Of a DNA stretch of 64,000 nt, positions 1 to 64,000 are shown piece by piece. The stretch is from a virus: positions 1 through 64,000 of IMG/VR virus record IMGVR_UViG_3300021088_000010, one strand, 5' to 3'. A model generated the notes under the pieces. It was not told the DNA's origin, did no database searches, and saw nothing but the letters and a program-made list of their open reading frames with translations. Each line of letters opens with the position of its first letter. Positions within the stretch are counted from its first letter, which is position 1. The translations under genes were made by a program, and so were the position numbers.

Positions 1-1833
1 GTTACCTCTGTTGGTAGTGGCGGGGGTGGCAGTAATGTGGATATTTTTGACTCTGCTGGTAATTCTTTAACCTCAACTGCTGGCTCCTTAAACGTCAATG
101 TTACAAATACTTCTCCTACAGCGGGTACGCTATCTAACAATACCGCTGCTCCAATTGCTGACAATGTAGGTGTACTGCCAGCAGTTGCTAATGCTGCTCC
201 TCCCACTTGGACTGAGGGCTTCCAAGTTCTTTTGTCAGAGGACCTGTCTGGAAATCTTAGGACAATTACCGGGTCAGGCTCTACAACAGCCGTTACCGGG
301 AATGTAACAGTCGTTCAGCCGACCGGCACAAATTTACATGTTGTTATAGATTCAACATCTGGTACTGCTGCTGAAAATTTGATTCAGGTTGCTGGAGTTA
401 CCCTCGGCGCAACAGCGGTCACCGCATTTGGAACTGCTCCCGCTGCGGCGAACGTGCCGGGCGTCAACGCTAGTTTGTTCAGTGGTACTACAGCACTCAC
501 TAACACAGCGGGCTCTCTGAATGTCAATGTAACGAACTCTTCAGGTAGCACTGTCACTGGTACTAAGGCAAATAACTCTGTCGTTCCGGGTTCTACAAAT
601 CTTGGCGTTCTACCCGGCATTGCTAATGCTGCAACTCAGACATGGACTGAGGGCGATCAAGTCCTAGAGTCAATGGACCTGTCTGGTAGACAGCGTGTTC
701 GTGGTACAATCGCACACAACACTCAAGCGCCCGACGCCACGGGCCAGATGTGTCTAACTGAGTTGGCTAATGCGGTTGCTCCAACATATACTGAAGGAGA
801 TTTAGTTCTAGGTTCAGTTGATCTTAGCGGAAACCGTAGAATTATTGGAACCAAAACGAATAATAACGCCGCGCCGGGAACCCAAGTAGGTGTGCTGCCC
901 GCTCTTGCGAACGCTGCAAACCCCTCATGGACGGAAGGATTTCAAGTTTTAGAGTCCGTTGATTTGTCCGGTCGTCAGCGTATTATGGGGCAGGTTCCCG
1001 CTGACACTGCGTTTACTGGAAGTCCAGTAGTGGTTGCCGGTGTGGACGCGGCAGGTAATGTTCAAGAGTTACCAGTAGTAGATGCAGGAACGGCAATACC
1101 AGCGCAAACACTGTTAATAGGAGGAGCGGATGTTTCGGGTGGTTTAGTTCATCCGCTTTCTGTTAATACTAACGGCGTTATAGCTACAGTAGATGCTCGT
1201 AACGCTGCGGATGCTATATCAAATACCCTTCAGGGTAGTCCTGTTGACAAGAATGGTACTGATACATACTTACCTACTTGGTCATTTGTATTCAATGGCA
1301 CAACCTGGGATCGCACACGCAGCGCTGGTATTGGAAATGCGGCTGCCGCCACCGGAATCGCGGCATCCGCTGCATACGGTGAATATCTTACAACTGCTCC
1401 AGCGCCCGCTAACGCGCAGTATTCCGCGCTTCAAACAGACTATGCGGGTAGTTTATTTACGAAGCCGATTCGCCGCAGTACAACAAAAGGGTCTTCAGCT
1501 ACAATTACTAACTCTGCGGTTGCCGTTACGATTATGCCCGCACAAGCGGCGGGTATTTTTGCAGATATTTCTAATCTTGTTGCAACGGTTACATCAGCCG
1601 CTACGGTCTCATTGCCATTTACTCTGACTCTTTCAGACGGCACAGCTTCCTATGTTTATGACATGGTGACAGGTGCTTTAGCTACATCTCCGGCAGACGG
1701 AACGGTTTTGGCTTTAGCATTTAATCCGCCGTTGCCCGCAACGACAGCGGCAACAGCTTGGACTATTGCAACTAACGTAGCGACTGTCGTAGTTCACGCC
1801 GTCGCTGTCGCCGTATTACAGAAGGCATCATAA
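1..1833 (+). CDS. Repetitive virion structural protein, 5' end outside the window
   Basis: The reading frame is open to the left edge, so the true start lies outside the window. The visible part has about 610 residues, rich in Ala, Thr, Gly, Asn and Val and almost free of charge and cysteine, which suits an extracellular beta-rich virion protein. It carries four degenerate repeats with the core pattern GVLPxxANAAxxxWTEGxQVLxSxDLSGxxR, encoded near 165-270, 600-700, 755-840 and 885-990. The motif TAGSLNVNVTN occurs twice, before the first two repeats. DLSG-type repeats are common in phage tail or decoration proteins. The TAA stop overlaps the next ATG as TAATG. Exact role unknown: tail spike/fibre or head decoration are both possible. 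Confidence 0.7.
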   Translation, partial: VTSVGSGGGGSNVDIFDSAGNSLTSTAGSLNVNVTNTSPTAGTLSNNTAAPIADNVGVLPAVANAAPPTWTEGFQVLLSEDLSGNLRTITGSGSTTAVTGNVTVVQPTGTNLHVVIDSTSGTAAENLIQVAGVTLGATAVTAFGTAPAAANVPGVNASLFSGTTALTNTAGSLNVNVTNSSGSTVTGTKANNSVVPGSTNLGVLPGIANAATQTWTEGDQVLESMDLSGRQRVRGTIAHNTQAPDATGQMCLTELANAVAPTYTEGDLVLGSVDLSGNRRIIGTKTNNNAAPGTQVGVLPALANAANPSWTEGFQVLESVDLSGRQRIMGQVPADTAFTGSPVVVAGVDAAGNVQELPVVDAGTAIPAQTLLIGGADVSGGLVHPLSVNTNGVIATVDARNAADAISNTLQGSPVDKNGTDTYLPTWSFVFNGTTWDRTRSAGIGNAAAATGIAASAAYGEYLTTAPAPANAQYSALQTDYAGSLFTKPIRRSTTKGSSATITNSAVAVTIMPAQAAGIFADISNLVATVTSAATVSLPFTLTLSDGTASYVYDMVTGALATSPADGTVLALAFNPPLPATTAATAWTIATNVATVVVHAVAVAVLQKAS

Positions 1834-2726
1834 TGGCCAATACTGCATCATTTCCATTAGTTGTGGCTATAGCAGGCGACAACGTATCTACGACATGCGT
1901 GGTTAGTTTAGGATATACTCCTACAACTGCGGTAGCTACAGCGGCTTATGACGCTAACTTTAACAGCGTTTTAGCAAATATTTCTTCTACTATCCCTGGA
2001 ACCTTACAGGTGACGATTAACTTTGTTGCCGCTTTTAGCGGGACGATTCAAGTAATCTTGGCCGTAACTAATTCAGTATTTAGCAACGCTCAGTTACAGC
2101 CTGTTACGCAGGCCACAGCCTCTTGGATAAGTAGCTCTCGTCCTGCTGCCTTTGGAGCACTAGGAGCCTACTCCTTTGCCAAGTCAAGTAACACAATGGC
2201 TGCAGGACTTGCGGCAGGTTCTCCAATTTGGTCTCTGCGATGGACGAGCGCTAATTTATGTTTGGTGCAGTCTGTTCGGTTCTCTATGATGTCGTTAGGA
2301 ACAGCTTTTACTGCTGGACAGATGATATTTGATCTAATTACTGCACGTTCCTTTACAGTCTCGGATACTGGCGGCAATGCTTACACGCTAACTACGAATA
2401 ATGGTAAGAAGCGCACCAGTATGGGGTCTACGCTTATCGCCTCTGGCGATCTTCGTATAGCTACTACTGGAACACTCACAACAGGAACGCGTACTCTCGA
2501 CGCAATCGCTCAAGGTGAGATAATGCAAGCGGCGTCAGCAGTCGCTAATACTAGCTTTATACAGAACGTGGACTTCATTGACTTCGCTCAAGGGGCCGAC
2601 AATCATCCTATTATTCTAGCTCAGAATGAGGGTTTGGTTATTCAAGCTACTGTACCCGCAACGGGAACATGGTCATTTAGCGTGAGCGTTGATACCATAG
2701 AAACAGCCAGCTACACAGGGGTTTAA
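1833..2726 (+). CDS. Putative virion structural protein, 297 aa
   Basis: The ATG overlaps the preceding stop (TAATG), so translation is probably coupled. The protein is rich in Ala, Thr, Ser and small hydrophobic residues, with few charges and one early cysteine, the composition of beta-structured virion surface proteins. Pattern: an N-terminal beta segment (about 1-90) followed by a jelly-roll-like part containing the phrases NHPIILAQNEGLVIQ and GTWSFSVSVDTIE, which resemble conserved positions in phage shell or decoration proteins. No enzymatic motif. The position between a repeat protein and the portal supports a virion role; the specific function is not recognised. Confidence 0.6.
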   Translation: MANTASFPLVVAIAGDNVSTTCVVSLGYTPTTAVATAAYDANFNSVLANISSTIPGTLQVTINFVAAFSGTIQVILAVTNSVFSNAQLQPVTQATASWISSSRPAAFGALGAYSFAKSSNTMAAGLAAGSPIWSLRWTSANLCLVQSVRFSMMSLGTAFTAGQMIFDLITARSFTVSDTGGNAYTLTTNNGKKRTSMGSTLIASGDLRIATTGTLTTGTRTLDAIAQGEIMQAASAVANTSFIQNVDFIDFAQGADNHPIILAQNEGLVIQATVPATGTWSFSVSVDTIETASYTGV

Positions 2727-2727
2727 G

Positions 2728-3129
2728 ATGGCATTAGTTATTTCAGAGACAGGCCCGGTTCAAATTAGTTTTTCTAGCGGAGTTATTTCGTTCGCTGATC
2801 CAGCCAATACACAGGCCCCGATATACAAGGGTATACCAGTACTGACGGAGACTATGAATGCCTGTACATTCGGTCAGGCGAGTCTTGGCACTTCGTTGAC
2901 TCCCGTAACGCTACCTGCCAGTCCGACGCAGTTGCTTTATGCGAAAAATTTAAGCGCGTCAGGGACAATAACTTTTACGTGGACGCCTGTTGGCGGTTCT
3001 TCTGCTACAATTATGGTCATTCAACCTGGCGGGGAGTTACTTTTCTTTAATCCCACTAATGGAATCACAGCCCTTTCGGTACAGGCTAGTATAGCTAATA
3101 CTTCAGTTGATTATGTTTTGGCAGGTTAA
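2728..3129 (+). CDS. Small virion protein, paralogue of the 12362..12745 product
   Basis: This 133-residue protein aligns by eye with the product of 12362..12745. Shared phrases are LPxSPxQxLYxKN, TWTPxGGxS, QPGxxxxF and GITALSxxA, ending in VxxxLxG. Both have the same length and no cysteine clusters. Such small beta-rich paralogues often form decoration or tail-fibre subunits. The gene begins one base after the previous stop and precedes the portal gene. The paralogue is 9.6 kb away next to the tail genes, so a virion role is likely, but its location in the particle cannot be told. Confidence 0.6.
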   Translation: MALVISETGPVQISFSSGVISFADPANTQAPIYKGIPVLTETMNACTFGQASLGTSLTPVTLPASPTQLLYAKNLSASGTITFTWTPVGGSSATIMVIQPGGELLFFNPTNGITALSVQASIANTSVDYVLAG

Positions 3130-3140
3130 TAGGAAACTTC

Positions 3141-5426
3141 GTGGCTGCTTACTCAGATACGATGCAAGCTTCTGGACCTGCTACTGTTACTGGCTATGCC
3201 AGTGGTCCAAACTTGCCTCCACAGAATGGCACTTCAGCTACCAATAGTACAATAGAGCAGAATAAGACTTCGGGCGCGGGCCTCATTACTGATCGTAACC
3301 GTCTGACAACATGGGTTCTTGATACGCTCCAGCGTATGAGAAACTTCCGTAGGCCTTACGATCAGCGGCGTGCATATTTCTACCGTCAGTATATCGGTCA
3401 AAGAGACCGCAGGATGTATCCTGATAACCTGACGCCGCGCTCCAACACATTCGTTCCCATTCCTAAAAGCAATGTGGATCATATAGTTGCGCGGACGCAT
3501 GATGCGTTCTTTAGCCTTGATCCCCCAATTGAAGTCCGTCCTAAAGGTGGAACTCCAGATCAGGCCTGGCAGATGGAAGCTGTTGAACTCACTTGCTTAA
3601 AGAAGGCACAGTGGATTCAAAAGCTTGAATTAGCTATTCGTGATTGCTGCATCTATGGGCACATGGGCTTGAAGGTTGACTGGGACTGGGATTATGACGT
3701 TGTAAGCGGGCCTGAACCACAATGGGCTATGCAGCCTAAAGTTGATCCCAATACTGGGCAGCCAGTTATGGACACGCAAGGTCAACCAGAAATGGTTCCT
3801 GTTTGGGATGCTAATGGCAATCCAATCCAGATTGGGACACAAATGGTTACGAAGAATGTTCCTCGTAACTGTCCTAAGCTTATACCTATTGACATTTATG
3901 ATCTACTTATTGATCCAGATGGGAAGCAAAAGGCTCATGTTCTGGAAATGAGCTGGGGTGAGATGAAGCGTTCGGTTGAGTCTAATCCGAATCTTTACTT
4001 CCCCGAGTCTATTGCTCAATTAACTACTAAGCTTAAGCAGTATAGAGACCTAGATGCAGACGGAATTATCATTCGTATGGCTGAGTTTTGGGATGATACT
4101 TCTAAGACTACCACAGTTGTGACCTTTGGAGAAGACGCAGATGCCATCGGATGGAAGGATCGAAGGTATCAGTATCGCAATGCTTCTTACTCAGCCTATA
4201 AACGGCGGGTCTATAATGGACCCCCGGTTCTTCTCTATACAGGACCTAATCCTTTTGCCCATAAACGAATCCCTATTCTTGACTTCGCGTATGTACCAAT
4301 TAAAGGCGACGCTTACGGAATTGGTCTTATTGAAACAATAAGTGACCTTTGTGAAGGCATCAACGTCTTCACAAACATGATTACTGATAACTGGAACATG
4401 AGCATCAATAGGCGCTACGCCTATGATGTTCAAGTAGATATAGACCACGACCAGTTAGACATGGGGAACGTCCCCGGTGGTAAGGTTGGCGTTGTGGGAG
4501 ACCCGCAGAAAGCTATTTTCCCTCTGCCAAACTTCACTCCCAATCAGCAAGACTACATGATTTTGGATTTGTACCAAAAGTTCACGGAGGCAGGCTCAGG
4601 CATTGATGATTTCTATAGCAAAGGCATTGGCTCACCAGGGCCGAACCAAACTGCATCAGGAATTGATTCCGCAATGCAAACTGGTGGGTACTCATTTAAG
4701 CTATTCATTCGTAGATTTGAGCTGGAAGTTCTTCAGCCTCTTTGTGAGATGGTAGCAAGTATGATCCAACAGTTCGGCACAGACGAACTGGAATGGAGTA
4801 TCACCAATGCGCCTCCAGGTATTCCTAAGTGGGGCCACGTTAAGCTTACTGATCTTTTTGGTGACTATGCATTCGATTTCGTGGGCGCTAACTACGCTAC
4901 AGGTAAGCAGATAAAACAACGTAACTTAATGGCCTTTTATAATCTGGCTATGCAATCCCCCTATGCTAACCAAGGTGAGTTCCTACGTGAAATCGCTCGG
5001 TGCATGGAAATCTCAACATACTCACGCTTGATGAAGACTGACCAGCAGGTACAGCAAGAACAACAAGCAGCTACACAAGCTCGTCAGCAAGAAGAGTTGA
5101 TTAAAGAGTTGTTGAAGATTGAGGGTAAGGTTCTCAACACTCAAGCAGGTAAGCCTGAGTTCCGGCCTACGATGTCTACTATGATCTCTGATCCAGCTCA
5201 ACCTCATGCTGAGTCGGTTCAGCAACAGGTTGAAGCCTATCTCGGTCAAGCAGTAGAATCTGTTATGGGCTATGCTCCTCCTCCCACTGCTCCACCTATT
5301 CACCCTGTTGGACAACCCAAGAAGGGTCAGTTTGAGGGACCCATTCCGGGTGGACAGCAGAGGGACTCCATGCGAGCCACTGGGCAGGACATGGGCACGA
5401 ACTCAATTGGTCAGGCGGGGATGTAA
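3141..5426 (+). CDS. Portal protein (podovirus type)
   Basis: The 761-residue protein has the size and layout of podovirus portals: a polar N-terminus, a core of mixed alpha/beta segments (about 60-600, including the phrases RTHDAFFSLDPPIEVRPKGG and KRIPILDFAYVPIKGDAYGIG), and a long C-terminal Gln-rich helical tail followed by a Pro/Gly-rich end. The phrase GIGLIETISDLCEGIN followed by DNWNMSINRR is typical of portals of this class. Portals form the dodecameric DNA entry ring and bind terminase and the adaptor. The start is GTG at 3141, preceded by AGGAAAC. The terminase genes are at the far right of the window, not adjacent, but the downstream scaffold/capsid order is classical. Confidence 0.88.
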   Translation: MAAYSDTMQASGPATVTGYASGPNLPPQNGTSATNSTIEQNKTSGAGLITDRNRLTTWVLDTLQRMRNFRRPYDQRRAYFYRQYIGQRDRRMYPDNLTPRSNTFVPIPKSNVDHIVARTHDAFFSLDPPIEVRPKGGTPDQAWQMEAVELTCLKKAQWIQKLELAIRDCCIYGHMGLKVDWDWDYDVVSGPEPQWAMQPKVDPNTGQPVMDTQGQPEMVPVWDANGNPIQIGTQMVTKNVPRNCPKLIPIDIYDLLIDPDGKQKAHVLEMSWGEMKRSVESNPNLYFPESIAQLTTKLKQYRDLDADGIIIRMAEFWDDTSKTTTVVTFGEDADAIGWKDRRYQYRNASYSAYKRRVYNGPPVLLYTGPNPFAHKRIPILDFAYVPIKGDAYGIGLIETISDLCEGINVFTNMITDNWNMSINRRYAYDVQVDIDHDQLDMGNVPGGKVGVVGDPQKAIFPLPNFTPNQQDYMILDLYQKFTEAGSGIDDFYSKGIGSPGPNQTASGIDSAMQTGGYSFKLFIRRFELEVLQPLCEMVASMIQQFGTDELEWSITNAPPGIPKWGHVKLTDLFGDYAFDFVGANYATGKQIKQRNLMAFYNLAMQSPYANQGEFLREIARCMEISTYSRLMKTDQQVQQEQQAATQARQQEELIKELLKIEGKVLNTQAGKPEFRPTMSTMISDPAQPHAESVQQQVEAYLGQAVESVMGYAPPPTAPPIHPVGQPKKGQFEGPIPGGQQRDSMRATGQDMGTNSIGQAGM

Positions 5427-5665
5427 TGGATTCCGTTAACATCACTGCCCTAACAGGTGAGAACGGCACTGGATTTGAGAAGCGTGGGAACAAGGGACCT
5501 TTCCAATGCGCTAACTGTGAACACTATCCTAGCCCTTATGTATGTGACCAAAAAGACATGATGCGAGTTTCAAAGCAACCTAAGTGGCCAGATGGAACCG
5601 TTAAAGTAGACCCAGAGGATTGCTGCTCTTTTCTAGAACGTACAGGTAAATTTTGGAGAAAATAA
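5426..5665 (+). CDS. Small cysteine-containing protein after the portal
   Basis: A 79-residue protein whose ATG overlaps the portal stop (TAATG). It contains CxxC (CANC, about residues 26-29), a further Cys in YVCDQK and a CC pair near PEDCC, arranged like a small metal-binding fold. Short proteins of this pattern are seen next to portals in related phages, where their role is unknown. No function is assigned. Confidence 0.6.
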   Translation: MDSVNITALTGENGTGFEKRGNKGPFQCANCEHYPSPYVCDQKDMMRVSKQPKWPDGTVKVDPEDCCSFLERTGKFWRK

Positions 5666-5666
5666 G

Positions 5667-6014
5667 ATGTCAGAGTGCAAACCAGCCGCTTCTAGTACGA
5701 CTCCTACTTCAAGCTGCGAACGAATTCTAACGGAGTTTCAAGCTCAAGGGCGACCTGACAGTGTCTCTAACTTTATTCCCGAAGGTGGAATAATGGGCGG
5801 GTTTGATATCAAGACTCCCCGCGTGGGCACAGGGTTTATTGAGTGGGCTCTTACAGGGTATGACTCAGGTCATGATCTTGAAGGACGCGCTCCAGCAGCC
5901 GTTACTACGCCGAACTACGACAAGCGTGGGGATTGGCTGTATGACAAGAATGTTGGTCACACTGTAGACGGGGATACCAACAACTATAAAACACCCCCTA
6001 CAAATAAAAAGTAA
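5667..6014 (+). CDS. Hypothetical head-region protein, 115 aa
   Basis: Starts one base after the previous stop. The N-terminal quarter has several Ser/Thr/Cys residues. The C-terminal half is Gly/Asp/Tyr-rich and polar, ending in a basic KK. No membrane segment, signal peptide or catalytic motif is visible. It belongs to the run of small genes between portal and scaffold, so a minor head protein or assembly factor is plausible but unproven. Confidence 0.55.
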   Translation: MSECKPAASSTTPTSSCERILTEFQAQGRPDSVSNFIPEGGIMGGFDIKTPRVGTGFIEWALTGYDSGHDLEGRAPAAVTTPNYDKRGDWLYDKNVGHTVDGDTNNYKTPPTNKK

Positions 6015-6025
6015 AGGATACTTCT

Positions 6026-6229
6026 ATGGAACTCGGCAAAACATTGAACTTGGACGGCCACGCGGCCTATCAGCCAGAACATACCTATGCTCACCCGATT
6101 GCTAATTCATTCGCTTCGGCGATTGGGTTTGACGCGGAAGGCAAGGTTGTGTCCCCTGACGGTGGACCTATGGGCGCTTCTGTTCACAGTCCGTCTGGCG
6201 CACCGGATTTTCGTTCGGGCGCTCGATAG
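6026..6229 (+). CDS. Hypothetical small protein, 67 aa
   Basis: An AAGGATA Shine-Dalgarno-like sequence lies 8 bases before the ATG. The product is polar, Gly/Pro/Ser-rich in its C-terminal half (phrases DGGPMGASVHSPSGAPDF) and ends in Arg. No recognised domain. The gene lies in the head operon between two other small genes and is followed by a good Shine-Dalgarno sequence for the next gene. Confidence 0.5.
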   Translation: MELGKTLNLDGHAAYQPEHTYAHPIANSFASAIGFDAEGKVVSPDGGPMGASVHSPSGAPDFRSGAR

Positions 6230-6246
6230 CTAACTTTGGAGGGGAT

Positions 6247-6672
6247 ATGTTTGGATGGTTAGATAGAACTGCACCAGAAGTGAAGATTGTTGAAAAAGTA
6301 GTCTATAAGGTAGTAGAAGTTAAATCTCCTCGCAGCAGCCAAGCGTGGAGCAAAGAAATCAAGGATGCGATCAGTACTCTCTCTTCACATCCAGGTTTCG
6401 TTGCATTGACAGACCGCCTCAACCTACAACGACAGATGCTTGAGAGTAAGCTATCCCGTGAGTTTCACAAAGACTTGCGAGAGATAGATTATCTTCAAGC
6501 GGGAGTGTTCTGGTTGGGGTATATACAGGACTTAGTTGCGAAGGCTACTAACTTGATTCCCTCTGCTCCTGTGGATGCAATGCAAGAAGAGATGGAAGCT
6601 TTTAAACTTCTAGACTCTCAAATTGAGAGGATAGGAATAGAGGACCCACAAGGTCCTCAGCAACAAAATTAA
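6247..6672 (+). CDS. Hypothetical helical head-region protein, 141 aa
   Basis: A GGAGGGG Shine-Dalgarno sequence lies 4 bases before the ATG. After an N-terminal stretch with a short EKVVYKVVEVK beta motif, residues about 35-135 look mainly alpha-helical and charged, suited to a coiled-coil or bundle. The C-terminus is Gln-rich. The last codons overlap a perfect inverted repeat. Position directly before the scaffold gene suggests a head-assembly role. No family recognised. Confidence 0.55.
   Translation: MFGWLDRTAPEVKIVEKVVYKVVEVKSPRSSQAWSKEIKDAISTLSSHPGFVALTDRLNLQRQMLESKLSREFHKDLREIDYLQAGVFWLGYIQDLVAKATNLIPSAPVDAMQEEMEAFKLLDSQIERIGIEDPQGPQQQN
6640..6658 (+). other. Perfect inverted repeat before the scaffold gene
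   Basis: GAGGACC and GGTCCTC form a 7-bp perfect stem with a 5-base loop, inside the last codons of the 141-aa gene and 40 bases before the scaffold ATG. The words CCCACAAGGTC recur at 6645 and 6682. There is no U-tract, so it is unlikely to be an intrinsic terminator. It could influence translation or mRNA processing between the two genes. Confidence 0.4.
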
Positions 6673-6698
6673 ACTGAAAGGCCCACAAGGTCACCAGT

Positions 6699-7640
6699 AT
6701 GCCCGAAGCTACATTAGACCAGATAGCCCCCGGTGGTGTAATCCAACTCGGAAATGCCCCAGCCGGACTCGACGATGCGACGTTTGATTCACTCTTCCCT
6801 GCGGAACCGTCGCAAACACAGTCTACACAACAGACTACAGCAAAGCAGGACACACAGCAGACTCAGCAAGTCCAGCAAACTCAGTCTACGACTCAAACGC
6901 AGACTCAGCAAGATCAGTTCTTCCTCAAGGGAGACCGATCAGTTTACAAGACTGCCGAGGATGCACAACGCGGCATCAATGAGAAGGATGCCGTAATCGA
7001 GCAATTGCGACAGCGATATGCCCTTACAACTGGGATTGATCCTCTCACAGGCAAGCCCGTAGGAATCAACGGCCAACCACAAGCGGAAGTTGATTACTCG
7101 ACTCAGCCAGACAGGTACCTAGACGATTTGTATAACGCAGCCAAGAAGGGCGGCCCGGAAGCCTATCGAGATGTCCAGCAGAAGTTTATTCTGGACACGG
7201 TAAAGCCTCTTCAGCCTATTCTTCAGAAAGCTGCCAAGGATCAAGCTATTGAGACCTTGACAACGGAACTTCCCGCTGCCAAGGGCTTCGTCGGCTCTCC
7301 GAGTTATACAAAAGCACTAGAACTCAATCCTGAGATTAAGCAGGCTATTACTGTAGGCGAAACGGATTCTCGTTTCCACTCTCGGCTGCCAGGACTCTTT
7401 AAGCTGGCCTATTATGCAGCCCAAGGTATGCAACTGCCCGAGTTATTGAAGGCGCAAGCCACTCAAACTCAAACTACCTCACAAACACAACAGGTCCACG
7501 GAACTCCTGTGAGAACCACAGTCAGTTCCACCACCCCATCACCTGCCGCTCAAACGAGTCGCCCTTCTTTCAAGACTATTGAGGGCATTCGGGCGATCAT
7601 TGCAGACGCGGAATCTAGGGGAGTTAAGCTAGACCTGTAA
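6699..7640 (+). CDS. Probable scaffolding protein
   Basis: The 313-residue protein lies immediately before the major capsid gene, the classical scaffold position. It is acidic at the N-terminus (LDDATFDSLFPAE), has an extreme Gln/Thr tract (about residues 35-75), a charged helical centre (GDRSVYKTAEDAQRGINEKD) and a second Gln/Thr-rich linker before the C-terminus (about 250-280). Scaffold proteins of tailed phages are typically low-complexity and helical and bind the coat protein through a C-terminal segment. No protease motif is visible. The Gln/Thr tracts are codon-repetitive (CAG/CAA/ACT) and may vary in length between strains. Confidence 0.65.
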   Translation: MPEATLDQIAPGGVIQLGNAPAGLDDATFDSLFPAEPSQTQSTQQTTAKQDTQQTQQVQQTQSTTQTQTQQDQFFLKGDRSVYKTAEDAQRGINEKDAVIEQLRQRYALTTGIDPLTGKPVGINGQPQAEVDYSTQPDRYLDDLYNAAKKGGPEAYRDVQQKFILDTVKPLQPILQKAAKDQAIETLTTELPAAKGFVGSPSYTKALELNPEIKQAITVGETDSRFHSRLPGLFKLAYYAAQGMQLPELLKAQATQTQTTSQTQQVHGTPVRTTVSSTTPSPAAQTSRPSFKTIEGIRAIIADAESRGVKLDL

Positions 7641-7668
7641 GATGTTGTGAGGGACAAAGGATAATTTA

Positions 7669-8691
7669 ATGTTCGTTAGTAAACTTCGCTCCCTCGTCGG
7701 GATTCTGTTCGGCTTCGGTGATGACGTTGTAACTGTTATTACCGGGTCCGTGGGAACTCCCGGCCCGGCTGGATCGCTCGCAAGCGACCAGCAAACCTAC
7801 TTTTCCGCTAAGCTCCTCGAAGTCGCGGTCCTCATGACCGTCCTCGATCAGTTCGGCGACAAAGACCCGATTCCCTCGAACTCGTCTAAGACGATTCAGT
7901 TCAACCGCTTGGAGAAGCTGACGACCTCACTTACTCCAACTCAGTTGGTTGAAGGTATCATGCCTGATGCTGTGGGGCTCTCTATGAGCCAGTTCACAGC
8001 TGTGGCAGAACAGTACGGCCTTGTGCTCCGGTTGTCTGATCTCGCTGAGCTGACTTCCAAGCACGATGTTGTGGGTCGTGCGCTGTATGTCCTTGGTCTG
8101 CACGCGGCTGAGACCTATGACATTTTGATTTACAACGTCCTTGCAAATGCGTCTAACGTGTACCGCCCTAATGGTAAGGTGTCTAACGCCACCACAACTG
8201 CCTCCGATAAGATTGGATATGTTGACCTGACGGCTCTTCACGCTAACCTCATGGATCAGGGCGGACGGCCTTTTGATGACGGGGACTATGTCCTTGTGAT
8301 CGCTCCTCAGGTTCATGCTTCTATGTTGCAGGACCCTGACTTCAAGGCGTCTAACCAGTTCGGCAAGCCCGAGCGTATTTGGCGCGGCGAAGTCCAAGAG
8401 TTGTCTGGCTTCCGCATCGTCAAGACGAACGCTCCTGGCTTCGCCTTCACCTCACAGACCACCCTTGGTTCGGCTAATAAGCTGTTCACTAGCTATGCCA
8501 TCGCTCGCAATGCGTATCAGATTTCTGACCTCCAGAACCTCCGCGTGTACGCGGCTGCTCCTGGCGGACAGACTGATACCTTACAGCAAACCCGGAAGCT
8601 TGGTTATAAGTTTGCTTTTAAGACGATTATAACCAATCAGAACTGGATTTGGGCTGTCATTTCCGCTGGGCAGAATAGCATTAATAACTAG
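7669..8691 (+). CDS. Major capsid protein, N4-gp56 family
   Basis: A 340-residue protein with features of the N4-gp56 family coat proteins: N-terminal QQTYFSAKLLEVA, then DQFGDKDPIPSNSSKTIQF, the phrase QYGLVLRLSDLAEL, a helical spine segment and a P-domain with DGDYVLVIAPQVHASM followed by GEVQELSGFRIVKTN. This HK97-fold coat protein builds the icosahedral shell. It follows the scaffold gene and is encoded with more C- and G-ending codons than its neighbours, as expected for a highly expressed gene. An N-terminal Gly/Pro stretch (about 25-40) precedes the conserved fold. Confidence 0.9.
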   Translation: MFVSKLRSLVGILFGFGDDVVTVITGSVGTPGPAGSLASDQQTYFSAKLLEVAVLMTVLDQFGDKDPIPSNSSKTIQFNRLEKLTTSLTPTQLVEGIMPDAVGLSMSQFTAVAEQYGLVLRLSDLAELTSKHDVVGRALYVLGLHAAETYDILIYNVLANASNVYRPNGKVSNATTTASDKIGYVDLTALHANLMDQGGRPFDDGDYVLVIAPQVHASMLQDPDFKASNQFGKPERIWRGEVQELSGFRIVKTNAPGFAFTSQTTLGSANKLFTSYAIARNAYQISDLQNLRVYAAAPGGQTDTLQQTRKLGYKFAFKTIITNQNWIWAVISAGQNSINN

Positions 8692-8810
8692 TAAGTTCCC
8701 TCTAGGGCTACTTATCGTTTTCGGCCCAAGAGTGTAAACGAAAGAGCATAGGGGTGGTCTTGAACCGACTGCCCCTGGCTCAATCCCCACAAGGGAAAAG
8801 GAGTAACACC

Positions 8811-9227
8811 ATGCCGTCCGACACAATTGGATCGGTTCTTCAAAACAAGAGTCACGTTGCAAAGTCAATTCTTTCAAGTAAGGTTAGTCAAAGAAGCAGG
8901 GTGGAAAAAGATGCACCTCAGTCTGCTGCCGAAGTCCTGAAGGCGAATGAGAACAAGGACCTTTGGGAATGGGTTGAAATTCCTGATACAGATTTGTTTG
9001 GAGAGGATCACACGGGCGTCTCTGTGAACTTTGAGCAGTTTCTTCCGGGTAAGCACTTTGTAAGTCCTGAGATGGCCACTGAAGTTCGTAGGCTTCTAGC
9101 TAATAGAATGCGTGGAGATATTAGAGTTCTCCAGCCACGACAGGACCAAGTAATGGCTCGTATCATGGCTAAGAGTCAGCTCGGGGCTCCAGTCAATCCA
9201 GAGTTACGAGGCTTGAACGACAACTAA
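8811..9227 (+). CDS. Hypothetical head/completion-region protein, 138 aa
   Basis: The frame is open from a GTG at 8754, but AAAAGGAG lies just before the ATG at 8811, which I take as the start. The 138-residue product has a charged helical N-terminal half, then a Trp-containing acidic segment (DLWEWVEIPDTD) and a basic C-terminal part (LANRMRGDIRVLQPRQDQ). No catalytic motif. It follows the major capsid gene after a 119-bp gap and could be a head-completion or internal protein. Confidence 0.55.
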   Translation: MPSDTIGSVLQNKSHVAKSILSSKVSQRSRVEKDAPQSAAEVLKANENKDLWEWVEIPDTDLFGEDHTGVSVNFEQFLPGKHFVSPEMATEVRRLLANRMRGDIRVLQPRQDQVMARIMAKSQLGAPVNPELRGLNDN

Positions 9228-9228
9228 G

Positions 9229-9309
9229 ATGGTATACGTTCTGTGGATACTTATAGCTATAGCGGGGATTTATATGCTTGATCCCCGCAAGTATCATGAT
9301 GATGAATAA
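9229..9309 (+). CDS. 26-residue membrane micropeptide before the endolysin
   Basis: The ORF begins one base after the previous stop, encodes 26 residues, and its TAA overlaps the endolysin ATG (TAATG). Residues 2-17 form one hydrophobic segment (VYVLWILIAIAGIYML), followed by a charged tail with DPRKYHDDE. A single-TM peptide coupled to an endolysin could be part of the lysis cassette, such as a small holin or pinholin-like protein. That role is inference from size and position only. Confidence 0.5.
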   Translation: MVYVLWILIAIAGIYMLDPRKYHDDE

Positions 9310-9827
9310 TGGCTGATTTCTCACAAGCCGTTGCTAAGACTGAACTTTGGGAGGGTGGATACTCAAACAATCCCAACGACAGCGGTGGGGAAACCTATCG
9401 GGGTATCTCTCGAAAGAACTGGCCTTCATGGTCAGGTTGGCAAGTAATAGACCAGCACAAAACTGAGTCGGACTTTCCTGCCAACCTCGATCAAGATTCA
9501 GTTCTACAGGGCCTAATAGTAGACTTCTACCACAAGAACTTTTGGAACTACGACGGTCTCAACGATCAAGATGTAGCAAACAAGGTTTTTGATCTGGGGG
9601 TGAATGTTGGCAAGACTCACGCTGTTAAAATACTTCAGACCACAGTAGGAGCTGTAGTGGACGGGATATACGGGGAAGCCACCGAAAACCTCAGCAATCA
9701 CCACCCTAAGGGGTCCTTATCAACACTTATTCGAGCTGCTGCTGAGGATTACTACAAAAAATTAGTTATACTGCACCCCGAGGACTCGATCTTTCTTAAG
9801 GGATGGCTTGCAAGAGCGGAGGCATAG
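9309..9827 (+). CDS. Endolysin, glycoside hydrolase family 108
   Basis: The 172-residue protein starts with an FSQAV...TELWEGGYSNNPNDSGG segment. The EGGY motif carries the catalytic Glu of GH108 N-acetylmuramidases (ZliS-like). It is followed by the family's typical YRGISRKNWP and FYHKNFWNYDGL elements, and a C-terminal PG_binding_3-like part (about 95-170, phrase DLGVNVGKTHAVKILQ). It would cleave the glycan strands of peptidoglycan at lysis. There is no signal peptide, so export would need a holin; a GTA_holin-like gene lies 430 bp downstream. Translation is coupled to the micropeptide upstream. Confidence 0.9.
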   Translation: MADFSQAVAKTELWEGGYSNNPNDSGGETYRGISRKNWPSWSGWQVIDQHKTESDFPANLDQDSVLQGLIVDFYHKNFWNYDGLNDQDVANKVFDLGVNVGKTHAVKILQTTVGAVVDGIYGEATENLSNHHPKGSLSTLIRAAAEDYYKKLVILHPEDSIFLKGWLARAEA

Positions 9828-9828
9828 T

Positions 9829-10254
9829 ATGAAACTTTGTCAATGTGGCTGCGGAACTCCCACAGTAATTGCAACGAAAACATGTACTAGAGATGGTTAC
9901 ATAAAAGGTGAAGGTAGACCTTTTCTAGTGGGGCACCAATTTAAAGGTAAACCAAGTCACTGGCGAACCCACAATATGACGCGAATAAATGGGAAGCACA
10001 CTCCTGAATTTGCGGCTTACATCATGGCAAAGGATCGTTGTAGTAATCTTAATTCTCAGGCGTGGAAGAACTATGGGGGACGTGGGATTGAGTTTAGGTT
10101 TAAGAGTTTTACGGAATTCTATTTAGAGCTTGGCCCCAGACCCAATGGACTAACTCTCGACAGAATAAATAACGACGGGCATTATGAGATAGGTAACGTA
10201 CGCTGGGCTACCAGAAGTCAGCAACAGTCTAATCAACGCCGTCAAAGAGGGTAA
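9829..10254 (+). CDS. HNH endonuclease (homing type) after the endolysin
   Basis: The frame is open from 9808 but the likely start is ATG 9829, with GCGGAGG overlapping the end of the lysin gene. The 141-residue product opens with a CxCGCG zinc-knuckle-like motif. It continues with AKDRCSN, WKNYGGRGIEF and an HNH core LTLDRINNDGHYEIGNVRWA, the signature of phage HNH homing endonucleases. It lies between the lysin and holin genes on the same strand and could mobilise itself into allelic sites. One of four HNH genes in the window, all at the 3' ends of phage genes. Confidence 0.85.
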   Translation: MKLCQCGCGTPTVIATKTCTRDGYIKGEGRPFLVGHQFKGKPSHWRTHNMTRINGKHTPEFAAYIMAKDRCSNLNSQAWKNYGGRGIEFRFKSFTEFYLELGPRPNGLTLDRINNDGHYEIGNVRWATRSQQQSNQRRQRG

Positions 10255-10258
10255 ATAT

Positions 10259-10684
10259 ATGGGCTTTGACATCAGTTCACTGATTGGTGGTTCAATTGGG
10301 GATGCCTTTCAGAAGATCATGTCGGTCTTCAAGGTAGACCCGACAGTTGCTTTACAAAGTCGAACCGACATTGAGAAGATTCAACTTGAACTTCAAGGTA
10401 AACTTCAAGATGCAGTGTCTAATGAAATCAGTCAAGCTGCTGATGTAATTAAAGCAGAGGCTACTTCACAGAGTTGGCTGCCACGTAATGTGCGACCTTT
10501 ACTCCTTCTATTTTGGGGGGTGGCTATTACTTTCAATGAAGTAGTGCCTATCATCGCGCGATTCTGGATTCCAACTATACAGCCCCTAGTCTTAGACCCT
10601 TGGGTTTTCAAACTCACAGCAATAGGTTTCACTGGATACGTTACCGCTCGAACCTGGGAGAAGGTAACAGATAAAGATAACTAG
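10259..10684 (+). CDS. Holin, 3TM-type (GTA_holin-like)
   Basis: A 141-residue protein. The N-terminal half is amphipathic and helical (about 1-70, phrase DIEKIQLELQGKLQDAVSNE). The motif SWLPRNVRPLLLLFWG is typical of the holin_3TM superfamily first seen in gene transfer agents, and two or three hydrophobic segments follow (about 78-96, 97-110 and 112-130). Holins form membrane lesions that release the endolysin. It is downstream of the endolysin and separated from it only by the HNH gene, so the lysis cassette has been split by that insertion. Confidence 0.75.
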   Translation: MGFDISSLIGGSIGDAFQKIMSVFKVDPTVALQSRTDIEKIQLELQGKLQDAVSNEISQAADVIKAEATSQSWLPRNVRPLLLLFWGVAITFNEVVPIIARFWIPTIQPLVLDPWVFKLTAIGFTGYVTARTWEKVTDKDN

Positions 10685-10704
10685 ACAAGGACCCTCTGGG
10701 TGGT

Positions 10705-12075
10705 ATGGCATACACAACTTTTCCTTCAGTCCAAAACGTAATTGATGGTGTAAGCCAAGACGTTCGTAACCAGCTCTCTGCTCAGCTTGGTACGACTGGT
10801 CAGCCTGTTCTTATTGACTATACCAATCGCATTCATAAGCAGATGTTGAGGTTCAGTCGCTGGAACTTCTTGAAGTCTGAGCCTCAGTACTTTCTTACGA
10901 ACTTAGGGCAGTCATCGTATTGGGTAGGTCCACAGGGTCAGGGGCCTGCTGGTACTGTGGAAACTCAGCTTAATCTCCCTGACGTGTATCAGTTTAAGAA
11001 AGACTCCGTAATGGACCTGTCTAATCAGCAGGCTCTTAAGTGGTTGTTTACCAGTCCACAGGGTCCTAATCTTATTACGCGAACTGGGGCAGGTAGGCCG
11101 GGACTTCCTGCGGTGTTCAGCCAAAGTCTCAATGACCCGAATATCTTGATGATATTCCCCCCTCCGAACAACCAGAATAACACACAGCCTGAACCCCAGG
11201 TTCCTATCGTTCAGGCTCTTTCGGGTGGGACACTTCCTGTACGAACGTATCTGCTAAAGATTACCTTAGTGGATTCCTTGGGCGGGGAGAGTACTTCAAC
11301 TACTACAGGTGCGCCTCTCTTTCTTCCCCTGAACAGCCTTGCTGTTGTTAAGAGTCCCGCAACTGGATACTTTGGGATACTTCCTGACGAAGAGAGCATC
11401 GCTGGAGTTCAATATAATCGCTATAACGTGTATGCCGTTCAAGCTCAGCTTGTAAACGGCATTCCTACTAATGAAGGCACAGAGACATTGCAGAACTCTG
11501 TGCCTATTTCTTTTGGTACTGACTGGACTGAGCCCCTGACGGGATTGATTACCTCCGGGCCGCAGGTTCCACGGGTCAATACACTTCAGCCTGTGGGGGC
11601 TTACGTCATTAAGTTTGAATACTATAAGAACAGGGTTAAGTTAACCAACCCCACTCAAACTCTTCAAATACCCGATGACTACATTGACGTTATAATTGCT
11701 GGAGTTACTTGGCTTGCCTACAAAATTATGGGCAAGGTTCAAGAAGCTCAGATGCAGTATCAGTTGTATCGAGCAGGCTTGACTGAAATGATTCAGGATA
11801 AGAATCTGTTCCCAGAGGGTGTGGAGTTCATTCGGCCTGATAGTAACTCATATGTCAACACTCAGATACTAGGGTACCTCGATCCGTTTTTCGTTTGTTT
11901 TGTTCCACTTACACAGTCACAATTGATGACGCTGGAGGGCGTATGGGAGTCGTTACTAGAACGTGTGAGAATTGTGGTACAACTCATACATATACAGTTA
12001 GAAAGAAAAAGACGTACAATATTGGATTCTATTGTGTTAACTGTCGAAAAGCTGAACAAAAAGCTATTCGAATAG
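10705..12075 (+). CDS. Head-tail adaptor-like protein with altered 3' end
   Basis: The 456-residue ORF starts with ATG after a GGACCCTCTGGGTGG sequence. It has a helical N-terminus (VIDGVSQDVRNQL...DYTNRIHKQMLRFSRWNFL), a beta-rich middle, and a C-terminal helical part (IPDDYIDVIIAGVTWLAYKI) as in podovirus gp11-type adaptors. From about residue 395 (after GYLDPFF) the sequence turns unlike the rest. The last 44 codons are an out-of-frame reading of the HNH gene that starts at 11943. The native C-terminus has apparently been lost or displaced by that insertion. Adaptors join the portal to the tail nozzle. Confidence 0.6.
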   Translation: MAYTTFPSVQNVIDGVSQDVRNQLSAQLGTTGQPVLIDYTNRIHKQMLRFSRWNFLKSEPQYFLTNLGQSSYWVGPQGQGPAGTVETQLNLPDVYQFKKDSVMDLSNQQALKWLFTSPQGPNLITRTGAGRPGLPAVFSQSLNDPNILMIFPPPNNQNNTQPEPQVPIVQALSGGTLPVRTYLLKITLVDSLGGESTSTTTGAPLFLPLNSLAVVKSPATGYFGILPDEESIAGVQYNRYNVYAVQAQLVNGIPTNEGTETLQNSVPISFGTDWTEPLTGLITSGPQVPRVNTLQPVGAYVIKFEYYKNRVKLTNPTQTLQIPDDYIDVIIAGVTWLAYKIMGKVQEAQMQYQLYRAGLTEMIQDKNLFPEGVEFIRPDSNSYVNTQILGYLDPFFVCFVPLTQSQLMTLEGVWESLLERVRIVVQLIHIQLERKRRTILDSIVLTVEKLNKKLFE

Positions 12076-12362
12076 CGCATCCAGAAATAATGAAAGATCG
12101 AGATTTGAAGAAGAGTTTTGACATGCCTCTCGAAGAATATCAAGAGAGACTAGCTAAACAAAACGGTGTTTGCGCTATATGCAAGAAACCCGAAACTCTT
12201 ATTCGTCTTGAAAAGCTTACAGCACTGCGCGTGGATCATAGCCATCTAACAGGGGCCAATCGTGGATTGCTTTGTGATTCTTGTAATAAAGGAATTGGAT
12301 TCTTAAAGGACAGCCCTGAACTCTGTATTGCGGCTGCTCAGTATCTAAGGAGTTATGAATAA
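11943..12362 (+). CDS. HNH/endonuclease VII-like homing endonuclease
   Basis: Start chosen at ATG 11943, with GGAGGGC just upstream; the frame is open from 11895. The 139-residue product has CENCGTTH near the N-terminus, then a CxxC of a second knuckle (VNC and CAICKKPE), DHSHLTGANRGLLCDSCN, GIGFLKD and a helical end. DHxHxTGxxRGLLCxxCN is the recombination endonuclease VII signature. The first 133 bases overlap the end of the adaptor ORF in another frame, so this gene seems to have invaded the 3' end of that gene. The TAA overlaps the next ATG (TAATG). Confidence 0.85.
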   Translation: MGVVTRTCENCGTTHTYTVRKKKTYNIGFYCVNCRKAEQKAIRIAHPEIMKDRDLKKSFDMPLEEYQERLAKQNGVCAICKKPETLIRLEKLTALRVDHSHLTGANRGLLCDSCNKGIGFLKDSPELCIAAAQYLRSYE

Positions 12363-12745
12363 TGTCCGTTACAGCAACTCTTACTGGTAGTATCACTCTT
12401 ACTGATAGTGTGGGCACAACTGGTTCTTTGAATAAGGTTTTAACAGCCTTAGCAAATACGGGCACGACCTCGGAGTTTGCTCAATCCTTAAGTTTGTCCT
12501 CTGGTGCAAATCCTATTACATTGCCTGTTTCACCTGTTCAATTCCTATATCTTAAGAACACCCATGCTTCTAATACAGTCATTGTGACTTGGACCCCAAA
12601 CGGGGGAGCCAGTAATATTGTCCTAACTCTTCAGCCAGGTTCCACAATTATATTTGTAGAGACAAATGCAGTAAGTGGAATCACAGCTCTATCTCTTAAC
12701 GCTTCAGGCACGCCTACTACAGTTGAAATGATTCTTGAAGGATAA
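12362..12745 (+). CDS. Small virion protein, paralogue of the 2728..3129 product
   Basis: A 127-residue Thr/Ser-rich protein matching the product of 2728..3129: LPVSPVQFLYLKN, TWTPNGGAS, LQPGSTIIF and GITALSLNASG all have counterparts there. Few charges and no cysteine. It lies between the adaptor/HNH pair and the nozzle gene and starts with an ATG overlapping the HNH stop (TAATG). A surface beta-protein of the virion is likely. Two dispersed copies suggest an old duplication. Confidence 0.6.
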   Translation: MSVTATLTGSITLTDSVGTTGSLNKVLTALANTGTTSEFAQSLSLSSGANPITLPVSPVQFLYLKNTHASNTVIVTWTPNGGASNIVLTLQPGSTIIFVETNAVSGITALSLNASGTPTTVEMILEG

Positions 12746-12748
12746 GAA

Positions 12749-15742
12749 TTGCCAGAACTAAACATAATCGGGGCGAAGGAAGAGAATAGGTACTATCCTT
12801 ATCAGCAAGCTTTTCGTGTGACTCGAAACAGCTTTTGGCAAGCGGGACAAGATAGCTTTACGCGCCCTCCTTCTCAAAATCCTGATATGTTTCAGGGTTT
12901 AACGAACGTAGAACCCGTGCTTCAAGGTAACTTACAGCGCAGGCGTGGATACAGTCTGTTCTCCAGTCAATCTCCCTCTGTACCTTATAGAAGGGGCTAT
13001 AGTTTTCGTAGCGAAACTCTTAATATACGTGAGCTGGTGTTCACATCTTCAGGAAATGTATTAGCTATTAATGAAGACGGTTCCGCTTATCTTTCTACCA
13101 TCTTCACACCTGTTATGACGGCTTCGTTCATTCCAAGGATGGTTTTATCCAGAAGCTATGGATACTTTGCTGACGGAGCGAGACCTGATTACGTAAAATG
13201 GGATGGAACAATCAATTCCGGTAATGTTACAAACTGGGGAATTGACATCAATGATGTGGCGGGTTTAGTTGTAGGTCCCAATGGACCAACAACTGCTACC
13301 GATCTTGGATCAAGTGGCTCAAATGCTTCAAGTGGGCCTAATAGCCCGTCGGCAGCATCCAATGCGCTTAACAGTGGGGGTGGAGTAGCCTGGTTAAATG
13401 TTACAAATGTTTTTGCCCCTGATGGTTCTTTTGCTCAGGTTAATTTTCCTTTAGCTACACCGGGGGATCGTTCTGAATATATATTGGCAACTGGATATGG
13501 TTTTGCTATACCTGGTACTGCCACTATTACAGGAATAGTTGTAAAAGCTTTAACCGCAAGTGACAGTAATGCTGCTGGGGTTAGTGACCAGTCGGTAAAG
13601 CTGTGGAAATCAGTAGTACTAGCTCCAAATGACCATGCCAATGGTTCTAACTGGGGTCTCTCTTTTTCTTACCAAACGTACGGTTCTAGCATGGATTTAT
13701 GGGGGACTACCTGGACTCCTGCGGATATTAACAGCAGCGGTTTTGGAGTGGCGTATGCCGCGAAGAATCTCACCTCTAATGGGCGTTCTGGATATGTGGA
13801 TTATATCAGCGTCACTGTCTACTATACTGTACCATCTGGCGGTAGTTGGACTAACCCCAATAATATTTTAGTTCAAGATGGAGCCGTAGCTACTGCTGTA
13901 GCAGTTACATCACCTTCTTCTTCTTTACGAGCATCAAATTTCGGTCTTGTCCCAACTAATCCCCCCATTGGAATTAAAGTTGATATTAAGTACCAGACCT
14001 CTAATGACGCGCCTACCATAAATGTCATTCTTGTTAAAGCGGGCAGTCCATTTGGGTTGCCTAAAACCGCTAGTATTACTAATACAAGTTTAGGATTCAC
14101 AACCTTTGGAGGGATGAACGATCTCTGGGGTGGGGCTTGGTCTGCTGCTGACATTAACAGTGCGACATTTGGAGTACAGTTCTTTGTTCAAACAACCAGT
14201 GGAAGCGCCACTGTAGGCATCGACTACGTACAGATAACAGTCTTCTCTGAAACTGGACCCCTCACGTTAGGGGCTCCAGCGGCAGGTAATATAACTCTGA
14301 TAAGTGGAAGAATATATACTTTTGTCTTCCAGAACTCTATAACAGGGCATACAAGCACAATAGCGCCTTTCTCTTTGTCTACAGGCCCCTTGACGATGCA
14401 GGATCAGCCTTTGACTAATATAGCTGTATCCTTGGATCCCCAGGTAGATTCAAAACTTATCTTGGCTACGGCGGACGGTGGGGATGAGACTACATTATAT
14501 CTTGTAGCTCAGATTCCAAACTCTCAGACCACCTATGTTGACAATACTCCTGATGCTTTAACAGCTACAGTCACAACAGGGCCATCCCTGCTTACCAATC
14601 CTATCTATCAGCAAACAGACTCAAGTGGAGTGTTACATGGAGTGGTATTTAACTATCCTCCTCCGTTGATTAATTTTCCTATAAAGCACAAGGGTCGTAT
14701 TTATGGAATCATCGGACCTACTCTTTACTTTTCCAAGAGTCTAAGTGACGTTACTACAAGCACAGGAACTATTACAGGTAAGTGGGAAGAGGCTTGGCCT
14801 GCAACTAACACTATTGACATAAGTGAATACGCGGAAACAGGTTCCGCATTACTTAGTGATGGGCAAACTCTATACATCGCTACAGATCGTACCATTCGCC
14901 GTCTGATAGGTGATGGACCCGATAACTTTCAAGAGCCTGAAGTTATTTTCAATGAAACGGGTGTTATCAATCCTGAGGTATGGCAGGTTGTCTTTGCTGA
15001 AGGTCAGCCTGTTGGAACTATGTGGCTAACCCCTGATAACCGAATTATGTTCAGCGACTTCAATACTTATAACGACATTGGAACTCCAATTCAAGATGTT
15101 CTAAACACAGTCAATCAAAGTGTTGTTCAAACAGTGTCTCATGCACGATCTGTTTCTCTAGGTCCTGCTGAGTATTATATGTTGTATATTCCCACGGGAA
15201 CCAGTCTTGTTCCCAACACTGTTTGTGTTTACAATATGAAGTCAAAAAAGTGGTTCATATGGCAGCCTACGGATAATGTCACCGCCAGCTTGTTTAATGT
15301 GAATGCTACGGGAGTTCCTCAGTGGATATTTGCCAGTCAAGCGGGGTCCATTTATATCTGGGACAACACTGTTAGACAGGATAGAAATGGCACTATGACA
15401 CCTGTTCAGTATCCTGTTTCTATTACAACTTCTTGGTTAGATTTTGGTGATACGGGGCTTACAAAGGCTTTTAACAAAACATTAGTGGCTACAGGGGATA
15501 CTAGTTTGACTGTAGCGGTTCAGGGAGCAAACAGAGAAAGTGAGTTGCTCTCAGGTGGGTTTCTTGTGATACCCCCCACTACGGTACAACCGGAAATTTT
15601 TGGTGAGTTATTTATTCCTGATATGGTTTCTGCCCCTGGGTTATATAAGTGGTATCAGTTAACCTTTACAAGTCCTGCCAGTACTGTGGTTGATGTGCTT
15701 AATGACTTCGACTTTGAAATTGCTCCGTCAATGAGGATGTAA
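12749..15742 (+). CDS. Large tail nozzle/tip-like protein, 997 aa
   Basis: The start is TTG at 12749, after GAAGGATAAG. The N-terminal part (about 1-180) has RVTRNSFWQAGQDSFTRPPSQNP and a propeller-like pattern with FYADGARPDYVKW-type repeats, suited to podovirus nozzle (TTPB-like) proteins. Residues about 195-510 hold two beta-sandwich repeats, each with a DLWGxxWxxADINSxxFGV core. The C-terminal part (about 630-997) resumes the nozzle-like pattern, with LLSDGQTLYIATDRTIRRLIG and WLTPDNRIMFSDF. The repeats look inserted into a nozzle scaffold and may be adhesive. Confidence 0.6.
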   Translation: MPELNIIGAKEENRYYPYQQAFRVTRNSFWQAGQDSFTRPPSQNPDMFQGLTNVEPVLQGNLQRRRGYSLFSSQSPSVPYRRGYSFRSETLNIRELVFTSSGNVLAINEDGSAYLSTIFTPVMTASFIPRMVLSRSYGYFADGARPDYVKWDGTINSGNVTNWGIDINDVAGLVVGPNGPTTATDLGSSGSNASSGPNSPSAASNALNSGGGVAWLNVTNVFAPDGSFAQVNFPLATPGDRSEYILATGYGFAIPGTATITGIVVKALTASDSNAAGVSDQSVKLWKSVVLAPNDHANGSNWGLSFSYQTYGSSMDLWGTTWTPADINSSGFGVAYAAKNLTSNGRSGYVDYISVTVYYTVPSGGSWTNPNNILVQDGAVATAVAVTSPSSSLRASNFGLVPTNPPIGIKVDIKYQTSNDAPTINVILVKAGSPFGLPKTASITNTSLGFTTFGGMNDLWGGAWSAADINSATFGVQFFVQTTSGSATVGIDYVQITVFSETGPLTLGAPAAGNITLISGRIYTFVFQNSITGHTSTIAPFSLSTGPLTMQDQPLTNIAVSLDPQVDSKLILATADGGDETTLYLVAQIPNSQTTYVDNTPDALTATVTTGPSLLTNPIYQQTDSSGVLHGVVFNYPPPLINFPIKHKGRIYGIIGPTLYFSKSLSDVTTSTGTITGKWEEAWPATNTIDISEYAETGSALLSDGQTLYIATDRTIRRLIGDGPDNFQEPEVIFNETGVINPEVWQVVFAEGQPVGTMWLTPDNRIMFSDFNTYNDIGTPIQDVLNTVNQSVVQTVSHARSVSLGPAEYYMLYIPTGTSLVPNTVCVYNMKSKKWFIWQPTDNVTASLFNVNATGVPQWIFASQAGSIYIWDNTVRQDRNGTMTPVQYPVSITTSWLDFGDTGLTKAFNKTLVATGDTSLTVAVQGANRESELLSGGFLVIPPTTVQPEIFGELFIPDMVSAPGLYKWYQLTFTSPASTVVDVLNDFDFEIAPSMRM

Positions 15743-16116
15743 TGCCAAGTGCCCCTGCCCGACTGACTAGCTTGAATCATCCGGACGCCGTGAAGGTTAT
15801 CAATGAGCTTTTTGATACCTATTCAAAGCGTATTGAAGATGTGCAAAAACTGGCGGCCAGCAAGCGTATTTCTAGTTTGTCCTTGTTGAAGTTTGGAACT
15901 ATACCAGCTAATAGTTGTATTGAATCTCTTGTAAATATCCTAGGAGCGAGTACTACATTAGTAGCTCACGCTAATCCTATTTTACCGCTTGGTAGTATCA
16001 ACCTAACTTGGTCTGCTTACGTTTCAGCAAAAGGTCAGGTTAAAGTTAGAGTCTGTAATCCTACTACGTCTCCTATAGTAGTTAATACTGTGCATTGGAA
16101 TATACTGGTTGCTTAA
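15742..16116 (+). CDS. Hypothetical tail-region protein, 124 aa
   Basis: The ATG overlaps the preceding TAA (TAATG). The N-terminal half is helical (residues about 12-45, AVKVINELFDTYSKRIEDVQKL), then a beta-rich half (about 50-124) with a LGSINLTWSAYVSAKGQVKVRVCNP segment and an NTVHWNILVA end. A helix followed by a beta domain is common in small phage tail proteins that trimerise. No further assignment. Confidence 0.5.
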   Translation: MPSAPARLTSLNHPDAVKVINELFDTYSKRIEDVQKLAASKRISSLSLLKFGTIPANSCIESLVNILGASTTLVAHANPILPLGSINLTWSAYVSAKGQVKVRVCNPTTSPIVVNTVHWNILVA

Positions 16117-16359
16117 ATGGAAATTACTGAAGGAACACTCTTAGACCTCGTGAAGGGTCAAGCTACCTTAACTCAAGCCGTTATGGATATCAAGGAACGG
16201 TTTGATACTGCATTGCCTTATCTAGCTAAGCAGGATGAAAAGAACGCTAAGGCTATTCGTAGCGTTGAAAAAAAGATATGGTATTTTGGGGGAGCAGGTA
16301 CAGCAATAGGTTACATCCTAGAACACTTTGGAGCTAAGCATTTTGGAGGGAAGGGATGA
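16117..16359 (+). CDS. Small membrane protein, XhlA-like layout
   Basis: 80 residues starting directly after the previous stop. Residues about 1-55 form a polar coiled-coil-like helix (LDLVKGQATLTQAVMDIKER), followed by one hydrophobic segment (about 55-70, IWYFGGAGTAIGYILEHFG) and a Lys/Gly end. This helix-then-TM layout recalls haemolysin XhlA-like holin accessory proteins. Position is in the tail block rather than next to the endolysin, so a structural or ejection role is also possible. Confidence 0.45.
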   Translation: MEITEGTLLDLVKGQATLTQAVMDIKERFDTALPYLAKQDEKNAKAIRSVEKKIWYFGGAGTAIGYILEHFGAKHFGGKG

Positions 16360-16703
16360 TTAATAGGATTAGAGTAGCAACGTCAGAAGAAGTTGCCACG
16401 ATAGCAAAAGTAAGTGATTGTGAAGGTTGTGTAGTTTTAGCTCTTGATACACCAGAGGGAACTCCACTAGCTGTGGTTCGTACCGCAGTTGAAGTTGATC
16501 CCGTTATCTATCCTGAAAAGCTTTCAGCCCGATGGAAGGCCATGTTTCAGCGGGATGTGGAGACTGTTCTTGCGGCCCAGGGCGTTAAGAAGTACTACTT
16601 CAATGTACATACATCTAATGAAACCATGCTAAAAGTTGTGGATACTTTTGGCGCAGTTCAACAATCAACAGAGCCGGAATTCAGATTCGTCAAGGTCCTC
16701 TAA
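16356..16703 (+). CDS. GNAT-like virion protein candidate, 115 aa
   Basis: The gene overlaps the previous one by 4 bases (ATGA). The start RIRVATSEEVATIAKV and the following alpha/beta pattern resemble the N-terminal part of GNAT acetyltransferases; T7 gp13-type internal virion proteins share that fold and a similar position in the tail operon. The acetyl-CoA-binding RxxGxG loop is not visible, so the enzyme activity is probably lost or the resemblance is only structural. The next gene starts in TAATG overlap. Confidence 0.45.
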   Translation: MINRIRVATSEEVATIAKVSDCEGCVVLALDTPEGTPLAVVRTAVEVDPVIYPEKLSARWKAMFQRDVETVLAAQGVKKYYFNVHTSNETMLKVVDTFGAVQQSTEPEFRFVKVL

Positions 16704-17386
16704 TGAGTACAAAGACAGTACAGACACAACAAAACCAATACGATCCCACTGCAATGTCCACCTATCAGGGGATGCAGAGTGGACTAGGTTCGGCTATTGG
16801 GGGATACATGAACAACCCCTTTAGTAACCCCTTCTTTCAAACACAAGCCCAGATGGGTACTAGCCAAGCCAATGCAATGGGTCAATCGGGCATGAATAAT
16901 CTAACTAGAAATCTTACTGCTTCTGGTATCCAGCAGAATAGCCCCGCTGCGTTACAGATGATGCAACAACAGTCTATGGGAAACAGTGCTAACAGAGCCA
17001 ACCTTGGCTTTCTCAATCCAATGCAGAATGCTTTCACTGCACAACAGAATGCAATGGGTTTAGCTTCTCAGTATCGTCCGTTGCAAACAGGGGGGACACA
17101 GACACAGCAAAAGAGTGGACTAGGAACGTGGCTACCCCAAGTTGCGGGGATGGGACTTAGTGCTCTAACAGGAGGTTTGGGGGGAATGATGGGAGCAGGT
17201 ATGGGCGCTGCAAGTGGTGCTATGTCAGGAACAATGGGCGCTATGTCTGCCGCTATGTCTCCCATGCAGGGTGGGCAAGGCAGCTACTATGGTCCCTCAG
17301 GTGGAATGGGCATGGGCGCTCCTGATGTTGGCGGGTATAACTTTGGTCAGTCTCCATTCATGATGGGCCAACCACAAGGTTACTAA
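16703..17386 (+). CDS. Met/Gly/Gln-rich internal virion protein candidate
   Basis: 227 residues, exceptionally rich in Met, Gly, Gln, Ala and Ser. The N-terminal half is polar with STYQGMQSGLGSAIGGYM; residues about 150-185 form a glycine-zipper-like apolar tract (GLSALTGGLGGMMGAGMGAASG). Such small Gly/Ala/Met-rich proteins precede the large ejection protein in many podoviruses and may insert into the host envelope during DNA ejection. No enzyme motif. Confidence 0.5.
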   Translation: MSTKTVQTQQNQYDPTAMSTYQGMQSGLGSAIGGYMNNPFSNPFFQTQAQMGTSQANAMGQSGMNNLTRNLTASGIQQNSPAALQMMQQQSMGNSANRANLGFLNPMQNAFTAQQNAMGLASQYRPLQTGGTQTQQKSGLGTWLPQVAGMGLSALTGGLGGMMGAGMGAASGAMSGTMGAMSAAMSPMQGGQGSYYGPSGGMGMGAPDVGGYNFGQSPFMMGQPQGY

Positions 17387-17396
17387 GGATAAATTC

Positions 17397-18596
17397 ATGG
17401 CCATGTTTGACAATACGAATACTAATCAAGCTAACACTGGTGGGGCCTATCAGACTAATTCTCCTTGGCAGAATAACTTTAGTGGCCAGTTGAATGACAT
17501 GCTGGCTCCTTATAATAATACTATTGGCCAGTATCAGCAGATGGCTAAGCAGTTCCAAAGCCCCTACATGACTATGAGCCCTAATAGTTGGCTGGCTCGT
17601 AATCATCCGCAGGTTGCGGGAGTATTGGATAATGCCTTCTTAACAGGAGCTATGACCCCTGAAGCGCAGGGTCCTGAGGGTGCTGGTGGGGGTATATCCA
17701 GAATGATGCAAGGCTTAATGGGCGGCACACAAGCTCGTCGGCAACAGATGATTCAGTCTGCGATGTTGCCGTATCAAATGGCTGGTGCCCAGTTGGGTGC
17801 GATGGACGTTGCCTCTCAGATTGGTGAGCGGCGAGCTATGGTTCCATTCCGCATGGCTCAGGAACGTAGGTATGATGCTCAGTCTGAGATGTACTATAAT
17901 AGAATGGCTCAGGGAGATCGCTCTAAGACAATGGCGGGAGCTGATCTTACAGACGATAAGGGTGGAACGTGGAGTCGGGTCTTTGATCCCGTTGCAGGAA
18001 GAGTCGATCTAGTTAATCCAGTAACTCAACAGAAGGCCAGTGAACTACCTGCCGATCAACAGCCTGCATTCACTAAAGAACAGCGTAGCCAGCGCATGTC
18101 TGCTCCTGGTGGTTTACTGGGAGAGACTTACGACATGATGAATAGTGCTGATCCTGCTATTGCAGCACGAGGACGCCAGCTTCATCAACAGTACATTCAA
18201 GATCAAAGTGCAATAGCCGGGGCAAGAGCGGGGGGTACTCAAGGAATCACAGAGCCCCCCAAGGACTTCAAATCCTTCGTAATGCAAGAACGTACAGCAG
18301 CCTATGGAGCCCTACCTAAGCTCCAAACAGCTACAGACTTTCAAACTTCTCACCTAACAGATCAAGACTACTGGAAGAATCCTCAGAAAGCTTATGAAGG
18401 TTACGTCAAGCAGTCTCAAGCTTCTAGGCAACAATTAGATGTGGACCTTAGTAAGTATGAGAAGAGTTCTGCCCCCCGTATGGGTGTGAGCTACCAAGAA
18501 TACATGCAAGATCGCAGTAAGTGGGATGGCTCTGCCCCCGAGCCCGCTCCCCCTGCCGTAGCTGGCGGTACAGGCTCTCAGTGGAATCCTAAATAA
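17397..18596 (+). CDS. Internal virion/ejection protein candidate, 399 aa
   Basis: Shine-Dalgarno-like AGGATAA lies before the ATG. The N-terminal 100 residues are Asn/Gln/Tyr/Pro-rich; the middle (about 115-200) is a charged alpha-helical stretch (RRQQMIQSAMLPYQMAGAQLG, then RMAQERRYDAQSEMYYNRMA). The C-terminal part is acidic/basic mixed with a Pro-rich tail (SAPEPAPPAVAGG). It lies between the Met/Gly-rich gene and the 1988-aa gene, the usual place for ejection proteins. The stop overlaps the next ATG (TAATG). Confidence 0.5.
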   Translation: MAMFDNTNTNQANTGGAYQTNSPWQNNFSGQLNDMLAPYNNTIGQYQQMAKQFQSPYMTMSPNSWLARNHPQVAGVLDNAFLTGAMTPEAQGPEGAGGGISRMMQGLMGGTQARRQQMIQSAMLPYQMAGAQLGAMDVASQIGERRAMVPFRMAQERRYDAQSEMYYNRMAQGDRSKTMAGADLTDDKGGTWSRVFDPVAGRVDLVNPVTQQKASELPADQQPAFTKEQRSQRMSAPGGLLGETYDMMNSADPAIAARGRQLHQQYIQDQSAIAGARAGGTQGITEPPKDFKSFVMQERTAAYGALPKLQTATDFQTSHLTDQDYWKNPQKAYEGYVKQSQASRQQLDVDLSKYEKSSAPRMGVSYQEYMQDRSKWDGSAPEPAPPAVAGGTGSQWNPK

Positions 18597-21500
18597 TGCC
18601 CCAAGATAATCAGACACCGCAGCAGATTCCCGGCTCTGACGTTCTTCTCGACACCCTTCGTAGGTCCCGTCTAACTGACGATCAACGTCAGCAGATGTGG
18701 GATGCCTATCATACTCCGGGTGATGAGAAGGCATTCATTGGAGCCATGCGTGGACTTCCAGTGAACGATGACGTTCGCCAGAACCTTTATGATATGCGCT
18801 ATAAGGGCTGGAAGAACGAGCCCACTAACGCACAGGGACCAAAGGCTGCTCAAGCACAGACCGTAGCTAGTCTGGATACTCAGACTCCCGCTAAGGGAGA
18901 TGTGCGTCCGTCAGCTACCGATGTTTTGTCAAAGACCACAGGTATCAGTCCTGCTAGCACTTGGCAGCGGCTTGGTAACGTGGTCGCTCCTTTTATGGAG
19001 CACATGCGTGTCGGTGGAGCAGCGCAAGGTGAAGGTCTAGTAGACCCTGGAGCTGCCGTGTCTTCCCGGCATCCTATCTTAAAGGCTACAGGCGAATTTG
19101 CTGGCGGTCTAACCTCAGCCCCAAATCTAATTCTAGCCGGTGGAAGTGCTGGATTGAGTGAAGCAGCTCCCGTAGTTTCCAAGCTGCTTAATCTCGGTTT
19201 CTCTCAGCAAATGCTAAAAGGGGCTTATGAACGCTATGCTCCCTTTAAGGAAGCCATTGATCGTGGAGATTCTGATGCTGCTTTAGAGCACTTCACTCAT
19301 ATGGTTCTAGGTGGAGCATTCGGCCTCCACTCAGCTACCGAAGGAATGTCTACTGATCCCAAGACCCGCATGGACGTTCGCAAGAACATCGCTACTGAGG
19401 CTAAGCTACGTGGAAATGATCCAGTCCTAAACTCTGCTGTTAGGCAGGCTGCTACACTGCCAGACAAAGCCACCCCACTGGGTCCTATATCTGAAACTGG
19501 TGGTCAGCAATTACACCTTGACTTCACCACTAAAGCTCCTACTGAAGCTCGTGCTCCTCAACATACTGATCTTAACGCCACTAAAGCTGCTGATGCTCCT
19601 CCTAGATATGCTCCTAAGCCCGCTACTGGGACCCCTGGGGGTGGCCCAACTTCTCCTCAAGAACTCGCCCGAGTTGGCGGGCTGGTCTACAAAGGTGAAT
19701 TGTTTCCAGGTGCAGGTGTACACCAGTTTGAGCATCCCGATTATCCCGCGCAAACTATGGCGGTTAAAGAGAGTGATATTCCCAGTAAGTTAGGTGCTGC
19801 GGTAGACTACCTGCGTGGCCGTATGCAGGAGAAGCTGGATCAGAAGCCTATTGTATCGGAGGCACCAAAGCCTGTTCAACGGGATATCCCTACTCTTATT
19901 CAGCAGTTACACGGAAACTTTGATCGTATAGCTGACTTGAACAGGCAACGAGACGCTGCTGAGTCCGATCAACTAGCAGATGAGATAGGCAGGAAACACC
20001 AAGATCAGGAAGCTTCAGTAAGGTCTATACTTGCGGGGGACATGGCGAGGTGGTCTAATAAGGACGTAGCCACGTTTAGGGATAGTGCGACAACTGAGGC
20101 TCAGAGGCTTGAGGCTCAGGCGAAAGCTATTCAAGACCTGACGGAAGCTACGGTTAAGAACCGTGGCGTTAAGAAAGAGATTGCTGACCTGCGTTCGCAG
20201 GGTGGGCCACTTAGGTACATAGTTGATCCTGAGACTGGTGAGCGTGTTTCAGTCAAGCCTGACTCGCCCGCTGGGCGTGGAGCTAGGTCTGTATTCGATG
20301 AATTACAGGGCCGGGTTCCTACTAGTGAGTTTAGTTCTATTGAAGTACACGGTAAGCCTGAAGGTGTGTCTGATAAAGAGTGGGGCGACCATGTTACTAA
20401 ACTTCAAGAGGAGCGGGTTGGTCTCAAGCGTAAGATTTCTGATGCTGTCACTGTTGCTTCTGATACTGGGTCATCTATAGCTGAGGCTGGAATAGAGGAG
20501 CACGTTGCTAGGTTGAAAGAGATTGAGGGTTTACTGGGGAAGTATCAGGAACCTGCTGAGACTGGACGTAGGCCGAATCTTGCCCCTGAGTTAGATGAGC
20601 AGGGAGCTATCAAGGCTCCTGAACCCTTGAAGTCTTGGACTCTTGAACGTGCGCGATTGGCGCTTGGCGCTAAGGTTAAGCAGATTCCTACCGATGAGGA
20701 GTTCTTTCAGCACGCTGACTTGAGGAACGAGAAGGGCCGTTTGTTTCGCAGTGTGGCCGATGTTGCAGATGGGGTGCTGAAAGATAGAAAGCGTGGGGGT
20801 CAGGCAGGGGTGTTGGGGGAAGGTGCATTAAAAGGGCAAGTCAAGCAGGTTTCTTTAGCGGATCGTGTACCCTCTGACGATGAAATAATGCGGCGTGCCA
20901 ATGCCGCGAAGATTTATGCTCGGGAACTTAGTGATGACTTTAGAATGGGTGTAGCGGGATTCTTATCCAGAGATGGTCGTATTGGAATTGACTCTGGGAA
21001 CATGATGCACGATGATGTAGCGCAGACTGTACTCCCTGAATTAGTCATACCTAAAGCCTCAAAGGGAGGCTTCACTGATAGTGGAAGTCCTCTACGAGCC
21101 ATGCTTGAGAAGGGCTGGATTAGAAAAGCCTCTCCTGTGGACTATGAGACATGGGCAGCAGACTCTCGGGCATTGAAGACCATTGAAACGGATATGCTAC
21201 GAAATGGTAAGTACGGGCAGAAGGTGAGTATTGATGTCCGAAAAGCTGTTGGCAACTACGTAGGTTTAACCATTGAACAAGGTTGGGATGAAAAGTACAG
21301 CAACCTTGAGGATGCAGTTAATGCAGCTAAGCGCCGTCAAGGTTGGGGTCCTGAACAAGGTGCTATCTCTGGGGCTAGACTGGCTACTGGTGGTACAGTT
21401 GGTGGAATTGTCGGCTCTCTGGTAGGCGCTCATCTTGGACATCCATATGAAGGGGCCGCAATTGGTTGGGGACTTGGTTTCGTCACTCCAGCTATTGCGG

Positions 21501-24500
21501 ATCATCCCTTAATGTGGAACCGCTTGAATTCTATTCGCCCGGCCATCACCAGTATGGGTATTAGTGTAGCTGATTGGTTGAAGGGTCCTGTTCAGGATAA
21601 GTCTGTGTTACGTGACATGGATACTATTCGAGACGCTCAGCAACGTGATCTCAAGGGGCCAGCACGCAGCTTTGTTAATCGTGTCGCGCAGCTTCCCGGC
21701 GACGTGTACGCTAAGATGTTTGATAAATTCGCTTTCATTAATGACCGTCCGGGTGCTGTGCAAAACTTCCTGATGAAATTTGATCCTCGGGGTGCTGCAT
21801 TTAGGGACCTACGAGGAAAGCTAGATATTGAGAACTCCCCTTACGTTAGCGCATGGTTAGCGGCTGGTGGTGGTGGAGGTATGGCCGAAGCTCATCTGCT
21901 TGACTATAAGAATATTATTAAAGATGCTCAGTCAAATAAGATGGGCGAGCACCTCAACGACTACTTGAACCTCCGTGGCTATCAGCGTGTATATGATGTA
22001 ATGCAAGAACGAATACAGGAAGCCGATGATGCTATTAATAAAGCTCAGCAAGCTTTGCAAACGCCTAAGCTTCCTGTAGAAGTTGAGGCGGGAATTCGCA
22101 AGGCATTGCGAGAGGCCAAAGCTGAAAAGCAGGAAGTAATTGACAGACTGACCAGTAAGACTTTAGTACCACAACCCTACGACCCCCCTAAGATTGCTGC
22201 TGACCTAGCTCAGATGCAGGCTCAGCTTGGCCCTAAGTTCAATGACGTGAAGATGCTTGCTGATCGTGTGTTTGGCTTGAATCGTAAAGCACTCGATATG
22301 GTTCACGACGCAGGAATTATTGGGGATGCGGAGTATCAGAAGTACACGGGACGCGGTAATGAATACATCCCAATGCACAGAATTCTCGAACAGGTTGCAG
22401 ACAATACTGGTCGAACAAGTGGAAAAGGTTCCCCACTATATCTTCGACAACAGAATGTTATTAAAGCTCTTATGGGTTCTGACCGTATTAACAGGGACCC
22501 CATTACTGCTTCTGCCGATGCTAATAGAGAAGCCATCCGTGAAGTTATCCGTAACGGAGTCATCAAAGACTACCTAAAGGTAGCTGTTGCTGATCCGCAA
22601 GGGGTGGGTTCCCTTTTCAAACCTGTCAAGAGTGGATACAAAGCGGGACCAGATGAAGGTCTTGTCGGTGTGTATGATAACGGGCAACAGCATACGTTTG
22701 CTACTCCAGCTTGGCTCTCTGAGTCCCTGAAGGATGTGTCTCCATCTAGTCTAGATGTTATTGGTAAAGGTCCCTTACAATACTTTAGTCAGCTACTCCG
22801 CAAGGGCGCGACGATGGGTAACTTGGCGTGGTCGATACCTAATGCTCTTAGACATTTCGGGGACATGGCCATTATGTCTGATGCTGGACTGAAGGACATT
22901 CGCACCCTGCCAAAGGATGCGGCTGGCCTCATGCGGGAGTGGACTAAGGCTGTGTATGGCTCAGTTACTCACGACGGAAGCTGGCAAGAGTACATGCGCT
23001 CTGGTGCTGCGTACTCTACTTTACAGCGCATGATCTCACCTGAGATGGCGCTTGATCTAAAGACACTTGGCTTTGGACAGAAGATTGTTAAGGGTAGATT
23101 TATTGACGTAGTGCAGGACTTCAACGCAGCAGTTGAAGATGCCACGAAGATGACCACGTTCCAACGATTGAGGCAGGCTGGATACACAGAGAAGGCTGCC
23201 GCGTGGGAAACAAGAAGGTACGGGGGTGGACCAGACTTCGCTAAGCAGGGGAACTTGACCCCAGCTATTAACCTAGTCTCAATGTTCTTTAACGCTCACC
23301 TTCAGTATGTGTCGAGGGTGTTCGCTCGGGCTGCGGAGAATCCGGCAAGGGTTGGAGTAGCTCTTGCTGCGATAACTGGGATGGCGATGGCTCTGAATGA
23401 GCACAATGTTCAGCAGAAAGATGAGAAAGGTAATCTTTTGCTTCGGAAAGTGCCTTATACTGACCGTGAGAATAACTTTGTTGTCTTGACGGGGGACACA
23501 TACCAGTCATCTTCGGGCGCAACACTTCCAGTGTACTACAAAGTTCCAAAACCATCTTTTGTAAAGTTCTTGTATAATCCAATAGAGAACATGTTAAACA
23601 AGGTTGCGGGCCATGAGGAACGTAGTGGCGTACAGCTTGGGCTTCAAGCCGTGAGTAACTTATCTCCAGGTCAGATGGACCTTCAACAAAGCGAGATTGG
23701 GAAATCTGCTGTTCGGGGTGCTGTCTCGTCATTAAATCCCGTGATACGGGCTCCTCTCGAAGAAACTATGAACTACAAGACTACTGGAACAGGTGGACCT
23801 ATAGTTCCCGGTCGGGAACAGAATATTGATCCTCAGTTTCAGTATGGACCTGGGACAAGCCCGATGGCTCAGCAGATGGGACAGGGTGGAGTCCGAGGTG
23901 CTGTAGCAGGCGGGGCTGAAGGTGCATCAATAGGTTATCTACTCGCAGGCAATAAAGGTGCGGCAATTGGTGGTGCATTGGGTAGTATAACTGGCTCATT
24001 CGGAGTGTCTCCTCGTAGGGCTGAGCATGTAATAGACACAACCACAGCAGGTGTTGGTCGCATGGCAACAGGCTTTGTTGATCCCTTCATTGCTGCTGTG
24101 AAGCAGACTCACATGGAGGGACCGGAGAAGCTCGCCAATACTCCTGTGGCTGGACCTATCCTTGGGCGCTTTGTGTCTACCAGCATTGACCAGCAGGAAC
24201 AGTCACTGCAGTACCAGTTCTACAAGGATGCCCAAGCCGCTCAGCAACCTATGCAGACCATTGAGTTCTTAAAGAAGAATCACCCAGAGCAAATCCCCGC
24301 TTACATTGAAAGCCACAAGGACGATCTCTGGAAGGCCCAAGTTGCTACACAGATGCAGAGCAGGCTAGGCCAAGTAATGAACACCCAAAAAGCTATCAAG
24401 CAGAATCAGCAGATGTCAGACAAGGATCGCTCTGAAGCTCTTAAGAACTTGCATGAAGTAAAGATGCAGGTGCTCAGGGTGTTCGCGGGTGTGCTACGTC

Positions 24501-24562
24501 CAACTCCTCAGGTTGGTCAGGCAAAGGCATTTTACGGGGAAGGTCAAGGCAACGCCCGTTAA
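18596..24562 (+). CDS. Giant internal virion protein (polyvalent/ejection type), 1988 aa
   Basis: The largest gene of the window. N-terminal polar region (1-170), then long charged helical regions (about 400-680). Two glycine-zipper tracts lie near residues 921-950 (ATGGTVGGIVGSLVGAHLG) and 1762-1805 (GAVAGGAEGASIGYLLAG). Near 1540-1600 a segment with GGGPDFAKQGNLTPAINLVSMFF and a following ARAAENPARVGVALA resembles the LPD38-type domain of polyvalent proteins. I see no lytic transglycosylase motif and no RNA polymerase motif, so it is not an obvious N4-type virion RNAP. It is probably ejected with the DNA. Confidence 0.6.
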   Translation: MPQDNQTPQQIPGSDVLLDTLRRSRLTDDQRQQMWDAYHTPGDEKAFIGAMRGLPVNDDVRQNLYDMRYKGWKNEPTNAQGPKAAQAQTVASLDTQTPAKGDVRPSATDVLSKTTGISPASTWQRLGNVVAPFMEHMRVGGAAQGEGLVDPGAAVSSRHPILKATGEFAGGLTSAPNLILAGGSAGLSEAAPVVSKLLNLGFSQQMLKGAYERYAPFKEAIDRGDSDAALEHFTHMVLGGAFGLHSATEGMSTDPKTRMDVRKNIATEAKLRGNDPVLNSAVRQAATLPDKATPLGPISETGGQQLHLDFTTKAPTEARAPQHTDLNATKAADAPPRYAPKPATGTPGGGPTSPQELARVGGLVYKGELFPGAGVHQFEHPDYPAQTMAVKESDIPSKLGAAVDYLRGRMQEKLDQKPIVSEAPKPVQRDIPTLIQQLHGNFDRIADLNRQRDAAESDQLADEIGRKHQDQEASVRSILAGDMARWSNKDVATFRDSATTEAQRLEAQAKAIQDLTEATVKNRGVKKEIADLRSQGGPLRYIVDPETGERVSVKPDSPAGRGARSVFDELQGRVPTSEFSSIEVHGKPEGVSDKEWGDHVTKLQEERVGLKRKISDAVTVASDTGSSIAEAGIEEHVARLKEIEGLLGKYQEPAETGRRPNLAPELDEQGAIKAPEPLKSWTLERARLALGAKVKQIPTDEEFFQHADLRNEKGRLFRSVADVADGVLKDRKRGGQAGVLGEGALKGQVKQVSLADRVPSDDEIMRRANAAKIYARELSDDFRMGVAGFLSRDGRIGIDSGNMMHDDVAQTVLPELVIPKASKGGFTDSGSPLRAMLEKGWIRKASPVDYETWAADSRALKTIETDMLRNGKYGQKVSIDVRKAVGNYVGLTIEQGWDEKYSNLEDAVNAAKRRQGWGPEQGAISGARLATGGTVGGIVGSLVGAHLGHPYEGAAIGWGLGFVTPAIADHPLMWNRLNSIRPAITSMGISVADWLKGPVQDKSVLRDMDTIRDAQQRDLKGPARSFVNRVAQLPGDVYAKMFDKFAFINDRPGAVQNFLMKFDPRGAAFRDLRGKLDIENSPYVSAWLAAGGGGGMAEAHLLDYKNIIKDAQSNKMGEHLNDYLNLRGYQRVYDVMQERIQEADDAINKAQQALQTPKLPVEVEAGIRKALREAKAEKQEVIDRLTSKTLVPQPYDPPKIAADLAQMQAQLGPKFNDVKMLADRVFGLNRKALDMVHDAGIIGDAEYQKYTGRGNEYIPMHRILEQVADNTGRTSGKGSPLYLRQQNVIKALMGSDRINRDPITASADANREAIREVIRNGVIKDYLKVAVADPQGVGSLFKPVKSGYKAGPDEGLVGVYDNGQQHTFATPAWLSESLKDVSPSSLDVIGKGPLQYFSQLLRKGATMGNLAWSIPNALRHFGDMAIMSDAGLKDIRTLPKDAAGLMREWTKAVYGSVTHDGSWQEYMRSGAAYSTLQRMISPEMALDLKTLGFGQKIVKGRFIDVVQDFNAAVEDATKMTTFQRLRQAGYTEKAAAWETRRYGGGPDFAKQGNLTPAINLVSMFFNAHLQYVSRVFARAAENPARVGVALAAITGMAMALNEHNVQQKDEKGNLLLRKVPYTDRENNFVVLTGDTYQSSSGATLPVYYKVPKPSFVKFLYNPIENMLNKVAGHEERSGVQLGLQAVSNLSPGQMDLQQSEIGKSAVRGAVSSLNPVIRAPLEETMNYKTTGTGGPIVPGREQNIDPQFQYGPGTSPMAQQMGQGGVRGAVAGGAEGASIGYLLAGNKGAAIGGALGSITGSFGVSPRRAEHVIDTTTAGVGRMATGFVDPFIAAVKQTHMEGPEKLANTPVAGPILGRFVSTSIDQQEQSLQYQFYKDAQAAQQPMQTIEFLKKNHPEQIPAYIESHKDDLWKAQVATQMQSRLGQVMNTQKAIKQNQQMSDKDRSEALKNLHEVKMQVLRVFAGVLRPTPQVGQAKAFYGEGQGNAR

Positions 24563-24577
24563 CTAGAGGGTACCAAA

Positions 24578-25297
24578 ATGACAAAAATAAAGCCCCGATT
24601 TCCCGTTCGTGAGTTTCTAGGGAAGTTCGAGGCTTGGCTATTAGTTATGAAGGGCGGCCACGTCATGCGTTGCTATGACGGTGTGCTAGAGCGTTTGTTT
24701 GAGATGTTCCCAAAACGCACAGGTATAGAACAGTTCGTCAGCATGGACATAGGGGACTATGTTGCCGTTCGTACCAAGCAGGGTGCAGCCCAGCTAAGTC
24801 TCAATCACGAACTCAGTATGTTAAGCAACTTCTTCAAGTGGTGTCAAGAGGATCAGCACCTAAAGGTCTATAACCCTGCCAAGATATACATAGGTCACTG
24901 GAAAACTGAGAAGGTCCCCAACCACAAAATCTTTACGCTCGACAAACTCAACCGGCTTCTTGATGCTGTGCCGTTGAAAGAGAAGAGAATAATCTTGAGC
25001 GTGATTCAGGGAGGCGAGTGTCCCCGGTACCGGGCAGGTAATGTAATCAGGGAAGCTGCAAAGCAACTTGGCTTTGAGGGCTTTAGTATGGGAGCCCTGA
25101 AGCGTGCGAGTAAAAACAGGTTGGGAAGGGAGATTATAGAGTACTACTGCCGTCAAGTTAGCAATACCTTGCCTCCTGAAGCCCAATGCTATGGCGACAC
25201 CCTCGCTACAGTCCAGCGAGCGGCCCCTAATGAACGGCCCGCGATCTGCGACAGTTACAACTACCCTCTTATTTGTAACGGGATTAATCAACAGTAG
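24578..25297 (+). pseudogene. Truncated tyrosine-recombinase-like ORF
   Basis: 239 codons. Residues about 8-105 look like a SAM-like core-binding domain of phage integrases (REFLGKFEAWL...HELSMLSNFFKWCQEDQ...VYNP). FTLDKLNRLLDAVP (119-132) resembles the start of a catalytic domain. The following sequence then jumps to a short late part (NVIREAAKQLGFEGFSMGALKRA, about 155-177). The box I Arg, the HxLR motif and the catalytic Tyr are not found, so strand-transfer activity is unlikely. From about residue 184 the frame is antisense to the RlpA gene. Could alternatively be an intact unknown DNA-binding protein. Confidence 0.45.
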
Positions 25298-25522
25298 CTT
25301 AGTCCCGAAGGGGAGAGTCTTATGAGCTACAGTCATTGCCAGCTTATCGTAATGTTTGCCGTTAGCCATGACCTTACCCGACTCGTCGCCGTACCAGCTT
25401 GATACCACCCCGAAAGGGGTCCTAGAACTTAAATCCGTCGCCTTGGCTGTCGGGGTCAAGGTTAGCATAAAAGGCATCAAGACCAGCCCAGTCAGTATCG
25501 CTCTCTTTCTCCATGTAATCAA
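24860..25522 (-). CDS. RlpA-like lytic transglycosylase, secreted
   Basis: The start is TTG at 25522, with GGAGG 6 bases upstream. An N-terminal signal peptide (residues about 1-28, a hydrophobic core after WRKRA) is followed by a double-psi beta-barrel domain (about 37-130). Its motifs SSWYGDESGKVMANGKHY, MTVAHKTLPFGTKLLLIN and VTVADRGPFIRGRSLD match RlpA. RlpA proteins act on naked glycan strands of peptidoglycan. The last 90 residues (131-220) do not fit the family and are antisense to the integrase-like ORF, so the native stop seems lost. The gene overlaps the dNMP kinase gene by 101 bp. Confidence 0.8.
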   Translation of the reverse strand: MITWRKRAILTGLVLMPFMLTLTPTAKATDLSSRTPFGVVSSWYGDESGKVMANGKHYDKLAMTVAHKTLPFGTKLLLINPVTNKRVVVTVADRGPFIRGRSLDCSEGVAIALGFRRQGIANLTAVVLYNLPSQPVFTRTLQGSHTKALKAKLLCSFPDYITCPVPGTLASLNHAQDYSLLFQRHSIKKPVEFVERKDFVVGDLLSFPVTYVYLGRVIDL

Positions 25523-26102
25523 TGTAGTCCTCCGGTTTGGATATCAGATTGTAGACCCCGATACTCTTTGCCTTCAGACCCTTTAAGTCTCCATCCTTTA
25601 CTGCTATGATATAATCCCAATCCTCATATTCATCTAAAGCTATTTCACTAGGATGATTCGGGTCACGGCCCGGATCAATATACTGAGTTCCATCTGCATT
25701 ATGACGGCGGACTTCAACCATGAAGCCGCCGTTTTCCTTTATCCACTGAGCCTCATTGATAAATCTAACGTCCGTAATAACCGCAGCCTCAGGCTGTTGA
25801 GCAACTATTTTCTCCGCTACTTTATCAACCCAGAAGTTCTCGTCAAGTTCTCGAAACTCCATCCCAACCATCTGCAAAATAGGGGAGCATCCATAGATGG
25901 GATCATCTTTCCAAGCAGGGAGTTGCTTTGTGGAGTTGCGTAGCTGCCATCGAGGAACTAATTCATCGTGATGTTCTTTGCAATATAACTTCAACTCATC
26001 TGCAAAAGCAAAAATTTTAATAGCAGGATTTACCTGCTTCATATAGTTCGCAACAAAGTTCTTGCCTTGACGTGCTTTGTGACCCAAGCCAATAAGAATC
26101 AT
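25422..26102 (-). CDS. Deoxynucleoside monophosphate kinase
   Basis: 226 residues with the layout of T4 gp1-like dNMP kinases: an N-terminal P-loop (LIGLGHKARQGKNFVANYM), a central LQMVGMEFRELDENFWVDK segment, ITDVRFINEAQWIKENGG (about 115-132) and RRHNADGTQYIDPGRDP. The enzyme phosphorylates dNMPs to dNDPs for DNA synthesis. The P-loop ends in GKN instead of GKT/GKS/GKD, which is unusual and could lower activity. The ATG overlaps the nucleotidase stop (ATGA). Confidence 0.8.
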   Translation of the reverse strand: MILIGLGHKARQGKNFVANYMKQVNPAIKIFAFADELKLYCKEHHDELVPRWQLRNSTKQLPAWKDDPIYGCSPILQMVGMEFRELDENFWVDKVAEKIVAQQPEAAVITDVRFINEAQWIKENGGFMVEVRRHNADGTQYIDPGRDPNHPSEIALDEYEDWDYIIAVKDGDLKGLKAKSIGVYNLISKPEDYIDYMEKESDTDWAGLDAFYANLDPDSQGDGFKF

Positions 26103-26674
26103 TGAGCCTCCAAAATTAGTTTTGCAAAGTCGTTGAAGCTAAGAACAGCAGGTGCTTGACAGAATTCTTGGTTGTAGGTAGTACGAAGAATATAAGTACC
26201 ACCGGGACATTTTGGATAGACCTCACTCACATTCTTCGGTCTATCATCAATGAAAGCGTTTAGCTTCAGCCCTTCGGCTACGGGACCTTTGTTATCTGAT
26301 ATGATAACATTCGTGTAGACAATTCCAAAGGTCCTCTTGAGCCACACCTTAGTCTGATCTTCAACAGGCATACCCATACCATCTTTGCGGTTAGTGATAA
26401 AGATCACACGATGCTTCTCACAGAGTTGAGAAAGTAGATCAGTCTTAGGTAATGGTTCATGTCCTAGCCACCAGTTAGGTATAGTGTCTATCCTATTCCA
26501 GAACTGTCGCTCCTCTTGAGCATTGATCCCTAAGGATTCAAATGCCCACGTAGTCTGAACTAGCTTATCGTCTGGACGCCCATTGAACATCTGCTTCATC
26601 AGCTTACGCGCAGCACTGGTAAAGTCAGCGAGGACACCATCAACGTCCACCCCGATGTTAAGCCTTCTTTCCAT
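26099..26674 (-). CDS. 5'(3')-deoxyribonucleotidase, HAD family
   Basis: Start chosen at ATG 26674, 6 bases after GGAGG; an in-frame TTG lies 6 bases earlier. The 191-residue protein carries the HAD nucleophile motif DVDGVLADF near the N-terminus, the cap-like segment WNRIDTIPNWW, motif II region VIFITNRKD (Thr/Ser-containing loop) and the acidic motif LNAFIDDRPKN near 140. This family dephosphorylates deoxynucleoside monophosphates such as dUMP and dTMP. It adjoins the dNMP kinase, pointing to nucleotide-pool control during replication. Confidence 0.85.
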   Translation of the reverse strand: MERRLNIGVDVDGVLADFTSAARKLMKQMFNGRPDDKLVQTTWAFESLGINAQEERQFWNRIDTIPNWWLGHEPLPKTDLLSQLCEKHRVIFITNRKDGMGMPVEDQTKVWLKRTFGIVYTNVIISDNKGPVAEGLKLNAFIDDRPKNVSEVYPKCPGGTYILRTTYNQEFCQAPAVLSFNDFAKLILEAQ

Positions 26675-27179
26675 AGTCAACCTCCAGATAAGCTATAGCT
26701 TTAGTCAAAGCAGGAATAGATTCTTTGAGTAAGCCTATTGCACGATTACAGGGACCACAAAGGAGACCTCGCACAATCTTAGTTCCCTTTATGTGATCTA
26801 CGTGAAAGTCCTTTGTAATATCTCTACCACAAATCTTACAGAAACCTTCTTGCTCTTTTAATAACCCTTGAGCATCTTCAGGTTCTAAATTATAGTCGTG
26901 TCTTAGTTTTGTCTCACGGCCTTTACGCATAAGATAGGCACGGAACTCTGGATCAGAATGATACCTTTTCTTTCGCCGTGCTATTGTCTTTTGATTCTTA
27001 ATCCACCTTTTATCCGCTGACATAGCAGCGTGCCATTTACGACGATCTGCATTGTAGCAGTTTTTGCATTCAGGACGAACGCCCAACTTAAATCTGTCAT
27101 CCTTCACAAAGTTATCTAAAGAACCTATAAAGGAACAACGAGAACAAGATTTACTTTCCGCTGTAGATATTTCCGCCAT
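26658..27179 (-). CDS. HNH/endonuclease VII-like homing endonuclease
   Basis: Start taken at ATG 27179 (173 residues); upstream in-frame codons to 27236 are possible. Two zinc-knuckle pairs flank a basic helical linker: CSRCSF (about 13-16) and ECKNCYN, then CKICGRDI, DHIKGTKIVRGLLCGPCN and AIGLLKES. This is the recombination endonuclease VII-type signature, shared with the product of 11943..12362. The 5' end overlaps the last 29 bases of the phosphoesterase gene, so it has invaded that gene's 3' end. It is followed by the nucleotidase gene. Confidence 0.85.
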   Translation of the reverse strand: MAEISTAESKSCSRCSFIGSLDNFVKDDRFKLGVRPECKNCYNADRRKWHAAMSADKRWIKNQKTIARRKKRYHSDPEFRAYLMRKGRETKLRHDYNLEPEDAQGLLKEQEGFCKICGRDITKDFHVDHIKGTKIVRGLLCGPCNRAIGLLKESIPALTKAIAYLEVDYGKKA

Positions 27180-27912
27180 AAGAAAATTGTCCGTTAGATA
27201 TAATGATAATATAGATGTTAAATAGTCCTGCTCCAAATTCCTCTACTATACCAAATCCATGCACATGATTATTTGATGCACCCTTCGCATACGCAGGAGC
27301 AACTGTACCTAAAGTAGGAAGTACATATCCAGCCCACTTGTCGTTCTTTTTAACTTGAGAAGTTTTGATATGCATCTGTGCGGTATGGACATGACCCATG
27401 ATAGCTGTAGCACAGAATGCCTCCACAAGTTTCTTAGAGATATACATAGAACTACCGAGCTGATCTCCATGTATTAAATAGACTTTTCCAATCTTATAGT
27501 GGTCTCCCTGCGGGATAACTTTCCAGTTTCGTTCAGCTAGGTTAAGAGACTTCTCAATTGATAGAGCCCCTTTTAACTCAGGCTGCTCCTCAAGAAGTTG
27601 TTGAAGCCAATCTTCATGATTTCCATAAAAGATAACTTTCTTTGCGGCCTTAGGAATACGAGCTTCAATTGGCTTTAATATATTTGCATTAAAATAGTCA
27701 AGATCATGCTGCCATCCACCTGGTTTACGAAGGCCAGGCTGTTGCTTCGTGTGTCGTGAGATATCTTCACAATCCATGTTGTCCCCTAAGAGAACAACAC
27801 CTTCCACAGGATTTTGCTGAAGAAAATCTAACACAGCTCCAAATGATTCTTTATCTTCTTTTGGAGCATGTATATCAGAGAGGATTGCCCACGTCCGTAT
27901 TTTTTCTGCCAT
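27151..27912 (-). CDS. Calcineurin-like metallophosphoesterase
   Basis: 253 residues with all core motifs of the family: LSDIHA (11-16), LLGDNMDCED (41-50), YGNHEDW (97-102), LIHGDQ (147-151) and MGHVHTAQ (172-179). These bind two metal ions and hydrolyse phosphomono- or diesters. Domain length is normal, but the last residues (about 230-253, after VEEFGAG) are Ile/Tyr/Ser-rich and partly overlap the HNH gene, so the C-terminus may have changed upon its insertion. It belongs to the replication operon; the substrate is unknown. Confidence 0.8.
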   Translation of the reverse strand: MAEKIRTWAILSDIHAPKEDKESFGAVLDFLQQNPVEGVVLLGDNMDCEDISRHTKQQPGLRKPGGWQHDLDYFNANILKPIEARIPKAAKKVIFYGNHEDWLQQLLEEQPELKGALSIEKSLNLAERNWKVIPQGDHYKIGKVYLIHGDQLGSSMYISKKLVEAFCATAIMGHVHTAQMHIKTSQVKKNDKWAGYVLPTLGTVAPAYAKGASNNHVHGFGIVEEFGAGLFNIYIIIISNGQFSYGGNIYSGK

Positions 27913-28805
27913 TAGGTCCTCGTCCCTCCGAAGTTTAAGTCCACTGATTCATAGCCATTAGGTGTCAGATTCAAAGTCTTTGACTTACCGTGTAAGTATC
28001 TGCCATAAAAGGTGAAGTCTCGTTTAGTACTATAAGCATTAGGAGCGTCCATGAAGATCAAGTGTCCACCGCCCCCAACGAATGCTGATGATCCCCGTGC
28101 CGAACTGATTGCCAGGTTGCTCCCGTTCTGTTGAGGATTCTCCGACTTCTTCCTGTTGTGATGCGTAAGGATAATGCCCAAGTATCTGTTCTTGAATAAA
28201 GGATTCAACTTGTTGATCTGATTCTGAATTGTAGCCGCATCGTTTTCTCCGTGCGGGGGAAGTTTCGCCAACCCTCCAAACGTGTCCACTACTAAGATTT
28301 TCGACTTTGTAAGTGAGAGCATCTTCTCTGCAAACGCGATAGTGTCCTCCCATGTCTTAATCTCCTGGGGTGTTTCTTCAGCTAGAAGTACGAAGAAGTT
28401 CTTATTCCCTATAAGTCCTTTAACCTCACAGACTTGTTTCTTGAACTCCTGCTCAGTCTGCTCTGTTAGATATAGGACCCTTGTGGGTGGGCACTGTTTG
28501 CCAAGAAACTTTCCACCCTCCGTTACGGCTTTAAGAATATGAAAGAGGAGTATGGTCTTGCCTGTCTTAGGCTCAGCGGATAGAATTGTTTTTGCTCCGA
28601 CAGGTATCCAATCTGGGCAAAACCATTCAATCTCAAGATTAGGACGGGCGGCAAGTTGTTCAAGGTTGATAAGGGGGGACCACCGCTCTGGGGCTTCCTC
28701 CCATCGTTCGTGCTCGTACTCTCGAAAGGCTTGTTCGGCGGGGTCGTGGGATGTCGTTTTGTAAAGGTCAAAAGGTGGGTCTAGTGTGAAAGGATATTCG
28801 GCCAA
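27912..28805 (-). CDS. RecA-fold AAA ATPase, replicative helicase candidate
   Basis: 297 residues, TTG start at the overlap with the upstream stop. Walker A is EPKTGKT (78-84), followed by TRVLYLTEQTE (sensor strand), Walker B ILVVDTFGG (170-178) and the LTHHNRK loop near 213-219. This AAA_25 type RecA-fold with an N-terminal WFCPDWIPVGAKTILSAEP segment is typical of RepA-like hexameric helicases of phages and plasmids. No separate DnaB-like protein or primase is visible in the window, so this is the best candidate to unwind DNA for the polymerase encoded two genes upstream. Confidence 0.65.
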   Translation of the reverse strand: MAEYPFTLDPPFDLYKTTSHDPAEQAFREYEHERWEEAPERWSPLINLEQLAARPNLEIEWFCPDWIPVGAKTILSAEPKTGKTILLFHILKAVTEGGKFLGKQCPPTRVLYLTEQTEQEFKKQVCEVKGLIGNKNFFVLLAEETPQEIKTWEDTIAFAEKMLSLTKSKILVVDTFGGLAKLPPHGENDAATIQNQINKLNPLFKNRYLGIILTHHNRKKSENPQQNGSNLAISSARGSSAFVGGGGHLIFMDAPNAYSTKRDFTFYGRYLHGKSKTLNLTPNGYESVDLNFGGTRT

Positions 28806-29087
28806 TTAGTTCACCAGTTCTAAGGCAGGCTTAGCTGCTTGAGCCTTAGCCAACTCTGCCACCATCTCATCTTGAATCTTGGTCTTGAGGACCATTTCTT
28901 TGGCCTCTCTACGAAGGTGATCTTCAATACTCTCTAGCTCAAATTCCGCTACGCGGTCCAGTGAATGGGTAATCCCATTTTCATGTGACATAACGGGGCG
29001 TCGCACAACTACACCTGCGTCCTCTAATCGTATGACAATACAAAGCTCACCTGTCGTCTTGTAGCAGAATACTTGTCCAGGTTCCAT
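28806..29087 (-). CDS. Hypothetical protein between polymerase and helicase, 93 aa
   Basis: The ATG overlaps the polymerase stop (TAATG). Residues 1-50 are beta-rich with VFCYKTTGELCIVIRLEDAG; residues 52-90 are an acidic/basic helix (LESIEDHLRREAKEMVLKT). No known motif. Tight coupling to both polymerase and helicase genes suggests a role in replication. Confidence 0.5.
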   Translation of the reverse strand: MEPGQVFCYKTTGELCIVIRLEDAGVVVRRPVMSHENGITHSLDRVAEFELESIEDHLRREAKEMVLKTKIQDEMVAELAKAQAAKPALELVN

Positions 29088-31594
29088 TAATCCTCCAGTT
29101 TGAACGGTTTGGTTTCGCCCCAGGATAAAGAAGCGGGGGCAACGCTGAATTCTGCGGGAATACTGTAGCCAGCTAATTGAGGCCAGCTTTGTTCCATTAC
29201 TTTTCTAACACAACGTACCACTTCTGGCACAAGTTGTTTTGGTGCTTCGATAAGAAGGGAGTCATGCACGGATAGTAAGAGTCTTGCTGGTTTGGGCAAC
29301 GGCTCCAAAACATTTGAAGCCTTGAGTGCGAGTTCAACAGACAATCCAATTCTTTCATAAAGTAATCCTATCATGCTGCGAATAATTATATCAGCGAGAG
29401 TACTTTGCGGAAGGAAACTCAGCGATTCTCCATACAATTTGCTTGTCCAGAACCACCTTTTTCTGTTAAAGACGGTTGTTAGCACCCCTGTAGACTCAGC
29501 TTCTTTGGATACTTTTTTCATCCAATCAACGGTAGGTCTGTTTGCTTGTCGCCACTTAAAAAGATAGTCTCTTACCTCCGCCTCTGGCATATCTAGGTTC
29601 ATTGCTATTTTACGTGGACCCTCCCCGTAGTTGATTCCGTGAGTAAGTTTCTTAGCTCGTCCATAGGGAGCGTCTGGAGAGTTATCCTTGATTACATCTT
29701 GTACAGGTATTCCAAAGAATATGTGTGCGTTTTCCTTGTGCTCGGAATACCCCGGAGTCGCAAGTTTTTGGAGCCGTTCTTGATCGTTAGCGTACCAGGC
29801 AGTTAATCTATTTTCCCCACTTGCAAAATCGGCTTCTACGAAGCACCAATCAGGATCAGAAGGTACATAGATATATTTTGCAGCAGGAGGCTGATTTTGC
29901 ATATTAGGACCTGAGGATGATAGACGACCGCTCGAAGTTCCGTAGGGGCTAAAGTGACAATATACTTTTCCATCTCTAATTGGAATTTCTTTCCCATCTT
30001 CATCTTTCATCCCCTTAATAAAGCTTGAGGCTAGTTCATCTAGGCTACGGAGCTTGCGGACAGCTTGAATGTGGGCCCTAATGAGTGGGTCCTTCTCTTT
30101 GTTAGCTAGCTTCTCTAGTGCAGTCTTATCAGTGGTTACTCTTTTGGTTTTGGAGTTGAGTTGCTCTGGAAGTCCCAGTCTTTGATAGAGGAATATCTCA
30201 ACTTGCTTTGGAGAACTCCAAGGCACAATTCTTTCAGTTCCGGGGACATGGATGTACTTGATGGGTTTTCCTGATTTTCCGAGAGTGCCCTCTGGAGCAG
30301 GTTTGCGAACACGAATGCATTTATCATAAGGTTTAAGTCCCTCTGGAAGAGTCTTCTCTAAGCTTTTAATCTCAGCTAGTAAATCCTGACGAATCTTGTT
30401 TGCTCTAGCGCCTGAGGTGTGGATGCCAGTGGTTTCCATTAAGTGACATATCTTAGCTAAGGGGACTTGGGTGTACCAGTATAAGTCTTCGAGCTTCTGA
30501 GACTTAAGAATAGGCTTAATCTGATTGGCAATCTGTAGCGTACCATCAACGTCTTTGCAACAGTAGTACTCTAGGTTCTGGCCTATTTCATCTTTCCAGT
30601 AAGGCTTCTGTAGGAAGATGGAGGCCACATAGCCAAGATCGTGAGGGGAATCTGGACTAATAAGATGGTGAGCAAGAATAGTATCAAACTCTTTGGCGTG
30701 AAGTACCTTGATGCCAAGAGCGGCACACAGACGAGGCATGTCAAAAGATATACCATTATGTGTGATAATTTCTTCAGCGTTCTCAATGATCCTCTTAATC
30801 TCAGCTATGTACGCGCCCTTAAACGGAACGCACATCGCGTGATACGGTCTATCAGATAAACCCACACAGATTATAGCCTGAGTAAATCTATTTGTTTCAA
30901 TGTCTATCGCTAGCTTGGTTGATCTAAATCCTGCTACATCCTCTAGTGTTGGTGTAGTGTTATAGTACTCAGGAGGTACAGTCAGCCCCTTTTTTAAGTC
31001 ACTAATCACGGCAGGAATTGCGCCCTGCCCATAGACCATGATATAGCTTGGATGGTATGTGCCAATAACCTTTGGCTTGATCTCATTCTTTAGAGGGAGA
31101 GGAGAGCCACGCCACTTCTCTATACCTTTCTTTCCTGTTAGAGCTTCAAGTGCTTCCCCTCCGAGAGCGTCGAATCTTTCCCAAGGTCTACTATCCAATA
31201 TTGGCTTGACATGGTTCCTCCAGCATTGATCCGTCGCCTTTTTAGCATCGGCCTCTGATATATAAAACCTTGCGCTAGGAGAAAGAGGGTCAACATTGTT
31301 AGGGGGCCGACACTGACGACAATTAAGTATTGTAAGTTGCTCACGATCTATTCCTGCCTTTCGTGCTAGGCTATCAAAGAACTTTCCTGCCGCTCCAACT
31401 AACGGCTTACCTTCTATGTTTTCATTTTCACCGGGATCGCGGGCTAGGACTAGTCTTAAACTAGGGCCAATCTGTGGCGGTACGAAGGACATATCAGCGC
31501 CGATGTGATGTACCTTGCGTCCGGCTTTTTCGTACCAGCAGTCCACCTTAACCATCGGACACCCTTTACAGGATTCTTTCTCGCTAACCCTCAA
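29087..31594 (-). CDS. Uracil-DNA glycosylase / DNA polymerase I fusion
   Basis: 835 residues, TTG start with GGAGATAA upstream. Residues 1-205 are a family 4-type uracil-DNA glycosylase: CKGC (9-12), LARDPGENENIEGKPLVGAAG (50-70), LNCRQCRPP (90-98), Cys124 and GTYHPSYIM (178-186); C9, C12, C92 or C95 and C124 fit an Fe-S cluster. Residues 225-400 are a 3'-5' exonuclease (DIE at 231-233, THNGISFD, YCCKDVD). Residues 400-835 are a family A polymerase: motif A EADFASGENRL (587-597), motif B RAKKLTHGINYG (646-657), motif C SVHDSLLIE (775-783). Motif A and C are atypical (VHDS not VHDE). It would replicate the genome and remove uracil. Confidence 0.9.
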   Translation of the reverse strand: MRVSEKESCKGCPMVKVDCWYEKAGRKVHHIGADMSFVPPQIGPSLRLVLARDPGENENIEGKPLVGAAGKFFDSLARKAGIDREQLTILNCRQCRPPNNVDPLSPSARFYISEADAKKATDQCWRNHVKPILDSRPWERFDALGGEALEALTGKKGIEKWRGSPLPLKNEIKPKVIGTYHPSYIMVYGQGAIPAVISDLKKGLTVPPEYYNTTPTLEDVAGFRSTKLAIDIETNRFTQAIICVGLSDRPYHAMCVPFKGAYIAEIKRIIENAEEIITHNGISFDMPRLCAALGIKVLHAKEFDTILAHHLISPDSPHDLGYVASIFLQKPYWKDEIGQNLEYYCCKDVDGTLQIANQIKPILKSQKLEDLYWYTQVPLAKICHLMETTGIHTSGARANKIRQDLLAEIKSLEKTLPEGLKPYDKCIRVRKPAPEGTLGKSGKPIKYIHVPGTERIVPWSSPKQVEIFLYQRLGLPEQLNSKTKRVTTDKTALEKLANKEKDPLIRAHIQAVRKLRSLDELASSFIKGMKDEDGKEIPIRDGKVYCHFSPYGTSSGRLSSSGPNMQNQPPAAKYIYVPSDPDWCFVEADFASGENRLTAWYANDQERLQKLATPGYSEHKENAHIFFGIPVQDVIKDNSPDAPYGRAKKLTHGINYGEGPRKIAMNLDMPEAEVRDYLFKWRQANRPTVDWMKKVSKEAESTGVLTTVFNRKRWFWTSKLYGESLSFLPQSTLADIIIRSMIGLLYERIGLSVELALKASNVLEPLPKPARLLLSVHDSLLIEAPKQLVPEVVRCVRKVMEQSWPQLAGYSIPAEFSVAPASLSWGETKPFKLED

Positions 31595-31769
31595 TGTAGG
31601 TTATCTCCGTAGGCTTATTGTTAAGAAATAGATCAAACTGATCTAAACACTTAGGACATGCCGTCCAACCCTTTTGATCAAATTCTAAATAGATTTCTTT
31701 CCAATAACTTCTATCCTCTAGCGTCTCTCTTCCACAACGATCACAAGTATATAAGGTTTTAGTGGACAT
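31584..31769 (-). CDS. Small zinc-ribbon protein, 61 aa
   Basis: Two CxxC pairs (CDRCG near 9-12 and CPKCLDQF near 38-41) separated by a Trp/Tyr-containing linker mark a zinc ribbon. The ATG overlaps the stop of the preceding gene (TAATG), and the 3' end overlaps the polymerase start by 11 bases. Its location at the polymerase start suggests a co-regulated DNA- or protein-binding factor. Confidence 0.55.
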   Translation of the reverse strand: MSTKTLYTCDRCGRETLEDRSYWKEIYLEFDQKGWTACPKCLDQFDLFLNNKPTEITYIEG

Positions 31770-31903
31770 TACTTCCCCTTCTTACTTTTTCCCGCTTTGG
31801 AAAGCGCAATAGCAACCGCCTGCTTTTGTGGAACGCCAGATTTAACTTCTTTACTAATGTTATAGGAGATGGTTTCTTTGCTTGAACCTTCGCGTAGCGG
31901 CAT
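31769..31903 (-). CDS. Short basic protein, DUF6496-like
   Basis: 44 residues. The sequence begins [13 protein letters not shown], continues with [17 protein letters not shown] and ends with KKGK. This pattern is characteristic of the short phage proteins of the DUF6496 type. Both ends overlap neighbouring genes as TAATG (31903 and 31769). Function of the family is unknown; the basic character suggests nucleic-acid or protein binding. Confidence 0.7.
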
Positions 31904-32226
31904 TACAGTTTAATCCCCGCCTTCTTCATGGTCAGGTAGTTTAGAACCGTGGCCACGATACCTTCCACTCCAACAATACCCGCAACGAGAGTAAGACAGG
32001 TTTCATTGTATCCCGTGAGAACATACGCTAGTACTGGAACAGCTTGCGCAAGTCCAATCACCTTCAACAACGTCATGCCAGTCTCACCGATCTTACTTAC
32101 AATCCAAGAAGCAACTGGATTGCCTTCCTTAAGACCTCCAGCTAGACCACGTTCCGTTGTATAGCTATCTCCAAGCTGTCCAAGTTCCGCAGCAGAGAGT
32201 GCAACAAAAATAAGAGCGACGTTCAT
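31903..32226 (-). CDS. Membrane protein with DUF5658-like pattern, 107 aa
   Basis: A hydrophobic protein with an N-terminal segment (about 1-16), a [21 protein letters not shown] loop and two further membrane segments (about 50-70 and 75-95). An N-terminal D..T and an xEGNPV motif before the next TM resemble the DUF5658 pattern. The protein encoded at 62466 has a comparable D..V...K.FELN arrangement and may be a distant relative. Preceded by GGAGAT. Function unknown. Confidence 0.5.
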
Positions 32227-32237
32227 TTTTTAATCTC

Positions 32238-32339
32238 CTAGTATTTTAATTTCATGTAAACCCAAGCTGCAATTAAACCCCAGCCCACCAAGCTAATAAA
32301 GAGGGAAATAACTGTGGAAATAATTCCGTTCTTGGACAA
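32238..32339 (-). CDS. 33-residue single-TM micropeptide, TTG start
   Basis: CAGGAGG lies just before a TTG at 32339. The ORF encodes 33 residues. Residues 6-28 form one hydrophobic membrane segment, with a basic KLKY end facing the cytosol. It lies between a terminator-like hairpin and the next membrane protein gene. The strong Shine-Dalgarno sequence supports translation. Function unknown. Confidence 0.5.
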   Translation of the reverse strand: MSKNGIISTVISLFISLVGWGLIAAWVYMKLKY

Positions 32340-32378
32340 GCGGCCTCCTGAGGATTTTGGTACGGGGGTAAAGAAATA

Positions 32379-32400
32379 GGGGTCGCATTTCTACGACCCC
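32379..32400 (-). terminator. Probable intrinsic terminator after the DUF669-like gene
   Basis: GGGGTCG and CGACCCC form a perfect 7-bp stem with an 8-base loop. On the minus strand it is followed by TATTTCTTT, a moderate U-run. It sits 22 bases after the stop of the 151-aa gene. It may end or attenuate transcription there, or separate two expression levels in the operon. Confidence 0.5.
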
Positions 32401-32422
32401 TGTGGTCCCCTTGCAATGGAGA

Positions 32423-32878
32423 TTACGCGGCTGGCTGTACATCGAAGATGCCAAACTTCGGGTCCTCTGTGCGCTCCAATCCAGTCTTTTTATCTGTGTA
32501 CGTCTTACCCGGAAGCAACGGAGCCACAACCCTTGCATTACCGTTAGTAGCAATGCGGTTCAAATAAGCTGCTGTGTCCTCGCCGGGCAGAGCATCCTGT
32601 CCCAGACTGATCTCAAGCTTCTTAAGAGCCTGAGCACTCCACGTCATAGGCTTGCCTTCCCGATTCAATGCTGTGGGGTCGGGGTATGAAACAAACACCG
32701 GACGGCCTGCGTGCTCTCCATCCGTTACATCAAATCGGACGTTGAGTTCCTGGATATTATTATAGGGATTCTGCCTATAACTTGCTCCAGGTTGAAGCGT
32801 AAAGACATACGTTCCTGCTGGTACTGCGGCTGGCTTTTCGATCTTTGTATCTGCGAGACTTACTGTTTCCCAACCCAA
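32423..32878 (-). CDS. DUF669-like protein, probable ssDNA-binding partner
   Basis: 151 residues. The beta-rich part with AVPAGTYVFTLQPGASY, LNVRFDVTDGEHAGRPVFV and an acidic helical turn (QALKKLEISLGQD) resembles phage DUF669 proteins, which are commonly located next to Sak-type recombinases or AAA ATPases and are taken to bind single-stranded DNA. Here the Sak4-like gene lies about 1 kb upstream. No OB-fold signature can be proven by eye. Confidence 0.5.
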   Translation of the reverse strand: MGWETVSLADTKIEKPAAVPAGTYVFTLQPGASYRQNPYNNIQELNVRFDVTDGEHAGRPVFVSYPDPTALNREGKPMTWSAQALKKLEISLGQDALPGEDTAAYLNRIATNGNARVVAPLLPGKTYTDKKTGLERTEDPKFGIFDVQPAA

Positions 32879-32931
32879 GGTTCACTCTCCCATTTTAGTT
32901 TAGACTGGTCTATTGCTAGACTTTACAGCGA

Positions 32932-33180
32932 TTAAATTTTGACGATTCCTGTAGGATTACTTGGAACAACATCTTTAGGATCAGCGGGTACTGGCTTAAC
33001 CTGCTTACGCCAGTCACCACCCGCCTTTGGATTAGGCCCAATCTTAGGCTGAACGATTTGAGGGTTTGGATCAGGCACAGATTTGTCCTGAATCACTGGC
33101 GCTGGCTGAGGCTTCATAGGCTCTAGCCAAATACTTCCGTTTGATTCCATGTTACCTGTTGGTTTATTTTTGTTTGGCAT
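32932..33180 (-). CDS. Pro-rich hypothetical protein, 82 aa
   Basis: Pro, Lys, Asn and Gln dominate (phrases PQPAPVIQDKSVPDPNPQIVQ), so the protein is probably disordered. No Shine-Dalgarno sequence is obvious: the ATG follows an inverted repeat by 9 bases. It could be a linker or inhibitor-type protein. Not recognised. Confidence 0.45.
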   Translation of the reverse strand: MPNKNKPTGNMESNGSIWLEPMKPQPAPVIQDKSVPDPNPQIVQPKIGPNPKAGGDWRKQVKPVPADPKDVVPSNPTGIVKI

Positions 33181-33189
33181 AAAATTGTC

Positions 33190-33211
33190 GGGGCACCTTT
33201 TCAGATGCCCC
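33190..33211 (-). other. Inverted repeat in the 33181-33314 gap
   Basis: GGGGCA and TGCCCC flank a 10-base loop, 9 bases upstream of the ATG of the Pro-rich gene (minus strand). The following bases GACAATTTT give a weak U-run, so it could be a terminator of the upstream gene or a translation-control hairpin. The rest of this 134-bp gap shows no gene. Confidence 0.3.
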
Positions 33212-33314
33212 TAATGGGAGGTTCAGCGCAGGATCATCCGATCCCGCCACCCACGCCAGTTAGGGGTCGGCTAGAGCTGGCGATTTACTGCTTACTACTC
33301 CCAAACTTAATAGT

Positions 33315-33461
33315 TTATTTACCTGAAGTATACTCTTGAGGATTCAATAACTTCTCTTCAAGGTTACGAATGTGAATCCAAAGGGCGTCCATCTCATTTT
33401 TGTACTTATCATCTAGCTCTTTAATCTTCTTCAAGAAGGCTACTCGCTCTGAATATGTCAC
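33315..33461 (-). CDS. Small coiled-coil protein, 48 aa, GTG start
   Basis: GGTGGAGG lies 7 bases before a GTG that overlaps the HNH stop (GTGA). The 48-residue product is a charged heptad-like helix (FLKKIKELDDKYKNEMDALW) with a short polar tail. Strong Shine-Dalgarno sequence and coupling support expression. Function unknown. Confidence 0.5.
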   Translation of the reverse strand: MTYSERVAFLKKIKELDDKYKNEMDALWIHIRNLEEKLLNPQEYTSGK

Positions 33462-33931
33462 GCCTTTACCTCCACCCAATTACTATAAACTCGCGTAATC
33501 CATTCTCTAAACTCTTGTTCAGTGCAGTCATGCTTAGCAATGTTACATTGAGGGCAGCAAGGTCTACAGTTAGTAGAAATATATCTTATGGTATTATCTA
33601 TTCGATCTATTCCACAGCCTGTCTCCCCTAAAGTACCATTACAATAAAAGCAAGGTTGAGTTAAGATTACTCGAAATTCCTCAAAGCTAATAACAGTCTC
33701 TTTATCTTGAACACTTAATCGAGAAAGAAAGTTTTTGTACCTGCCCCGAGGAGACCTAATATATTTTTGCATACGGCGTCTAACTTTTTCGGGGTTTAGT
33801 AGTTTGTACTCTTTATTGTAAGCTCTCTTAGCCGCAAGTTTTTCTTTGCCTCTCTCTTTAATCTGTTCTCTATTCGCCCAATAATACGCTTTATTATAGG
33901 CAAGTTTTTGTTCTGTGCTTTTATGTAGCAT
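33458..33931 (-). CDS. HNH endonuclease after the Sak4-like gene
   Basis: 157 residues. A basic, Tyr/Lys-rich helical N-terminus (about 1-65) precedes an HNH core: CFYCNG, CGIDRIDNTIRY and RPCCPQCNIAKHD. The GIDRIDN...CPQCN arrangement is the phage HNH type seen in homing endonucleases. The 5' end overlaps the last 11 bases of the Sak4-like gene. Like the other three HNH genes, it follows directly on the 3' end of a phage gene in the same direction. Confidence 0.8.
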   Translation of the reverse strand: MLHKSTEQKLAYNKAYYWANREQIKERGKEKLAAKRAYNKEYKLLNPEKVRRRMQKYIRSPRGRYKNFLSRLSVQDKETVISFEEFRVILTQPCFYCNGTLGETGCGIDRIDNTIRYISTNCRPCCPQCNIAKHDCTEQEFREWITRVYSNWVEVKA

Positions 33932-34859
33932 TCTTTACCGGATTTTCTAGCAAATATTTGGTGTACTCAGCCTTTGCTTTATTTAAAAACCAATCAAATG
34001 TTCCTAAGCCACTAGCGGGGTCAAATAGCACCTCTGTAGGGAGGAACGAGACCCCTTTTTCATTTACAGAAAGTCGGTTTTTAGCCAGCCTTCCCCCCGT
34101 GTTTTCGGTAATGAAATACCGTTCAGTGTACCTAGACTTTGCATCTCTAGGGTCTCTTAGCACACTTCTTGTGCCCAAGTAGAGTACAACGTCCACCATT
34201 GCCGTAACACCTAAGAACATGGCTCCAGGTAAGTCTGGCCCTACTAAAACATCACCTTGTCCATTCTCAAAATCAGGTTTATCTATTCGCAACCCTGCCG
34301 TTATGATTATATGAGTAGGCTGATTTAACAACTGCTGAACCAGCTTGCGACTAAGTTCCCCCATAACTCCATAATCATCCAACTCAGGAACGCCTAACAG
34401 TCTCTTCTGTGATTCCCCTTTAGCACGGGGGATCGCTAGTGCTTTATCTTTTACGAAAGTTTTATTCGCCCAACTCAAGGAGTCTAGACCATAAACATCG
34501 AATCCAGCAGGAGGTTTAGTGCAAAACTCTTGAAAATCATTGTAGCTCTCTAAATCACAGGCGGTATATCCAGTACTCGCAGCAGAAAGCTGTCCTTTAC
34601 CCATTCCCGTTTCACATACTCCCGCTAAAAGCTTGTGCTCTAGGGAGTTAGCGGAGGCCATGAAGGACGTTTTCCCCGAACCAGCCATGCCATATATCAA
34701 TATCTTTAACTTAAACTTATCTGGCGCTATTAACTCACGTGTATTGTATAACTTAAGCGGCAACGTAACCCTCTCATTCTCAAAAGGTTTGGAAGGCCCG
34801 TGCTGACAGCCCGACGGTACGATCAGTCGAGCCTTCCGGTTGGAGTCCATAACCGTCAC
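33921..34859 (-). CDS. Sak4-like RecA-core ATPase (annealing/recombination)
   Basis: 312 codons from GTG 34859, first long gene after promoter P1. Walker A GMAGSGKT is at 57-64, Walker B FDVYGLDSLSW at 120-130, and a THIIITAGLR sensor follows near 190. The AAA_24/Sak4 family supplies single-strand annealing or RecA-like functions in phages, usually next to an SSB-like protein and a nuclease, as here. The first 31 residues overlap a small leader ORF and do not look like the family. A TTG at codon 33 (MPLKLYNTRELI...) preceded by GAGAGGG is a possible real start. Confidence 0.7.
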   Translation of the reverse strand: MTVMDSNRKARLIVPSGCQHGPSKPFENERVTLPLKLYNTRELIAPDKFKLKILIYGMAGSGKTSFMASANSLEHKLLAGVCETGMGKGQLSAASTGYTACDLESYNDFQEFCTKPPAGFDVYGLDSLSWANKTFVKDKALAIPRAKGESQKRLLGVPELDDYGVMGELSRKLVQQLLNQPTHIIITAGLRIDKPDFENGQGDVLVGPDLPGAMFLGVTAMVDVVLYLGTRSVLRDPRDAKSRYTERYFITENTGGRLAKNRLSVNEKGVSFLPTEVLFDPASGLGTFDWFLNKAKAEYTKYLLENPVKNAT

Positions 34860-34866
34860 GGTTCAT
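34780..34866 (-). CDS. Possible 28-codon leader ORF
   Basis: GGAGG lies 5 bases before an ATG at 34866, the best Shine-Dalgarno/start pair in the leader of promoter P1. The ORF (MNRDGYGLQPEGSTDRTVGL and onward) ends inside the first codons of the Sak4-like frame. It may serve as a leader that couples translation to a downstream TTG. No homology is recognised; it could also be chance. Confidence 0.3.
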   Translation of the reverse strand: MNRDGYGLQPEGSTDRTVGLSARAFQTF

Positions 34867-34906
34867 GGCGTCCTCCAAACTCAACTTCATTTAATCTTCA
34901 TACTTA

Positions 34907-34937
34907 ATTATACGAAAAATGCGACCAAAAGTGTCAA
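34907..34937 (-). promoter_or_regulatory. Promoter P1, leftward
   Basis: On the minus strand TTGACA is followed after 19 bases by TATAAT in the context CGTATAATTAAGTAT. The same -10 context occurs at P2 and P3 with the same 19-base spacing. It would transcribe the replication operon (34859 down to 24860). It resembles a host sigma70 promoter and so is probably an early promoter. The palindrome at 34990 lies upstream and may be its operator. Confidence 0.7.
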
Positions 34938-34962
34938 ACTATTTTTAGGCACAATTTGTGAC

Positions 34963-34980
34963 GTAAGTCCTTTATTCTCG
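34963..34980 (+). repeat. GTAAGTCC repeat, copy 1
   Basis: The 18-base sequence GTAAGTCCTTTATTCTCG recurs as GTAAGTCCGTCATTCTCG at 35013-35030 and in similar form at 55001-55018; an inverted AAAGGACTTA lies at 55066-55075. Copies at 34963 and 55001 lie exactly 27 bases before a 12-bp palindrome. Probable binding sites of a phage regulator. Confidence 0.6.
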
Positions 34981-34989
34981 TAAACGCAA

Positions 34990-35001
34990 AGTACTAGTAC
35001 T
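34990..35001. promoter_or_regulatory. Palindromic operator candidate AGTACTAGTACT, copy 1
   Basis: AGTACTAGTACT is a perfect 12-bp palindrome between the divergent promoters P1 and P2. The same palindrome is at 55028-55039 upstream of P3, at nearly the same distance from the -35 box (40 versus 39 bases). This is the geometry expected for the site of a dimeric repressor or activator. Confidence 0.6.
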
Positions 35002-35012
35002 AAAACTTTATT

Positions 35013-35030
35013 GTAAGTCCGTCATTCTCG
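35013..35030 (+). repeat. GTAAGTCC repeat, copy 2
   Basis: GTAAGTCCGTCATTCTCG differs from copy 1 (34963-34980) in three central bases. It lies 11 bases before the -35 box of P2. It belongs to the same group of putative regulator sites. Confidence 0.5.
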
Positions 35031-35041
35031 GTGACTTATTC

Positions 35042-35072
35042 GTGACACTTTTCCCTTCGCCGGACGTATAAT
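35042..35072 (+). promoter_or_regulatory. Promoter P2, rightward
   Basis: GTGACA, 19 bases, TATAAT in the context CGTATAATTAA on the plus strand. It belongs to a module (34963-35075) that matches the P3 region (55001-55112) in order and spacing. Yet all genes to its right (from 35170) lie on the minus strand, so its transcript would be antisense or non-coding. The 90 bases after the start site contain no convincing ORF. It may be a leftover of the module duplication. Confidence 0.5.
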
Positions 35073-35169
35073 TAATGTAGTGAAGCGTAAGCGAGAACGA
35101 AGTGCCCGAAGTGTGTTTGCGCCGCTTTTGTACACCTAGCTGAGATGTAGTTTGTTGAAAGGAAAGGAC

Positions 35170-35382
35170 TTATCGCTTCGCGGCACGTTCGAGTTCTTTC
35201 TTAATCCAGTTTAAGCCTCTATCAAAAGTAGCATCTTCTGGCTCCATGTGATCGTTATAGATTGCCTTATAGTCTCCATCTTCTATTGTTAGAAAGCCAC
35301 ACCAGTCTTTATCATAAGGTAAGTCATCTTGATCTACCCAACTTGGAAGTTCTTCTGCTGTATAATATATAGCTACTTTCAC
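35170..35382 (-). CDS. Acidic hypothetical protein, 70 aa
   Basis: GTG start at 35382, preceded by AGGAGGAAA. Strongly acidic N-terminal 50 residues (WVDQDDLPYDKDWCGFLTIEDGD) with a short basic helix at the end (IKKELERAAKR). Small acidic phage proteins often act as inhibitors or DNA mimics of host factors; that is speculation here. It is the last gene of the leftward accessory operon. Confidence 0.55.
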   Translation of the reverse strand: MKVAIYYTAEELPSWVDQDDLPYDKDWCGFLTIEDGDYKAIYNDHMEPEDATFDRGLNWIKKELERAAKR

Positions 35383-35435
35383 CTTTCCTCCTATTTGTTC
35401 GCCTTCCCGCCCTTACGGGCTCCAGGCTCACTGGT

Positions 35436-35450
35436 GGACCCTTGGGGTGG
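35436..35450 (+). repeat. Intergenic repeat GGACCCTTGGGGTGG, copy 1
   Basis: The 15-base sequence occurs at 35436-35450, again at 44328-44342, and with one extra T at 52916-52931. Each copy lies immediately after the stop codon of a minus-strand gene. A related GGACCCTCTGGGTGG lies before the adaptor ATG (10690-10704). It contains only a short ACCC/GGGT hairpin. Function unknown. Confidence 0.45.
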
Positions 35451-35452
35451 AA

Positions 35453-35647
35453 TTAGATGTCATCACAGTGGAATGCCCAGGGATAAGGACTCTCTATAGG
35501 CTTAGGCCACTTCATAAACCTCCCACATACAACACACTTAGGTGGCCAAGGGTCACCGTGAATAGGGCAATCCTCGCGGGGTTCCAGGTCTTGACACCCG
35601 CAACAGCAAGTGTGGGCTTCTTGACACTCGTGTGGTTTATTTACCAT
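35453..35647 (-). CDS. Cysteine-rich small protein, 64 aa
   Basis: The start at ATG 35647 overlaps the stop of the SprT-like gene (ATGGTAA); an upstream in-frame start to 35698 is less likely. Cys/His-rich: HECQEAHTCCCGCQ, CPIHGDP and CVVCGRF look like two zinc-binding knuckles. It may be a small zinc-ribbon protein. Function unknown. Confidence 0.5.
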   Translation of the reverse strand: MVNKPHECQEAHTCCCGCQDLEPREDCPIHGDPWPPKCVVCGRFMKWPKPIESPYPWAFHCDDI

Positions 35648-36054
35648 AAGTCGTGAAACGCTCCTTTCTCCGCTAGTCTCAACATGCAAGCCTGCCACTC
35701 AGGTCCGTGGTCATCTAGGGTATGCACATCCTCCACGAACAATTCTATATGACATTGCTCATGCAAGAGTGTAAGCCTCAAGGTCTTTTCGCTCTTTATA
35801 TAGTCTGGATTGAACGACATACGAATGTAGCCATCAGCCTCCCCAAATATTGTAACACCCATCTTCTTCGGATCACGTAGGTGAAAGTCAATGATAACAT
35901 CCGGGGGGCTAAGAGTCCCCGCCTTTGGCAGCTCATTGTTGAAGTACATTTGGTTGTAACCATTGTACCAAGCTGTGAGGTCCATGTCTACATCGGCTGG
36001 TTTAACTACTGACGTTAACAGGAACACTAAACAAATTATCAAGAGCCATCTCAA
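35641..36054 (-). CDS. SprT-like metallopeptidase with signal peptide
   Basis: 137 residues. Residues 1-20 are a hydrophobic signal peptide or anchor. The rest is a SprT-like domain: NQMYFNNELP (34-43), zincin motif HEQCH (98-102) with the third ligand in HGPEWQACM (116-124). The SprT/WSS1/Spartan family usually acts on DNA-protein crosslinks inside the cell, so an exported version is unexpected. It may target a periplasmic or cell-wall substrate. The stop overlaps the following gene. Confidence 0.75.
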   Translation of the reverse strand: MRWLLIICLVFLLTSVVKPADVDMDLTAWYNGYNQMYFNNELPKAGTLSPPDVIIDFHLRDPKKMGVTIFGEADGYIRMSFNPDYIKSEKTLRLTLLHEQCHIELFVEDVHTLDDHGPEWQACMLRLAEKGAFHDLW

Positions 36055-36055
36055 T

Positions 36056-36595
36056 TTAATCTCCTAATCCTGTAGCTAGATACTTTTTAGGGTGTGCAAT
36101 AAACTTATCCATTTCCACAGGCATATAGTTCGTATACTCGACCGAAAATAGCCGCTGCCAAGGATGTCTAAGCTTAACGGCAGGGAACTGTCCTGGTTGA
36201 TTGAAACCATGCCAAATATTGTGTAAATGCCCGTGTATGTTTAAGATACAGCCAGGGGGTAGATGGTCTGCTGGTTCATGAGTTAACCAGCATCTTCGTA
36301 GTATAAGACTATCCACACAACTATCAAAGCCGTGATCTATCCACCATCCTGCGCTCTTTTTTCTATCGTGGTTCCCACGAATCAAAGTTTTCTTTCCTGT
36401 TAGCTGAGGCCATATTACGTCCCATCCAGCGACCTTGTGCATAAAGACATCCCCAAGATGTATAATCATATCATCAGCTTTAACTATCTCTCGCCAGTTG
36501 CGAATTAACCTTTCATTGTAATCATCAGGGCGTTGGCAATAGGTTTTAATGTTATAGTGATTGAAGTGAGTATCAGAGATTAAATAGATGTTCAA
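36056..36595 (-). CDS. Calcineurin-like phosphoesterase 2
   Basis: 179 residues, TTG start. Motifs LISDTHFNH, HLGDVFMH, RGNHDRKK, WLTHEP and IHGHLHN define a compact metallophosphoesterase of the type frequent in phages. Metal-dependent hydrolysis of a phosphate ester is expected; substrate unknown. It is the second phosphoesterase of the window and differs clearly from the replication-operon one (27151). It overlaps the sigma-factor gene by 23 bases. Confidence 0.85.
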   Translation of the reverse strand: MNIYLISDTHFNHYNIKTYCQRPDDYNERLIRNWREIVKADDMIIHLGDVFMHKVAGWDVIWPQLTGKKTLIRGNHDRKKSAGWWIDHGFDSCVDSLILRRCWLTHEPADHLPPGCILNIHGHLHNIWHGFNQPGQFPAVKLRHPWQRLFSVEYTNYMPVEMDKFIAHPKKYLATGLGD

Positions 36596-37136
36596 CTCCC
36601 ACCCCCGGGGTCCTTAGCTTCAAAATAATCCTCTTCCACTGCCCCTTAACAGCATCCTCTGTAGTATCCAGCTCTGCTGCTATCTCATCATTAGAGAACC
36701 CGTGCATCTTCATATCTATAAGTTCTTGTTCTTCCTTAGACAGCTTAGCTATCCTCTTCTCTAGGTCAATTTTGGCGTCCATATCTCTGTAGAAGTCATA
36801 GCTTTGATCGTTGAGAATAGCTGTATCTAGTTCTTCTTCCTGTTGACCGTTACGCTTTCTTAACGCATCTATACAGGCGTGTTCTGTTACAGTATATACC
36901 CATGTACTAAAGCCACTCTTTTTAGAATCAAAGCTTGATAAGCCCTCAAACACTTTAAGGCAAGCCTCTCCTACTGCATCCTCTAGCTCTCTAAATTGGC
37001 TGCCATGAGTTCTTACTATTGTAGCTTCTATAAAAGTCATTAGGGCTAGTCCTAAAGCTTCATAGTTTTCAGAGGTAGGATTGTCTTTGTAAGCTTGGTA
37101 GGCTTCGTTTAACTGCGAGGGTTCTTTGGCGGGCAT
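36573..37136 (-). CDS. ECF-like RNA polymerase sigma factor
   Basis: 187 residues with a sigma region 2 (about 48-97: LEDAVGEACLKVFEGL, then GFSTWVYTVTEHACIDALRK) and a region 4 helix-turn-helix (about 131-175: LSKEEQELIDMKMHGFSNDE, IAAELDTTEDAVKGQ). There is no region 1.1 or 3, as in ECF sigma factors. It could redirect host RNA polymerase to phage promoters. The promoters I can see resemble sigma70 sites, so its own target sites are not evident. Its place in the accessory operon suggests control of a later gene class. Confidence 0.8.
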   Translation of the reverse strand: MPAKEPSQLNEAYQAYKDNPTSENYEALGLALMTFIEATIVRTHGSQFRELEDAVGEACLKVFEGLSSFDSKKSGFSTWVYTVTEHACIDALRKRNGQQEEELDTAILNDQSYDFYRDMDAKIDLEKRIAKLSKEEQELIDMKMHGFSNDEIAAELDTTEDAVKGQWKRIILKLRTPGVGVEHLFNL

Positions 37137-37145
37137 GTTACTCCT

Positions 37146-37328
37146 TTAGGTTTGAATTCCTTTTTCGGGATTGCGGCGGGCTACTAAGCTGAACTCCACC
37201 TTCTCAGTCTCCACTCCACACACTTCACATAGGGGGTTATGGCGTTTTTCTAAATGGCCATTCCCTTGTACGTAGCGTTCGTACTTCGCACTGCATTTAG
37301 GGCAAACATAATCAAAGATAGGGCACAT
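37146..37328 (-). CDS. FmdB-type zinc-ribbon protein, 60 aa
   Basis: The N-terminus MCPIFDYVCPKCSAKYERYV fits the FmdB zinc-ribbon pattern (PIYDYxCxxC), with the second pair CEVCGVETEKVEF. The ATG overlaps the stop of the next upstream gene (TAATG). FmdB-like ribbons are thought to act as regulators. It is directly followed by the sigma-factor gene. Confidence 0.65.
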   Translation of the reverse strand: MCPIFDYVCPKCSAKYERYVQGNGHLEKRHNPLCEVCGVETEKVEFSLVARRNPEKGIQT

Positions 37329-37504
37329 TATTCCTCCTGTCTTTCATAGGAATCACAGCATCCATCACAGCCATGTACCCACGTATATTCATCTGATAAC
37401 TGTTTTGGGTCTAAGTGTCCTACAGTGTGCCCTATTCCGTGCTTGCAGACTCTCTCCAACCTTCCGTCCTCTCGAACTAAATCATAGATAAAGTTAGGCT
37501 TCAT
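37328..37504 (-). CDS. Small Cys/His protein, 58 aa
   Basis: ATG at 37504 with TAA overlapping the FmdB-like ATG (TAATG). 58 residues with KHGIGHTVG in the middle and CDGCCDSYE near the C-terminus, suggesting metal binding. The 3' end of the preceding gene overlaps its first 11 bases. Unknown function. Confidence 0.55.
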   Translation of the reverse strand: MKPNFIYDLVREDGRLERVCKHGIGHTVGHLDPKQLSDEYTWVHGCDGCCDSYERQEE

Positions 37505-37676
37505 CCGGGTCCTCCCATTCCAACGGAATAATCACAACTCTAATTCCCTGCCCAGCTAGTTTCCGCACCTGCCAGAAGAAACATTCATCACAGATAGGGA
37601 AAGAAATCTGCTTAGCTATAGGTCTAATACCACAGTTCCAGCACTTGTATTTCTTTTCATGCGACCAAGTTCTCAT
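37494..37676 (-). CDS. Zinc-ribbon protein, 60 aa
   Basis: Start taken at ATG 37676, just after the stop of the next upstream gene; the longer frame to 37922 is a shadow of that gene. CWNCGIRPIAKQISFPICDEC has two CxxC pairs like a zinc ribbon, followed by a helix and a VVIIPLEWEDPD tail. Unknown function. Confidence 0.55.
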   Translation of the reverse strand: MRTWSHEKKYKCWNCGIRPIAKQISFPICDECFFWQVRKLAGQGIRVVIIPLEWEDPDEA

Positions 37677-37678
37677 TG

Positions 37679-37978
37679 CTACTTCTTTTCCTTGGCTTCC
37701 GTCTTTGCCTTCTCTGCGGCAGCCTTGACCCGTGCGTCGATGCTCTCCTCCGCGAGAAGCCTTCTCGTGAGATTCGCGATCTGCTCCTTTTCCCACGCTT
37801 CCTGCTCCGCTTGGGACGGTTGGTGCTCTTTTAGGAGAGTGTCCATAGTGTCGGCTAACTGCTTGTAGATTTCGACGACGTGTGCCGAAGATAGCCTCCC
37901 CAGAGTGATGGTTCTCTTCCAAGAGATAGTCTCCTCTTGGTTAGAAGAGTCGTTGCCCAAACTAAACGTGATCTGCAT
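37679..37978 (-). CDS. Charged helical protein, 99 aa
   Basis: Residues about 1-25 are beta-type (MQITFSLGNDSS...SWKRTITLG); residues 30-99 form a long Glu/Lys/Ala-rich helix or coiled coil (EKEQIANLTRRLLAEESIDA). GC-rich at third positions compared with neighbours. It lies between the nuclease gene and the zinc-ribbon gene. Not recognised. Confidence 0.5.
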   Translation of the reverse strand: MQITFSLGNDSSNQEETISWKRTITLGRLSSAHVVEIYKQLADTMDTLLKEHQPSQAEQEAWEKEQIANLTRRLLAEESIDARVKAAAEKAKTEAKEKK

Positions 37979-37989
37979 TTTTGCTCCTT

Positions 37990-38838
37990 TTAAGGCTGAA
38001 TAATTGGAACGCCTGTAAGATTAAGATAAGGTTTTTTAGCTTGATATTTCTCTCGTCTTATCTCCTCACTCCAACCATAGGTGCAAGGGAGGTAGAACGA
38101 GCATTCATAGTATCCGTTGAAGCAGTTCTCCTTATTCGAGGGGAACAATGTATCCTTAAACATTTGCTGGTAGTCCTCAATTTGATCAGCAACTATAACT
38201 AAATCTCGAACCGCTATTTCAATTTGTTCAGGTGTTCTCTCAAGTCTTTGTCTGTCTGGAAATAACGGCCCTTCTTGGAGCTTATCACTTGGCCGTTTGA
38301 GAACATTTACGAAGAATCCTTTTATTTCTTCCTTATAGACTTTGGCTGCTGCCCAGAGATACAAGGAGGCTTGGTCCCTAGCAGCCCATTTTTTCGGTGA
38401 ATTTGAATTAGACCTACGCTTTTCTGACTTGTGATCTATAAGATAAAGGCCCTCATTCTCTCTGACAACAAGATCAATCTTTCCTGTGTAAATATGTTTG
38501 TATCTAGACTCATACCCTCCAATCTTTGTAGGTAGTTCTACTTTGAAGGTTCTTTCGATATCCTCTACTGTGAATGTCTCCTGCGGATATTTAGCTTTGT
38601 AAGCTTCCATAATCATTTGAGCTTCAATTTCAAGAGCCGCATTCTCACTGGGAGGATAAAGTAGAGCTTGCTTGTAGTGTTCTTCTAATAGCTCATGAAT
38701 ACGTGAGCCTAATCCTAAGGGAGTTACTTCATTCAGATTTGCTTTAGGTTCTAATCCAAGTCCCTCTACTTGATAAGAGTTATACCAGTACAGGGGGCAC
38801 AAACGAAAAGCCTGCGCTTGACTGTTGTCAATAAACAC
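37990..38838 (-). CDS. PD-(D/E)XK nuclease with probable Fe-S staple
   Basis: 282 residues. YTGKIDLVV (Asp122) and LYLIDHKSEK (Asp135, Lys137) are the metal-binding core of PD-(D/E)XK exonucleases; QASLYLW follows as the QxxxY helix motif. Cys14 together with Cys239, Cys246 and Cys252 in NCFNGYYECSFYLPC gives the one-plus-three cysteine layout of Cas4/AddB-type 4Fe-4S nucleases. A 5' end-processing nuclease would pair well with the Sak4-like ATPase encoded 3 kb away. The gene has its own short leader before a run of accessory genes. Confidence 0.8.
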   Translation of the reverse strand: MFIDNSQAQAFRLCPLYWYNSYQVEGLGLEPKANLNEVTPLGLGSRIHELLEEHYKQALLYPPSENAALEIEAQMIMEAYKAKYPQETFTVEDIERTFKVELPTKIGGYESRYKHIYTGKIDLVVRENEGLYLIDHKSEKRRSNSNSPKKWAARDQASLYLWAAAKVYKEEIKGFFVNVLKRPSDKLQEGPLFPDRQRLERTPEQIEIAVRDLVIVADQIEDYQQMFKDTLFPSNKENCFNGYYECSFYLPCTYGWSEEIRREKYQAKKPYLNLTGVPIIQP

Positions 38839-38893
38839 TTATTTCTCCTTCCACTTTTTACCTGACCAAATTATGTCCATGAGTAACTCTCAT

Positions 38894-39568
38894 TCACTTA
38901 CTCCCTTCCGCCAGCTTAACTCTCTTAACCACCTTAGGCGTCCAATCCGCTTTACACTTAAAGTACCTACATTCTTTCTTAAAGGAGTACTCATCAGGAA
39001 GCCAGCCATTGATCCAGTAGCTCGCTAGACTACCAGTATCCAACAACCTATATCCATGCTTGACTAGCTCTTCAACTTGTGGTTGTGGAACCTCAACAGG
39101 CATCCTCATGAGAGTATGAAACCTGTGCATAAGGTCCCATACAAAAGGCGGCTCTCCAATCATAAATCCACAGCCACTAGCGGCTAGAAATTCATCTTGA
39201 CTTAGCATCTTCCTGTTAGGAATATGAGGCGGGTACTCAGCCATACCCCTATCAATCCCCCAGCTAACCCTGTGAGGCTTCTGTGGCTCTACTTGAGGAT
39301 AAGGGTTCCGCATCCAGTAGAACATCATCCTTCGATTTTCAGTTCTGTGAGCATGGTACCAGTTATTCATAGCTGAGACGGGCTTAAAGCCTAATTCAAC
39401 AGCATTGTCACTAACCCCAGTAGCTTTAACAAAGAAGATAAACTCCGTCTTAATCTCTTCTAAATGCCCAGGCGAGACATGGGCAGCCACCCAACTATCT
39501 CGCATGTAGCTAATCTCAGTTAAATCCGGAAACTGAGTAATAAAGTTATTATATCCTCCAACTAGCAT
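38894..39568 (-). CDS. Hypothetical protein, 224 aa
   Basis: An alpha/beta protein with many aromatic residues (YNNFITQFPDLTEISY, NNWYHAHRTENRRMMFYWMR) and the segment KECRYFKCKADWTPK near the end. No catalytic signature is recognised. It lies upstream of the nuclease and downstream of the amidoligase genes, and is coupled to the next upstream gene (3 bases apart). Confidence 0.55.
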   Translation of the reverse strand: MLVGGYNNFITQFPDLTEISYMRDSWVAAHVSPGHLEEIKTEFIFFVKATGVSDNAVELGFKPVSAMNNWYHAHRTENRRMMFYWMRNPYPQVEPQKPHRVSWGIDRGMAEYPPHIPNRKMLSQDEFLAASGCGFMIGEPPFVWDLMHRFHTLMRMPVEVPQPQVEELVKHGYRLLDTGSLASYWINGWLPDEYSFKKECRYFKCKADWTPKVVKRVKLAEGSK

Positions 39569-39570
39569 AT

Positions 39571-39873
39571 CTATGCTATGCCTCCTGCTTGGGGTTGATT
39601 ATTGTCAATCCTTTTCTGCCAATAAAGGGACCGATTCTTCCTAGTCCTGCGCGGCTCCTGAAATAAAGTCAAAGTATATCCATGAGGTAATTTCTTAGAC
39701 ACTACCCGTATCTTCTCAATCTTAGACATGCCCCCAAGTTTCATCATAACTTTACCTAAGGCCATGTTGCTAGTTTGGGGATGCGTGAGAATTAACAATT
39801 CCTTCACAGCCTTTGAGCCAGTGGACATGACTCCACTTGGATGCTTAAGGACAACTCTAAGACGAGTGCTCAT
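39571..39873 (-). CDS. Basic hypothetical protein, 100 aa
   Basis: Start taken at ATG 39873, which overlaps the upstream stop (ATGA) and follows GGGGGGAAGT. The product is basic with a beta-like N-terminus (TRLRVVLKHPSGVMSTG) and a RRTRKNRSLYWQKR end that may bind nucleic acid. Unknown. Confidence 0.5.
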   Translation of the reverse strand: MSTRLRVVLKHPSGVMSTGSKAVKELLILTHPQTSNMALGKVMMKLGGMSKIEKIRVVSKKLPHGYTLTLFQEPRRTRKNRSLYWQKRIDNNQPQAGGIA

Positions 39874-40094
39874 ACTTCCCCCCTCTTTAAGCCATGAGAC
39901 TCTAGCCATTCCTTGTATTTCTTACTTCCGTCTATACCTTCAAAATATCCTTTAGGATTTTCTTTGTAGGAAAAAGGTACTTCGCGTCTGATTAACTTAC
40001 CTGGACAACGAGAGCAATAGTTAAGGGGATGAGAGAAAGCTGTTTGACATAAAGGGCAAGCATAAACAACCCGTGTTCCAGTGATTTTAGTCAT
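39870..40094 (-). CDS. Zinc-ribbon protein next to the ATP-grasp gene, 74 aa
   Basis: CPLCQTAF and CSRCPGK form a zinc ribbon in the first half; the second half is a polar helix ending in HGLKRGEV. The ATG overlaps the stop of the ATP-grasp gene (ATGA), so it is co-translated with the amidoligase set. It may be a carrier, adaptor or unrelated protein. Confidence 0.55.
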   Translation of the reverse strand: MTKITGTRVVYACPLCQTAFSHPLNYCSRCPGKLIRREVPFSYKENPKGYFEGIDGSKKYKEWLESHGLKRGEV

Positions 40095-40843
40095 TGCGCC
40101 TCGGCCCAGTCTGAAATTAAGTTTGCCAGTCGGATACCTGTACTCCTTTTTGGAGAGTCAATGTTAGGCATGGAATTTACTTCTAGTACATAAATCTTTC
40201 CGTCCTTACCAAGGATAACATCAACCGCGCCAAAGTCCATGTTAAGAGCTTTCACCGCTTTAGTACTTGGAACCTCTATCTCCTTCATTCCACGTAGGTT
40301 ATCCCTTTTCTCGAACTTGAAACCAAACCTTCGATTCCGCATGAAGCCTTCGTACTCTCCCTCGCCTTTGTACACTTTCTCATAGATTCCAAATACCCTA
40401 TCTCGAAACACCCAAACACGATACTCGGTCTGAGTGGGAATCCATGCCACAAAGAAGTCTTTGTTGTGTGCAGCAGCTCTTACATCCTTCAATGTCTTAC
40501 AAACTACGATATCTTTACCTTTGACATGGTGGACATTCCGAGCCAGTACAATTTGTCCTTTGTCTAGGTTAACGTAATCTTCAAAGTCAGTGTGGGGATA
40601 TGGAGTCCTAATCTTGTTTCTAATAAACTGGAACATAGCACCAAGCTTGTCAAACTGATTCACCCCCGCATTAAGCGCTGGCTTGTTCCCTTGATATGAA
40701 ATGCCCCACCTTACGGTAACATCCCACCCTAACGGGTCCTTAGCATCTCTAGTAACACGATGTCCTTTAGCTTCAAGATGTCCCTTAAGGATGTTAACGG
40801 CTGTATTACCCTTACAGCCTCCTGCTATGTAAATTGACTTCAT
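40091..40843 (-). CDS. ATP-grasp amidoligase
   Basis: Start taken at ATG 40843, overlapping the amidotransferase stop (TGATGA). The 250-residue protein has an N-terminal domain (about 1-70), a middle with KDIVVCKTLKDVRA, WIPTQTEYRVWVFRDR (about 135-150) and the C-terminal metal/ATP-binding part MDFGAVDVILGKDGKIYVLE followed by VNSMPNID. The spacing D...E-x-N is typical of ATP-grasp ligases that form amide or peptide bonds through an acyl phosphate. The N-terminal acceptor is unknown. Its neighbours are the glutamine amidotransferase and COOH-NH2 ligase genes. Confidence 0.8.
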   Translation of the reverse strand: MKSIYIAGGCKGNTAVNILKGHLEAKGHRVTRDAKDPLGWDVTVRWGISYQGNKPALNAGVNQFDKLGAMFQFIRNKIRTPYPHTDFEDYVNLDKGQIVLARNVHHVKGKDIVVCKTLKDVRAAAHNKDFFVAWIPTQTEYRVWVFRDRVFGIYEKVYKGEGEYEGFMRNRRFGFKFEKRDNLRGMKEIEVPSTKAVKALNMDFGAVDVILGKDGKIYVLEVNSMPNIDSPKRSTGIRLANLISDWAEAQ

Positions 40844-41862
40844 CAATTAACCCTCCTTTGATCTATAACTCGAATCTTACTTTCTTCTTTAGGTTGCCAC
40901 AGCGAGCTACCACACCCCCCATTGCCAGTATCACAAGTGTACTGACTAAAGATACCATTAACAGGAATTAACCACTCCCTATCACACTTATAACAATAAG
41001 CAGGTTTCATCTTCCCATCACTACTAGCAGCCGGTTTCATCCTGTCATCCCACTTCTCTTGTCTCTTACTATATTCCTCATACGTCCTACGCCACGGTTC
41101 AGTATAGTCCCCTTGACAAATCTGGCATTCAACATGCGCTTCCAAGCCCTTAGGACCAATGATCCAAGCGGTATTATTAGCCATGTTAGCAAAGTCCACA
41201 TCCGGCCTCTGTGCTTGAAACCACATGCCCATCCTCATAACAAATGGCCTGCAAGCCTTATGCAACGTGGTTTTCTCACTAGAAAAGAAGAAGAAGTCCT
41301 CATTACTTGCCAATGTCAGAGGATTCCCGCTACGAACCAGCAATAACTTATCACGAAATTCGGGATGTACCCCTGCGATAGCCCCGCTACCACTAGCGCG
41401 AGCCAGAAATTTGATAGCCTCTTTGGTAAGTCCATACTTATCAACAATAGCTCGAATAATATCGGAATCCGTAGCTGCTTTCCTTTCAAGGTGCAGTATC
41501 TCAAATAGTTTATCATCATTCCGTATCACTCCGTTATGAATAATAGCTGAACACCCCGCAAACATTGGGTGATTATTCTTATTATCTCGGGGATTACCCT
41601 GAGAGGCTCCGCGAGCATGTATCAACACGCTCCGACTGTCAGGCTTAAGGTAGTCCTTGATAAACTGCTCATACTCTTTAGATGTAACCAGCCTCCAGCC
41701 TGGAACATCTTTCTTGATAATATTTAACGAGCCGTCACTTTGTTGGATACAAATTCCTGCACTATCGTTACCCCGGTGCTCATTACCGACTAGTAATATG
41801 CCGATTACTTCTTCGTTAATGGGCTTGTTGCCCCATCTAATACAGCCTGCTATGCCACAGAT
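40843..41862 (-). CDS. Class II glutamine amidotransferase with apparent AUC start
   Basis: The frame has GTG, ATG or TTG starts only from 41628 on, but a further 78 codons upstream encode the N-terminal half of a class II (Ntn) glutaminase domain. Residue 2 is Cys in CGIAGCIRWG, with HRGNDSAG (29-36), IHARGASQGN (81-90) and IIHNGVIRN (107-115). Since the catalytic Cys must be residue 2, translation should begin at AUC 41862, 10 bases after AGGAG. The 339-residue protein also has two C-terminal zinc-like pairs (CQICQ; CYKC and CGSS). It would release ammonia from glutamine for the ligases. Confidence 0.75.
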   Translation of the reverse strand: MCGIAGCIRWGNKPINEEVIGILLVGNEHRGNDSAGICIQQSDGSLNIIKKDVPGWRLVTSKEYEQFIKDYLKPDSRSVLIHARGASQGNPRDNKNNHPMFAGCSAIIHNGVIRNDDKLFEILHLERKAATDSDIIRAIVDKYGLTKEAIKFLARASGSGAIAGVHPEFRDKLLLVRSGNPLTLASNEDFFFFSSEKTTLHKACRPFVMRMGMWFQAQRPDVDFANMANNTAWIIGPKGLEAHVECQICQGDYTEPWRRTYEEYSKRQEKWDDRMKPAASSDGKMKPAYCYKCDREWLIPVNGIFSQYTCDTGNGGCGSSLWQPKEESKIRVIDQRRVN

Positions 41863-41866
41863 ATAG

Positions 41867-43276
41867 CTACCACTCCTCTCTAGGGTACGGTGCTTGTTTT
41901 CTTACTCCAGGTTTTATTGCAGGTTCAATTTCAGTCTTGGGTGGTTTCCCGACTATGTGATCCTTAAGCTTCCCCAAAGGGGCCTTAGGCGCACTCCTAC
42001 TAGGGTTATCCCACCTTGACCAATCGACTGTCTTGTAATCTACAGCCCTACACACAGGGAACAAATTCGTATTGCTTAACACGTTATGTAACATCTTACA
42101 CTGAGCAAGGGACTTGTTAAACTCGGAGGGTACACCTATCTGAATACCTCCAGAAGTTGTCCGATGAAAGACAATTTCATCTATACTACTTCTCAGAGCT
42201 TGCTTTATCCCCTGAATAGGTAAAGGTACATCATGATAGATGTAAAAATACTCTGTCACACTAAGATGTACTCTCCGACCTTTGGAGATTAAATCTTTAA
42301 CCACATCTGGCAGATGCCCAAGAGTGTGCTGTTGAACAGTTAAGTTATAGAATCCCTTAGGAAGTTGAAAAGGCTCCCACGTAGGTTGAGGTGTACGCTT
42401 TAGCATTGGTGTTCCCTGAGTCAAGTACTCAAACAACTCATGACATGTTTGTTCCTCAGGCTTAATCATGCTGGGGAAGAAGCAATTACCAAACTGATTA
42501 AAAGAGAAGTCTGTAGGAGCTTTTGTAAAGTTTTCCACCCCCCACCTACCTCTAAAATCTGTTGTATCTTCAGAAGGCAATCCCCACTTCTGCAAGGCAT
42601 GTAAGGCAATGGCTGCATCATCATCTCGATTTTGATACACTTGTAGCAAAGTCAAAATCGCATCATACTCTCTACCTTTCTCAATACGCCATTTGCTACC
42701 ACGATACAGCAATAACTTATTCAGCACCAACACAAAGTACATAAGCCACGGACTAGCCATTTGAGTAGGTAAAGTCCTGTACTCATACCCATGAGACTGA
42801 GGACGTACATCCCCGTACTTTCCATAATGTGTGTTGACCACTCGCGCATTAAAGGTATACTTATTAAACACACCTTGATTAATCAAGGTTTGGCATATTG
42901 TATCCAGTATCTCAACATCCTTCTGTCTATCTGGTCGCCTACGTCCCAGATGTATATGTCCGCCACAGCCATCCTTCCCGTTGTACGAGACAGCAGACCA
43001 AGTAAGCTGTGATATATCATACCTATGTACATAAGCCATCCATCTCAGTGAATCCACAATACTAGCCACGACCTCAAGAGCAAACTTGGAGGGATAAGCT
43101 CGAATCTCAGCTTGTCTACCGGCCATATCGGACCCGAAGGCTCTTGACGTAGTTAAGCCGCATGATTCAGCGTAGATATACTTTCCTGTAGCTGAGTTAA
43201 ACACAAACTCAGGGTCTAAGCCTAGGCTGAATCTGTTGCAAAGCCTTGCGGTGCGTGGATAGATAGAAATTCCCAT
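41867..43276 (-). CDS. phiEco32-type COOH-NH2 ligase 1
   Basis: 469 residues with the glutamine-synthetase-like amidoligase pattern of phage phiEco32: SLGLDPEFVF (17-26), GRQAEIRAYP (53-62), CGGHIHLGRR (104-113) and GYEYRTLPTQ (163-172). These carry the metal- and ATP-binding residues. The C-terminal 120 residues are Pro/Lys-rich and less conserved. The enzyme is expected to join an amine to a carboxylate with ATP. It lies 4 bases upstream of the amidotransferase start. The substrate is unknown. Confidence 0.85.
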   Translation of the reverse strand: MGISIYPRTARLCNRFSLGLDPEFVFNSATGKYIYAESCGLTTSRAFGSDMAGRQAEIRAYPSKFALEVVASIVDSLRWMAYVHRYDISQLTWSAVSYNGKDGCGGHIHLGRRRPDRQKDVEILDTICQTLINQGVFNKYTFNARVVNTHYGKYGDVRPQSHGYEYRTLPTQMASPWLMYFVLVLNKLLLYRGSKWRIEKGREYDAILTLLQVYQNRDDDAAIALHALQKWGLPSEDTTDFRGRWGVENFTKAPTDFSFNQFGNCFFPSMIKPEEQTCHELFEYLTQGTPMLKRTPQPTWEPFQLPKGFYNLTVQQHTLGHLPDVVKDLISKGRRVHLSVTEYFYIYHDVPLPIQGIKQALRSSIDEIVFHRTTSGGIQIGVPSEFNKSLAQCKMLHNVLSNTNLFPVCRAVDYKTVDWSRWDNPSRSAPKAPLGKLKDHIVGKPPKTEIEPAIKPGVRKQAPYPREEW

Positions 43277-43774
43277 TTATGCCCAACCCTCTGTACCAAC
43301 AAGATTTAATGCCTCTAGTAGAGCACGAGGCTGTGGTTCACTCTCGCACCACGCTTGAGTACAAGCTGATGAGCACAAAGGAACACCCCATTTTCTCTGC
43401 GCAGTATGGTGGTCACAAATTACGCACTTGCTATCCTTGAGCAATAAATCGTATGCGGCGCAGAGTCTTTTAGTACATCCTCCCTTGGCGAAGTGCAATT
43501 GTCTATCTGACGTAGACTCCGTGCTGTTATGACCGCATGATCTGCATTCAGCCAAGATATGCCCCGGTGCAGTTAGAATACAAGCCCAAAAGCGCCACTC
43601 CCACAGCTTGAAAAGACCTGGAATTTCAAATGGTTGATACACGTCCCTACCAGACCCAGCAGTGAGTATCCTACTCGCAGGCCAGCTCTCACGTTCTATT
43701 ACCAGCACAGGTTTCTTAGGGCCACGTACCCCGTGAGGCATTGTTTTCTGTGTAATAATCCAGCGTGGTATCAT
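43277..43774 (-). CDS. Zinc-binding hypothetical protein, 165 aa
   Basis: Starts at 43774, the overlap with the preceding gene (ATGA). The middle holds several Cys/His groups: AECRSCGHN, CTKRLCAAYD and CVICDHHTAQ, then CSSACTQAWC. The first half is Trp/Arg-rich. The stop is immediately before the ligase 1 ATG. It may be a partner of the amidoligase set. No family recognised. Confidence 0.55.
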   Translation of the reverse strand: MIPRWIITQKTMPHGVRGPKKPVLVIERESWPASRILTAGSGRDVYQPFEIPGLFKLWEWRFWACILTAPGHILAECRSCGHNSTESTSDRQLHFAKGGCTKRLCAAYDLLLKDSKCVICDHHTAQRKWGVPLCSSACTQAWCESEPQPRALLEALNLVGTEGWA

Positions 43775-44010
43775 TGATAGCTACCTCTCCATCTCCAATA
43801 AATCATCGCGTAGCTTTCTCCCGGTTCTTGGATTACATCAAATGTACCGTGTTTCGCACACTTATGTCGCCTACAATGAGACACAGAGCAAATAGATACA
43901 ACTCCATCACAAGTCGGACACTTGGTATTCACAGACTCAATCCACTTGTGCTCTTTATGTCTATAGGGTTTCATAAAATATTTGGAAAGCCTGTGCTCCC
44001 AACAAGCCAC
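43771..44010 (-). CDS. Zinc-ribbon protein, 79 aa
   Basis: CPTCDGVVSICSVSHCRRHKC gives several Cys/His ligands for one zinc-ribbon. The N-terminal basic part (RLSKYFMKPYRHKEHK) is poorly defined and the exact start among in-frame codons is uncertain. It lies at the start of the ligase 1 sub-operon, after a 333-bp non-coding stretch. Confidence 0.5.
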   Translation of the reverse strand: MACWEHRLSKYFMKPYRHKEHKWIESVNTKCPTCDGVVSICSVSHCRRHKCAKHGTFDVIQEPGESYAMIYWRWRGSYQ

Positions 44011-44343
44011 AGGCTCCCTCCAATCGCCGCTCTGCTTTTGTTTTCAGGACGTATTACGTTGATACGTTACAGAGTTAGGCTGCATTGGCCTGACGAATCA
44101 GGGCACTAGCTTATCACCTTACCCCTTGCGGGGGACCACGTACACTCCACTTTAAGTGCTATACTCATTGGCTTGAGCTAGCAGGTGGGTGTAATATCAT
44201 TGGCAGTAGCTAGTTAGGTCGAAGGGGAGCTTATGTCCTTACACCTAAAGTCCCTTCAGCTTCCCGTCAAGGCTTTCACCTTGACCGTATCGCTCCTTCG
44301 GTGGCTCTACTGCCAAACTCGTTAATAGGACCCTTGGGGTGGA
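44011..44343 (-). other. 333-bp stretch without a convincing gene
   Basis: No ORF with a Shine-Dalgarno sequence was found on either strand. On the minus strand the sequence holds a perfect 7-bp hairpin GTCAAGG/CCTTGAC (near 44260-44280) and a C-rich hairpin around CCCCGCAAGGGG. It ends in the GGACCCTTGGGGTGG repeat. It may contain the promoter of the ligase 1 sub-operon or a structured RNA; neither is proven. Confidence 0.35.
44328..44342 (+). repeat. Intergenic repeat GGACCCTTGGGGTGG, copy 2
   Basis: Identical to the copy at 35436-35450 and located one base after the stop of the 44344..44562 gene on the minus strand. Confidence 0.45.
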
Positions 44344-44562
44344 CTACATCCAGTTCCACTTACTTTTAGGTGATGTGGCTACGGACAGCTGCTTTATATT
44401 TCCACCGTCATCCATAGAAATAAGCGTGAGAGTACGTTCCGGTTCAACATCAAACTGGTCCGCCTCCTTTTTCGCCTCTGCTACAGTCTTGTAGGGTCCA
44501 TCGACTTCCACGTACATATCCCCCGATCCATCTCTACAGATAACGTAGTATAACTCTTTCAT
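44344..44562 (-). CDS. Hypothetical protein, 72 aa
   Basis: GGAGGACATATG provides a good Shine-Dalgarno/start pair. The protein has an alternating beta-alpha-beta pattern: YYVICRDGSGDMYVEVDGPY, KTVAEAKKEADQF and TLTLISMDDGGN. Small ferredoxin-like phage proteins of this type are common and of unknown function. Confidence 0.55.
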   Translation of the reverse strand: MKELYYVICRDGSGDMYVEVDGPYKTVAEAKKEADQFDVEPERTLTLISMDDGGNIKQLSVATSPKSKWNWM

Positions 44563-44580
44563 ATGTCCTCCTTTATAAGA

Positions 44581-45096
44581 TTACTCAACGTACCTAACCT
44601 CAAATCCAACCACCTTAGCATTTTGCCCCAGGTCCTTAAGCAAATACGTAACTAGGTTTCCGCTCTTTCCGTTTCTAAAAGCAGGTGTGGCAACCCAACC
44701 TCTGTCCAACGCTTTGGTCCAAGGCTCTTCCTTCCATAGCATCTTACTAAAAGCCGGGACACATTGCGTCATAGCCACTGATCCAAAAGCCGCGTTCTTG
44801 GCCGCTACCTCAACAAACTCTACTATCTGATCGAATAGTTCATAAGACCAAGGCTTAACTTGGATGTACGATAGGACTAACACTGCACAGCACCCTGGCA
44901 TTTGCTGGACTTGAAAGTTAGCTTTAAACTTCTTAGGTCCTATATGATCCCCCATCCAGCACTGTACCGGACTCCAATCATTCATACCCCAAGAGTGCTC
45001 TGGTTTACTATTAAACCAAAAACCACGTTCCTTGGCCAAGTCCCTAAGCATGTCTGTGATATAGTTTTGGTGGTCAACTACTAAACGGCCCTTCAT
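44581..45096 (-). CDS. Hypothetical protein, 171 aa
   Basis: Starts directly after the stop of the AIG2-like gene. Trp/Cys-containing alpha/beta protein with HSWGMNDWSPVQCWMGDH, MPGCCAVLVLSYIQVKPWSY and a Lys/Val-rich end. No catalytic motif recognised. Translational coupling with the cyclotransferase-like gene suggests it belongs to the amidoligase system. Confidence 0.5.
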   Translation of the reverse strand: MKGRLVVDHQNYITDMLRDLAKERGFWFNSKPEHSWGMNDWSPVQCWMGDHIGPKKFKANFQVQQMPGCCAVLVLSYIQVKPWSYELFDQIVEFVEVAAKNAAFGSVAMTQCVPAFSKMLWKEEPWTKALDRGWVATPAFRNGKSGNLVTYLLKDLGQNAKVVGFEVRYVE

Positions 45097-45510
45097 TTAG
45101 AATCGTCCTCCCTCTATTTTGTCTGTGTACCTGAAATCTTTGAAACAGTGTTCATATACCCAAGCATCCACCACCTTATCCACAGCCTCTTGCTCATCCC
45201 ACAGGCAGACAGGAACAATCTTCCGTGTGTAAACTCGCCCGTTTTGTTCTATACCATCCAGCCAATCCCACAACTCATCTGGGATGTCCCACAACTCGCC
45301 GTAAGCTATCTCTTTGTCCCTTGTTAAGCGAAGTCCTACTCCGCGAAATTTACCACCCCCAATGGGTCCTATGCCAAAGAGACTTGCACCTTCAATGTAA
45401 CATTCCCCCAAGAATTCGGCATCGTAGTTGGTCAAGTCAAGTTCAAGTCCCCTTTTAAGGATTCCATATGTCATGAGCTTTTTGTTTTCCATAGGATTCA
45501 TATACCCCAT
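45097..45510 (-). CDS. AIG2/GGCT-like gamma-glutamylcyclotransferase
   Basis: 137 residues. LMTYGILKRGLEL matches the substrate-loop YGxLxxG of the GGCT fold, followed by GASLFGIGPIGGGKF, EIAYGELWDIPDELWDWLDG and IEQNGRVY, where the GE of GELW is the position of the conserved catalytic Glu. The family removes gamma-glutamyl groups as 5-oxoproline or trims isopeptides. In phiEco32-like phages, AIG2-like genes accompany COOH-NH2 ligases, so it may process their product. Confidence 0.75.
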   Translation of the reverse strand: MGYMNPMENKKLMTYGILKRGLELDLTNYDAEFLGECYIEGASLFGIGPIGGGKFRGVGLRLTRDKEIAYGELWDIPDELWDWLDGIEQNGRVYTRKIVPVCLWDEQEAVDKVVDAWVYEHCFKDFRYTDKIEGGRF

Positions 45511-45805
45511 CTAATCGAGGAACAATGTGTCCAGGTCTGACCGATATATCCAATCCACCTACCAAACCGCTTCAGCCTGTAGGGTCCATTCAAGCATTAC
45601 GACTCTTTATGAGTGCTAGGGCTAAGCCCGTGGACTTTAGGAGCCTCTCAATGGTACAGCTGTCGCTATAAATTTAGCTTCCTGACTGGCAACCAGCAAT
45701 GACTAGATGCGAAAAGGTTTACCCTCCTCCCAGCCCGTACAGGGCCGCTGCTATCCCGTCATCTTCAGAGCGCGTTACATGCCTTTTAGATGGGGTATAT
45801 CAATC
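45511..45805 (-). other. 295-bp stretch without a convincing gene
   Basis: The only long frame here is on the plus strand and reads across the start of the next minus gene; it lacks a Shine-Dalgarno sequence. The minus strand contains several short inverted repeats (for example around CGGGCTTAGCCC) and AT-rich words such as AATTTATAGCG that could be a promoter. No tRNA cloverleaf was seen. It may be a leader or regulatory region for the AIG2-like gene. Confidence 0.3.
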
Positions 45806-45964
45806 CTATGTTATTGGCGTATCCAACTCGTACTCAGTAATACTTTTCTTCCCGTGAAACTTGATGTTTTCGGCTGCTTCTTCAGCTTTTTCTTCGGAGG
45901 AGAAGATACCTTCGATAAATGTATCCTCATAAGGTATAAAATCCTCCAACAGATACACTTTCAT
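45806..45964 (-). CDS. Small acidic helical protein, 52 aa
   Basis: ATG at 45964 overlaps the upstream stop (ATGA). The product has a beta start (MKVYLLEDFIPYEDTF), then GIFSSEEKAEEAAENI and SITEYELDT, a pattern shared by many small phage proteins of unknown role. Coupling supports expression. Confidence 0.6.
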   Translation of the reverse strand: MKVYLLEDFIPYEDTFIEGIFSSEEKAEEAAENIKFHGKKSITEYELDTPIT

Positions 45965-46176
45965 TTTGTGGCCTCCAGTACTCTCTTACCACACTCATAA
46001 CTCCCACAAATACTAACATCGTTAAGCTTACGGATTCCTGGGCGTCCACATCGGCACATAACTTCTGTATTTAATACACCCCGCCCACCACAATAAGAGC
46101 AAGGTGGATTGCTAACCCGTGCGTGAACATTATTGGGCTCATGGCCCAGACACATCGGACATTTTTTGAGTGCCAT
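45961..46176 (-). CDS. Double zinc-finger protein, 71 aa
   Basis: Start taken at ATG 46176, overlapping the ligase 2 stop (TAATG). Three Cys pairs: CPMCLGHE, CSYCGGRGV and MCRCGRPG, then CGSYECGK, suggesting a DnaJ-like or double ribbon zinc fold. Encoded directly after ligase 2 and coupled to it. Unknown function. Confidence 0.6.
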   Translation of the reverse strand: MALKKCPMCLGHEPNNVHARVSNPPCSYCGGRGVLNTEVMCRCGRPGIRKLNDVSICGSYECGKRVLEATK

Positions 46177-47156
46177 TATTCTTCCCAACGACTCCAAGGC
46201 TGTCCCGCATTTGGTATCCACTCATCTTCAAAATGCCAGTTGCCTACAAAGTTTTCATCTGCTTCTAATCCTTCTTCGCATAACCAAATAGCATTATTCA
46301 CAGATTTTACCTGCTTGTAGACTTGACTCAGAATCCAGCGAAACATAGGCTGATTCCTATAAATGATCTTTGTAGCTCTCTCATAGTCACAGTTATTAAT
46401 GACATCAATCGTCTCATCTTGGTTCCCTGCCCACAGATTCCCATACCGCGAATGAGCCAGCCTCACGCACATTCTGCCTATACCCCACGTTAATTGCATA
46501 ATGGCAGGTGATTGGAGCCAGAAGTTAGATAGGACACGATACTCAACCCCTAACCCTTCTGTATACTTCGGCTTTCTAAACTCGCCCGCAAGCCCATAAT
46601 ATTGCCTGCGAATAGGATTATCTATATGCCGTGCTACTCCTACAGACCACACACCTAAGATATTGTCTAGAGTCTTAACAATCTTCTCGTAGTTTGGCTT
46701 CTGTGTAGTCCACGTCCCAAAATGGCAATGTCCACCAGCAAAGCGATACGGTAGCTTACGCGGATTAGCCACAGGCTTACCGCGCATATTATAAGCATTA
46801 TAACTCGGTTCGCACCCTAATTCCACATGCCTAGGGTGTGCGTTATCTAGTATAACTTGAGGAACTCGAACTACATTCTTTAGAGATAGGCGAGCCTTGG
46901 GGTCTTTCTGTAAAGCTAGGCTATTCAATTCTATCAGCCTTTCTCTCGTGTATTTGACAAGATTATTTTGGCAATGTGCTCCCTCATGGTTGTACTTCCA
47001 TTCAGCCTGGAACCCGTCATTATACAGCATTACATCTTTACCTTTACCGGGTAAAAACTCAAAAGCAGGGAGTAATTTAAGACCTGAGTAGACAAAGCAC
47101 TCTGGGTCTGCTCCCAAAGAAATTGTACGTCTCTTTGATACACGTCCCTCAATCAT
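46176..47156 (-). CDS. phiEco32-type COOH-NH2 ligase 2
   Basis: Start taken at ATG 47156, overlapping the preceding small gene's stop (ATGA), 10 bases after GGAGG. The 326-residue product has SLGADPECFVY (13-23), FQAEWKYNHEGAH (49-61), FAGGHCHFGTW (139-149) and GVEYRVLSNFW (203-213). This is the same glutamine-synthetase-like amidoligase pattern as the 41867 product, though the two are clearly diverged. It would form an amide bond with ATP. Two ligases suggest two successive additions or two substrates. Confidence 0.85.
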   Translation of the reverse strand: MIEGRVSKRRTISLGADPECFVYSGLKLLPAFEFLPGKGKDVMLYNDGFQAEWKYNHEGAHCQNNLVKYTRERLIELNSLALQKDPKARLSLKNVVRVPQVILDNAHPRHVELGCEPSYNAYNMRGKPVANPRKLPYRFAGGHCHFGTWTTQKPNYEKIVKTLDNILGVWSVGVARHIDNPIRRQYYGLAGEFRKPKYTEGLGVEYRVLSNFWLQSPAIMQLTWGIGRMCVRLAHSRYGNLWAGNQDETIDVINNCDYERATKIIYRNQPMFRWILSQVYKQVKSVNNAIWLCEEGLEADENFVGNWHFEDEWIPNAGQPWSRWEE

Positions 47157-47308
47157 TTCTTTTTCGCCTCCAGTACAATGGAATACACCCGTAAATGGCA
47201 CAGGGGACATTCATTCAGGACTCGCCACCTACCATTACGTGGAACTGTGGGGATTTCATAGTCCAATACCGTCATCTTCATCCCTACTTTACACCGTTCG
47301 CACATCAT
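47153..47308 (-). CDS. Small zinc-ribbon protein, 51 aa
   Basis: ATGATG at 47308 follows AAGGAGTAG. CERCKVGMK and CPLCHLRV form a zinc ribbon; its TGA overlaps the ligase 2 ATG. A 17-codon frame with its own GGAGG (47309..47362) ends just before it (TAGATG). The coupling to ligase 2 suggests a shared function. Confidence 0.6.
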   Translation of the reverse strand: MMCERCKVGMKMTVLDYEIPTVPRNGRWRVLNECPLCHLRVYSIVLEAKKK

Positions 47309-47315
47309 CTACTCC

Positions 47316-47468
47316 TTATCCCCTGCCTGCTGGCCTGTCCAGTCCTTCTTCGGCAATGGCATGATTCCTCCTTCTCATTTCCTCGACATAGTGATCCCAA
47401 CACAGCCAGAGGACTCCATCCAAGCAAACATCCAAAGAGTTCATACATCGCACCTTCTCACACCTCAT
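47316..47468 (-). CDS. Small Cys-containing protein, 50 aa
   Basis: ATG at 47468 overlaps the stop (ATGA) of a 13-codon frame that in turn overlaps the preceding gene's stop. MRCEKVRCMNSLDVCLDG, then LCWDHYVEEMRRRN: Cys/His positions suggest a compact metal-binding fold. Short and low-information, but the chain of overlaps argues for translation. Confidence 0.4.
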   Translation of the reverse strand: MRCEKVRCMNSLDVCLDGVLWLCWDHYVEEMRRRNHAIAEEGLDRPAGRG

Positions 47469-47502
47469 TTCTTCACCTCTTGCCCCTCGCCAGCGTCCTC
47501 GA

Positions 47503-47883
47503 TCATTCTTGATCTGCCCCTAAATTATTTGGCATGTCATCATAGCCTTCGCTGATGCGTTCATTTTTCTGAATCGCGTCCCAATCTGGCTCGCCAGCGT
47601 CCCCGGCAGGCAGGGGATCGAGCGGTATCGAGCGGATATGCTCTTGGAGGTCGCCATAGGGATTCGTTGAATCTATCTTCCGCCACCGAAGCCCGCAAGA
47701 GCATTTGCCGTAGTCCAAAGGAACGTGTTGCGAAATCTTTTCCTTCATCTGCTCCTGAGCCATGCGCCAGAGAGCGGCGTCCCGAGCGGCGATTAGTTTT
47801 TCGGCTTCATACATCACGGCACCATAAGGAAACTTATTCCTTGCCAATAACTCAGCAAACTCCACCGCACTATGCATTGGCAT
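47503..47883 (-). CDS. Hypothetical protein, 126 aa
   Basis: A helical N-terminal half (EFAELLARNKFPYGAVMYEAE, then ALWRMAQEQMKE) followed by KCSCGLRW and an acidic, disordered tail. The zinc-like KCSCG alone is too short for a call. The last codons overlap the following mini-ORF. GC content here (47500-48850) is higher than in adjoining accessory genes, a possible sign of different origin. Confidence 0.5.
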   Translation of the reverse strand: MPMHSAVEFAELLARNKFPYGAVMYEAEKLIAARDAALWRMAQEQMKEKISQHVPLDYGKCSCGLRWRKIDSTNPYGDLQEHIRSIPLDPLPAGDAGEPDWDAIQKNERISEGYDDMPNNLGADQE

Positions 47884-48097
47884 CTCCTTCCTTTGGGAGG
47901 AGTTCCTTTATGTCTAGCGCGATTGGCCGCCGCTTCACGTCAAACATGCGAAGCAATCCCCTTACAGCCGCCTGCATATCGGAATAGCTTTCGGGATAGG
48001 AAAGATCGGGACGCCACTCTTTATGCCCCGCTATCAAGGTGTCAATGATCTCATTTTCGAGAGTGCGAAATGGCTCTTTAAGGCTAGGTTTGGCCAT
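47870..48097 (-). CDS. Hypothetical protein, 75 aa
   Basis: Start taken at ATG 48097 after GGGGAGATTCAA, a leader nearly identical to that of the next gene upstream (48311). The product is a charged helical protein (LENEIIDTLIAGHKEWRPD, AAVRGLLRMFDVKRRPIALD). Unknown function. Confidence 0.5.
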   Translation of the reverse strand: MAKPSLKEPFRTLENEIIDTLIAGHKEWRPDLSYPESYSDMQAAVRGLLRMFDVKRRPIALDIKELLPKEGDANA

Positions 48098-48311
48098 TTG
48101 AATCTCCCCTTTCTCGGGCCGTGAGTGGACGCAAATTTTTCTCGTGTGTTCTATCTCTGCCAGTCGGCGAATATTCGGCTTCAAACGTGCAACCATGACC
48201 TAGGGATGGTTTCGTTCTCAACCAGCACCACGTCGATAAAATACGCACGTATGATTTCTTGTAGACCGTCAATTTGACGACCTGCCCCGCTTGAAACTTA
48301 GGCTTGGCCAT
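48084..48311 (-). CDS. Hypothetical protein, 75 aa
   Basis: The product starts MAKPKFQAGQVVKLTVYKKS, a beta-type SH3-like segment, followed by a Trp/Cys pair (STWCWLRTKPS) and a basic end. The Shine-Dalgarno/start block AGATTCAAATGGCCAA is shared with the downstream gene, pointing to a local duplication of the 5' region. Unknown function. Confidence 0.5.
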   Translation of the reverse strand: MAKPKFQAGQVVKLTVYKKSYVRILSTWCWLRTKPSLGHGCTFEAEYSPTGRDRTHEKNLRPLTARERGDSNGQT

Positions 48312-48771
48312 TTGAATCTCCTTTCACGCCAGGAGCGTCATGCCAAGTATTCGCACATAGCTCTGATTTGTATTCCGATTCGGACACTCGAACATCGTAG
48401 CGAATGGAACGCATTTTAGACCCGCACGCCGGGCAGGCAGCGAAACGGGAACCTTCTTTCTGCGAGACGGTAGGAGCGTCCAGAGCGGCGCGAAATCTAG
48501 CCAATTTTTCCGCCGCCTCTCTTGCAAACTCTTGATGGTTCGACGGAGACTCAATTTCGCGCTTCAAGTAAAATTCCACTGTCGGCGCAACTGCCTCCAT
48601 CCTCCCGCGCAGGTCGGTTATCTCCGTTTCAAAGGTTCGAGCCCGTTTCATCCACAATTCAAGTTGTGCCTCATAGTCTTTAATTCGACCAGTATCGCGT
48701 CTTGTCTCAGCATTACACGAGGGGCAAGACTCCTGCGTGGATTGCCATTGATGCTTCGCACAGTCACTCAT
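48298..48771 (-). CDS. Coiled-coil zinc protein, 157 aa
   Basis: Start taken at ATG 48771: the preceding small gene stops at 48785 and TAAGGAGACAAG provides a Shine-Dalgarno sequence. N-terminal SCPSCNAET, a long coiled coil (about 25-110, KDYEAQLELWMKRARTFETE), then CPACGSKMRSIRYD (a Lar-like zinc motif). The CPxCGxxx with a basic context resembles restriction alleviation protein Lar, but the similarity is limited. Confidence 0.5.
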   Translation of the reverse strand: MSDCAKHQWQSTQESCPSCNAETRRDTGRIKDYEAQLELWMKRARTFETEITDLRGRMEAVAPTVEFYLKREIESPSNHQEFAREAAEKLARFRAALDAPTVSQKEGSRFAACPACGSKMRSIRYDVRVSESEYKSELCANTWHDAPGVKGDSNGQA

Positions 48772-48784
48772 GGCTCTTGTCTCC

Positions 48785-48862
48785 TTAGGCTGCCGCACGG
48801 TGATACGATTCCCCACCGTACTCATTGTACAAATCTTCGGGATTCTCTGTTGTTGGGTCCAT
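48785..48862 (-). CDS. 25-residue micropeptide
   Basis: ATG at 48862 overlaps the upstream stop (TAATG). The acidic, Tyr-rich peptide (MDPTTENPEDLYNEYGGESY then HRAAA) has no known motif. Coupling is the only support. Confidence 0.35.
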   Translation of the reverse strand: MDPTTENPEDLYNEYGGESYHRAAA

Positions 48863-49134
48863 TAATCCCTGCCTAACTGGTAACGTCTACGTTGACCACG
48901 TTGGCTTGTGTAATACTGCAAGCCCATATCTAAGTTAAGGTCCTTTTCGTAACGGTAAGTGGGGAACCCGTTATTGGCTTTATTTCTAAGATTTCTCGCA
49001 CGAATACGTTCCTTCCTAGCTTGGGCCTTTTGAATCATGTGCTTAGCTTCATCCGCCGTTTGTGAGAACCAATCATCTTCTTCAATAAACAGCTTAAAGG
49101 GATAATCAGCCAGGAATTGCTCTAGGTTACTCAT
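48862..49134 (-). CDS. Basic hypothetical protein, 90 aa
   Basis: Start taken at ATG 49134, overlapping the previous stop (TGATGAG). A helical protein with LEQFLADYPFKLFIEEDDWF, then a highly basic stretch (KARKERIRARNLRNKANN) and a RGQRRRYQLGRD end that could bind nucleic acid. Unknown. Confidence 0.5.
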   Translation of the reverse strand: MSNLEQFLADYPFKLFIEEDDWFSQTADEAKHMIQKAQARKERIRARNLRNKANNGFPTYRYEKDLNLDMGLQYYTSQRGQRRRYQLGRD

Positions 49135-49382
49135 CACATGACCTCACTTAGATTATGCACAATCGTATTCCCCTGCTTAATCTTCCTCTCAGTAACCTCG
49201 CAGGCTTCTTTGTAAAAAGCAATATTCCTTGAAAAGCGGCTATCTCCATAATTCATCATGGCTAGATGCTTTTCATCATCGCATAGAGCGAAGCCCACAA
49301 CCATTACTCCATCTTTTTTAGCTGTGCGTACCAAGTGTTCAAGAGCAGCCAATGTGTCCTCAGGCAATTTGTGGTCGGGCAT
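49134..49382 (-). CDS. Hypothetical protein, 82 aa
   Basis: An alpha/beta layout: LEHLVRTAKKDGVMVVGFAL, CDDEKHLAMMNYGDSRFS, then a helical end. Overlaps the start of the 72-aa gene upstream by 23 bases. Unknown function. Confidence 0.5.
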   Translation of the reverse strand: MPDHKLPEDTLAALEHLVRTAKKDGVMVVGFALCDDEKHLAMMNYGDSRFSRNIAFYKEACEVTERKIKQGNTIVHNLSEVM

Positions 49383-49578
49383 CTTTGATCTCCTCAGCTA
49401 GTTGCTCTTCCGTTTCAATCACAGGTGTTAGATAGCCTACAAACCATTGACTTTTCCACGCTCCTTCAATCCAACATGGATTACTGTACTTCACGACATC
49501 GTAATACTTCTCACGTAGCTCCGTATAGGCAGCCTCACGTTCTTCTCTTGTGTCGAATGATAGGGTGATATAAGCCAT
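49360..49578 (-). CDS. Hypothetical protein, 72 aa
   Basis: A ferredoxin-like beta-alpha-beta pattern (AYITLSFDTREEREAAYTEL then YDVVKYSNPCWIEG) with an acidic helical end. The ATG overlaps the preceding stop (TAATG). Unknown function. Confidence 0.5.
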   Translation of the reverse strand: MAYITLSFDTREEREAAYTELREKYYDVVKYSNPCWIEGAWKSQWFVGYLTPVIETEEQLAEEIKDARPQIA

Positions 49579-49724
49579 TATCTAATCCACTCCTTTGTCT
49601 TGGGATCGAATTCTTGTCTACCACGCTTAGCATTACTCTCACGCTGCTTAGCGCGGTAGTCCTCACGGGAACGTGGATTTTTGCGCTCTCTGTGTGAAAC
49701 AGTGTTTTTCTTTCTAGTGGCCAT
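49578..49724 (-). CDS. Highly basic peptide, 48 aa
   Basis: 48 residues, about a third of them Arg or Lys (TRKKNTVSHRERKNPRSRED and onward), ending FDPKTKEWIR. The TAA overlaps the next ATG and its 5' end overlaps the macro-domain gene by 11 bases. Likely nucleic-acid-binding; unknown role. Confidence 0.5.
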   Translation of the reverse strand: MATRKKNTVSHRERKNPRSREDYRAKQRESNAKRGRQEFDPKTKEWIR

Positions 49725-50148
49725 ATGTAATCACCCACACATTATCCAATAGAATAGTCTCAATCACAGGCTTAACGTCCACCCACTTCAACCCACCATT
49801 ACCACAGCCCGGACGTGGTAGAATGAACGTAGTCTCAGCGTCACAAGCTGCGTAAAACTCTGCTGACTTCTTAATCAACTCAATGTCTGATTTCTCCCAC
49901 CATACATGCTTTGTGGGAAATGTCATAATAGGCTCCGCTGGCACTCTAAACGGAACATTTCCATTCAACTTTATGTGATAGCCTAGTAGATATGGCAACT
50001 GTGGAATACGTTGCTTAGCTTCAAGCGCACATCCACGGCCCATGACACACTCGCCATTCTTCTTGACAAATCCATTTGTGGTAACTAGAATGACAAAGTT
50101 ATCCTTGCCATAGTAGTCCCACAAATTACCTTTGATTTCACGCATCAA
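49714..50148 (-). CDS. Macro-domain protein (ADP-ribose binding)
   Basis: 144 residues: GNLWDYY, FVILVTTNGFVKKNGECVMG (about 18-37), RGCALEAKQRIP and LPRPGCGNGGLKW (about 110-122). These are the nucleotide-binding loops of macro domains. The family binds or hydrolyses ADP-ribose, and phage members can reverse ADP-ribosylation or act on ADP-ribose derivatives. In a phage it could counter host toxin or NAD-based defence; that is inference. It is coupled to the gene upstream (ATGA). Confidence 0.8.
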   Translation of the reverse strand: MMREIKGNLWDYYGKDNFVILVTTNGFVKKNGECVMGRGCALEAKQRIPQLPYLLGYHIKLNGNVPFRVPAEPIMTFPTKHVWWEKSDIELIKKSAEFYAACDAETTFILPRPGCGNGGLKWVDVKPVIETILLDNVWVITYGH

Positions 50149-50318
50149 TCCACCTTAATCCCACACTGGCGCATGAATACACAATCTTCTGCCGTCAATC
50201 TGATCACAGGCTGTTTCTTAAACTCTTGTAGAGACTTTACAGCAGCTTTGTACACAGCCATATCCCTATCAAAGTCCTCACGCCACTGCTCAATGTTGAA
50301 ATCCGCGTCTTCACTCAT
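50145..50318 (-). CDS. Acidic helical protein, 57 aa
   Basis: Start taken at ATG 50318 overlapping the previous stop (ATGA). A charged helix (FNIEQWREDFDRDMAVYKAA) with VIRLTAEDCVFMRQCGIKVD at the end. Coupled to the macro-domain gene. Unknown function. Confidence 0.5.
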   Translation of the reverse strand: MSEDADFNIEQWREDFDRDMAVYKAAVKSLQEFKKQPVIRLTAEDCVFMRQCGIKVD

Positions 50319-50494
50319 ATGCGACACTCACATATTCTGATTTCAAGTCCGGGTGCATCACGCTTAAGCTCTTTCGCTGCGTCTGCTGCATCATTAACAT
50401 CTTCGTGATAGCCCAAACTAACGTATGGGGTAGTAAATTCTTCATCTCTTGACAGCGGCTTTACTCTATAAGCAAGCTCATACGTTATTTTCAC
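50315..50494 (-). CDS. Small protein, 59 aa, GTG start
   Basis: GTG at 50494 overlaps the upstream stop (GTGA). A beta-alpha layout: KITYELAYRVKPLSRDEEF, YVSLGYHEDVNDAADAAKEL, LEIRICECRI. Unknown function; coupling on both sides supports it as a gene. Confidence 0.5.
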   Translation of the reverse strand: MKITYELAYRVKPLSRDEEFTTPYVSLGYHEDVNDAADAAKELKRDAPGLEIRICECRI

Positions 50495-50835
50495 AACACA
50501 CGCTCCATGTTAACAGGCATGAATGGTGACACATACTTCTCCTGTTCCACAGGCTCAGCTTGAGGTGCATCAGTCGTGACTTCTTCCTCAATTTCATGCC
50601 TAACACGCCGCCAGAGTGATTTCCTCTCATCCCTTAACTCTTTGATAAGATACTTGAATTTACCTTCCAATGTGAGGCAATCCAGCCCGCGTATAAACTT
50701 ATGCTCTACATAGCTGGATAGTTGAGATTGATATCCCACTAATTCTTCAATCTTGGCGTCAATCTCTTCCAACCTATCCTTTTGGGTGCAAATCCATCTG
50801 TAAGAAACTTCCTTGCGCCTGGTAATCTCAGCCAT
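50491..50835 (-). CDS. Coiled-coil hypothetical protein, 114 aa
   Basis: Start taken at ATG 50835, 5 bases after GGAGG. A helical protein with heptads (KDRLEEIDAKIEELVGYQSQ, LKELRDERKSLWRRVRHEIE) and an acidic Pro-containing tail. Unknown function. Confidence 0.5.
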   Translation of the reverse strand: MAEITRRKEVSYRWICTQKDRLEEIDAKIEELVGYQSQLSSYVEHKFIRGLDCLTLEGKFKYLIKELRDERKSLWRRVRHEIEEEVTTDAPQAEPVEQEKYVSPFMPVNMERVL

Positions 50836-50868
50836 ATCGCCTCCGATGCCGCATCCTTTATAACGCGC

Positions 50869-50885
50869 CGTCTCAAAATGAGACG
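50869..50885 (-). other. Inverted repeat CGTCTC/GAGACG
   Basis: A 6-bp stem with AAAAT loop lies 34 bases before the ATG of the coiled-coil gene, in GC-rich surroundings (GGCGTCTC...GAGACGGCGCG). There is no U-tract. Possible processing or regulatory hairpin in the operon. Confidence 0.3.
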
Positions 50886-50934
50886 CCAACCGCGCCGTTC
50901 ACCGACCAGAAAAATTCGCTCGCCCCGTTGTTAC

Positions 50935-51126
50935 CTATTCAGTTAAGACACAAGTCTCAGCTTGGCAGCACATTTCGCGCAGCGTGTGCTGGTATCTTAT
51001 CATGGTACAATTCACAACAGGTACTCTGCTGTGATTATCCGTGCTACTAGCTATGCGATCAGCACAGCTACTCAAGCCGATAAAGACAAGCACCAGCACA
51101 ATAACAAATAATCCATCTTTACTCAT
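50935..51126 (-). CDS. Small lipoprotein, 63 aa
   Basis: Start taken at ATG 51126 after GAGGATTAC. An N-terminal hydrophobic segment ends in a lipobox LSSC (residues about 18-21), so the mature protein would be lipidated at that Cys. The rest has four more Cys (NCTMIRYQHTLREMCCQAETC) and is short and polar. It may act in the envelope, as an outer spanin-like or superinfection-exclusion protein. Both roles are guesses. Confidence 0.6.
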   Translation of the reverse strand: MSKDGLFVIVLVLVFIGLSSCADRIASSTDNHSRVPVVNCTMIRYQHTLREMCCQAETCVLTE

Positions 51127-51209
51127 GTAATCCTCAGTCATTGAATTCTCAATTCTACTCAACTTGATCCCCACGGGACTTCAAGATGAGTAGAACAGAA
51201 CATTCAACT

Positions 51210-51584
51210 CTACAACTTACAGGTAACTTCCGTCCAGGTATTCACATACTCTGGAGCTGTTGAAACTGTTCCATCCACCACAGGCGAACCACCGTTATGG
51301 CATACAAAGTACTTATACGCCGCAAAAGCACCCAAGTTACGGGATTCCTTGGGCAAGAGTGTGAACGTAGTTCCTGTGATGCCGGGCTGAACAAATCGAA
51401 CAATGACTACAAAATCATTGTTATTCGTAATCTGGAATGTGGGAGTTGATCCGTTGTAGCCAATCTGGATAACTTTCACATCACCATCTCCATCTGGGGC
51501 AATATCCTTAGTTTGGGCTCCGACCAACGTCCCAATCCCTGCAAGAGCTAGTACCATCAAAGCTGTCTTGATCTTGTTGTTCAA
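51210..51584 (-). CDS. Secreted hypothetical protein, 124 aa
   Basis: GGAGAACACTTG precedes the ATG. A signal peptide (about 1-23, ALMVLALAGIGTLVGAQ) ends at an AxA-like site. The mature part is beta-rich: KVIQIGYNGSTPTFQITNNN, TFTLLPKESRNLGAF, with two Cys near the end (VCHN, TCKL) that may form a disulfide. Periplasmic or extracellular; function unknown. Confidence 0.6.
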   Translation of the reverse strand: MNNKIKTALMVLALAGIGTLVGAQTKDIAPDGDGDVKVIQIGYNGSTPTFQITNNNDFVVIVRFVQPGITGTTFTLLPKESRNLGAFAAYKYFVCHNGGSPVVDGTVSTAPEYVNTWTEVTCKL

Positions 51585-51623
51585 GTGTTCTCCTATTTAG
51601 TTTATTTGTTACTACAACTTAGT

Positions 51624-51773
51624 CTAGTACACTCGTTTTGTCATATGAACAAACAGTAGCCCTGTAATAAAGCCCGCAGCCATTGGATTCCACCAGTTGT
51701 AGACGGGCATTGATAGGAACATACAGCCGAGGTTAAGTCCTATTAAAAATGAGTATATTAAAACAGCGCGCAT
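51624..51773 (-). CDS. Small membrane protein, 49 aa
   Basis: Start taken at ATG 51773 with GGAGTAAC upstream. Two hydrophobic segments (about 3-22 and 27-42) around PVYNWWNP suggest two TM helices with a short loop. Next to the secreted protein. Unknown function. Confidence 0.5.
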   Translation of the reverse strand: MRAVLIYSFLIGLNLGCMFLSMPVYNWWNPMAAGFITGLLFVHMTKRVY

Positions 51774-51774
51774 G

Positions 51775-51945
51775 TTACTCCTTTCTAGCGTGATAATGCC
51801 CGCCAATCTCCATAATAGTATCAATTCCAGCCTTCCACATCTCATAACTTCGAGACTGCTCGCAGAATTCTTGGTGTATCTTAATCATGAGCGTAGACCA
51901 AAACTCGTTCAACTCCCGCTCACTGTAATCAGTCAAATCTCTCAT
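51775..51945 (-). CDS. Hypothetical helical protein, 56 aa
   Basis: Start taken at ATG 51945. Charged helix (ERELNEFWSTLMIKIHQEFC) and a GGHYHARKE end. Overlaps by 17 bases a possible 24-codon frame (51929..52003) encoding a hydrophobic peptide with LLVYYLILCAEFF. Unknown function. Confidence 0.45.
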   Translation of the reverse strand: MRDLTDYSERELNEFWSTLMIKIHQEFCEQSRSYEMWKAGIDTIMEIGGHYHARKE

Positions 51946-52003
51946 CCCGTCCAAGCCTCTCAAAGAACTCAGCACATAAAATCAAGTAGTAAACTAAAAG
52001 CAT
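51929..52003 (-). CDS. Possible 24-residue membrane peptide
   Basis: ATG at 52003; the peptide starts MLLVYYLILCAEFFERLG, a single short hydrophobic segment followed by charged residues. The Shine-Dalgarno sequence (AGGAAC) is weak. Overlap with the next gene is the only other support. Confidence 0.3.
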   Translation of the reverse strand: MLLVYYLILCAEFFERLGRDERFD

Positions 52004-52073
52004 GTCAGCCACAAAGTTCCTAAAGCTGAACTCCCCACGCCTGCTATCGTAGCTAGCCTCTACCAAGTAGGGC

Positions 52074-52256
52074 TTATGTGATGTCATCGAAGTCCTGCCT
52101 ATGTAACGGGCATAGCTTTACCCAGTTATCCAGCTTAGACTGCCCATGCTGCTTGATGTAATGGCACCAGTCATGGCCTTCTCGATCTGCTTGTTTAGGG
52201 CACCAATGAAAACACTGACTATCTGAAATCAGCTTACCGTATTTAGATTGGCTCAT
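52074..52256 (-). CDS. Small zinc-binding protein, 60 aa
   Basis: Start taken at ATG 52256 after GGAGTTGGAC. Cys/His rich: CFHWCPKQAD, WCHYIKQHG, LCPLHRQDF. Likely one zinc site. Function unknown. Confidence 0.5.
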   Translation of the reverse strand: MSQSKYGKLISDSQCFHWCPKQADREGHDWCHYIKQHGQSKLDNWVKLCPLHRQDFDDIT

Positions 52257-52316
52257 GTCCAACTCCTAGTACATCCGCTAGAGCACAGCCCTGATGATCT
52301 ATGCTCTAACAGGGGA

Positions 52317-52565
52317 CTAGGCCAGTTCTCTTACCCTATCAACAACGTGTTGCCAGAGTTCATGCTGGACTTGATGCAACCTTGCCATATCCCTAAGCGT
52401 AACAGGATTAAGCACATCAGCCCGGCTAAACCCCTTGTCCATCCGTTCCTTACACTGAACAGCCAATCGCTTGGCTATTCGATTAGCGAATGAAATACGC
52501 AATTTCATGGTGCGTAGACCTAGTTCACGCTGAAAAGCAGGCATAGGCAAAGACATTGACGGCAT
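52317..52565 (-). CDS. Basic helical protein, 82 aa
   Basis: GGAGGGAAAATAAC precedes the ATG. Basic, Arg-rich helices (LRISFANRIAKRLAVQCKER, ARLHQVQHELWQHVVDRVRE). Might bind nucleic acid. Unknown function. Confidence 0.5.
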   Translation of the reverse strand: MPSMSLPMPAFQRELGLRTMKLRISFANRIAKRLAVQCKERMDKGFSRADVLNPVTLRDMARLHQVQHELWQHVVDRVRELA

Positions 52566-52566
52566 G

Positions 52567-52722
52567 TTATTTTCCCTCCATTGTGCAAGCTATGAATCGT
52601 GCTGTGATGTTCAAGCTACTATCTTGGCACTCGTCATTTGGATCGCTTATAACCTGATTAGCCCAATACAACAAGCCAACCGTAATCAAGAAGCAAACTA
52701 ACGCTATTCTAATCAATCGCAT
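52567..52722 (-). CDS. Small membrane protein, 51 aa
   Basis: ATG at 52722; an N-terminal TM segment (about 5-20, RIALVCFLITVGLLYW) is followed by a polar, Cys-containing outer part (SDPNDECQDSSLNITARFIA). Topology suggests an exported C-terminus. The stop is one base before the next ATG block. Unknown function. Confidence 0.5.
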   Translation of the reverse strand: MRLIRIALVCFLITVGLLYWANQVISDPNDECQDSSLNITARFIACTMEGK

Positions 52723-52892
52723 AGTCTGAATCCTTTCAAACCCAGACGTTGGGCAGCCTCAGAGAAGGTTATGTTTTGCGATAAAGCAAACTCGTTAATA
52801 CGCTCTTGACAACGCTGACACAAAACAATGCGACCGACCAAACCAAGAATCAAAGTCTTACGTGGACACATTTGACACTGCGCTTGCGTCAC
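52713..52892 (-). CDS. Zinc-ribbon protein, 59 aa, GTG start
   Basis: GTG at 52892, preceded by GAGAGGAGCG. CQMCPRKTL and CQRCQERI give a typical zinc-ribbon pair, then a helical FSEAAQRLGLKGFRLCD end. The 3' end overlaps the next gene by 10 bases. Unknown function. Confidence 0.5.
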   Translation of the reverse strand: MTQAQCQMCPRKTLILGLVGRIVLCQRCQERINEFALSQNITFSEAAQRLGLKGFRLCD

Positions 52893-52915
52893 AGCTGCGC
52901 TCCTCTCGACTACTA

Positions 52916-52931
52916 GGACCCTTTGGGGTGG
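52916..52931 (+). repeat. Intergenic repeat GGACCCTTTGGGGTGG, copy 3
   Basis: Matches the copies at 35436 and 44328 with one extra T. It lies directly after the stop of the 52933..53271 gene on the minus strand. Confidence 0.4.
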
Positions 52932-52932
52932 G

Positions 52933-53271
52933 TTAATTCACAAACTCAATTTCATCGCCTTGCTCTGCAAAGATAGCCTTTAGCCTGGTTTCACGTACCG
53001 CGTCACTTATTTGGTCGTTGTCATTGGCATTGTAGGCCGGTCCAATCATATTCCTAGTATCCCTCATCCAGCTAGGGAATAGTGTACAATTTGGGTCATC
53101 TTTATAGTTCATTTCAACTATATCTGAGCGATTCAATATGGCAGAGTCAGGTATACCGCATTGCTGCGCTACGAAACCGATGCAGCATCGTGTACCATCT
53201 TCGCGAAGTAGTGAACTTGTATCACTGCCATGCCCACGATACCACGTTCGCCTGTCTACAATGAATTTCAT
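52933..53271 (-). CDS. Conserved phage hypothetical protein, 112 aa
   Basis: The start MKFIVDRRTWYRGHGSDTS and the segment LLREDGTRCCIGFVAQQCG belong to a type of small phage protein often seen in unrelated phages, followed by an N-rich YNANDND segment. Role unknown. Confidence 0.6.
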   Translation of the reverse strand: MKFIVDRRTWYRGHGSDTSSLLREDGTRCCIGFVAQQCGIPDSAILNRSDIVEMNYKDDPNCTLFPSWMRDTRNMIGPAYNANDNDQISDAVRETRLKAIFAEQGDEIEFVN

Positions 53272-53295
53272 GTTTATCTCCCTTACTAGGACTGG

Positions 53296-53373
53296 CTAAT
53301 CAACCCACAACCAAATCGTCGCATCCAGTACAAACTCCAACACCATCAAACCAAAGGCTATAATCCTCATCAT
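53296..53373 (-). CDS. 25-residue membrane micropeptide C
   Basis: ATGATG at 53373, overlapping the stop of micropeptide B. One hydrophobic segment (MRIIAFGLMVLEFVLDAT) with WLWVD at the end. Third of three TM micropeptides in tandem. Confidence 0.45.
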   Translation of the reverse strand: MMRIIAFGLMVLEFVLDATIWLWVD

Positions 53374-53465
53374 GGCAGGATCACCGCGATGTAACCTAGC
53401 ATCCCAAGAGCAAAGATGCTAAGAGCGATGAACAAGCCCATAGTGTACCGCTCGGCTAGGTTCAT
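53370..53465 (-). CDS. 31-residue membrane micropeptide B
   Basis: CAGGAGG lies 5 bases before the ATG at 53465. A single TM segment (about 9-29, GLFIALSIFALGMLGYIAV) after a polar MNLAERYT start. The strong Shine-Dalgarno sequence lies inside the end of micropeptide A, indicating coupling. Confidence 0.5.
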   Translation of the reverse strand: MNLAERYTMGLFIALSIFALGMLGYIAVILP

Positions 53466-53466
53466 G

Positions 53467-53553
53467 TCAATCCTCCTGTGAAACAAACGCTAACAGCGTG
53501 TAGAACACCAAAAATGGGATTAATACATATACCACAGCATCGGTAAAGTCCAT
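53467..53553 (-). CDS. 28-residue membrane micropeptide A
   Basis: TAGGAGGATAACA precedes the ATG at 53553. One TM segment (about 7-24, VVYVLIPFLVFYTLLAFV) with acidic ends. First of the three TM micropeptides. Could form membrane complexes or act on host envelope proteins. Confidence 0.5.
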   Translation of the reverse strand: MDFTDAVVYVLIPFLVFYTLLAFVSQED

Positions 53554-53618
53554 TGTTATCCTCCTACGGACAAGGCCAGGTGTGTATTGGTTCGCTGGCC
53601 TCTACCGTTGAGGGACAA

Positions 53619-53717
53619 CTAAGCCCGTAATTCCCTAAGCCGCATGTTTATCTCTTCTTGACGCGGCAGCCATCGCGGGGACAAGAACTCCATCACAAGT
53701 GAATAAATCTTACTCAT
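53619..53717 (-). CDS. 32-residue peptide
   Basis: TAGGAGGCAACACC precedes the ATG at 53717. The product starts MSKIYSLVMEFLSPRWLPRQ and ends in an Arg-rich helix. The longer in-frame extension to 53849 runs across the hairpin at 53743 and is unlikely. Unknown function. Confidence 0.45.
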   Translation of the reverse strand: MSKIYSLVMEFLSPRWLPRQEEINMRLRELRA

Positions 53718-53742
53718 GGTGTTGCCTCCTAGGTACATCACC

Positions 53743-53766
53743 AAAGGGAGTATTGCTACTCCCTTT
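53743..53766 (-). terminator. Strong hairpin, possible terminator or processing site
   Basis: AAAGGGAGTA and TACTCCCTTT form a perfect 10-bp stem with a TTGC (GCAA on the minus strand) tetraloop. On the minus strand it ends in CTTTGG, without a long U-run. It separates the 108-aa gene from the micropeptide genes. Confidence 0.5.
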
Positions 53767-53775
53767 GAGGGGTAC

Positions 53776-54102
53776 CTAGGCAGATGCCTGTTTGCCGTAT
53801 CCGGCGGGGATGCCCAATTCCTTGATGCCATTCTTGAACGAAACCCCATTGTCCCGGTTATCTGAGATAAACTGAATCATGGGTGACGTGAGCATGTCCG
53901 TGATGGGCAGGCCAGTGGTATGTTCCAACACCTTGATCCAAGTCTCGGCATACAGCGTGACCGGGAATCGTCCTGTCCCGTACATGCTGATGCCACCTTT
54001 CTCAGCCACCTTGAACGACAGGCTAGGTGCCTTGCCCGTTCGCTTGCCTGCCTCTAGCTCCGCGATGCGTGCTATTAACTCATCGTACGTTGGATTCGCC
54101 AT
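53776..54102 (-). CDS. Conserved phage hypothetical protein, 108 aa
   Basis: An N-terminal helix (YDELIARIAELEAG) is followed by FKVAEKGGISMYGTGRFPVT, LYAETWIKVLEHT, a pattern seen in many phages, often ending near FKNGIKELGI as here. GC-rich codons compared with neighbours. Function unknown; possible single-strand or protein-binding role. Confidence 0.6.
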   Translation of the reverse strand: MANPTYDELIARIAELEAGKRTGKAPSLSFKVAEKGGISMYGTGRFPVTLYAETWIKVLEHTTGLPITDMLTSPMIQFISDNRDNGVSFKNGIKELGIPAGYGKQASA

Positions 54103-54222
54103 TGCTATTCTCCTAAGCCGCCATTGCTAACCCGTCGGCGCTCAATTGCTCGCCCGGTTGCCGTTTGCGGCGGATACACTCATCAGAATTTCTCGGCGCG
54201 ACCGCTGTTGAGTACATCGAAC

Positions 54223-54246
54223 GCTATACTCATAAGAATATAGCGT
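54223..54246 (-). other. AT-rich hairpin in the leader of the 108-aa gene
   Basis: CGCTATA and TATAGCG form a 7-bp stem with a 10-base loop, between the 56-aa gene and the 108-aa gene. No long U-tract. Its 150-bp surroundings (54103-54254) hold no convincing gene and could be an operon-internal control site. Confidence 0.3.
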
Positions 54247-54254
54247 GCGGATAC

Positions 54255-54425
54255 TCACATCTGTCCCAGATAACTCTCAGCCCAATCCCGAATACGCATA
54301 AGCTGTGCCCACCCATCTTCAATCGCCTCAGGTACGGGATCACCATCTGTGTCATAGATACGACGCAGGTTAGCGAATCTGTTAACCGCTGGTGATAGTG
54401 TAACTGCGATGTCCATCTCGACCAT
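54255..54425 (-). CDS. Hypothetical protein, 56 aa
   Basis: Start taken at ATG 54425 with GAGGTGACGGTT upstream. VEMDIAVTLSPAVNRFANLR, then an acidic segment and WAQLMRIRDWAESYLG. First gene of the accessory operon by position. Unknown function. Confidence 0.45.
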   Translation of the reverse strand: MVEMDIAVTLSPAVNRFANLRRIYDTDGDPVPEAIEDGWAQLMRIRDWAESYLGQM

Positions 54426-55000
54426 AACCGTCACCTCACTGTGGTATCTCGTTGCGACTATTGCGCTTGCCGCTTGCACCCTCCAGAAAAACTCGGCGGA
54501 GCCGTTGAAGGCGATGTTGCAAGCAAAGGAATACTAAAAGTGGAAACAATAATGGCTAAAAGGATGCCTTGATTCACAGTAATGATGATGCGGCCCCGGC
54601 AAAATATTGAAAAATCGAAACTTATGGCACATAGTGTTGTTGTAACTAGGCAACTTATAGTCATTTGACATCAATAACATACGGACATAGCCTTTTGGCC
54701 TAGGTGGGTGTGGTCCTCCGCTCGGATGAAAAAGGGTGGTAGGCCGTACCATGCTCATTCTAAACAGGATACGGCTTTTATTATGAGACCTAGCTAAGTG
54801 TCCATAAGCTATTGATTAGGCTAGACTTAACGCGGCGTGGCTCGCAAAGGCAGCTCGCTCTTGTATTTGATCCACCCACTGGGTCCTCAGGGGACCGCCG
54901 TAGCCGTCAGGCGGGAGGCGGGCCGTATACATCTCGGCTAGTAGTACACTGGCGTAGCCTTTTCTCTTTCTTTGGTTACTTTCTTTCTCTTTTAATGCTG
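54426..55000. other. Non-coding stretch before the late-gene promoter
   Basis: No frame here has both a Shine-Dalgarno sequence and protein-like composition; those at 54458..54664, 54534..54758 and 54812..55021 look like chance. The promoter of the leftward accessory operon should lie here, but no TTGACA/TATAAT pair is evident on the minus strand. Inverted repeats include GGTCCTCAGGGGACC near 54880. Confidence 0.4.
54743..54784 (+). terminator. Possible intrinsic terminator (plus strand)
   Basis: GCCGTA and TACGGC form a 6-bp stem (extended by CC/GG across a bulge) followed by TTTTATTAT. It lies upstream of promoter P3 and would insulate it from any rightward transcript, such as one from P2. 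Confidence 0.4.
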
Positions 55001-55018
55001 GTAAGTCCTTTGTTTACG
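55001..55018 (+). repeat. GTAAGTCC repeat, copy 3
   Basis: GTAAGTCCTTTGTTTACG is the right-hand counterpart of the 34963 copy, again 27 bases before the palindrome. An inverted AAAGGACTTA follows at 55066-55075. Confidence 0.55.
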
Positions 55019-55027
55019 TAAATGAAA

Positions 55028-55039
55028 AGTACTAGTACT
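55028..55039. promoter_or_regulatory. Palindromic operator candidate AGTACTAGTACT, copy 2
   Basis: Identical to the palindrome at 34990-35001, 39 bases before the -35 box of P3. The conserved spacing argues for one regulator acting at both places. Confidence 0.6.
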
Positions 55040-55078
55040 TTATTTATTTTTTAAGTGATGTATCCAAAGGACTTAGGC

Positions 55079-55109
55079 GTGACACTAAAACCCTTATTTT
55101 TCGTATAAT
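55079..55109 (+). promoter_or_regulatory. Promoter P3, rightward, to the terminase genes
   Basis: GTGACA, 19 bases, TATAAT in the context TTTTTCGTATAATTAAGTATAAAG, nearly identical to P1 around the -10 box. TTAAGTAT (55109-55116) and ATACTTAA (55129-55136) form an inverted repeat over the expected start of transcription, a second operator candidate. It would drive terminase and the structural genes to its right. Confidence 0.7.
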
Positions 55110-55284
55110 TAAGTATAAAGACTTTTCGATACTTAATCATACTACGGTGCTTCGCGTTCCGCTACCGTTTACACTAGCGCGGAAGCTTCAGGCCGTTTGG
55201 ACGTATTTGCGAGGGGTGTATTTTGATTTTTGCTTATCTATTCTTGGCTGTTATGATTTGGGATTGTACTCTAGGGGTATACCA

Positions 55285-55722
55285 GTGGCTAAAGAAGGTA
55301 AGGTAGAACTCTGGTACACTGACGCCACTGAGCTAATGGCTAGGACTGGTATGACCTTGCAGGAAGCTCTTACTGAGCTAGGCATACCTATGACCTCAGT
55401 AGAGTGTAACGCTATTATAAGGCGTAAGAGCTTTAATCGTGTCTTATGGGAAGCCCGTCATCGGTACTTCAATCAGCTAGCTAATGACCCGAACTTTAAG
55501 AAAGACACGATTATCGGTAAACTGGTATCGCTTGCCCAACGGCTTGAAGATGAGGGTAACTTCGATAAGGCGGCAGAGGCTACACTTAAAGCCGCGAAGG
55601 TTGCGGGCTTTGTTGGCCCTGAATCGACTGTTAGTGTCTTTGGGGAACTCAGTCAAGCTGATCTAGATGCCATTCGTAAAAAGGTAGAAGAGGGCGCAAT
55701 TGGGAAGTCAAGACCAAACTAA
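55285..55722 (+). CDS. Terminase small subunit candidate
   Basis: Start taken at GTG 55285 (145 residues) after TAGGGGTATACCA; the frame is open from 55147 but the first 46 codons lack a Shine-Dalgarno sequence and look non-protein-like. TDATELMARTGMTLQEALTE and RKSFNRVLWEARHRYFNQL suggest a helix-turn-helix type, then a long helical region (KDTIIGKLVSLAQRLEDEGN, AAEATLKAAKVAGFVGPEST). The SQADLDAIRKKV end is typical of small terminases. It overlaps the large-subunit gene by 23 bases. Confidence 0.65.
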   Translation: MAKEGKVELWYTDATELMARTGMTLQEALTELGIPMTSVECNAIIRRKSFNRVLWEARHRYFNQLANDPNFKKDTIIGKLVSLAQRLEDEGNFDKAAEATLKAAKVAGFVGPESTVSVFGELSQADLDAIRKKVEEGAIGKSRPN

Positions 55723-57262
55723 GGTCAAACAGGCTCTTGAGGAGCTAAACAGGCTCCAACCCTCTGAACAGCTTGAGGCAGTTAAGCTACTTCAGGAACG
55801 TAGGATTAAGAAGAGTTACGTTAAGTACTTTAAGCCGTGGTCTGAACAGGCTGCGGCGCTTAAGAAGTTCACTAAGGACATTAAGGTTTTAGGGCTACTC
55901 GGAGGGAACCGAAGTGGTAAAACGATTCTGGGCGCGTTTATCTGCGTTGCTTGGTGCCTTGGCAAGGACTACTTCCAAGGTGAGCCAGCTTGGGAGTGGG
56001 TTAAGGACCTACCGATTCCTAAAGGTCCTGTTAATGTGTGGGTTGTCGGGGTCGATTTTCCTACACTTCGGGACGTTATTTGGCATGAAAAGCTTAGGTA
56101 TGGAAAGACTCACCCTGCTTTTCTCCCTGATGATCCTAGTGTTATTGCAAATGTCAAAGACAACGACTTCCAGATATTCTTCAAGAATGGGACGATTCTA
56201 ACTGGGAAGTCGGCTGAAGCTGGAAGAGAAAAGTTCCAAGGCGCTTCTGTTGACCTTATCTGGATAGATGAAGAGTGTGAGAAGCAAGTCTACGACGAGT
56301 GCTACCAAAGAACAATTGATTGTTCAGGTAAAATCCTCCTCACGCAGACTCCTCTTACCGATATTAATTCGGGCGTTAAAGACCCCTGGGTATTCGACCT
56401 CTATGAAGACTGGCTGGCGGGTAACAAAAACCTAGAGTTCTGTCAGTTGTCGATGTTGAATAGTCCTTTTATCAGTGACAAGGACAAAGAAGAGGCTAGA
56501 AACAAATGGGCAGGTGATCCAGAAGAGGATGCCCGGCTATATGGAAAGTTTGTCAGACGCTCTGGATTGGTATATTCGCTGTGGTCGAATACTGTTCACC
56601 TTGTTAAGCCTTTTGCTGTACCTCAGTATTGGTCTCGCATTGTTTCTATTGATCCTGCCGCTACTGGTATTACCGCAGGTCTCTGGATTGCAGTCAACCC
56701 TGAGGGAGATTATTTCGCTTTTCGAGAGTACTATGAACGGGAGCGAACAGTAAGCGAGCACGCGAAGTCTTTGATGATGCTTGTTTCTGGTGAGCCTGTT
56801 GACTATTGGCTCTTGGACCCGTACTGGGGTGGACAACGAAATGCTGAAACACATAAAGATGGAGCCCAACTGTACAGGGAAGCCGGAATCCCTGTACGAC
56901 TACCTGATGTTGGGAAAGAAGGATATGCTGTCAACGTATCGAGAGAGTATATCAATGCGACCGTTACTCCAGGCAGTAGACATCCGAAGTTTTACTGCTT
57001 TGAAGGCCTCCCGCATTTCCTCCACGAAATAACCCATTATACCTATGACATGTTCACCAAGGGTGAGCAGAGGGGCTTGAGTAAAGAGAAACCCCGAAAG
57101 CGTAACGACCACCTAATGAACGCTATGCAATACGCTATGTGCTTGCGATTAAAAGGTGGGAAGGGTAAGGTCAGGAAGAGATTAGAAGCACAGGACGCGG
57201 AGTGGTTTGAGTTGTTTTCAGAAGATCAGAATAAAAGAAATTCTAATAGTTCGTATACGTAG
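55700..57262 (+). CDS. Terminase large subunit
   Basis: 520 codons, TTG start (AGAGGG upstream). ATPase domain: Walker A LGGNRSGKT (67-75), Walker B VDLIWIDEE (184-192) and a coupling TQTP motif (215-218). Nuclease domain: VSIDPAATG with Asp318, LLDPYWGG near 374-381 and the late RKRNDHLMNAMQYA near 478-491. This enzyme cuts and pumps DNA into the prohead through the portal. Its Walker A form GNRSGKT is shared by T7-like and related podovirus terminases. Confidence 0.93.
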   Translation: MGSQDQTKVKQALEELNRLQPSEQLEAVKLLQERRIKKSYVKYFKPWSEQAAALKKFTKDIKVLGLLGGNRSGKTILGAFICVAWCLGKDYFQGEPAWEWVKDLPIPKGPVNVWVVGVDFPTLRDVIWHEKLRYGKTHPAFLPDDPSVIANVKDNDFQIFFKNGTILTGKSAEAGREKFQGASVDLIWIDEECEKQVYDECYQRTIDCSGKILLTQTPLTDINSGVKDPWVFDLYEDWLAGNKNLEFCQLSMLNSPFISDKDKEEARNKWAGDPEEDARLYGKFVRRSGLVYSLWSNTVHLVKPFAVPQYWSRIVSIDPAATGITAGLWIAVNPEGDYFAFREYYERERTVSEHAKSLMMLVSGEPVDYWLLDPYWGGQRNAETHKDGAQLYREAGIPVRLPDVGKEGYAVNVSREYINATVTPGSRHPKFYCFEGLPHFLHEITHYTYDMFTKGEQRGLSKEKPRKRNDHLMNAMQYAMCLRLKGGKGKVRKRLEAQDAEWFELFSEDQNKRNSNSSYT

Positions 57263-57270
57263 GAGGGGTG

Positions 57271-57624
57271 ATGAAGAAGTTCTTATTGGCAATGGCAGCG
57301 GCTTTATTGTTGTTTCCTGTGAGTACCTCAATCAAGGCTCAAGGAAAGAACGATACCGAGACAAACGCACAGATCGAAGCCGATCTGAGGCAGTATGAGG
57401 CATTTGGTGACGCTCATCACTTGTTCTCAACTTGTGGACGTGAAGCGGTTGGAAAGCCTTGGTTCGCTCGTTTGTATGATTTGGACGGCAAAGGTGCCTT
57501 CAAACACTGGGAAGAAGAAGATTACCCTACGTTAAAGGCAGCTATTACTGCTGTTGAAAAAGACTACTTGGCTCATCCCGAGGGAATGCCAAAAGGTCAA
57601 GTTGGGCACTACAAAGGTAATTAA
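57271..57624 (+). CDS. Secreted hypothetical protein, 117 aa
   Basis: TAGGAGGGGTG precedes the ATG at 57271; an in-frame GTG lies 3 bases earlier. Signal peptide (about 1-24: KKFLLAMAAALLLFPVSTS, cleavage near IKAQG). The mature part is polar, with FSTCGREAVGKPWFARLYDL and a Gly/Lys-rich end. It would act in the periplasm or outside. Unknown function. Confidence 0.6.
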   Translation: MKKFLLAMAAALLLFPVSTSIKAQGKNDTETNAQIEADLRQYEAFGDAHHLFSTCGREAVGKPWFARLYDLDGKGAFKHWEEEDYPTLKAAITAVEKDYLAHPEGMPKGQVGHYKGN

Positions 57625-57647
57625 TCCTAGTTTTATGAAAGCCCACA

Positions 57648-58001
57648 GTGAAAATCCCTCGAATACCCTATTGGGAATTACTTATCGGTCCTTGGCTGGC
57701 TCTCGGCCTTGGTTTCCTCTCTAATGCGCTAGTTATGGCAGCCAATGGTGGGCAGATGCCTGTCCTGATGCCTCCTGGGTTTGGGGGAATCCCAGCAGAC
57801 GATTGGATTCACTGTGTCATGACGGCGCAGACTCATCTAAAGTTCCTGGCTGATTGGATCGTTATTCGAGATATGGGGATTGCTAGTCCAGGTGATTTCT
57901 TGGAATGGGCCTATGAACTATCTGTGACACCGTTATTTGTAGCTTGGGGTGCTTTGACTCTTAAGAAACACCATGATGCAGAAGTAGCGAAAGGGAAGTA
58001 A
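57648..58001 (+). CDS. Membrane protein, DUF5317-like, 117 aa
   Basis: GTG start at 57648. Hydrophobic N-terminal segment (about 9-35) with LSNALVMAANGGQMPVLMPP resembles the NxxVxxANGGxMPV core of DUF5317 membrane proteins, and a later HLKFLADWIVIRDMGIASPG element fits the family's second conserved block. A further TM segment follows (about 88-105). Function of the family is unknown. Confidence 0.55.
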   Translation: MKIPRIPYWELLIGPWLALGLGFLSNALVMAANGGQMPVLMPPGFGGIPADDWIHCVMTAQTHLKFLADWIVIRDMGIASPGDFLEWAYELSVTPLFVAWGALTLKKHHDAEVAKGK

Positions 58002-58285
58002 TGGCACATCAAGTTACACTAAATTGGACAGCTTCTACAGACGTTGTTGCAGGCTATAACGTCTATCGTGGCACTAATCCTCCCGGTAATGAGGGCGCAA
58101 CGCCTATCAATGCCAGTCTGGTTGTAGGGACAACGTACATCGACACTGCTGTTACTGCCGGTGAGAAGCTGGACTACGTTGTCACCGCTGTGAGTTCGGC
58201 AGGGGTGGAATCAGTTCACTCTAACGAATCCGCAGTAACGGTGCCTATCTTTCCTCCCACGGGACTTGTGGCAGTGGCTTCTTAA
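58001..58285 (+). CDS. Fibronectin type III domain protein, 94 aa
   Basis: The whole protein is one FnIII domain: VTLNWTASTDVVAGYNVYRG (Trp and Tyr core), GTTYIDTAVTAGEKLDYVVT, AVSSAGVESVHSN and an SNESAVTVP end. FnIII domains decorate phage virions and help attachment to cell-surface sugars. The TAATGG overlap couples it to the previous gene. Confidence 0.85.
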   Translation: MAHQVTLNWTASTDVVAGYNVYRGTNPPGNEGATPINASLVVGTTYIDTAVTAGEKLDYVVTAVSSAGVESVHSNESAVTVPIFPPTGLVAVAS

Positions 58286-58303
58286 GCTTCTTGAATTCTG
58301 GAA

Positions 58304-58924
58304 ATGGTGATGGACCATCAACCTATAGCCTATTTTGCCCGTCATGGTGAAACAGCGGGGAATGCTGCTGGAACTTTTAGGGGTCCATTGGATATACCAC
58401 TGAATGCAGAAGGCCATCGAGATGCGAAGAACTTAGGGAAGTGGTTCGCTAATAAGGACATCAGTGCTGTATATGCATCTGATAAGCAGCGGACTCGGGA
58501 CACAGCTGAAGCTATTGCTATTCCTAAGGGATTAAAAGTTCAAGTTACTCCTGAGTTGGGGCCTATTAACGTAGGCTATCTTGCTGGCGAACCAAAGAAG
58601 GACCATGAGAAGGTCATGGACTACTTTGAGAAGTACCCCAATGAGAAGATTCCAATGGGGGAATCAGTCAATGAATTTAGAGCACGGACACAGCCACCCA
58701 TTAAGAAAGTGCTGGTCGAAGGTGCGCATTCTCCTCATCCTGTGGTTGCTGTTGTTCATTCTAGTATTATTCATGAATTGAATCACATTATTACGGGAGA
58801 CCATAATCAAACGCTTGTGAAGCCCGGTGGAGTTGTGGGGGTTTATAAGCATCCACAGAAGGGTCTTGAGATAAAAGCGTTGTTGTACCCTGAGCGTGAG
58901 GAGGAGGTTCCATACCACGGTTAA
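58304..58924 (+). CDS. Histidine phosphatase (phosphoglycerate-mutase-like)
   Basis: 206 residues. YFARHGETAGNAAGTFRG (9-26) carries the catalytic RHG; YASDKQRTRDTAEAIAI (56-72) is the second Arg motif; MGESVNEFRAR and VAVVHSSIIHEL (the second catalytic His) follow. The order fits the histidine phosphatase superfamily. Phage members of this family are known, but their substrates are not. It lies among virion genes and might act on a nucleotide or protein. Confidence 0.8.
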   Translation: MVMDHQPIAYFARHGETAGNAAGTFRGPLDIPLNAEGHRDAKNLGKWFANKDISAVYASDKQRTRDTAEAIAIPKGLKVQVTPELGPINVGYLAGEPKKDHEKVMDYFEKYPNEKIPMGESVNEFRARTQPPIKKVLVEGAHSPHPVVAVVHSSIIHELNHIITGDHNQTLVKPGGVVGVYKHPQKGLEIKALLYPEREEEVPYHG

Positions 58925-58939
58925 GGAGGGCTCCTTATA

Positions 58940-59104
58940 ATGGCTAGTACCAGGGAAAAATGTGAATCCACATATCACAGATATTATTCGCTTGAACCGC
59001 AAGCAACAGAAGATGGAAGTCAAATTCTGATAATCTCCATTTGTTCTAACTGCGGCGATCCAATTGAATATCGTACGTCAATAAAAAAAGAAAAAGGAAA
59101 CTAA
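58940..59104 (+). CDS. Small protein with Cys pair, 54 aa
   Basis: AAGGAGGG precedes the ATG at 58940. KCESTYHRYYSLEPQATED and ISICSNCGDPIEYRT: the CSNCG knuckle together with C8/H13 suggests a zinc ribbon. A Lys-rich end. Coupled closely to the next gene (3 bases). Unknown function. Confidence 0.55.
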   Translation: MASTREKCESTYHRYYSLEPQATEDGSQILIISICSNCGDPIEYRTSIKKEKGN

Positions 59105-59107
59105 AAA

Positions 59108-59950
59108 ATGTCTATTGCTAATGTCAATCTCAGTTATATTGGTCAACCTAAGCCTGCGGCTGGTGGACAGATTCTTGCTAATAGCAACCCCGGTCCTCTA
59201 GCTCGCACGCTAGTAGGGTTGGCTACAATTGTTCTAGATGGTGCAGCTACGACTGGAACTATCAATTACATTGATGGAACCCAGACTTTTGGGAAGACCA
59301 TCATTCTTCCTGTGCAATCAGTTGGGGCCTCTACCGGAACGACTCCTTCTCTAGTACTCACTGCTGTTGCTGCCTCTTCTGGTGGAAATGCGGTTTACAC
59401 TGGAACGATTACTGGTGGTGCGTCTAACGGGCTCGTTGGTTTGACCTTCACGGTTGCAGGATTTGTGAATCCGTCTAACAACGGTGTTTTTACTGCTGTT
59501 GCGTCTACAGCCACCACATTGACTCTTAATAACCCCAATGCAATCGCTGAGACCCACGCGGCTACCGCTCAAGCGGGGGTGGCGGCTTATAACTCTGTTT
59601 TCGGGGATGGTCAGGTTATCGTGGGTGATACGGTTGTGATCGCTGGTTTCACGAATGCGGCTAACAACGGGACATTTATTGTGACAGCGGTTGGCAGTTC
59701 TTCTGTTACTGTTAACAACCTCGCGGCTGTCGCGGAAGTTAATCCTGCTGCAACTCTTAGCGACGTTCAGAATGCCACTCCTCTGGCGATTGCTCTTAAC
59801 GTCACGGGTGGAACTCAGCAAGCTGCTGCTTGGGTGGGTATCAACGTCTCTACGATCACTTCAACTGGCTTTACCTATAAACTCAGTGGAGCGGGAACAG
59901 CGGCTAACACAATTGCTTTGGTTGCCTCTGTTTACATGCCGGGAATCTAA
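59108..59950 (+). CDS. Repetitive virion protein, 280 aa
   Basis: Ala, Thr, Val, Gly and Asn make up most residues, with almost no charge. Two imperfect repeats of about 55 residues: GLTFTVAGFVNPSNNGVFTA...TLTLNNPNAIAE (about 113-150) and DTVVIAGFTNAANNGTFIVT...SVTVNNLAAVAE (about 176-216). The xxAGFxNxxNNGxF core is common in phage tail-surface beta domains. It precedes the ice-binding-like protein. Likely a decoration or fibre protein. Confidence 0.65.
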   Translation: MSIANVNLSYIGQPKPAAGGQILANSNPGPLARTLVGLATIVLDGAATTGTINYIDGTQTFGKTIILPVQSVGASTGTTPSLVLTAVAASSGGNAVYTGTITGGASNGLVGLTFTVAGFVNPSNNGVFTAVASTATTLTLNNPNAIAETHAATAQAGVAAYNSVFGDGQVIVGDTVVIAGFTNAANNGTFIVTAVGSSSVTVNNLAAVAEVNPAATLSDVQNATPLAIALNVTGGTQQAAAWVGINVSTITSTGFTYKLSGAGTAANTIALVASVYMPGI

Positions 59951-59981
59951 CCTAAATAGGACAAAATAGAAAGGAAAAACT

Positions 59982-61109
59982 ATGAGCCTATTCAGGAATG
60001 AATCTCCTAATCTCGGTAAAAACACTACCTGTAACTGGTTGTCGGGTTCTGACGTTCTTGTTGCAAGGGATATGTACGCAATTCCCACAGCCGGACCTCA
60101 TGAACAAGTTTTTGGACAACCCCCTCTCACTAACCTTGCTATTGATCCCAACACTCAACGTAGCTATGCTATCGTAGCTCCTGCTGCGACTACCTTCACG
60201 CTAGGTGCGCCCTCACTAGGACCCCTCGTTTCGGGTTCTGGAGTTGGTCCTCTTAGTGATGGCAAGGTGCTTATTTTCAAATCCTTTACCAACTTCGCCC
60301 ACATTATAAGTGCTCCCGGTCTAATCTTAAATGGGACATCTTCTACTCCGCTCGACTTTATTCAGTTTCCTCCCTTTGCGGGGGCTGCTGTAGAGTTGAC
60401 GGCGTATCAGGGCTTTTGGCTTGTCAACAACTTTAGTCCTGTTGGAAATCCTGGTGTTGTTGTGGGTGCAGGCTCCCCAGGTGCTCCACAACTAGGCTTT
60501 GCCTCCACCTACGCTATCGGCGCTCGCGCAACAGAAACCGATGCGGGCACTTCTTCGATTACTGGAAATGCATACCTGTCTCCGGGGACTTCGTTTAGCG
60601 GTAATACGACAGTCTCAGGTAGGACAGATATTAATAACGCTAACTCAACTCAAGCAGAAGCGGCAGTTCAGGCTGCTTATCTATACTTGGCTAGTCAAAC
60701 TAGTACTAACGTGTTGCCAGGAAGTCTTAATAGCGTTACCATTACTCCAGGTGTTTGGACTGTGGCAACCTCTACGGGCACCACTGGAGCCGCTAACGTG
60801 AACTTCGATGCTCAAGGTAATGCCAATGCTATTTTCATCTTGCAAATTGGGACTACTTTGACATTCGGATCAGGAACAACCATCACGCTTCTTAATGGGG
60901 CTCAAGCTAAGAATATCTTCTGGCAGGTTGGCACTTCTGCAACATTTGCTGGAACAGGTGTTGTCTCCTTCAAAGGCAATCTCTTGGCTGCAGTTTCAAT
61001 CTCAATGGGTACTTCGGGGGCCACTGTTGGTCGGCTCTTCGCAGGGTCCAATGGGGATGCAACCGGGGCTCTCTCATTTGCAGGGACTAACACTGTTGTA
61101 ACTCCATAA
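59982..61109 (+). CDS. Virion-associated protein with DUF3494 ice-binding-like domain
   Basis: 375 residues. Residues 1-165 are a beta-rich phage-type N-terminus that probably attaches to the particle. Residues 170-375 match the DUF3494/ice-binding-like domain: LGFASTYAIGARATETDAG, SPGTSFSG, AAVQAAYLYLASQ, LNSVTITPGVWTV, NVNFDAQGNANAIFILQIGT, LLNGAQAKNIFWQVGTSATF, VSFKGNLLAAVSISMGTSG and VGRLFAG. This beta-solenoid occurs in antifreeze proteins and bacterial adhesins. As part of a phage particle it may act in adhesion. Function on the virion is inference. Confidence 0.8.
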   Translation: MSLFRNESPNLGKNTTCNWLSGSDVLVARDMYAIPTAGPHEQVFGQPPLTNLAIDPNTQRSYAIVAPAATTFTLGAPSLGPLVSGSGVGPLSDGKVLIFKSFTNFAHIISAPGLILNGTSSTPLDFIQFPPFAGAAVELTAYQGFWLVNNFSPVGNPGVVVGAGSPGAPQLGFASTYAIGARATETDAGTSSITGNAYLSPGTSFSGNTTVSGRTDINNANSTQAEAAVQAAYLYLASQTSTNVLPGSLNSVTITPGVWTVATSTGTTGAANVNFDAQGNANAIFILQIGTTLTFGSGTTITLLNGAQAKNIFWQVGTSATFAGTGVVSFKGNLLAAVSISMGTSGATVGRLFAGSNGDATGALSFAGTNTVVTP

Positions 61110-61147
61110 AATTGTTCAACTCAAATAACGAGTTAACACCGCTTCGA

Positions 61148-61169
61148 GGGGTGCGCGGAAAATCACCCC
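61148..61169 (+). terminator. Hairpin after the ice-binding-like gene
   Basis: GGGGTG and CACCCC flank a 10-base loop in the 81-bp gap 61110-61190. No real U-tract follows (CCAAATATTAAA), so termination would be weak. It could set relative expression of the two virion genes. Confidence 0.3.
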
Positions 61170-61190
61170 CAAATATTAAACGAGGATGAA

Positions 61191-62216
61191 ATGGGAAACT
61201 TTGCCACCGACAAACTAGGCGCTGGTACAATCTTTTGGACGGCAACAGAGCGGCCAATTGTTGCGCCTAATGGAACCCTGTACTGGGATGTGACTGACGA
61301 GAACTTCTACATTCGGAAGTTCGATGCTTGGGTTGAATTGCTCACTGGTAGTTCTGGAACTGGGATTACTGGAACAATCGCAAACCATCAAATCGCATTT
61401 GGTACAGCTCCTAATACCATTGGAGGATCAAATAATTTAACCTTTGATAGTACTAATAATTATCTATTAGTAAAAGGTGCCGGTACAGGCAGCTTTATTG
61501 GAGCACCTTCTATTTCTGAGTTTCGGGTAGATAGCGGAGATGTTAGTAATGCCATTGCGCTAACGACGGCTTTGCGCCCCGCTGCCGCTCTAGTAGCAGG
61601 TATGAGTGATGAGGGAATAGGATTCATTACGGGAAGTGGCGATGGAACTGTTTTTTCCTCTGTCAATTTTTTACTCAACGGCACCCTTGATTTAGAGGCA
61701 TCCCATTCATCCTCCAGTGGCTCACAAATTCAACTGACTCCTACTACGGGAGTCATTATCCATGTTAGCGATGCAGGACAAGGCATCCAGATTTTAGGTT
61801 CCACTTCAGGTATAGCCAGAATAGGCGCGGCAGCGGTTGCGGGAACGCCCAATATCATTCTACTGCCGACGGCTACTGGCGCTGCGGGAACATTCCTTCA
61901 AACTAATGGCGCTAACCCTCAACAGACAAGTTGGGTTGCCGCCGGTAGTGTAATTGCCAGCGGCACAGCTACTATGCCCACAGGAGCACTTCCCGCAAAT
62001 ACTTCATCTGCTGCGGTTACAGTAGCAGGAGCGGGAATCCTAGCTACTGATGCAATCGAATGGGCCTTTAACGCAGCCCCAGGAACAGGGTATACGGAAG
62101 GGGTATTCATTGCCGCATATGTAACCTCCGGTAACGTGAATTTTATCCAGACAAACCCGACTGCTGTTAGTAGAACACCCGCAGCGGCGACTCTCAATTG
62201 GAGAGTTATCAGGTAA
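61191..62216 (+). CDS. Tail fibre-like virion protein, 341 aa
   Basis: The ATG follows ACGAGGATGAA. TERPIVAPNGTLYWDVTDEN and FYIRKFDAWVELL form a short head-type domain common at fibre N-termini. A Gly/Thr/Ala/Ser-rich beta part follows (about 50-265, with LTPTTGVIIHVSDAGQGIQI), then a compact C-terminal beta domain (about 270-341, ending in AATLNWRVIR). The end resembles short fibre tips. No hydrolase motif. Confidence 0.6.
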   Translation: MGNFATDKLGAGTIFWTATERPIVAPNGTLYWDVTDENFYIRKFDAWVELLTGSSGTGITGTIANHQIAFGTAPNTIGGSNNLTFDSTNNYLLVKGAGTGSFIGAPSISEFRVDSGDVSNAIALTTALRPAAALVAGMSDEGIGFITGSGDGTVFSSVNFLLNGTLDLEASHSSSSGSQIQLTPTTGVIIHVSDAGQGIQILGSTSGIARIGAAAVAGTPNIILLPTATGAAGTFLQTNGANPQQTSWVAAGSVIASGTATMPTGALPANTSSAAVTVAGAGILATDAIEWAFNAAPGTGYTEGVFIAAYVTSGNVNFIQTNPTAVSRTPAAATLNWRVIR

Positions 62217-62236
62217 GAAGCCTTAGGAGGGCTCAA

Positions 62237-62464
62237 ATGAAAAAGAAACTGGAAGCTAAACTAAAAGAACTGCAAGCTGGACTTGCACAATCCATTGCCA
62301 ATCAAAACGCATTCAACGGTGCAATTCAAATTGTGCAGCAGTTAATTAAAGAGGAAGAGGCTGCTGAAGTACCTACACAGCAGGAAAAGGTTACGAAGGC
62401 GCAGCTACCTAAGGCTTCAAATAGTCCCAAGGTCCTCACTCTTCCTACTCAACCGGCGAACTAA
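62237..62464 (+). CDS. Small coiled-coil protein, 75 aa
   Basis: Start taken at ATG 62237 after TTAGGAGGGCTC; the longer frame from 62198 overlaps the previous gene. Charged helix (KKKLEAKLKELQAGLAQSIA then FNGAIQIVQQLIKEEEAAE) and a polar Pro/Lys tail. It resembles small phage assembly proteins. Unknown function. Confidence 0.5.
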   Translation: MKKKLEAKLKELQAGLAQSIANQNAFNGAIQIVQQLIKEEEAAEVPTQQEKVTKAQLPKASNSPKVLTLPTQPAN

Positions 62465-62465
62465 C

Positions 62466-62873
62466 GTGATTCTTCAAATCCTAGCTGCGGTTAACTTCAT
62501 TCTAGGTTCCTATGACGCATGGGTCACGCAGCACAGGATGAAGGTTTTCGGTAAGAACTTTGAGTTGAATAGGTTAATTAAAGCAGTCGCCACCCACCTG
62601 GGTCCTGAGATCGCATCTGTTATCGGTGTCCTAGGACCATGTGTTGGGTGGACTTACATCTTCTGCTATTTCAATCTTTCGTGGGCGCTAGCCTTAATGG
62701 TTGGCTTCAACCTTAAACGGTTTGAACAACAGTTAACTAGCGTAGCTTTTGAACGAGAGGCACGTAAGATTCAGAAGATGATTAACGAGTTTGGGGCCTC
62801 CAACCCGTCCACCCTCCACGGGGGCGAATCAACGCCTTCTGAGGCCCCATTTAATTCTAAGCGAGGTAAATAA
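62466..62873 (+). CDS. Membrane protein with DUF5658-like pattern, 135 aa
   Basis: GTG start at 62466. Hydrophobic segments at about 1-17, 50-70 and 75-92, with SYDAWVTQHRMKVFGKNFEL before the second one. The layout is like that of the 31903 product and DUF5658 proteins. The C-terminal 45 residues are a polar cytoplasmic tail (EREARKIQKMINEFGAS). Function unknown. Confidence 0.5.
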   Translation: MILQILAAVNFILGSYDAWVTQHRMKVFGKNFELNRLIKAVATHLGPEIASVIGVLGPCVGWTYIFCYFNLSWALALMVGFNLKRFEQQLTSVAFEREARKIQKMINEFGASNPSTLHGGESTPSEAPFNSKRGK

Positions 62874-63053
62874 ATGTACGCTGATACAAAAAGTTCAAGA
62901 GAACTAGGGAAACTTTCCGGTAGGCTTTTAGACCTGGTTACGGAACTTGGTTCCCGTCGAGAGGATGACGATGAGGATGTTTTTGTCCGTCCTTCCGATT
63001 ATGCTAAGTATGAGGCTCTATTAAGATTTGTGGAGTCTAAATGGGTATCCTAA
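62874..63053 (+). CDS. Small acidic helical protein, 59 aa
   Basis: ATG at 62874 right after the previous stop (TAAATG); GCGAGG upstream. SSRELGKLSGRLLDLVTELG, then an acidic linker RREDDDEDVFVRPSDYAKYE. The 3' end overlaps the next gene by 13 bases. Unknown function. Confidence 0.5.
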   Translation: MYADTKSSRELGKLSGRLLDLVTELGSRREDDDEDVFVRPSDYAKYEALLRFVESKWVS

Positions 63054-63373
63054 GTAAAAAAGACCAAGCTGACATCATTTCTCTAGCGATGGACCCTCAG
63101 AAGGTCACGCTTACGTGTGGGATTCATCATTTTGCCTATGGTGGAAAGACTAAGCCTAATTTCAAGTGTAAGCGTTGTATGTTTACGCTTTTTATGGGTC
63201 TAGTCGCCAATACCCCTCCAGACAGTCAAAAAGACGTGGTGGAGATGCTGGAAGCTGAAGTCCACAGTATGATCGAGATGTCCAAGAGTAATGACGGCAA
63301 GCTACAGGACTTCTTCAAGCATCCTGAAGTCTACGTGAACGAAAAACGAATTGGCGTACCCAAGGTGAACTAA
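63041..63373 (+). CDS. Hypothetical protein, 110 aa
   Basis: A basic-acidic helical protein with CGIHHFAYGGKTKPNFKCKR then CMFTLFMG, a possible Cys/His metal site in the middle. Coupled to its neighbours by overlaps (13 bases and TAATGG). Unknown function. Confidence 0.5.
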   Translation: MGILSKKDQADIISLAMDPQKVTLTCGIHHFAYGGKTKPNFKCKRCMFTLFMGLVANTPPDSQKDVVEMLEAEVHSMIEMSKSNDGKLQDFFKHPEVYVNEKRIGVPKVN

Positions 63374-63732
63374 TGGCGTCTGTAACAGCAATTTTTGGCG
63401 TGGATTACGGTAATACAATTACCACTGCGAATGCTGAGGGTACTTTGGCAGCCAGTGCAACTAGTGGGATTATCCAGCTAGGAAAGCGTCGTATCTTCAT
63501 GGTGTCTTGTAAGGACACTACAACACCCGCCGCCTTGTCCCAGATTTCGTTTACATTTGGATTCTCTGGTGGAGTAACAGCCCCCGCTCCTGTAACAACC
63601 TCTCCATTCTGGAGTCTGTCTCAAGGTCTAGTATTTGATACAGGAGACCATTACGATCAGATTCAATTGGCTAATTTTCACAACGGTGCTGACTCCATTG
63701 ACTATTCTGTAGTCCTTTTAGATAAATTTTAA
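63373..63732 (+). CDS. Small virion beta-protein, 119 aa
   Basis: Beta-rich and low in charge: VTAIFGVDYGNTITTANAEG, IIQLGKRRIFMVSCKDTTTP, a QISFTFGFSGGV centre, and a FDTGDHYDQIQLANFHNGAD end. The phrases IxLGxRxIFxxxxxxxxx and EFDTGxxxxxIxLAN recur in the next, partial gene, so the two are tandem paralogues. Likely decoration or fibre proteins. Confidence 0.55.
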   Translation: MASVTAIFGVDYGNTITTANAEGTLAASATSGIIQLGKRRIFMVSCKDTTTPAALSQISFTFGFSGGVTAPAPVTTSPFWSLSQGLVFDTGDHYDQIQLANFHNGADSIDYSVVLLDKF

Positions 63733-64000
63733 TGGCCACTTTATACTCAGTCTGGGTTCCGAATTCGGCTGTTAATCAGTCTGGTGGGGGGATTCTAGCT
63801 GCTAATACTAGCACAGGTCCTATTTACATAGGCTTTCGACAGATTTTTAGAATCTGGTCTAGCGCCACAATGAACATGAATATTGCTTTTGGTCCGAATA
63901 ATCTAGTGGCAGCTCCAACCGCAACTATGTACGCCATTGGACCTGTTCCTCAAGAGTTCGATACGGGAAACGAGAACTCTTACATAAATCTGGCTAATAA
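63732..64000 (+). CDS. Partial virion protein, paralogue of the preceding gene
   Basis: ATG overlaps the previous TAA (TAATG). About 89 residues are visible before the window ends. IYIGFRQIFRIWSSATMNMN and FDTGNENSYINLAN align with the previous gene's product. The 3' end lies outside the window. Virion surface role likely by similarity to its neighbour. Confidence 0.5.
   Translation, partial: MATLYSVWVPNSAVNQSGGGILAANTSTGPIYIGFRQIFRIWSSATMNMNIAFGPNNLVAAPTATMYAIGPVPQEFDTGNENSYINLAN

Follow-up and report, generated by a model that had tools for sequence, protein, structure and literature searches.

RIO-1-like phages carry a seven-gene cassette that includes a glutamine amidotransferase (GATase), a gamma-glutamyl amidoligase, a second amidoligase, an ATP-grasp ligase and a GGCT-type cyclotransferase (PMC5498523), and the same cassette is present in phiM6 and PA11 (PMC6256558). 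Host peptidoglycan has been put forward by these authors as its target, as a proposal and not as a result. A second point of comparison is infC of E. coli, the gene of IF3, in which a rare AUU start codon limits expression (Butler 1987 and Brombach 1987, as cited in PMC9845219). We analyzed a 64,000-nucleotide stretch of viral DNA (positions 1 to 64,000 of the IMG/VR record IMGVR_UViG_3300021088_000010; hereafter, the window), in which an amidoligase cassette lies at 40091-47156 with all of its genes on one strand (-).

Judged from its genes, this cassette is not new in kind, but is the phiEco32/RIO-1/LUZ24 'peptidoglycan modification' cassette. It shares with the cassettes of phiEco32, LUZ24, RIO-1, PA11 and CW02 a PF14395 ligase, a class II GATase, a RimK-type ATP-grasp ligase and, as often in those phages, a GGCT, and it likewise forms an operon-like block near replication genes. 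The original prediction, made from the letters of the window, had treated this biology as open, while the cassette and its proposed target had already been described in the two papers above. Its family assignments held for all five proteins in Pfam and PHROGs. The Pfam scores were 29.3 bits for RimK ATP-grasp (cut-off 21), 47.1 for GATase_6 (cut-off 27), 55.2 and 37.3 for GSB and GSA against PF14395 (curated cut-off 25) and 35.4 for GGACT (cut-off 22.8); GSA matched PHROG 3815 (3.5e-32), the ATP-grasp protein PHROG 2599 (4.6e-23) and the GATase PHROG 14519. Motif residues were checked in alignments with 8-14 phage relatives, and the conserved motif residues are kept in all five proteins: Cys1, H108-N109-G110 and D131 in the GATase; GxDPE, GGHxHxG and EYR in GSA and GSB (invariant in 14 sequences for GSB); R141, D207, E220 and N222 in the ATP-grasp ligase; and Y15-G16 with an invariant E72 in the GGCT. 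The zinc-ribbon proteins that had been noticed in the cluster correspond to p86, p165 and p74; a Pfam search with p86 gave no match above the cut-off. The open frame of GSA extends to 47210, but the gene probably starts at its second ATG, at 47156, which has a good Shine-Dalgarno site (SD). The ATG of the ATP-grasp gene overlaps the GATase stop (TGATG). PADLOC matched the cassette to no known defence system.

Table 1. Positions of the cassette genes and of the GATase initiation signals in the window
Feature	Position	Strand	Basis
GSA, PF14395 COOH-NH2 ligase, orthologue of phiEco32 gp86	46176..47156	-	Pfam, PHROG, motifs
p86, small zinc-ribbon-like protein, several CxxC	45961..46176	-	clustering, 14/14 contigs
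GGCT/AIG2-like cyclotransferase	45097..45510	-	Pfam GGACT; Y15-G16 and E72
p171, no assigned role	44581..45096	-	present solely in the window and L188
p165, protein with two zinc fingers, always present in the variant cassette	43277..43774	-	14/14 contigs
GSB, second, divergent PF14395 ligase, 469 aa	41867..43276	-	Pfam, model, motifs
AGGAG Shine-Dalgarno site (SD) of the GATase, within the 3' end of GSB	41873..41877	-	sequence
ATC start codon of the GATase, abutting TGT (Cys1)	41860..41862	-	sequence, relatives
Class II glutamine amidotransferase (GATase), C-terminal zinc ribbon	40843..41862	-	Pfam, PHROG, motifs
RimK-type ATP-grasp ligase	40091..40843	-	Pfam, PHROG, motifs
p74, small protein with CxxC; overlaps the ATP-grasp gene at its end	39870..40094	-	sequence

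The composition of the cassette differs from that of the described ones. The ligase, the GATase, the ATP-grasp protein, the PF12224 amidoligase and HYP, the usual partner of about 190 aa of the latter in canonical cassettes, were found together in 164 of 173 IMG/VR loci (some contigs counted twice) and in 139 of 158 loci of later IMG/VR scans, which overlap with the first. For these scans alignments were effective queries; single-protein scans with GSB, GATase and GSA gave no matches. Unlike the phiEco32, LUZ24, RIO-1, PA11 and CW02 cassettes, the window gave no match to PF12224 or HYP with profiles built from 137 and 134 relatives, and none was present in 13 sister loci either; the cassette was therefore classed as a variant, to which GSB and the zinc proteins p165 and p86 are added. 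Both ligases of the original prediction are PF14395 enzymes. The cassette lacks the PF12224 amidoligase that its kind usually has, and the replacement of this enzyme by a second PF14395 enzyme had been overlooked. GSB is not a diverged PF12224 enzyme (profile-profile probability of 2.7%, against 97.6% for PF14395), and neither p165 nor p171 has similarity to the usual partner. The window belongs to a group of uncultured phages, mostly of about 65 kb, and the cassette is placed in the replication/early region. The second ligase and the two zinc proteins were found in all 14 contigs of this group, and in each of these GSA, p86, p165, GSB, GATase and ATP-grasp stand in the same order, so that their co-occurrence is not due to chance. 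A GGCT was recognized in between about one third and one half of the canonical loci and in 4 of the 14 contigs, and the suggestion that it trims the product therefore cannot describe an obligatory step. The variant shows that the PF12224 step is replaceable, which restricts the tasks that must fall to the conserved core.

The families, motifs and conserved linkage support the earlier idea of amide-bond chemistry fed by the GATase. The GATase would hydrolyse glutamine and pass ammonia to one or both of the ligases with a glutamine-synthetase (GS)-like fold, these and the ATP-grasp enzyme would activate carboxylates as acyl phosphates, and amide or isopeptide bonds would be formed on a peptide that contains glutamate; a precursor of the cell wall is the most likely one, in line with the proposals of others. 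We give a probability of roughly 0.7 to this explanation as a whole, i.e., a variant phiEco32/RIO-1-type cassette with GATase-fed ligases and with GATase synthesis set by an AUC/AUU start. The reading that competes best, possible though not the one we would expect, is that the target lies outside the cell wall, and that a protein of the host or of the virion is amidated or glutamylated in a RimK-like manner, or a small amide metabolite is made. The ATP-grasp enzyme is of the RimK type, with the PHROG name 'S6 glutaminyl transferase', and the constant zinc-finger partners p165 and p86 could bind protein or nucleic acid. The model of GSB (pLDDT 80.5) has a GS-like fold, and its nearest structural matches are Dop/PafA (Z 13), which act on a protein tag, followed by YbdK (Z 12). 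GSB is predicted to share with these carboxylate-amine ligases the fold and the type of ATP/Mg ligase motif, but at 11-14% identity, and the matches leave its C-terminal part, beyond about residue 306, uncovered. However, likeness in fold does not fix the substrate, the scores of GshA and YbdK are almost as high, and peptidoglycan was favoured by the earlier authors (PMC5498523, PMC6256558). Searching PDB sequences with a profile of GSB returned chance bromodomain matches alone. In p165 (model pLDDT 79), eight Cys/His residues are invariant (C77 C80 H94 C100 and C117 C120 C134 C138), and its model had nothing in the PDB at E<=0.001. A role of the zinc proteins as amino-group carriers was not adopted, as p86 has no acidic C-terminal carrier tail obvious by eye.

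The non-AUG start of the GATase, which the original prediction had missed, is better supported than the chemistry. The gene had been begun at the GTG at 41628, where the catalytic Cys1 would be lost. No ATG, GTG or TTG lies between the upstream stop and Cys1; the codon preceding Cys1 is ATC, with the SD 10 nt before it, and translation is thus predicted to start at this AUC, at 41862. Among 218 phage relatives, the starts were ATG in 156, ATT in 31, TTG in 15, ATC in 12, GTG in 3 and ATA in none, and ATT/ATC thus accounts for 43 phage GATases of this type (~20%). No NTG precedes the core in 26 of 137 GATase ORFs; the corresponding counts for the other cassette genes were 0/141, 0/128, 1/78, 0/128 and 1/45. 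To our knowledge, only a handful of genes in bacteria are known to begin with AUU or AUC, and our literature search found no paper on AUU starts in phages. The GATase family provides many natural cases of non-AUG initiation, including phages of laboratory E. coli and Pseudomonas. Since 156 relatives use an ordinary ATG, the unusual start is not essential.

The leader differs together with the start codon. GATase genes with ATT/ATC have a stronger SD than the others (median -9.1 vs -6.2 kcal/mol, p=5e-6) and a more stable hairpin (-4.3 vs -0.5, p=5e-6). The p values refer to related sequences and not to independent samples, although the start label switches at least 15 times on the starred branches of a quick tree. 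About two thirds of the genes with AUU/AUC have a compact hairpin ~14 nt upstream. The pattern of start, SD and hairpin was repeated in a second sample of 69 further GATase genes. Both differences persisted after matching for the intergenic gap, and a larger gap as their sole cause was rejected by this stratification. The GATase of the window combines ATC and a strong SD with a weak hairpin (-2.7 kcal/mol). The stem sequence varies from phage to phage, which disfavours a sequence-specific operator, and an RNA family search of 11 loci found no known family at the leaders, two tRNAs being the sole matches.

The weak start would most likely serve to fix the level of GATase synthesis, or to gate it, at the initiation step, by which the glutamine-wasting activity may be kept low relative to the ligases. 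We infer that the start is throttled and that, by analogy with infC, it may be sensitive to IF3 or to ribosome state. Like infC, the GATase has a rare AUU-class start codon, and its strong SD fits an infC-like start; it differs from infC in belonging to a phage enzyme gene, in its many independent codon switches, in the use of AUC besides AUU, and in the hairpin directly before the SD, and the IF3 response is putative here. That phages repeatedly built one switch of hairpin, strong SD and AUU/AUC at the GATase, gating ammonia by IF3 or ribosome state, is a tentative and rather unlikely extension. It is similarly doubtful that the weak start is tolerated and not selected, with the strong SD and hairpin compensating for mutated start codons. 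The codon does flip between near-identical genes (TTG in PA11 and ATC in O4; ATG in locus L041 and ATT in L042), and a weaker codon goes with a stronger SD for TTG and GTG too. However, the strong SD and hairpin are absent from the other genes of the same loci, and ATT is retained in all seven phiEco32-group phages read despite divergence of the coding DNA to about 73%; recent descent could be the cause of the leader conservation in this group.

An initiation codon at ATC, as favoured here, could be questioned if GATase synthesis began at an upstream NTG and the propeptide then cleaved itself off, or if its frame were reached by frameshifting from the preceding gene, ATT/ATC being an ordinary codon. 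In the first set, 7 of 33 genes with ATT/ATC have an in-frame NTG further upstream, but the other 26 have none, some with just two codons from the stop to Cys1, and the gene preceding the GATase varies between phages. Moreover, the codon before Cys1 is ATG, TTG, GTG, ATT or ATC in 217 of the 218 GATases, against a chance expectation of about 4.5% for ATT/ATC, and the strength and spacing of the SD fit initiation there, which makes this alternative very improbable. A sequencing or assembly error in the metagenomic contig is scarcely credible: the nearest relative, L188, has ATG, but in L177, L178 and L185 of the same group ATC or ATT follows the same leader, and isolated, independently sequenced phages carry ATT/ATC too. 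The isolates with an unusual GATase start are phiEco32, whose leader reads AAAGGGTTTACCCTTCAGGTGGATTAGAAA-ATT-TGT, O4, Klyazma, Asterion, Bas86, Bas93 and KBNP1711, BASEL phages among them. Such starts also explain wrong annotations, as several phage records begin the GATase downstream and thereby delete the catalytic cysteine.

All five proteins listed in the original prediction are present on the minus strand at 40091-47156. Each matches a Pfam family above its curated cut-off (RimK ATP-grasp, GATase_6, GGACT and, for both ligases, PF14395), PHROGs agree, and the conserved motif residues are kept in alignments with phage relatives. The virus record, of which the 64-kb window is a part, has 64,450 bases and matches phage portal, major head protein, terminase large subunit and DNA polymerase. 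Therefore, the genome is that of a phage, and the cluster adjoins replication genes.

Positions and strands of the features discussed
Feature	Position	Strand	Remark
GSA, ligase	46176-47156	-	PF14395
p86	45961-46176	-	small zinc-ribbon-like protein
p165	43277-43774	-	double zinc-finger protein
GSB, divergent ligase	41867-43276	-	PF14395
GATase, class II glutamine amidotransferase	40843-41862	-	GATase_6
Sigma-70/ECF-like factor	36573-37136	-	phage-encoded
Macro-domain-like protein	49714-50148	-	ADP-ribose type, by eye
Ice_binding-like domain protein	59982-61109	+	PF11999, 107.9 bits

The same cassette is annotated in phiEco32, LUZ24, RIO-1, PA11, CW02, CVT22, Klyazma, phiM6 and others. It has been described as a seven-gene 'peptidoglycan modification cassette', including GATase, two amidoligases, ATP-grasp and GGCT, with a proposed role in altering the host surface against superinfection (PMC5498523; PMC6256558). 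IMG/VR scans gave at least 500 PF14395 relatives. GATase, ATP-grasp, PF12224 amidoligase and the protein HYP occurred together in 164 of 173 ligase loci, and GGCT in about a third, some contigs being counted twice; later scans, whose contigs overlap the first, gave the same core in 139 of 158 loci and GGCT in about half. From these annotations and this linkage, the window system therefore belongs to an already known kind. HYP (~190 aa, e.g., 8170-8739 of locus L009) is found in canonical cassettes no less regularly than their enzymes. One contig (L094/L155) carries two PF14395 ligases within a canonical-type locus, possibly another ligase duplication.

Rich profiles for PF12224 and HYP matched none of the window frames. 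GSB, a 469-aa PF14395 relative, is present where these two are missing. A GSB alignment query retrieved 13 further contigs, many near 65 kb, and in all 14 the order GSA, p86, p165, GSB, GATase and ATP-grasp is the same; PF12224 and HYP were found in none of them, and GGCT in four. The predicted structure of GSB is of good quality (mean pLDDT 80.5) and is that of a ligase with a glutamine-synthetase-like fold; its closest structural matches are Dop and PafA (Z 13.5, rmsd 4.1, 250 residues), together with YbdK (Z 12.4). p165 has eight invariant, zinc-ligand-like Cys/His residues. In our reading, GSB, a second PF14395 enzyme, has taken the place of the PF12224 step, and the two enzymes may catalyse the same reaction.

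In class II GATases, the catalytic Cys (Cys1) must come straight after the initiator Met. The window GATase has no ATG, GTG or TTG in the open frame ahead of Cys1, and ATC precedes its TGT, ten nucleotides past AGGAG. The corresponding codon is ATT in phiEco32 and ATC in Klyazma. Downstream starts were annotated in Klyazma (L013; a GTG), O4 (L215; ATC-TGT was found upstream of the shorter annotated protein) and Asterion (L216), and the deposited proteins lack Cys1. The GATase of L034/L371 begins with ATG-TGC-TGT and so has two N-terminal cysteines, either of which may be the catalytic one. Among 218 GATases, the codon before Cys1 was ATG in 156, ATT in 31, TTG in 15, ATC in 12, GTG in 3 and another in 1; if it were no start, ATT/ATC would be expected at about 4.5%, together with many other codons. 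Open frames with no NTG ahead of the conserved core numbered 26/137 for GATase, under a tighter limit, and 0/141 for the ligase, 0/128 for ATP-grasp, 1/78 for PF12224, 0/128 for HYP and 1/45 for GGCT.

Shine-Dalgarno (SD) pairing was stronger at AUU/AUC than at AUG starts (median -9.1 vs -6.2 kcal/mol, p=5e-6) with the same spacing, and the 26 nt ahead of the SD were far likelier to form a hairpin (median -4.3 vs -0.5 kcal/mol, p=5e-6), a strong stem preceding 54% vs 17% of starts; only exact duplicates were removed from this first sample, and all p values are descriptive because the sequences are related. When the sets were pooled, a strong stem was present in 28 of 43 ATT/ATC genes, with its 3' end at a median of 14 nt upstream of the start codon. 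The stems, e.g., AACCTC(GTT)GAGGTT, ACGACA(AAA)TGTCGT and TTAAAGC(GGAA)GCTTTAG, vary between phages, and therefore the recurring element is structure, not sequence. Neither strong SD nor hairpin was seen at other genes of the same loci. Among genes with intergenic gaps of 16 nt or more, the hairpin was found in 20/31 ATT/ATC vs 9/57 genes (p=9e-6), and the SD difference was kept (p=3e-8). A second sample comprised 69 non-redundant genes, of which six started with ATT; strong stems occurred in 5/6 ATT vs 10/60 ATG genes (Fisher p=0.0017), with SD values of -9.2 vs -6.0. The window GATase lies on a long branch, and its hairpin is only weak.

A quick tree built from 135 GATases requires 26 changes between ATT/ATC and other start codons, at least 15 of them forced by starred branches, and PA11 (TTG) and O4 (ATC) have almost identical GATase proteins. 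ATT is kept in all seven phiEco32-group phages read, and their 30-nt leader is identical, with coding DNA identity down to ~73%. Thus, weak GATase starts are gained and lost often, yet are retained by some lineages. Drift that was tolerated and compensated is a competing explanation for them to be taken seriously. The best-supported reading is a known-kind amide-bond cassette with a replaced ligase, in which the subunit that produces ammonia has a start that is weak by design; the amide-bond chemistry and the target are wholly inferred. A low GATase level would limit futile glutamine hydrolysis. In infC, too, a strong SD stands before a weak codon, and the AUU start of that gene carries IF3 control, according to literature cited in PMC9845219. 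This analogy makes sensitivity of the GATase starts to IF3 a natural guess.

The sigma-70/ECF-like factor lies close downstream of the cassette and is kept in 12 of the 14 contigs of the window's group. The macro-domain-like protein lies close upstream, and the Ice_binding-like protein adjoins structural genes.
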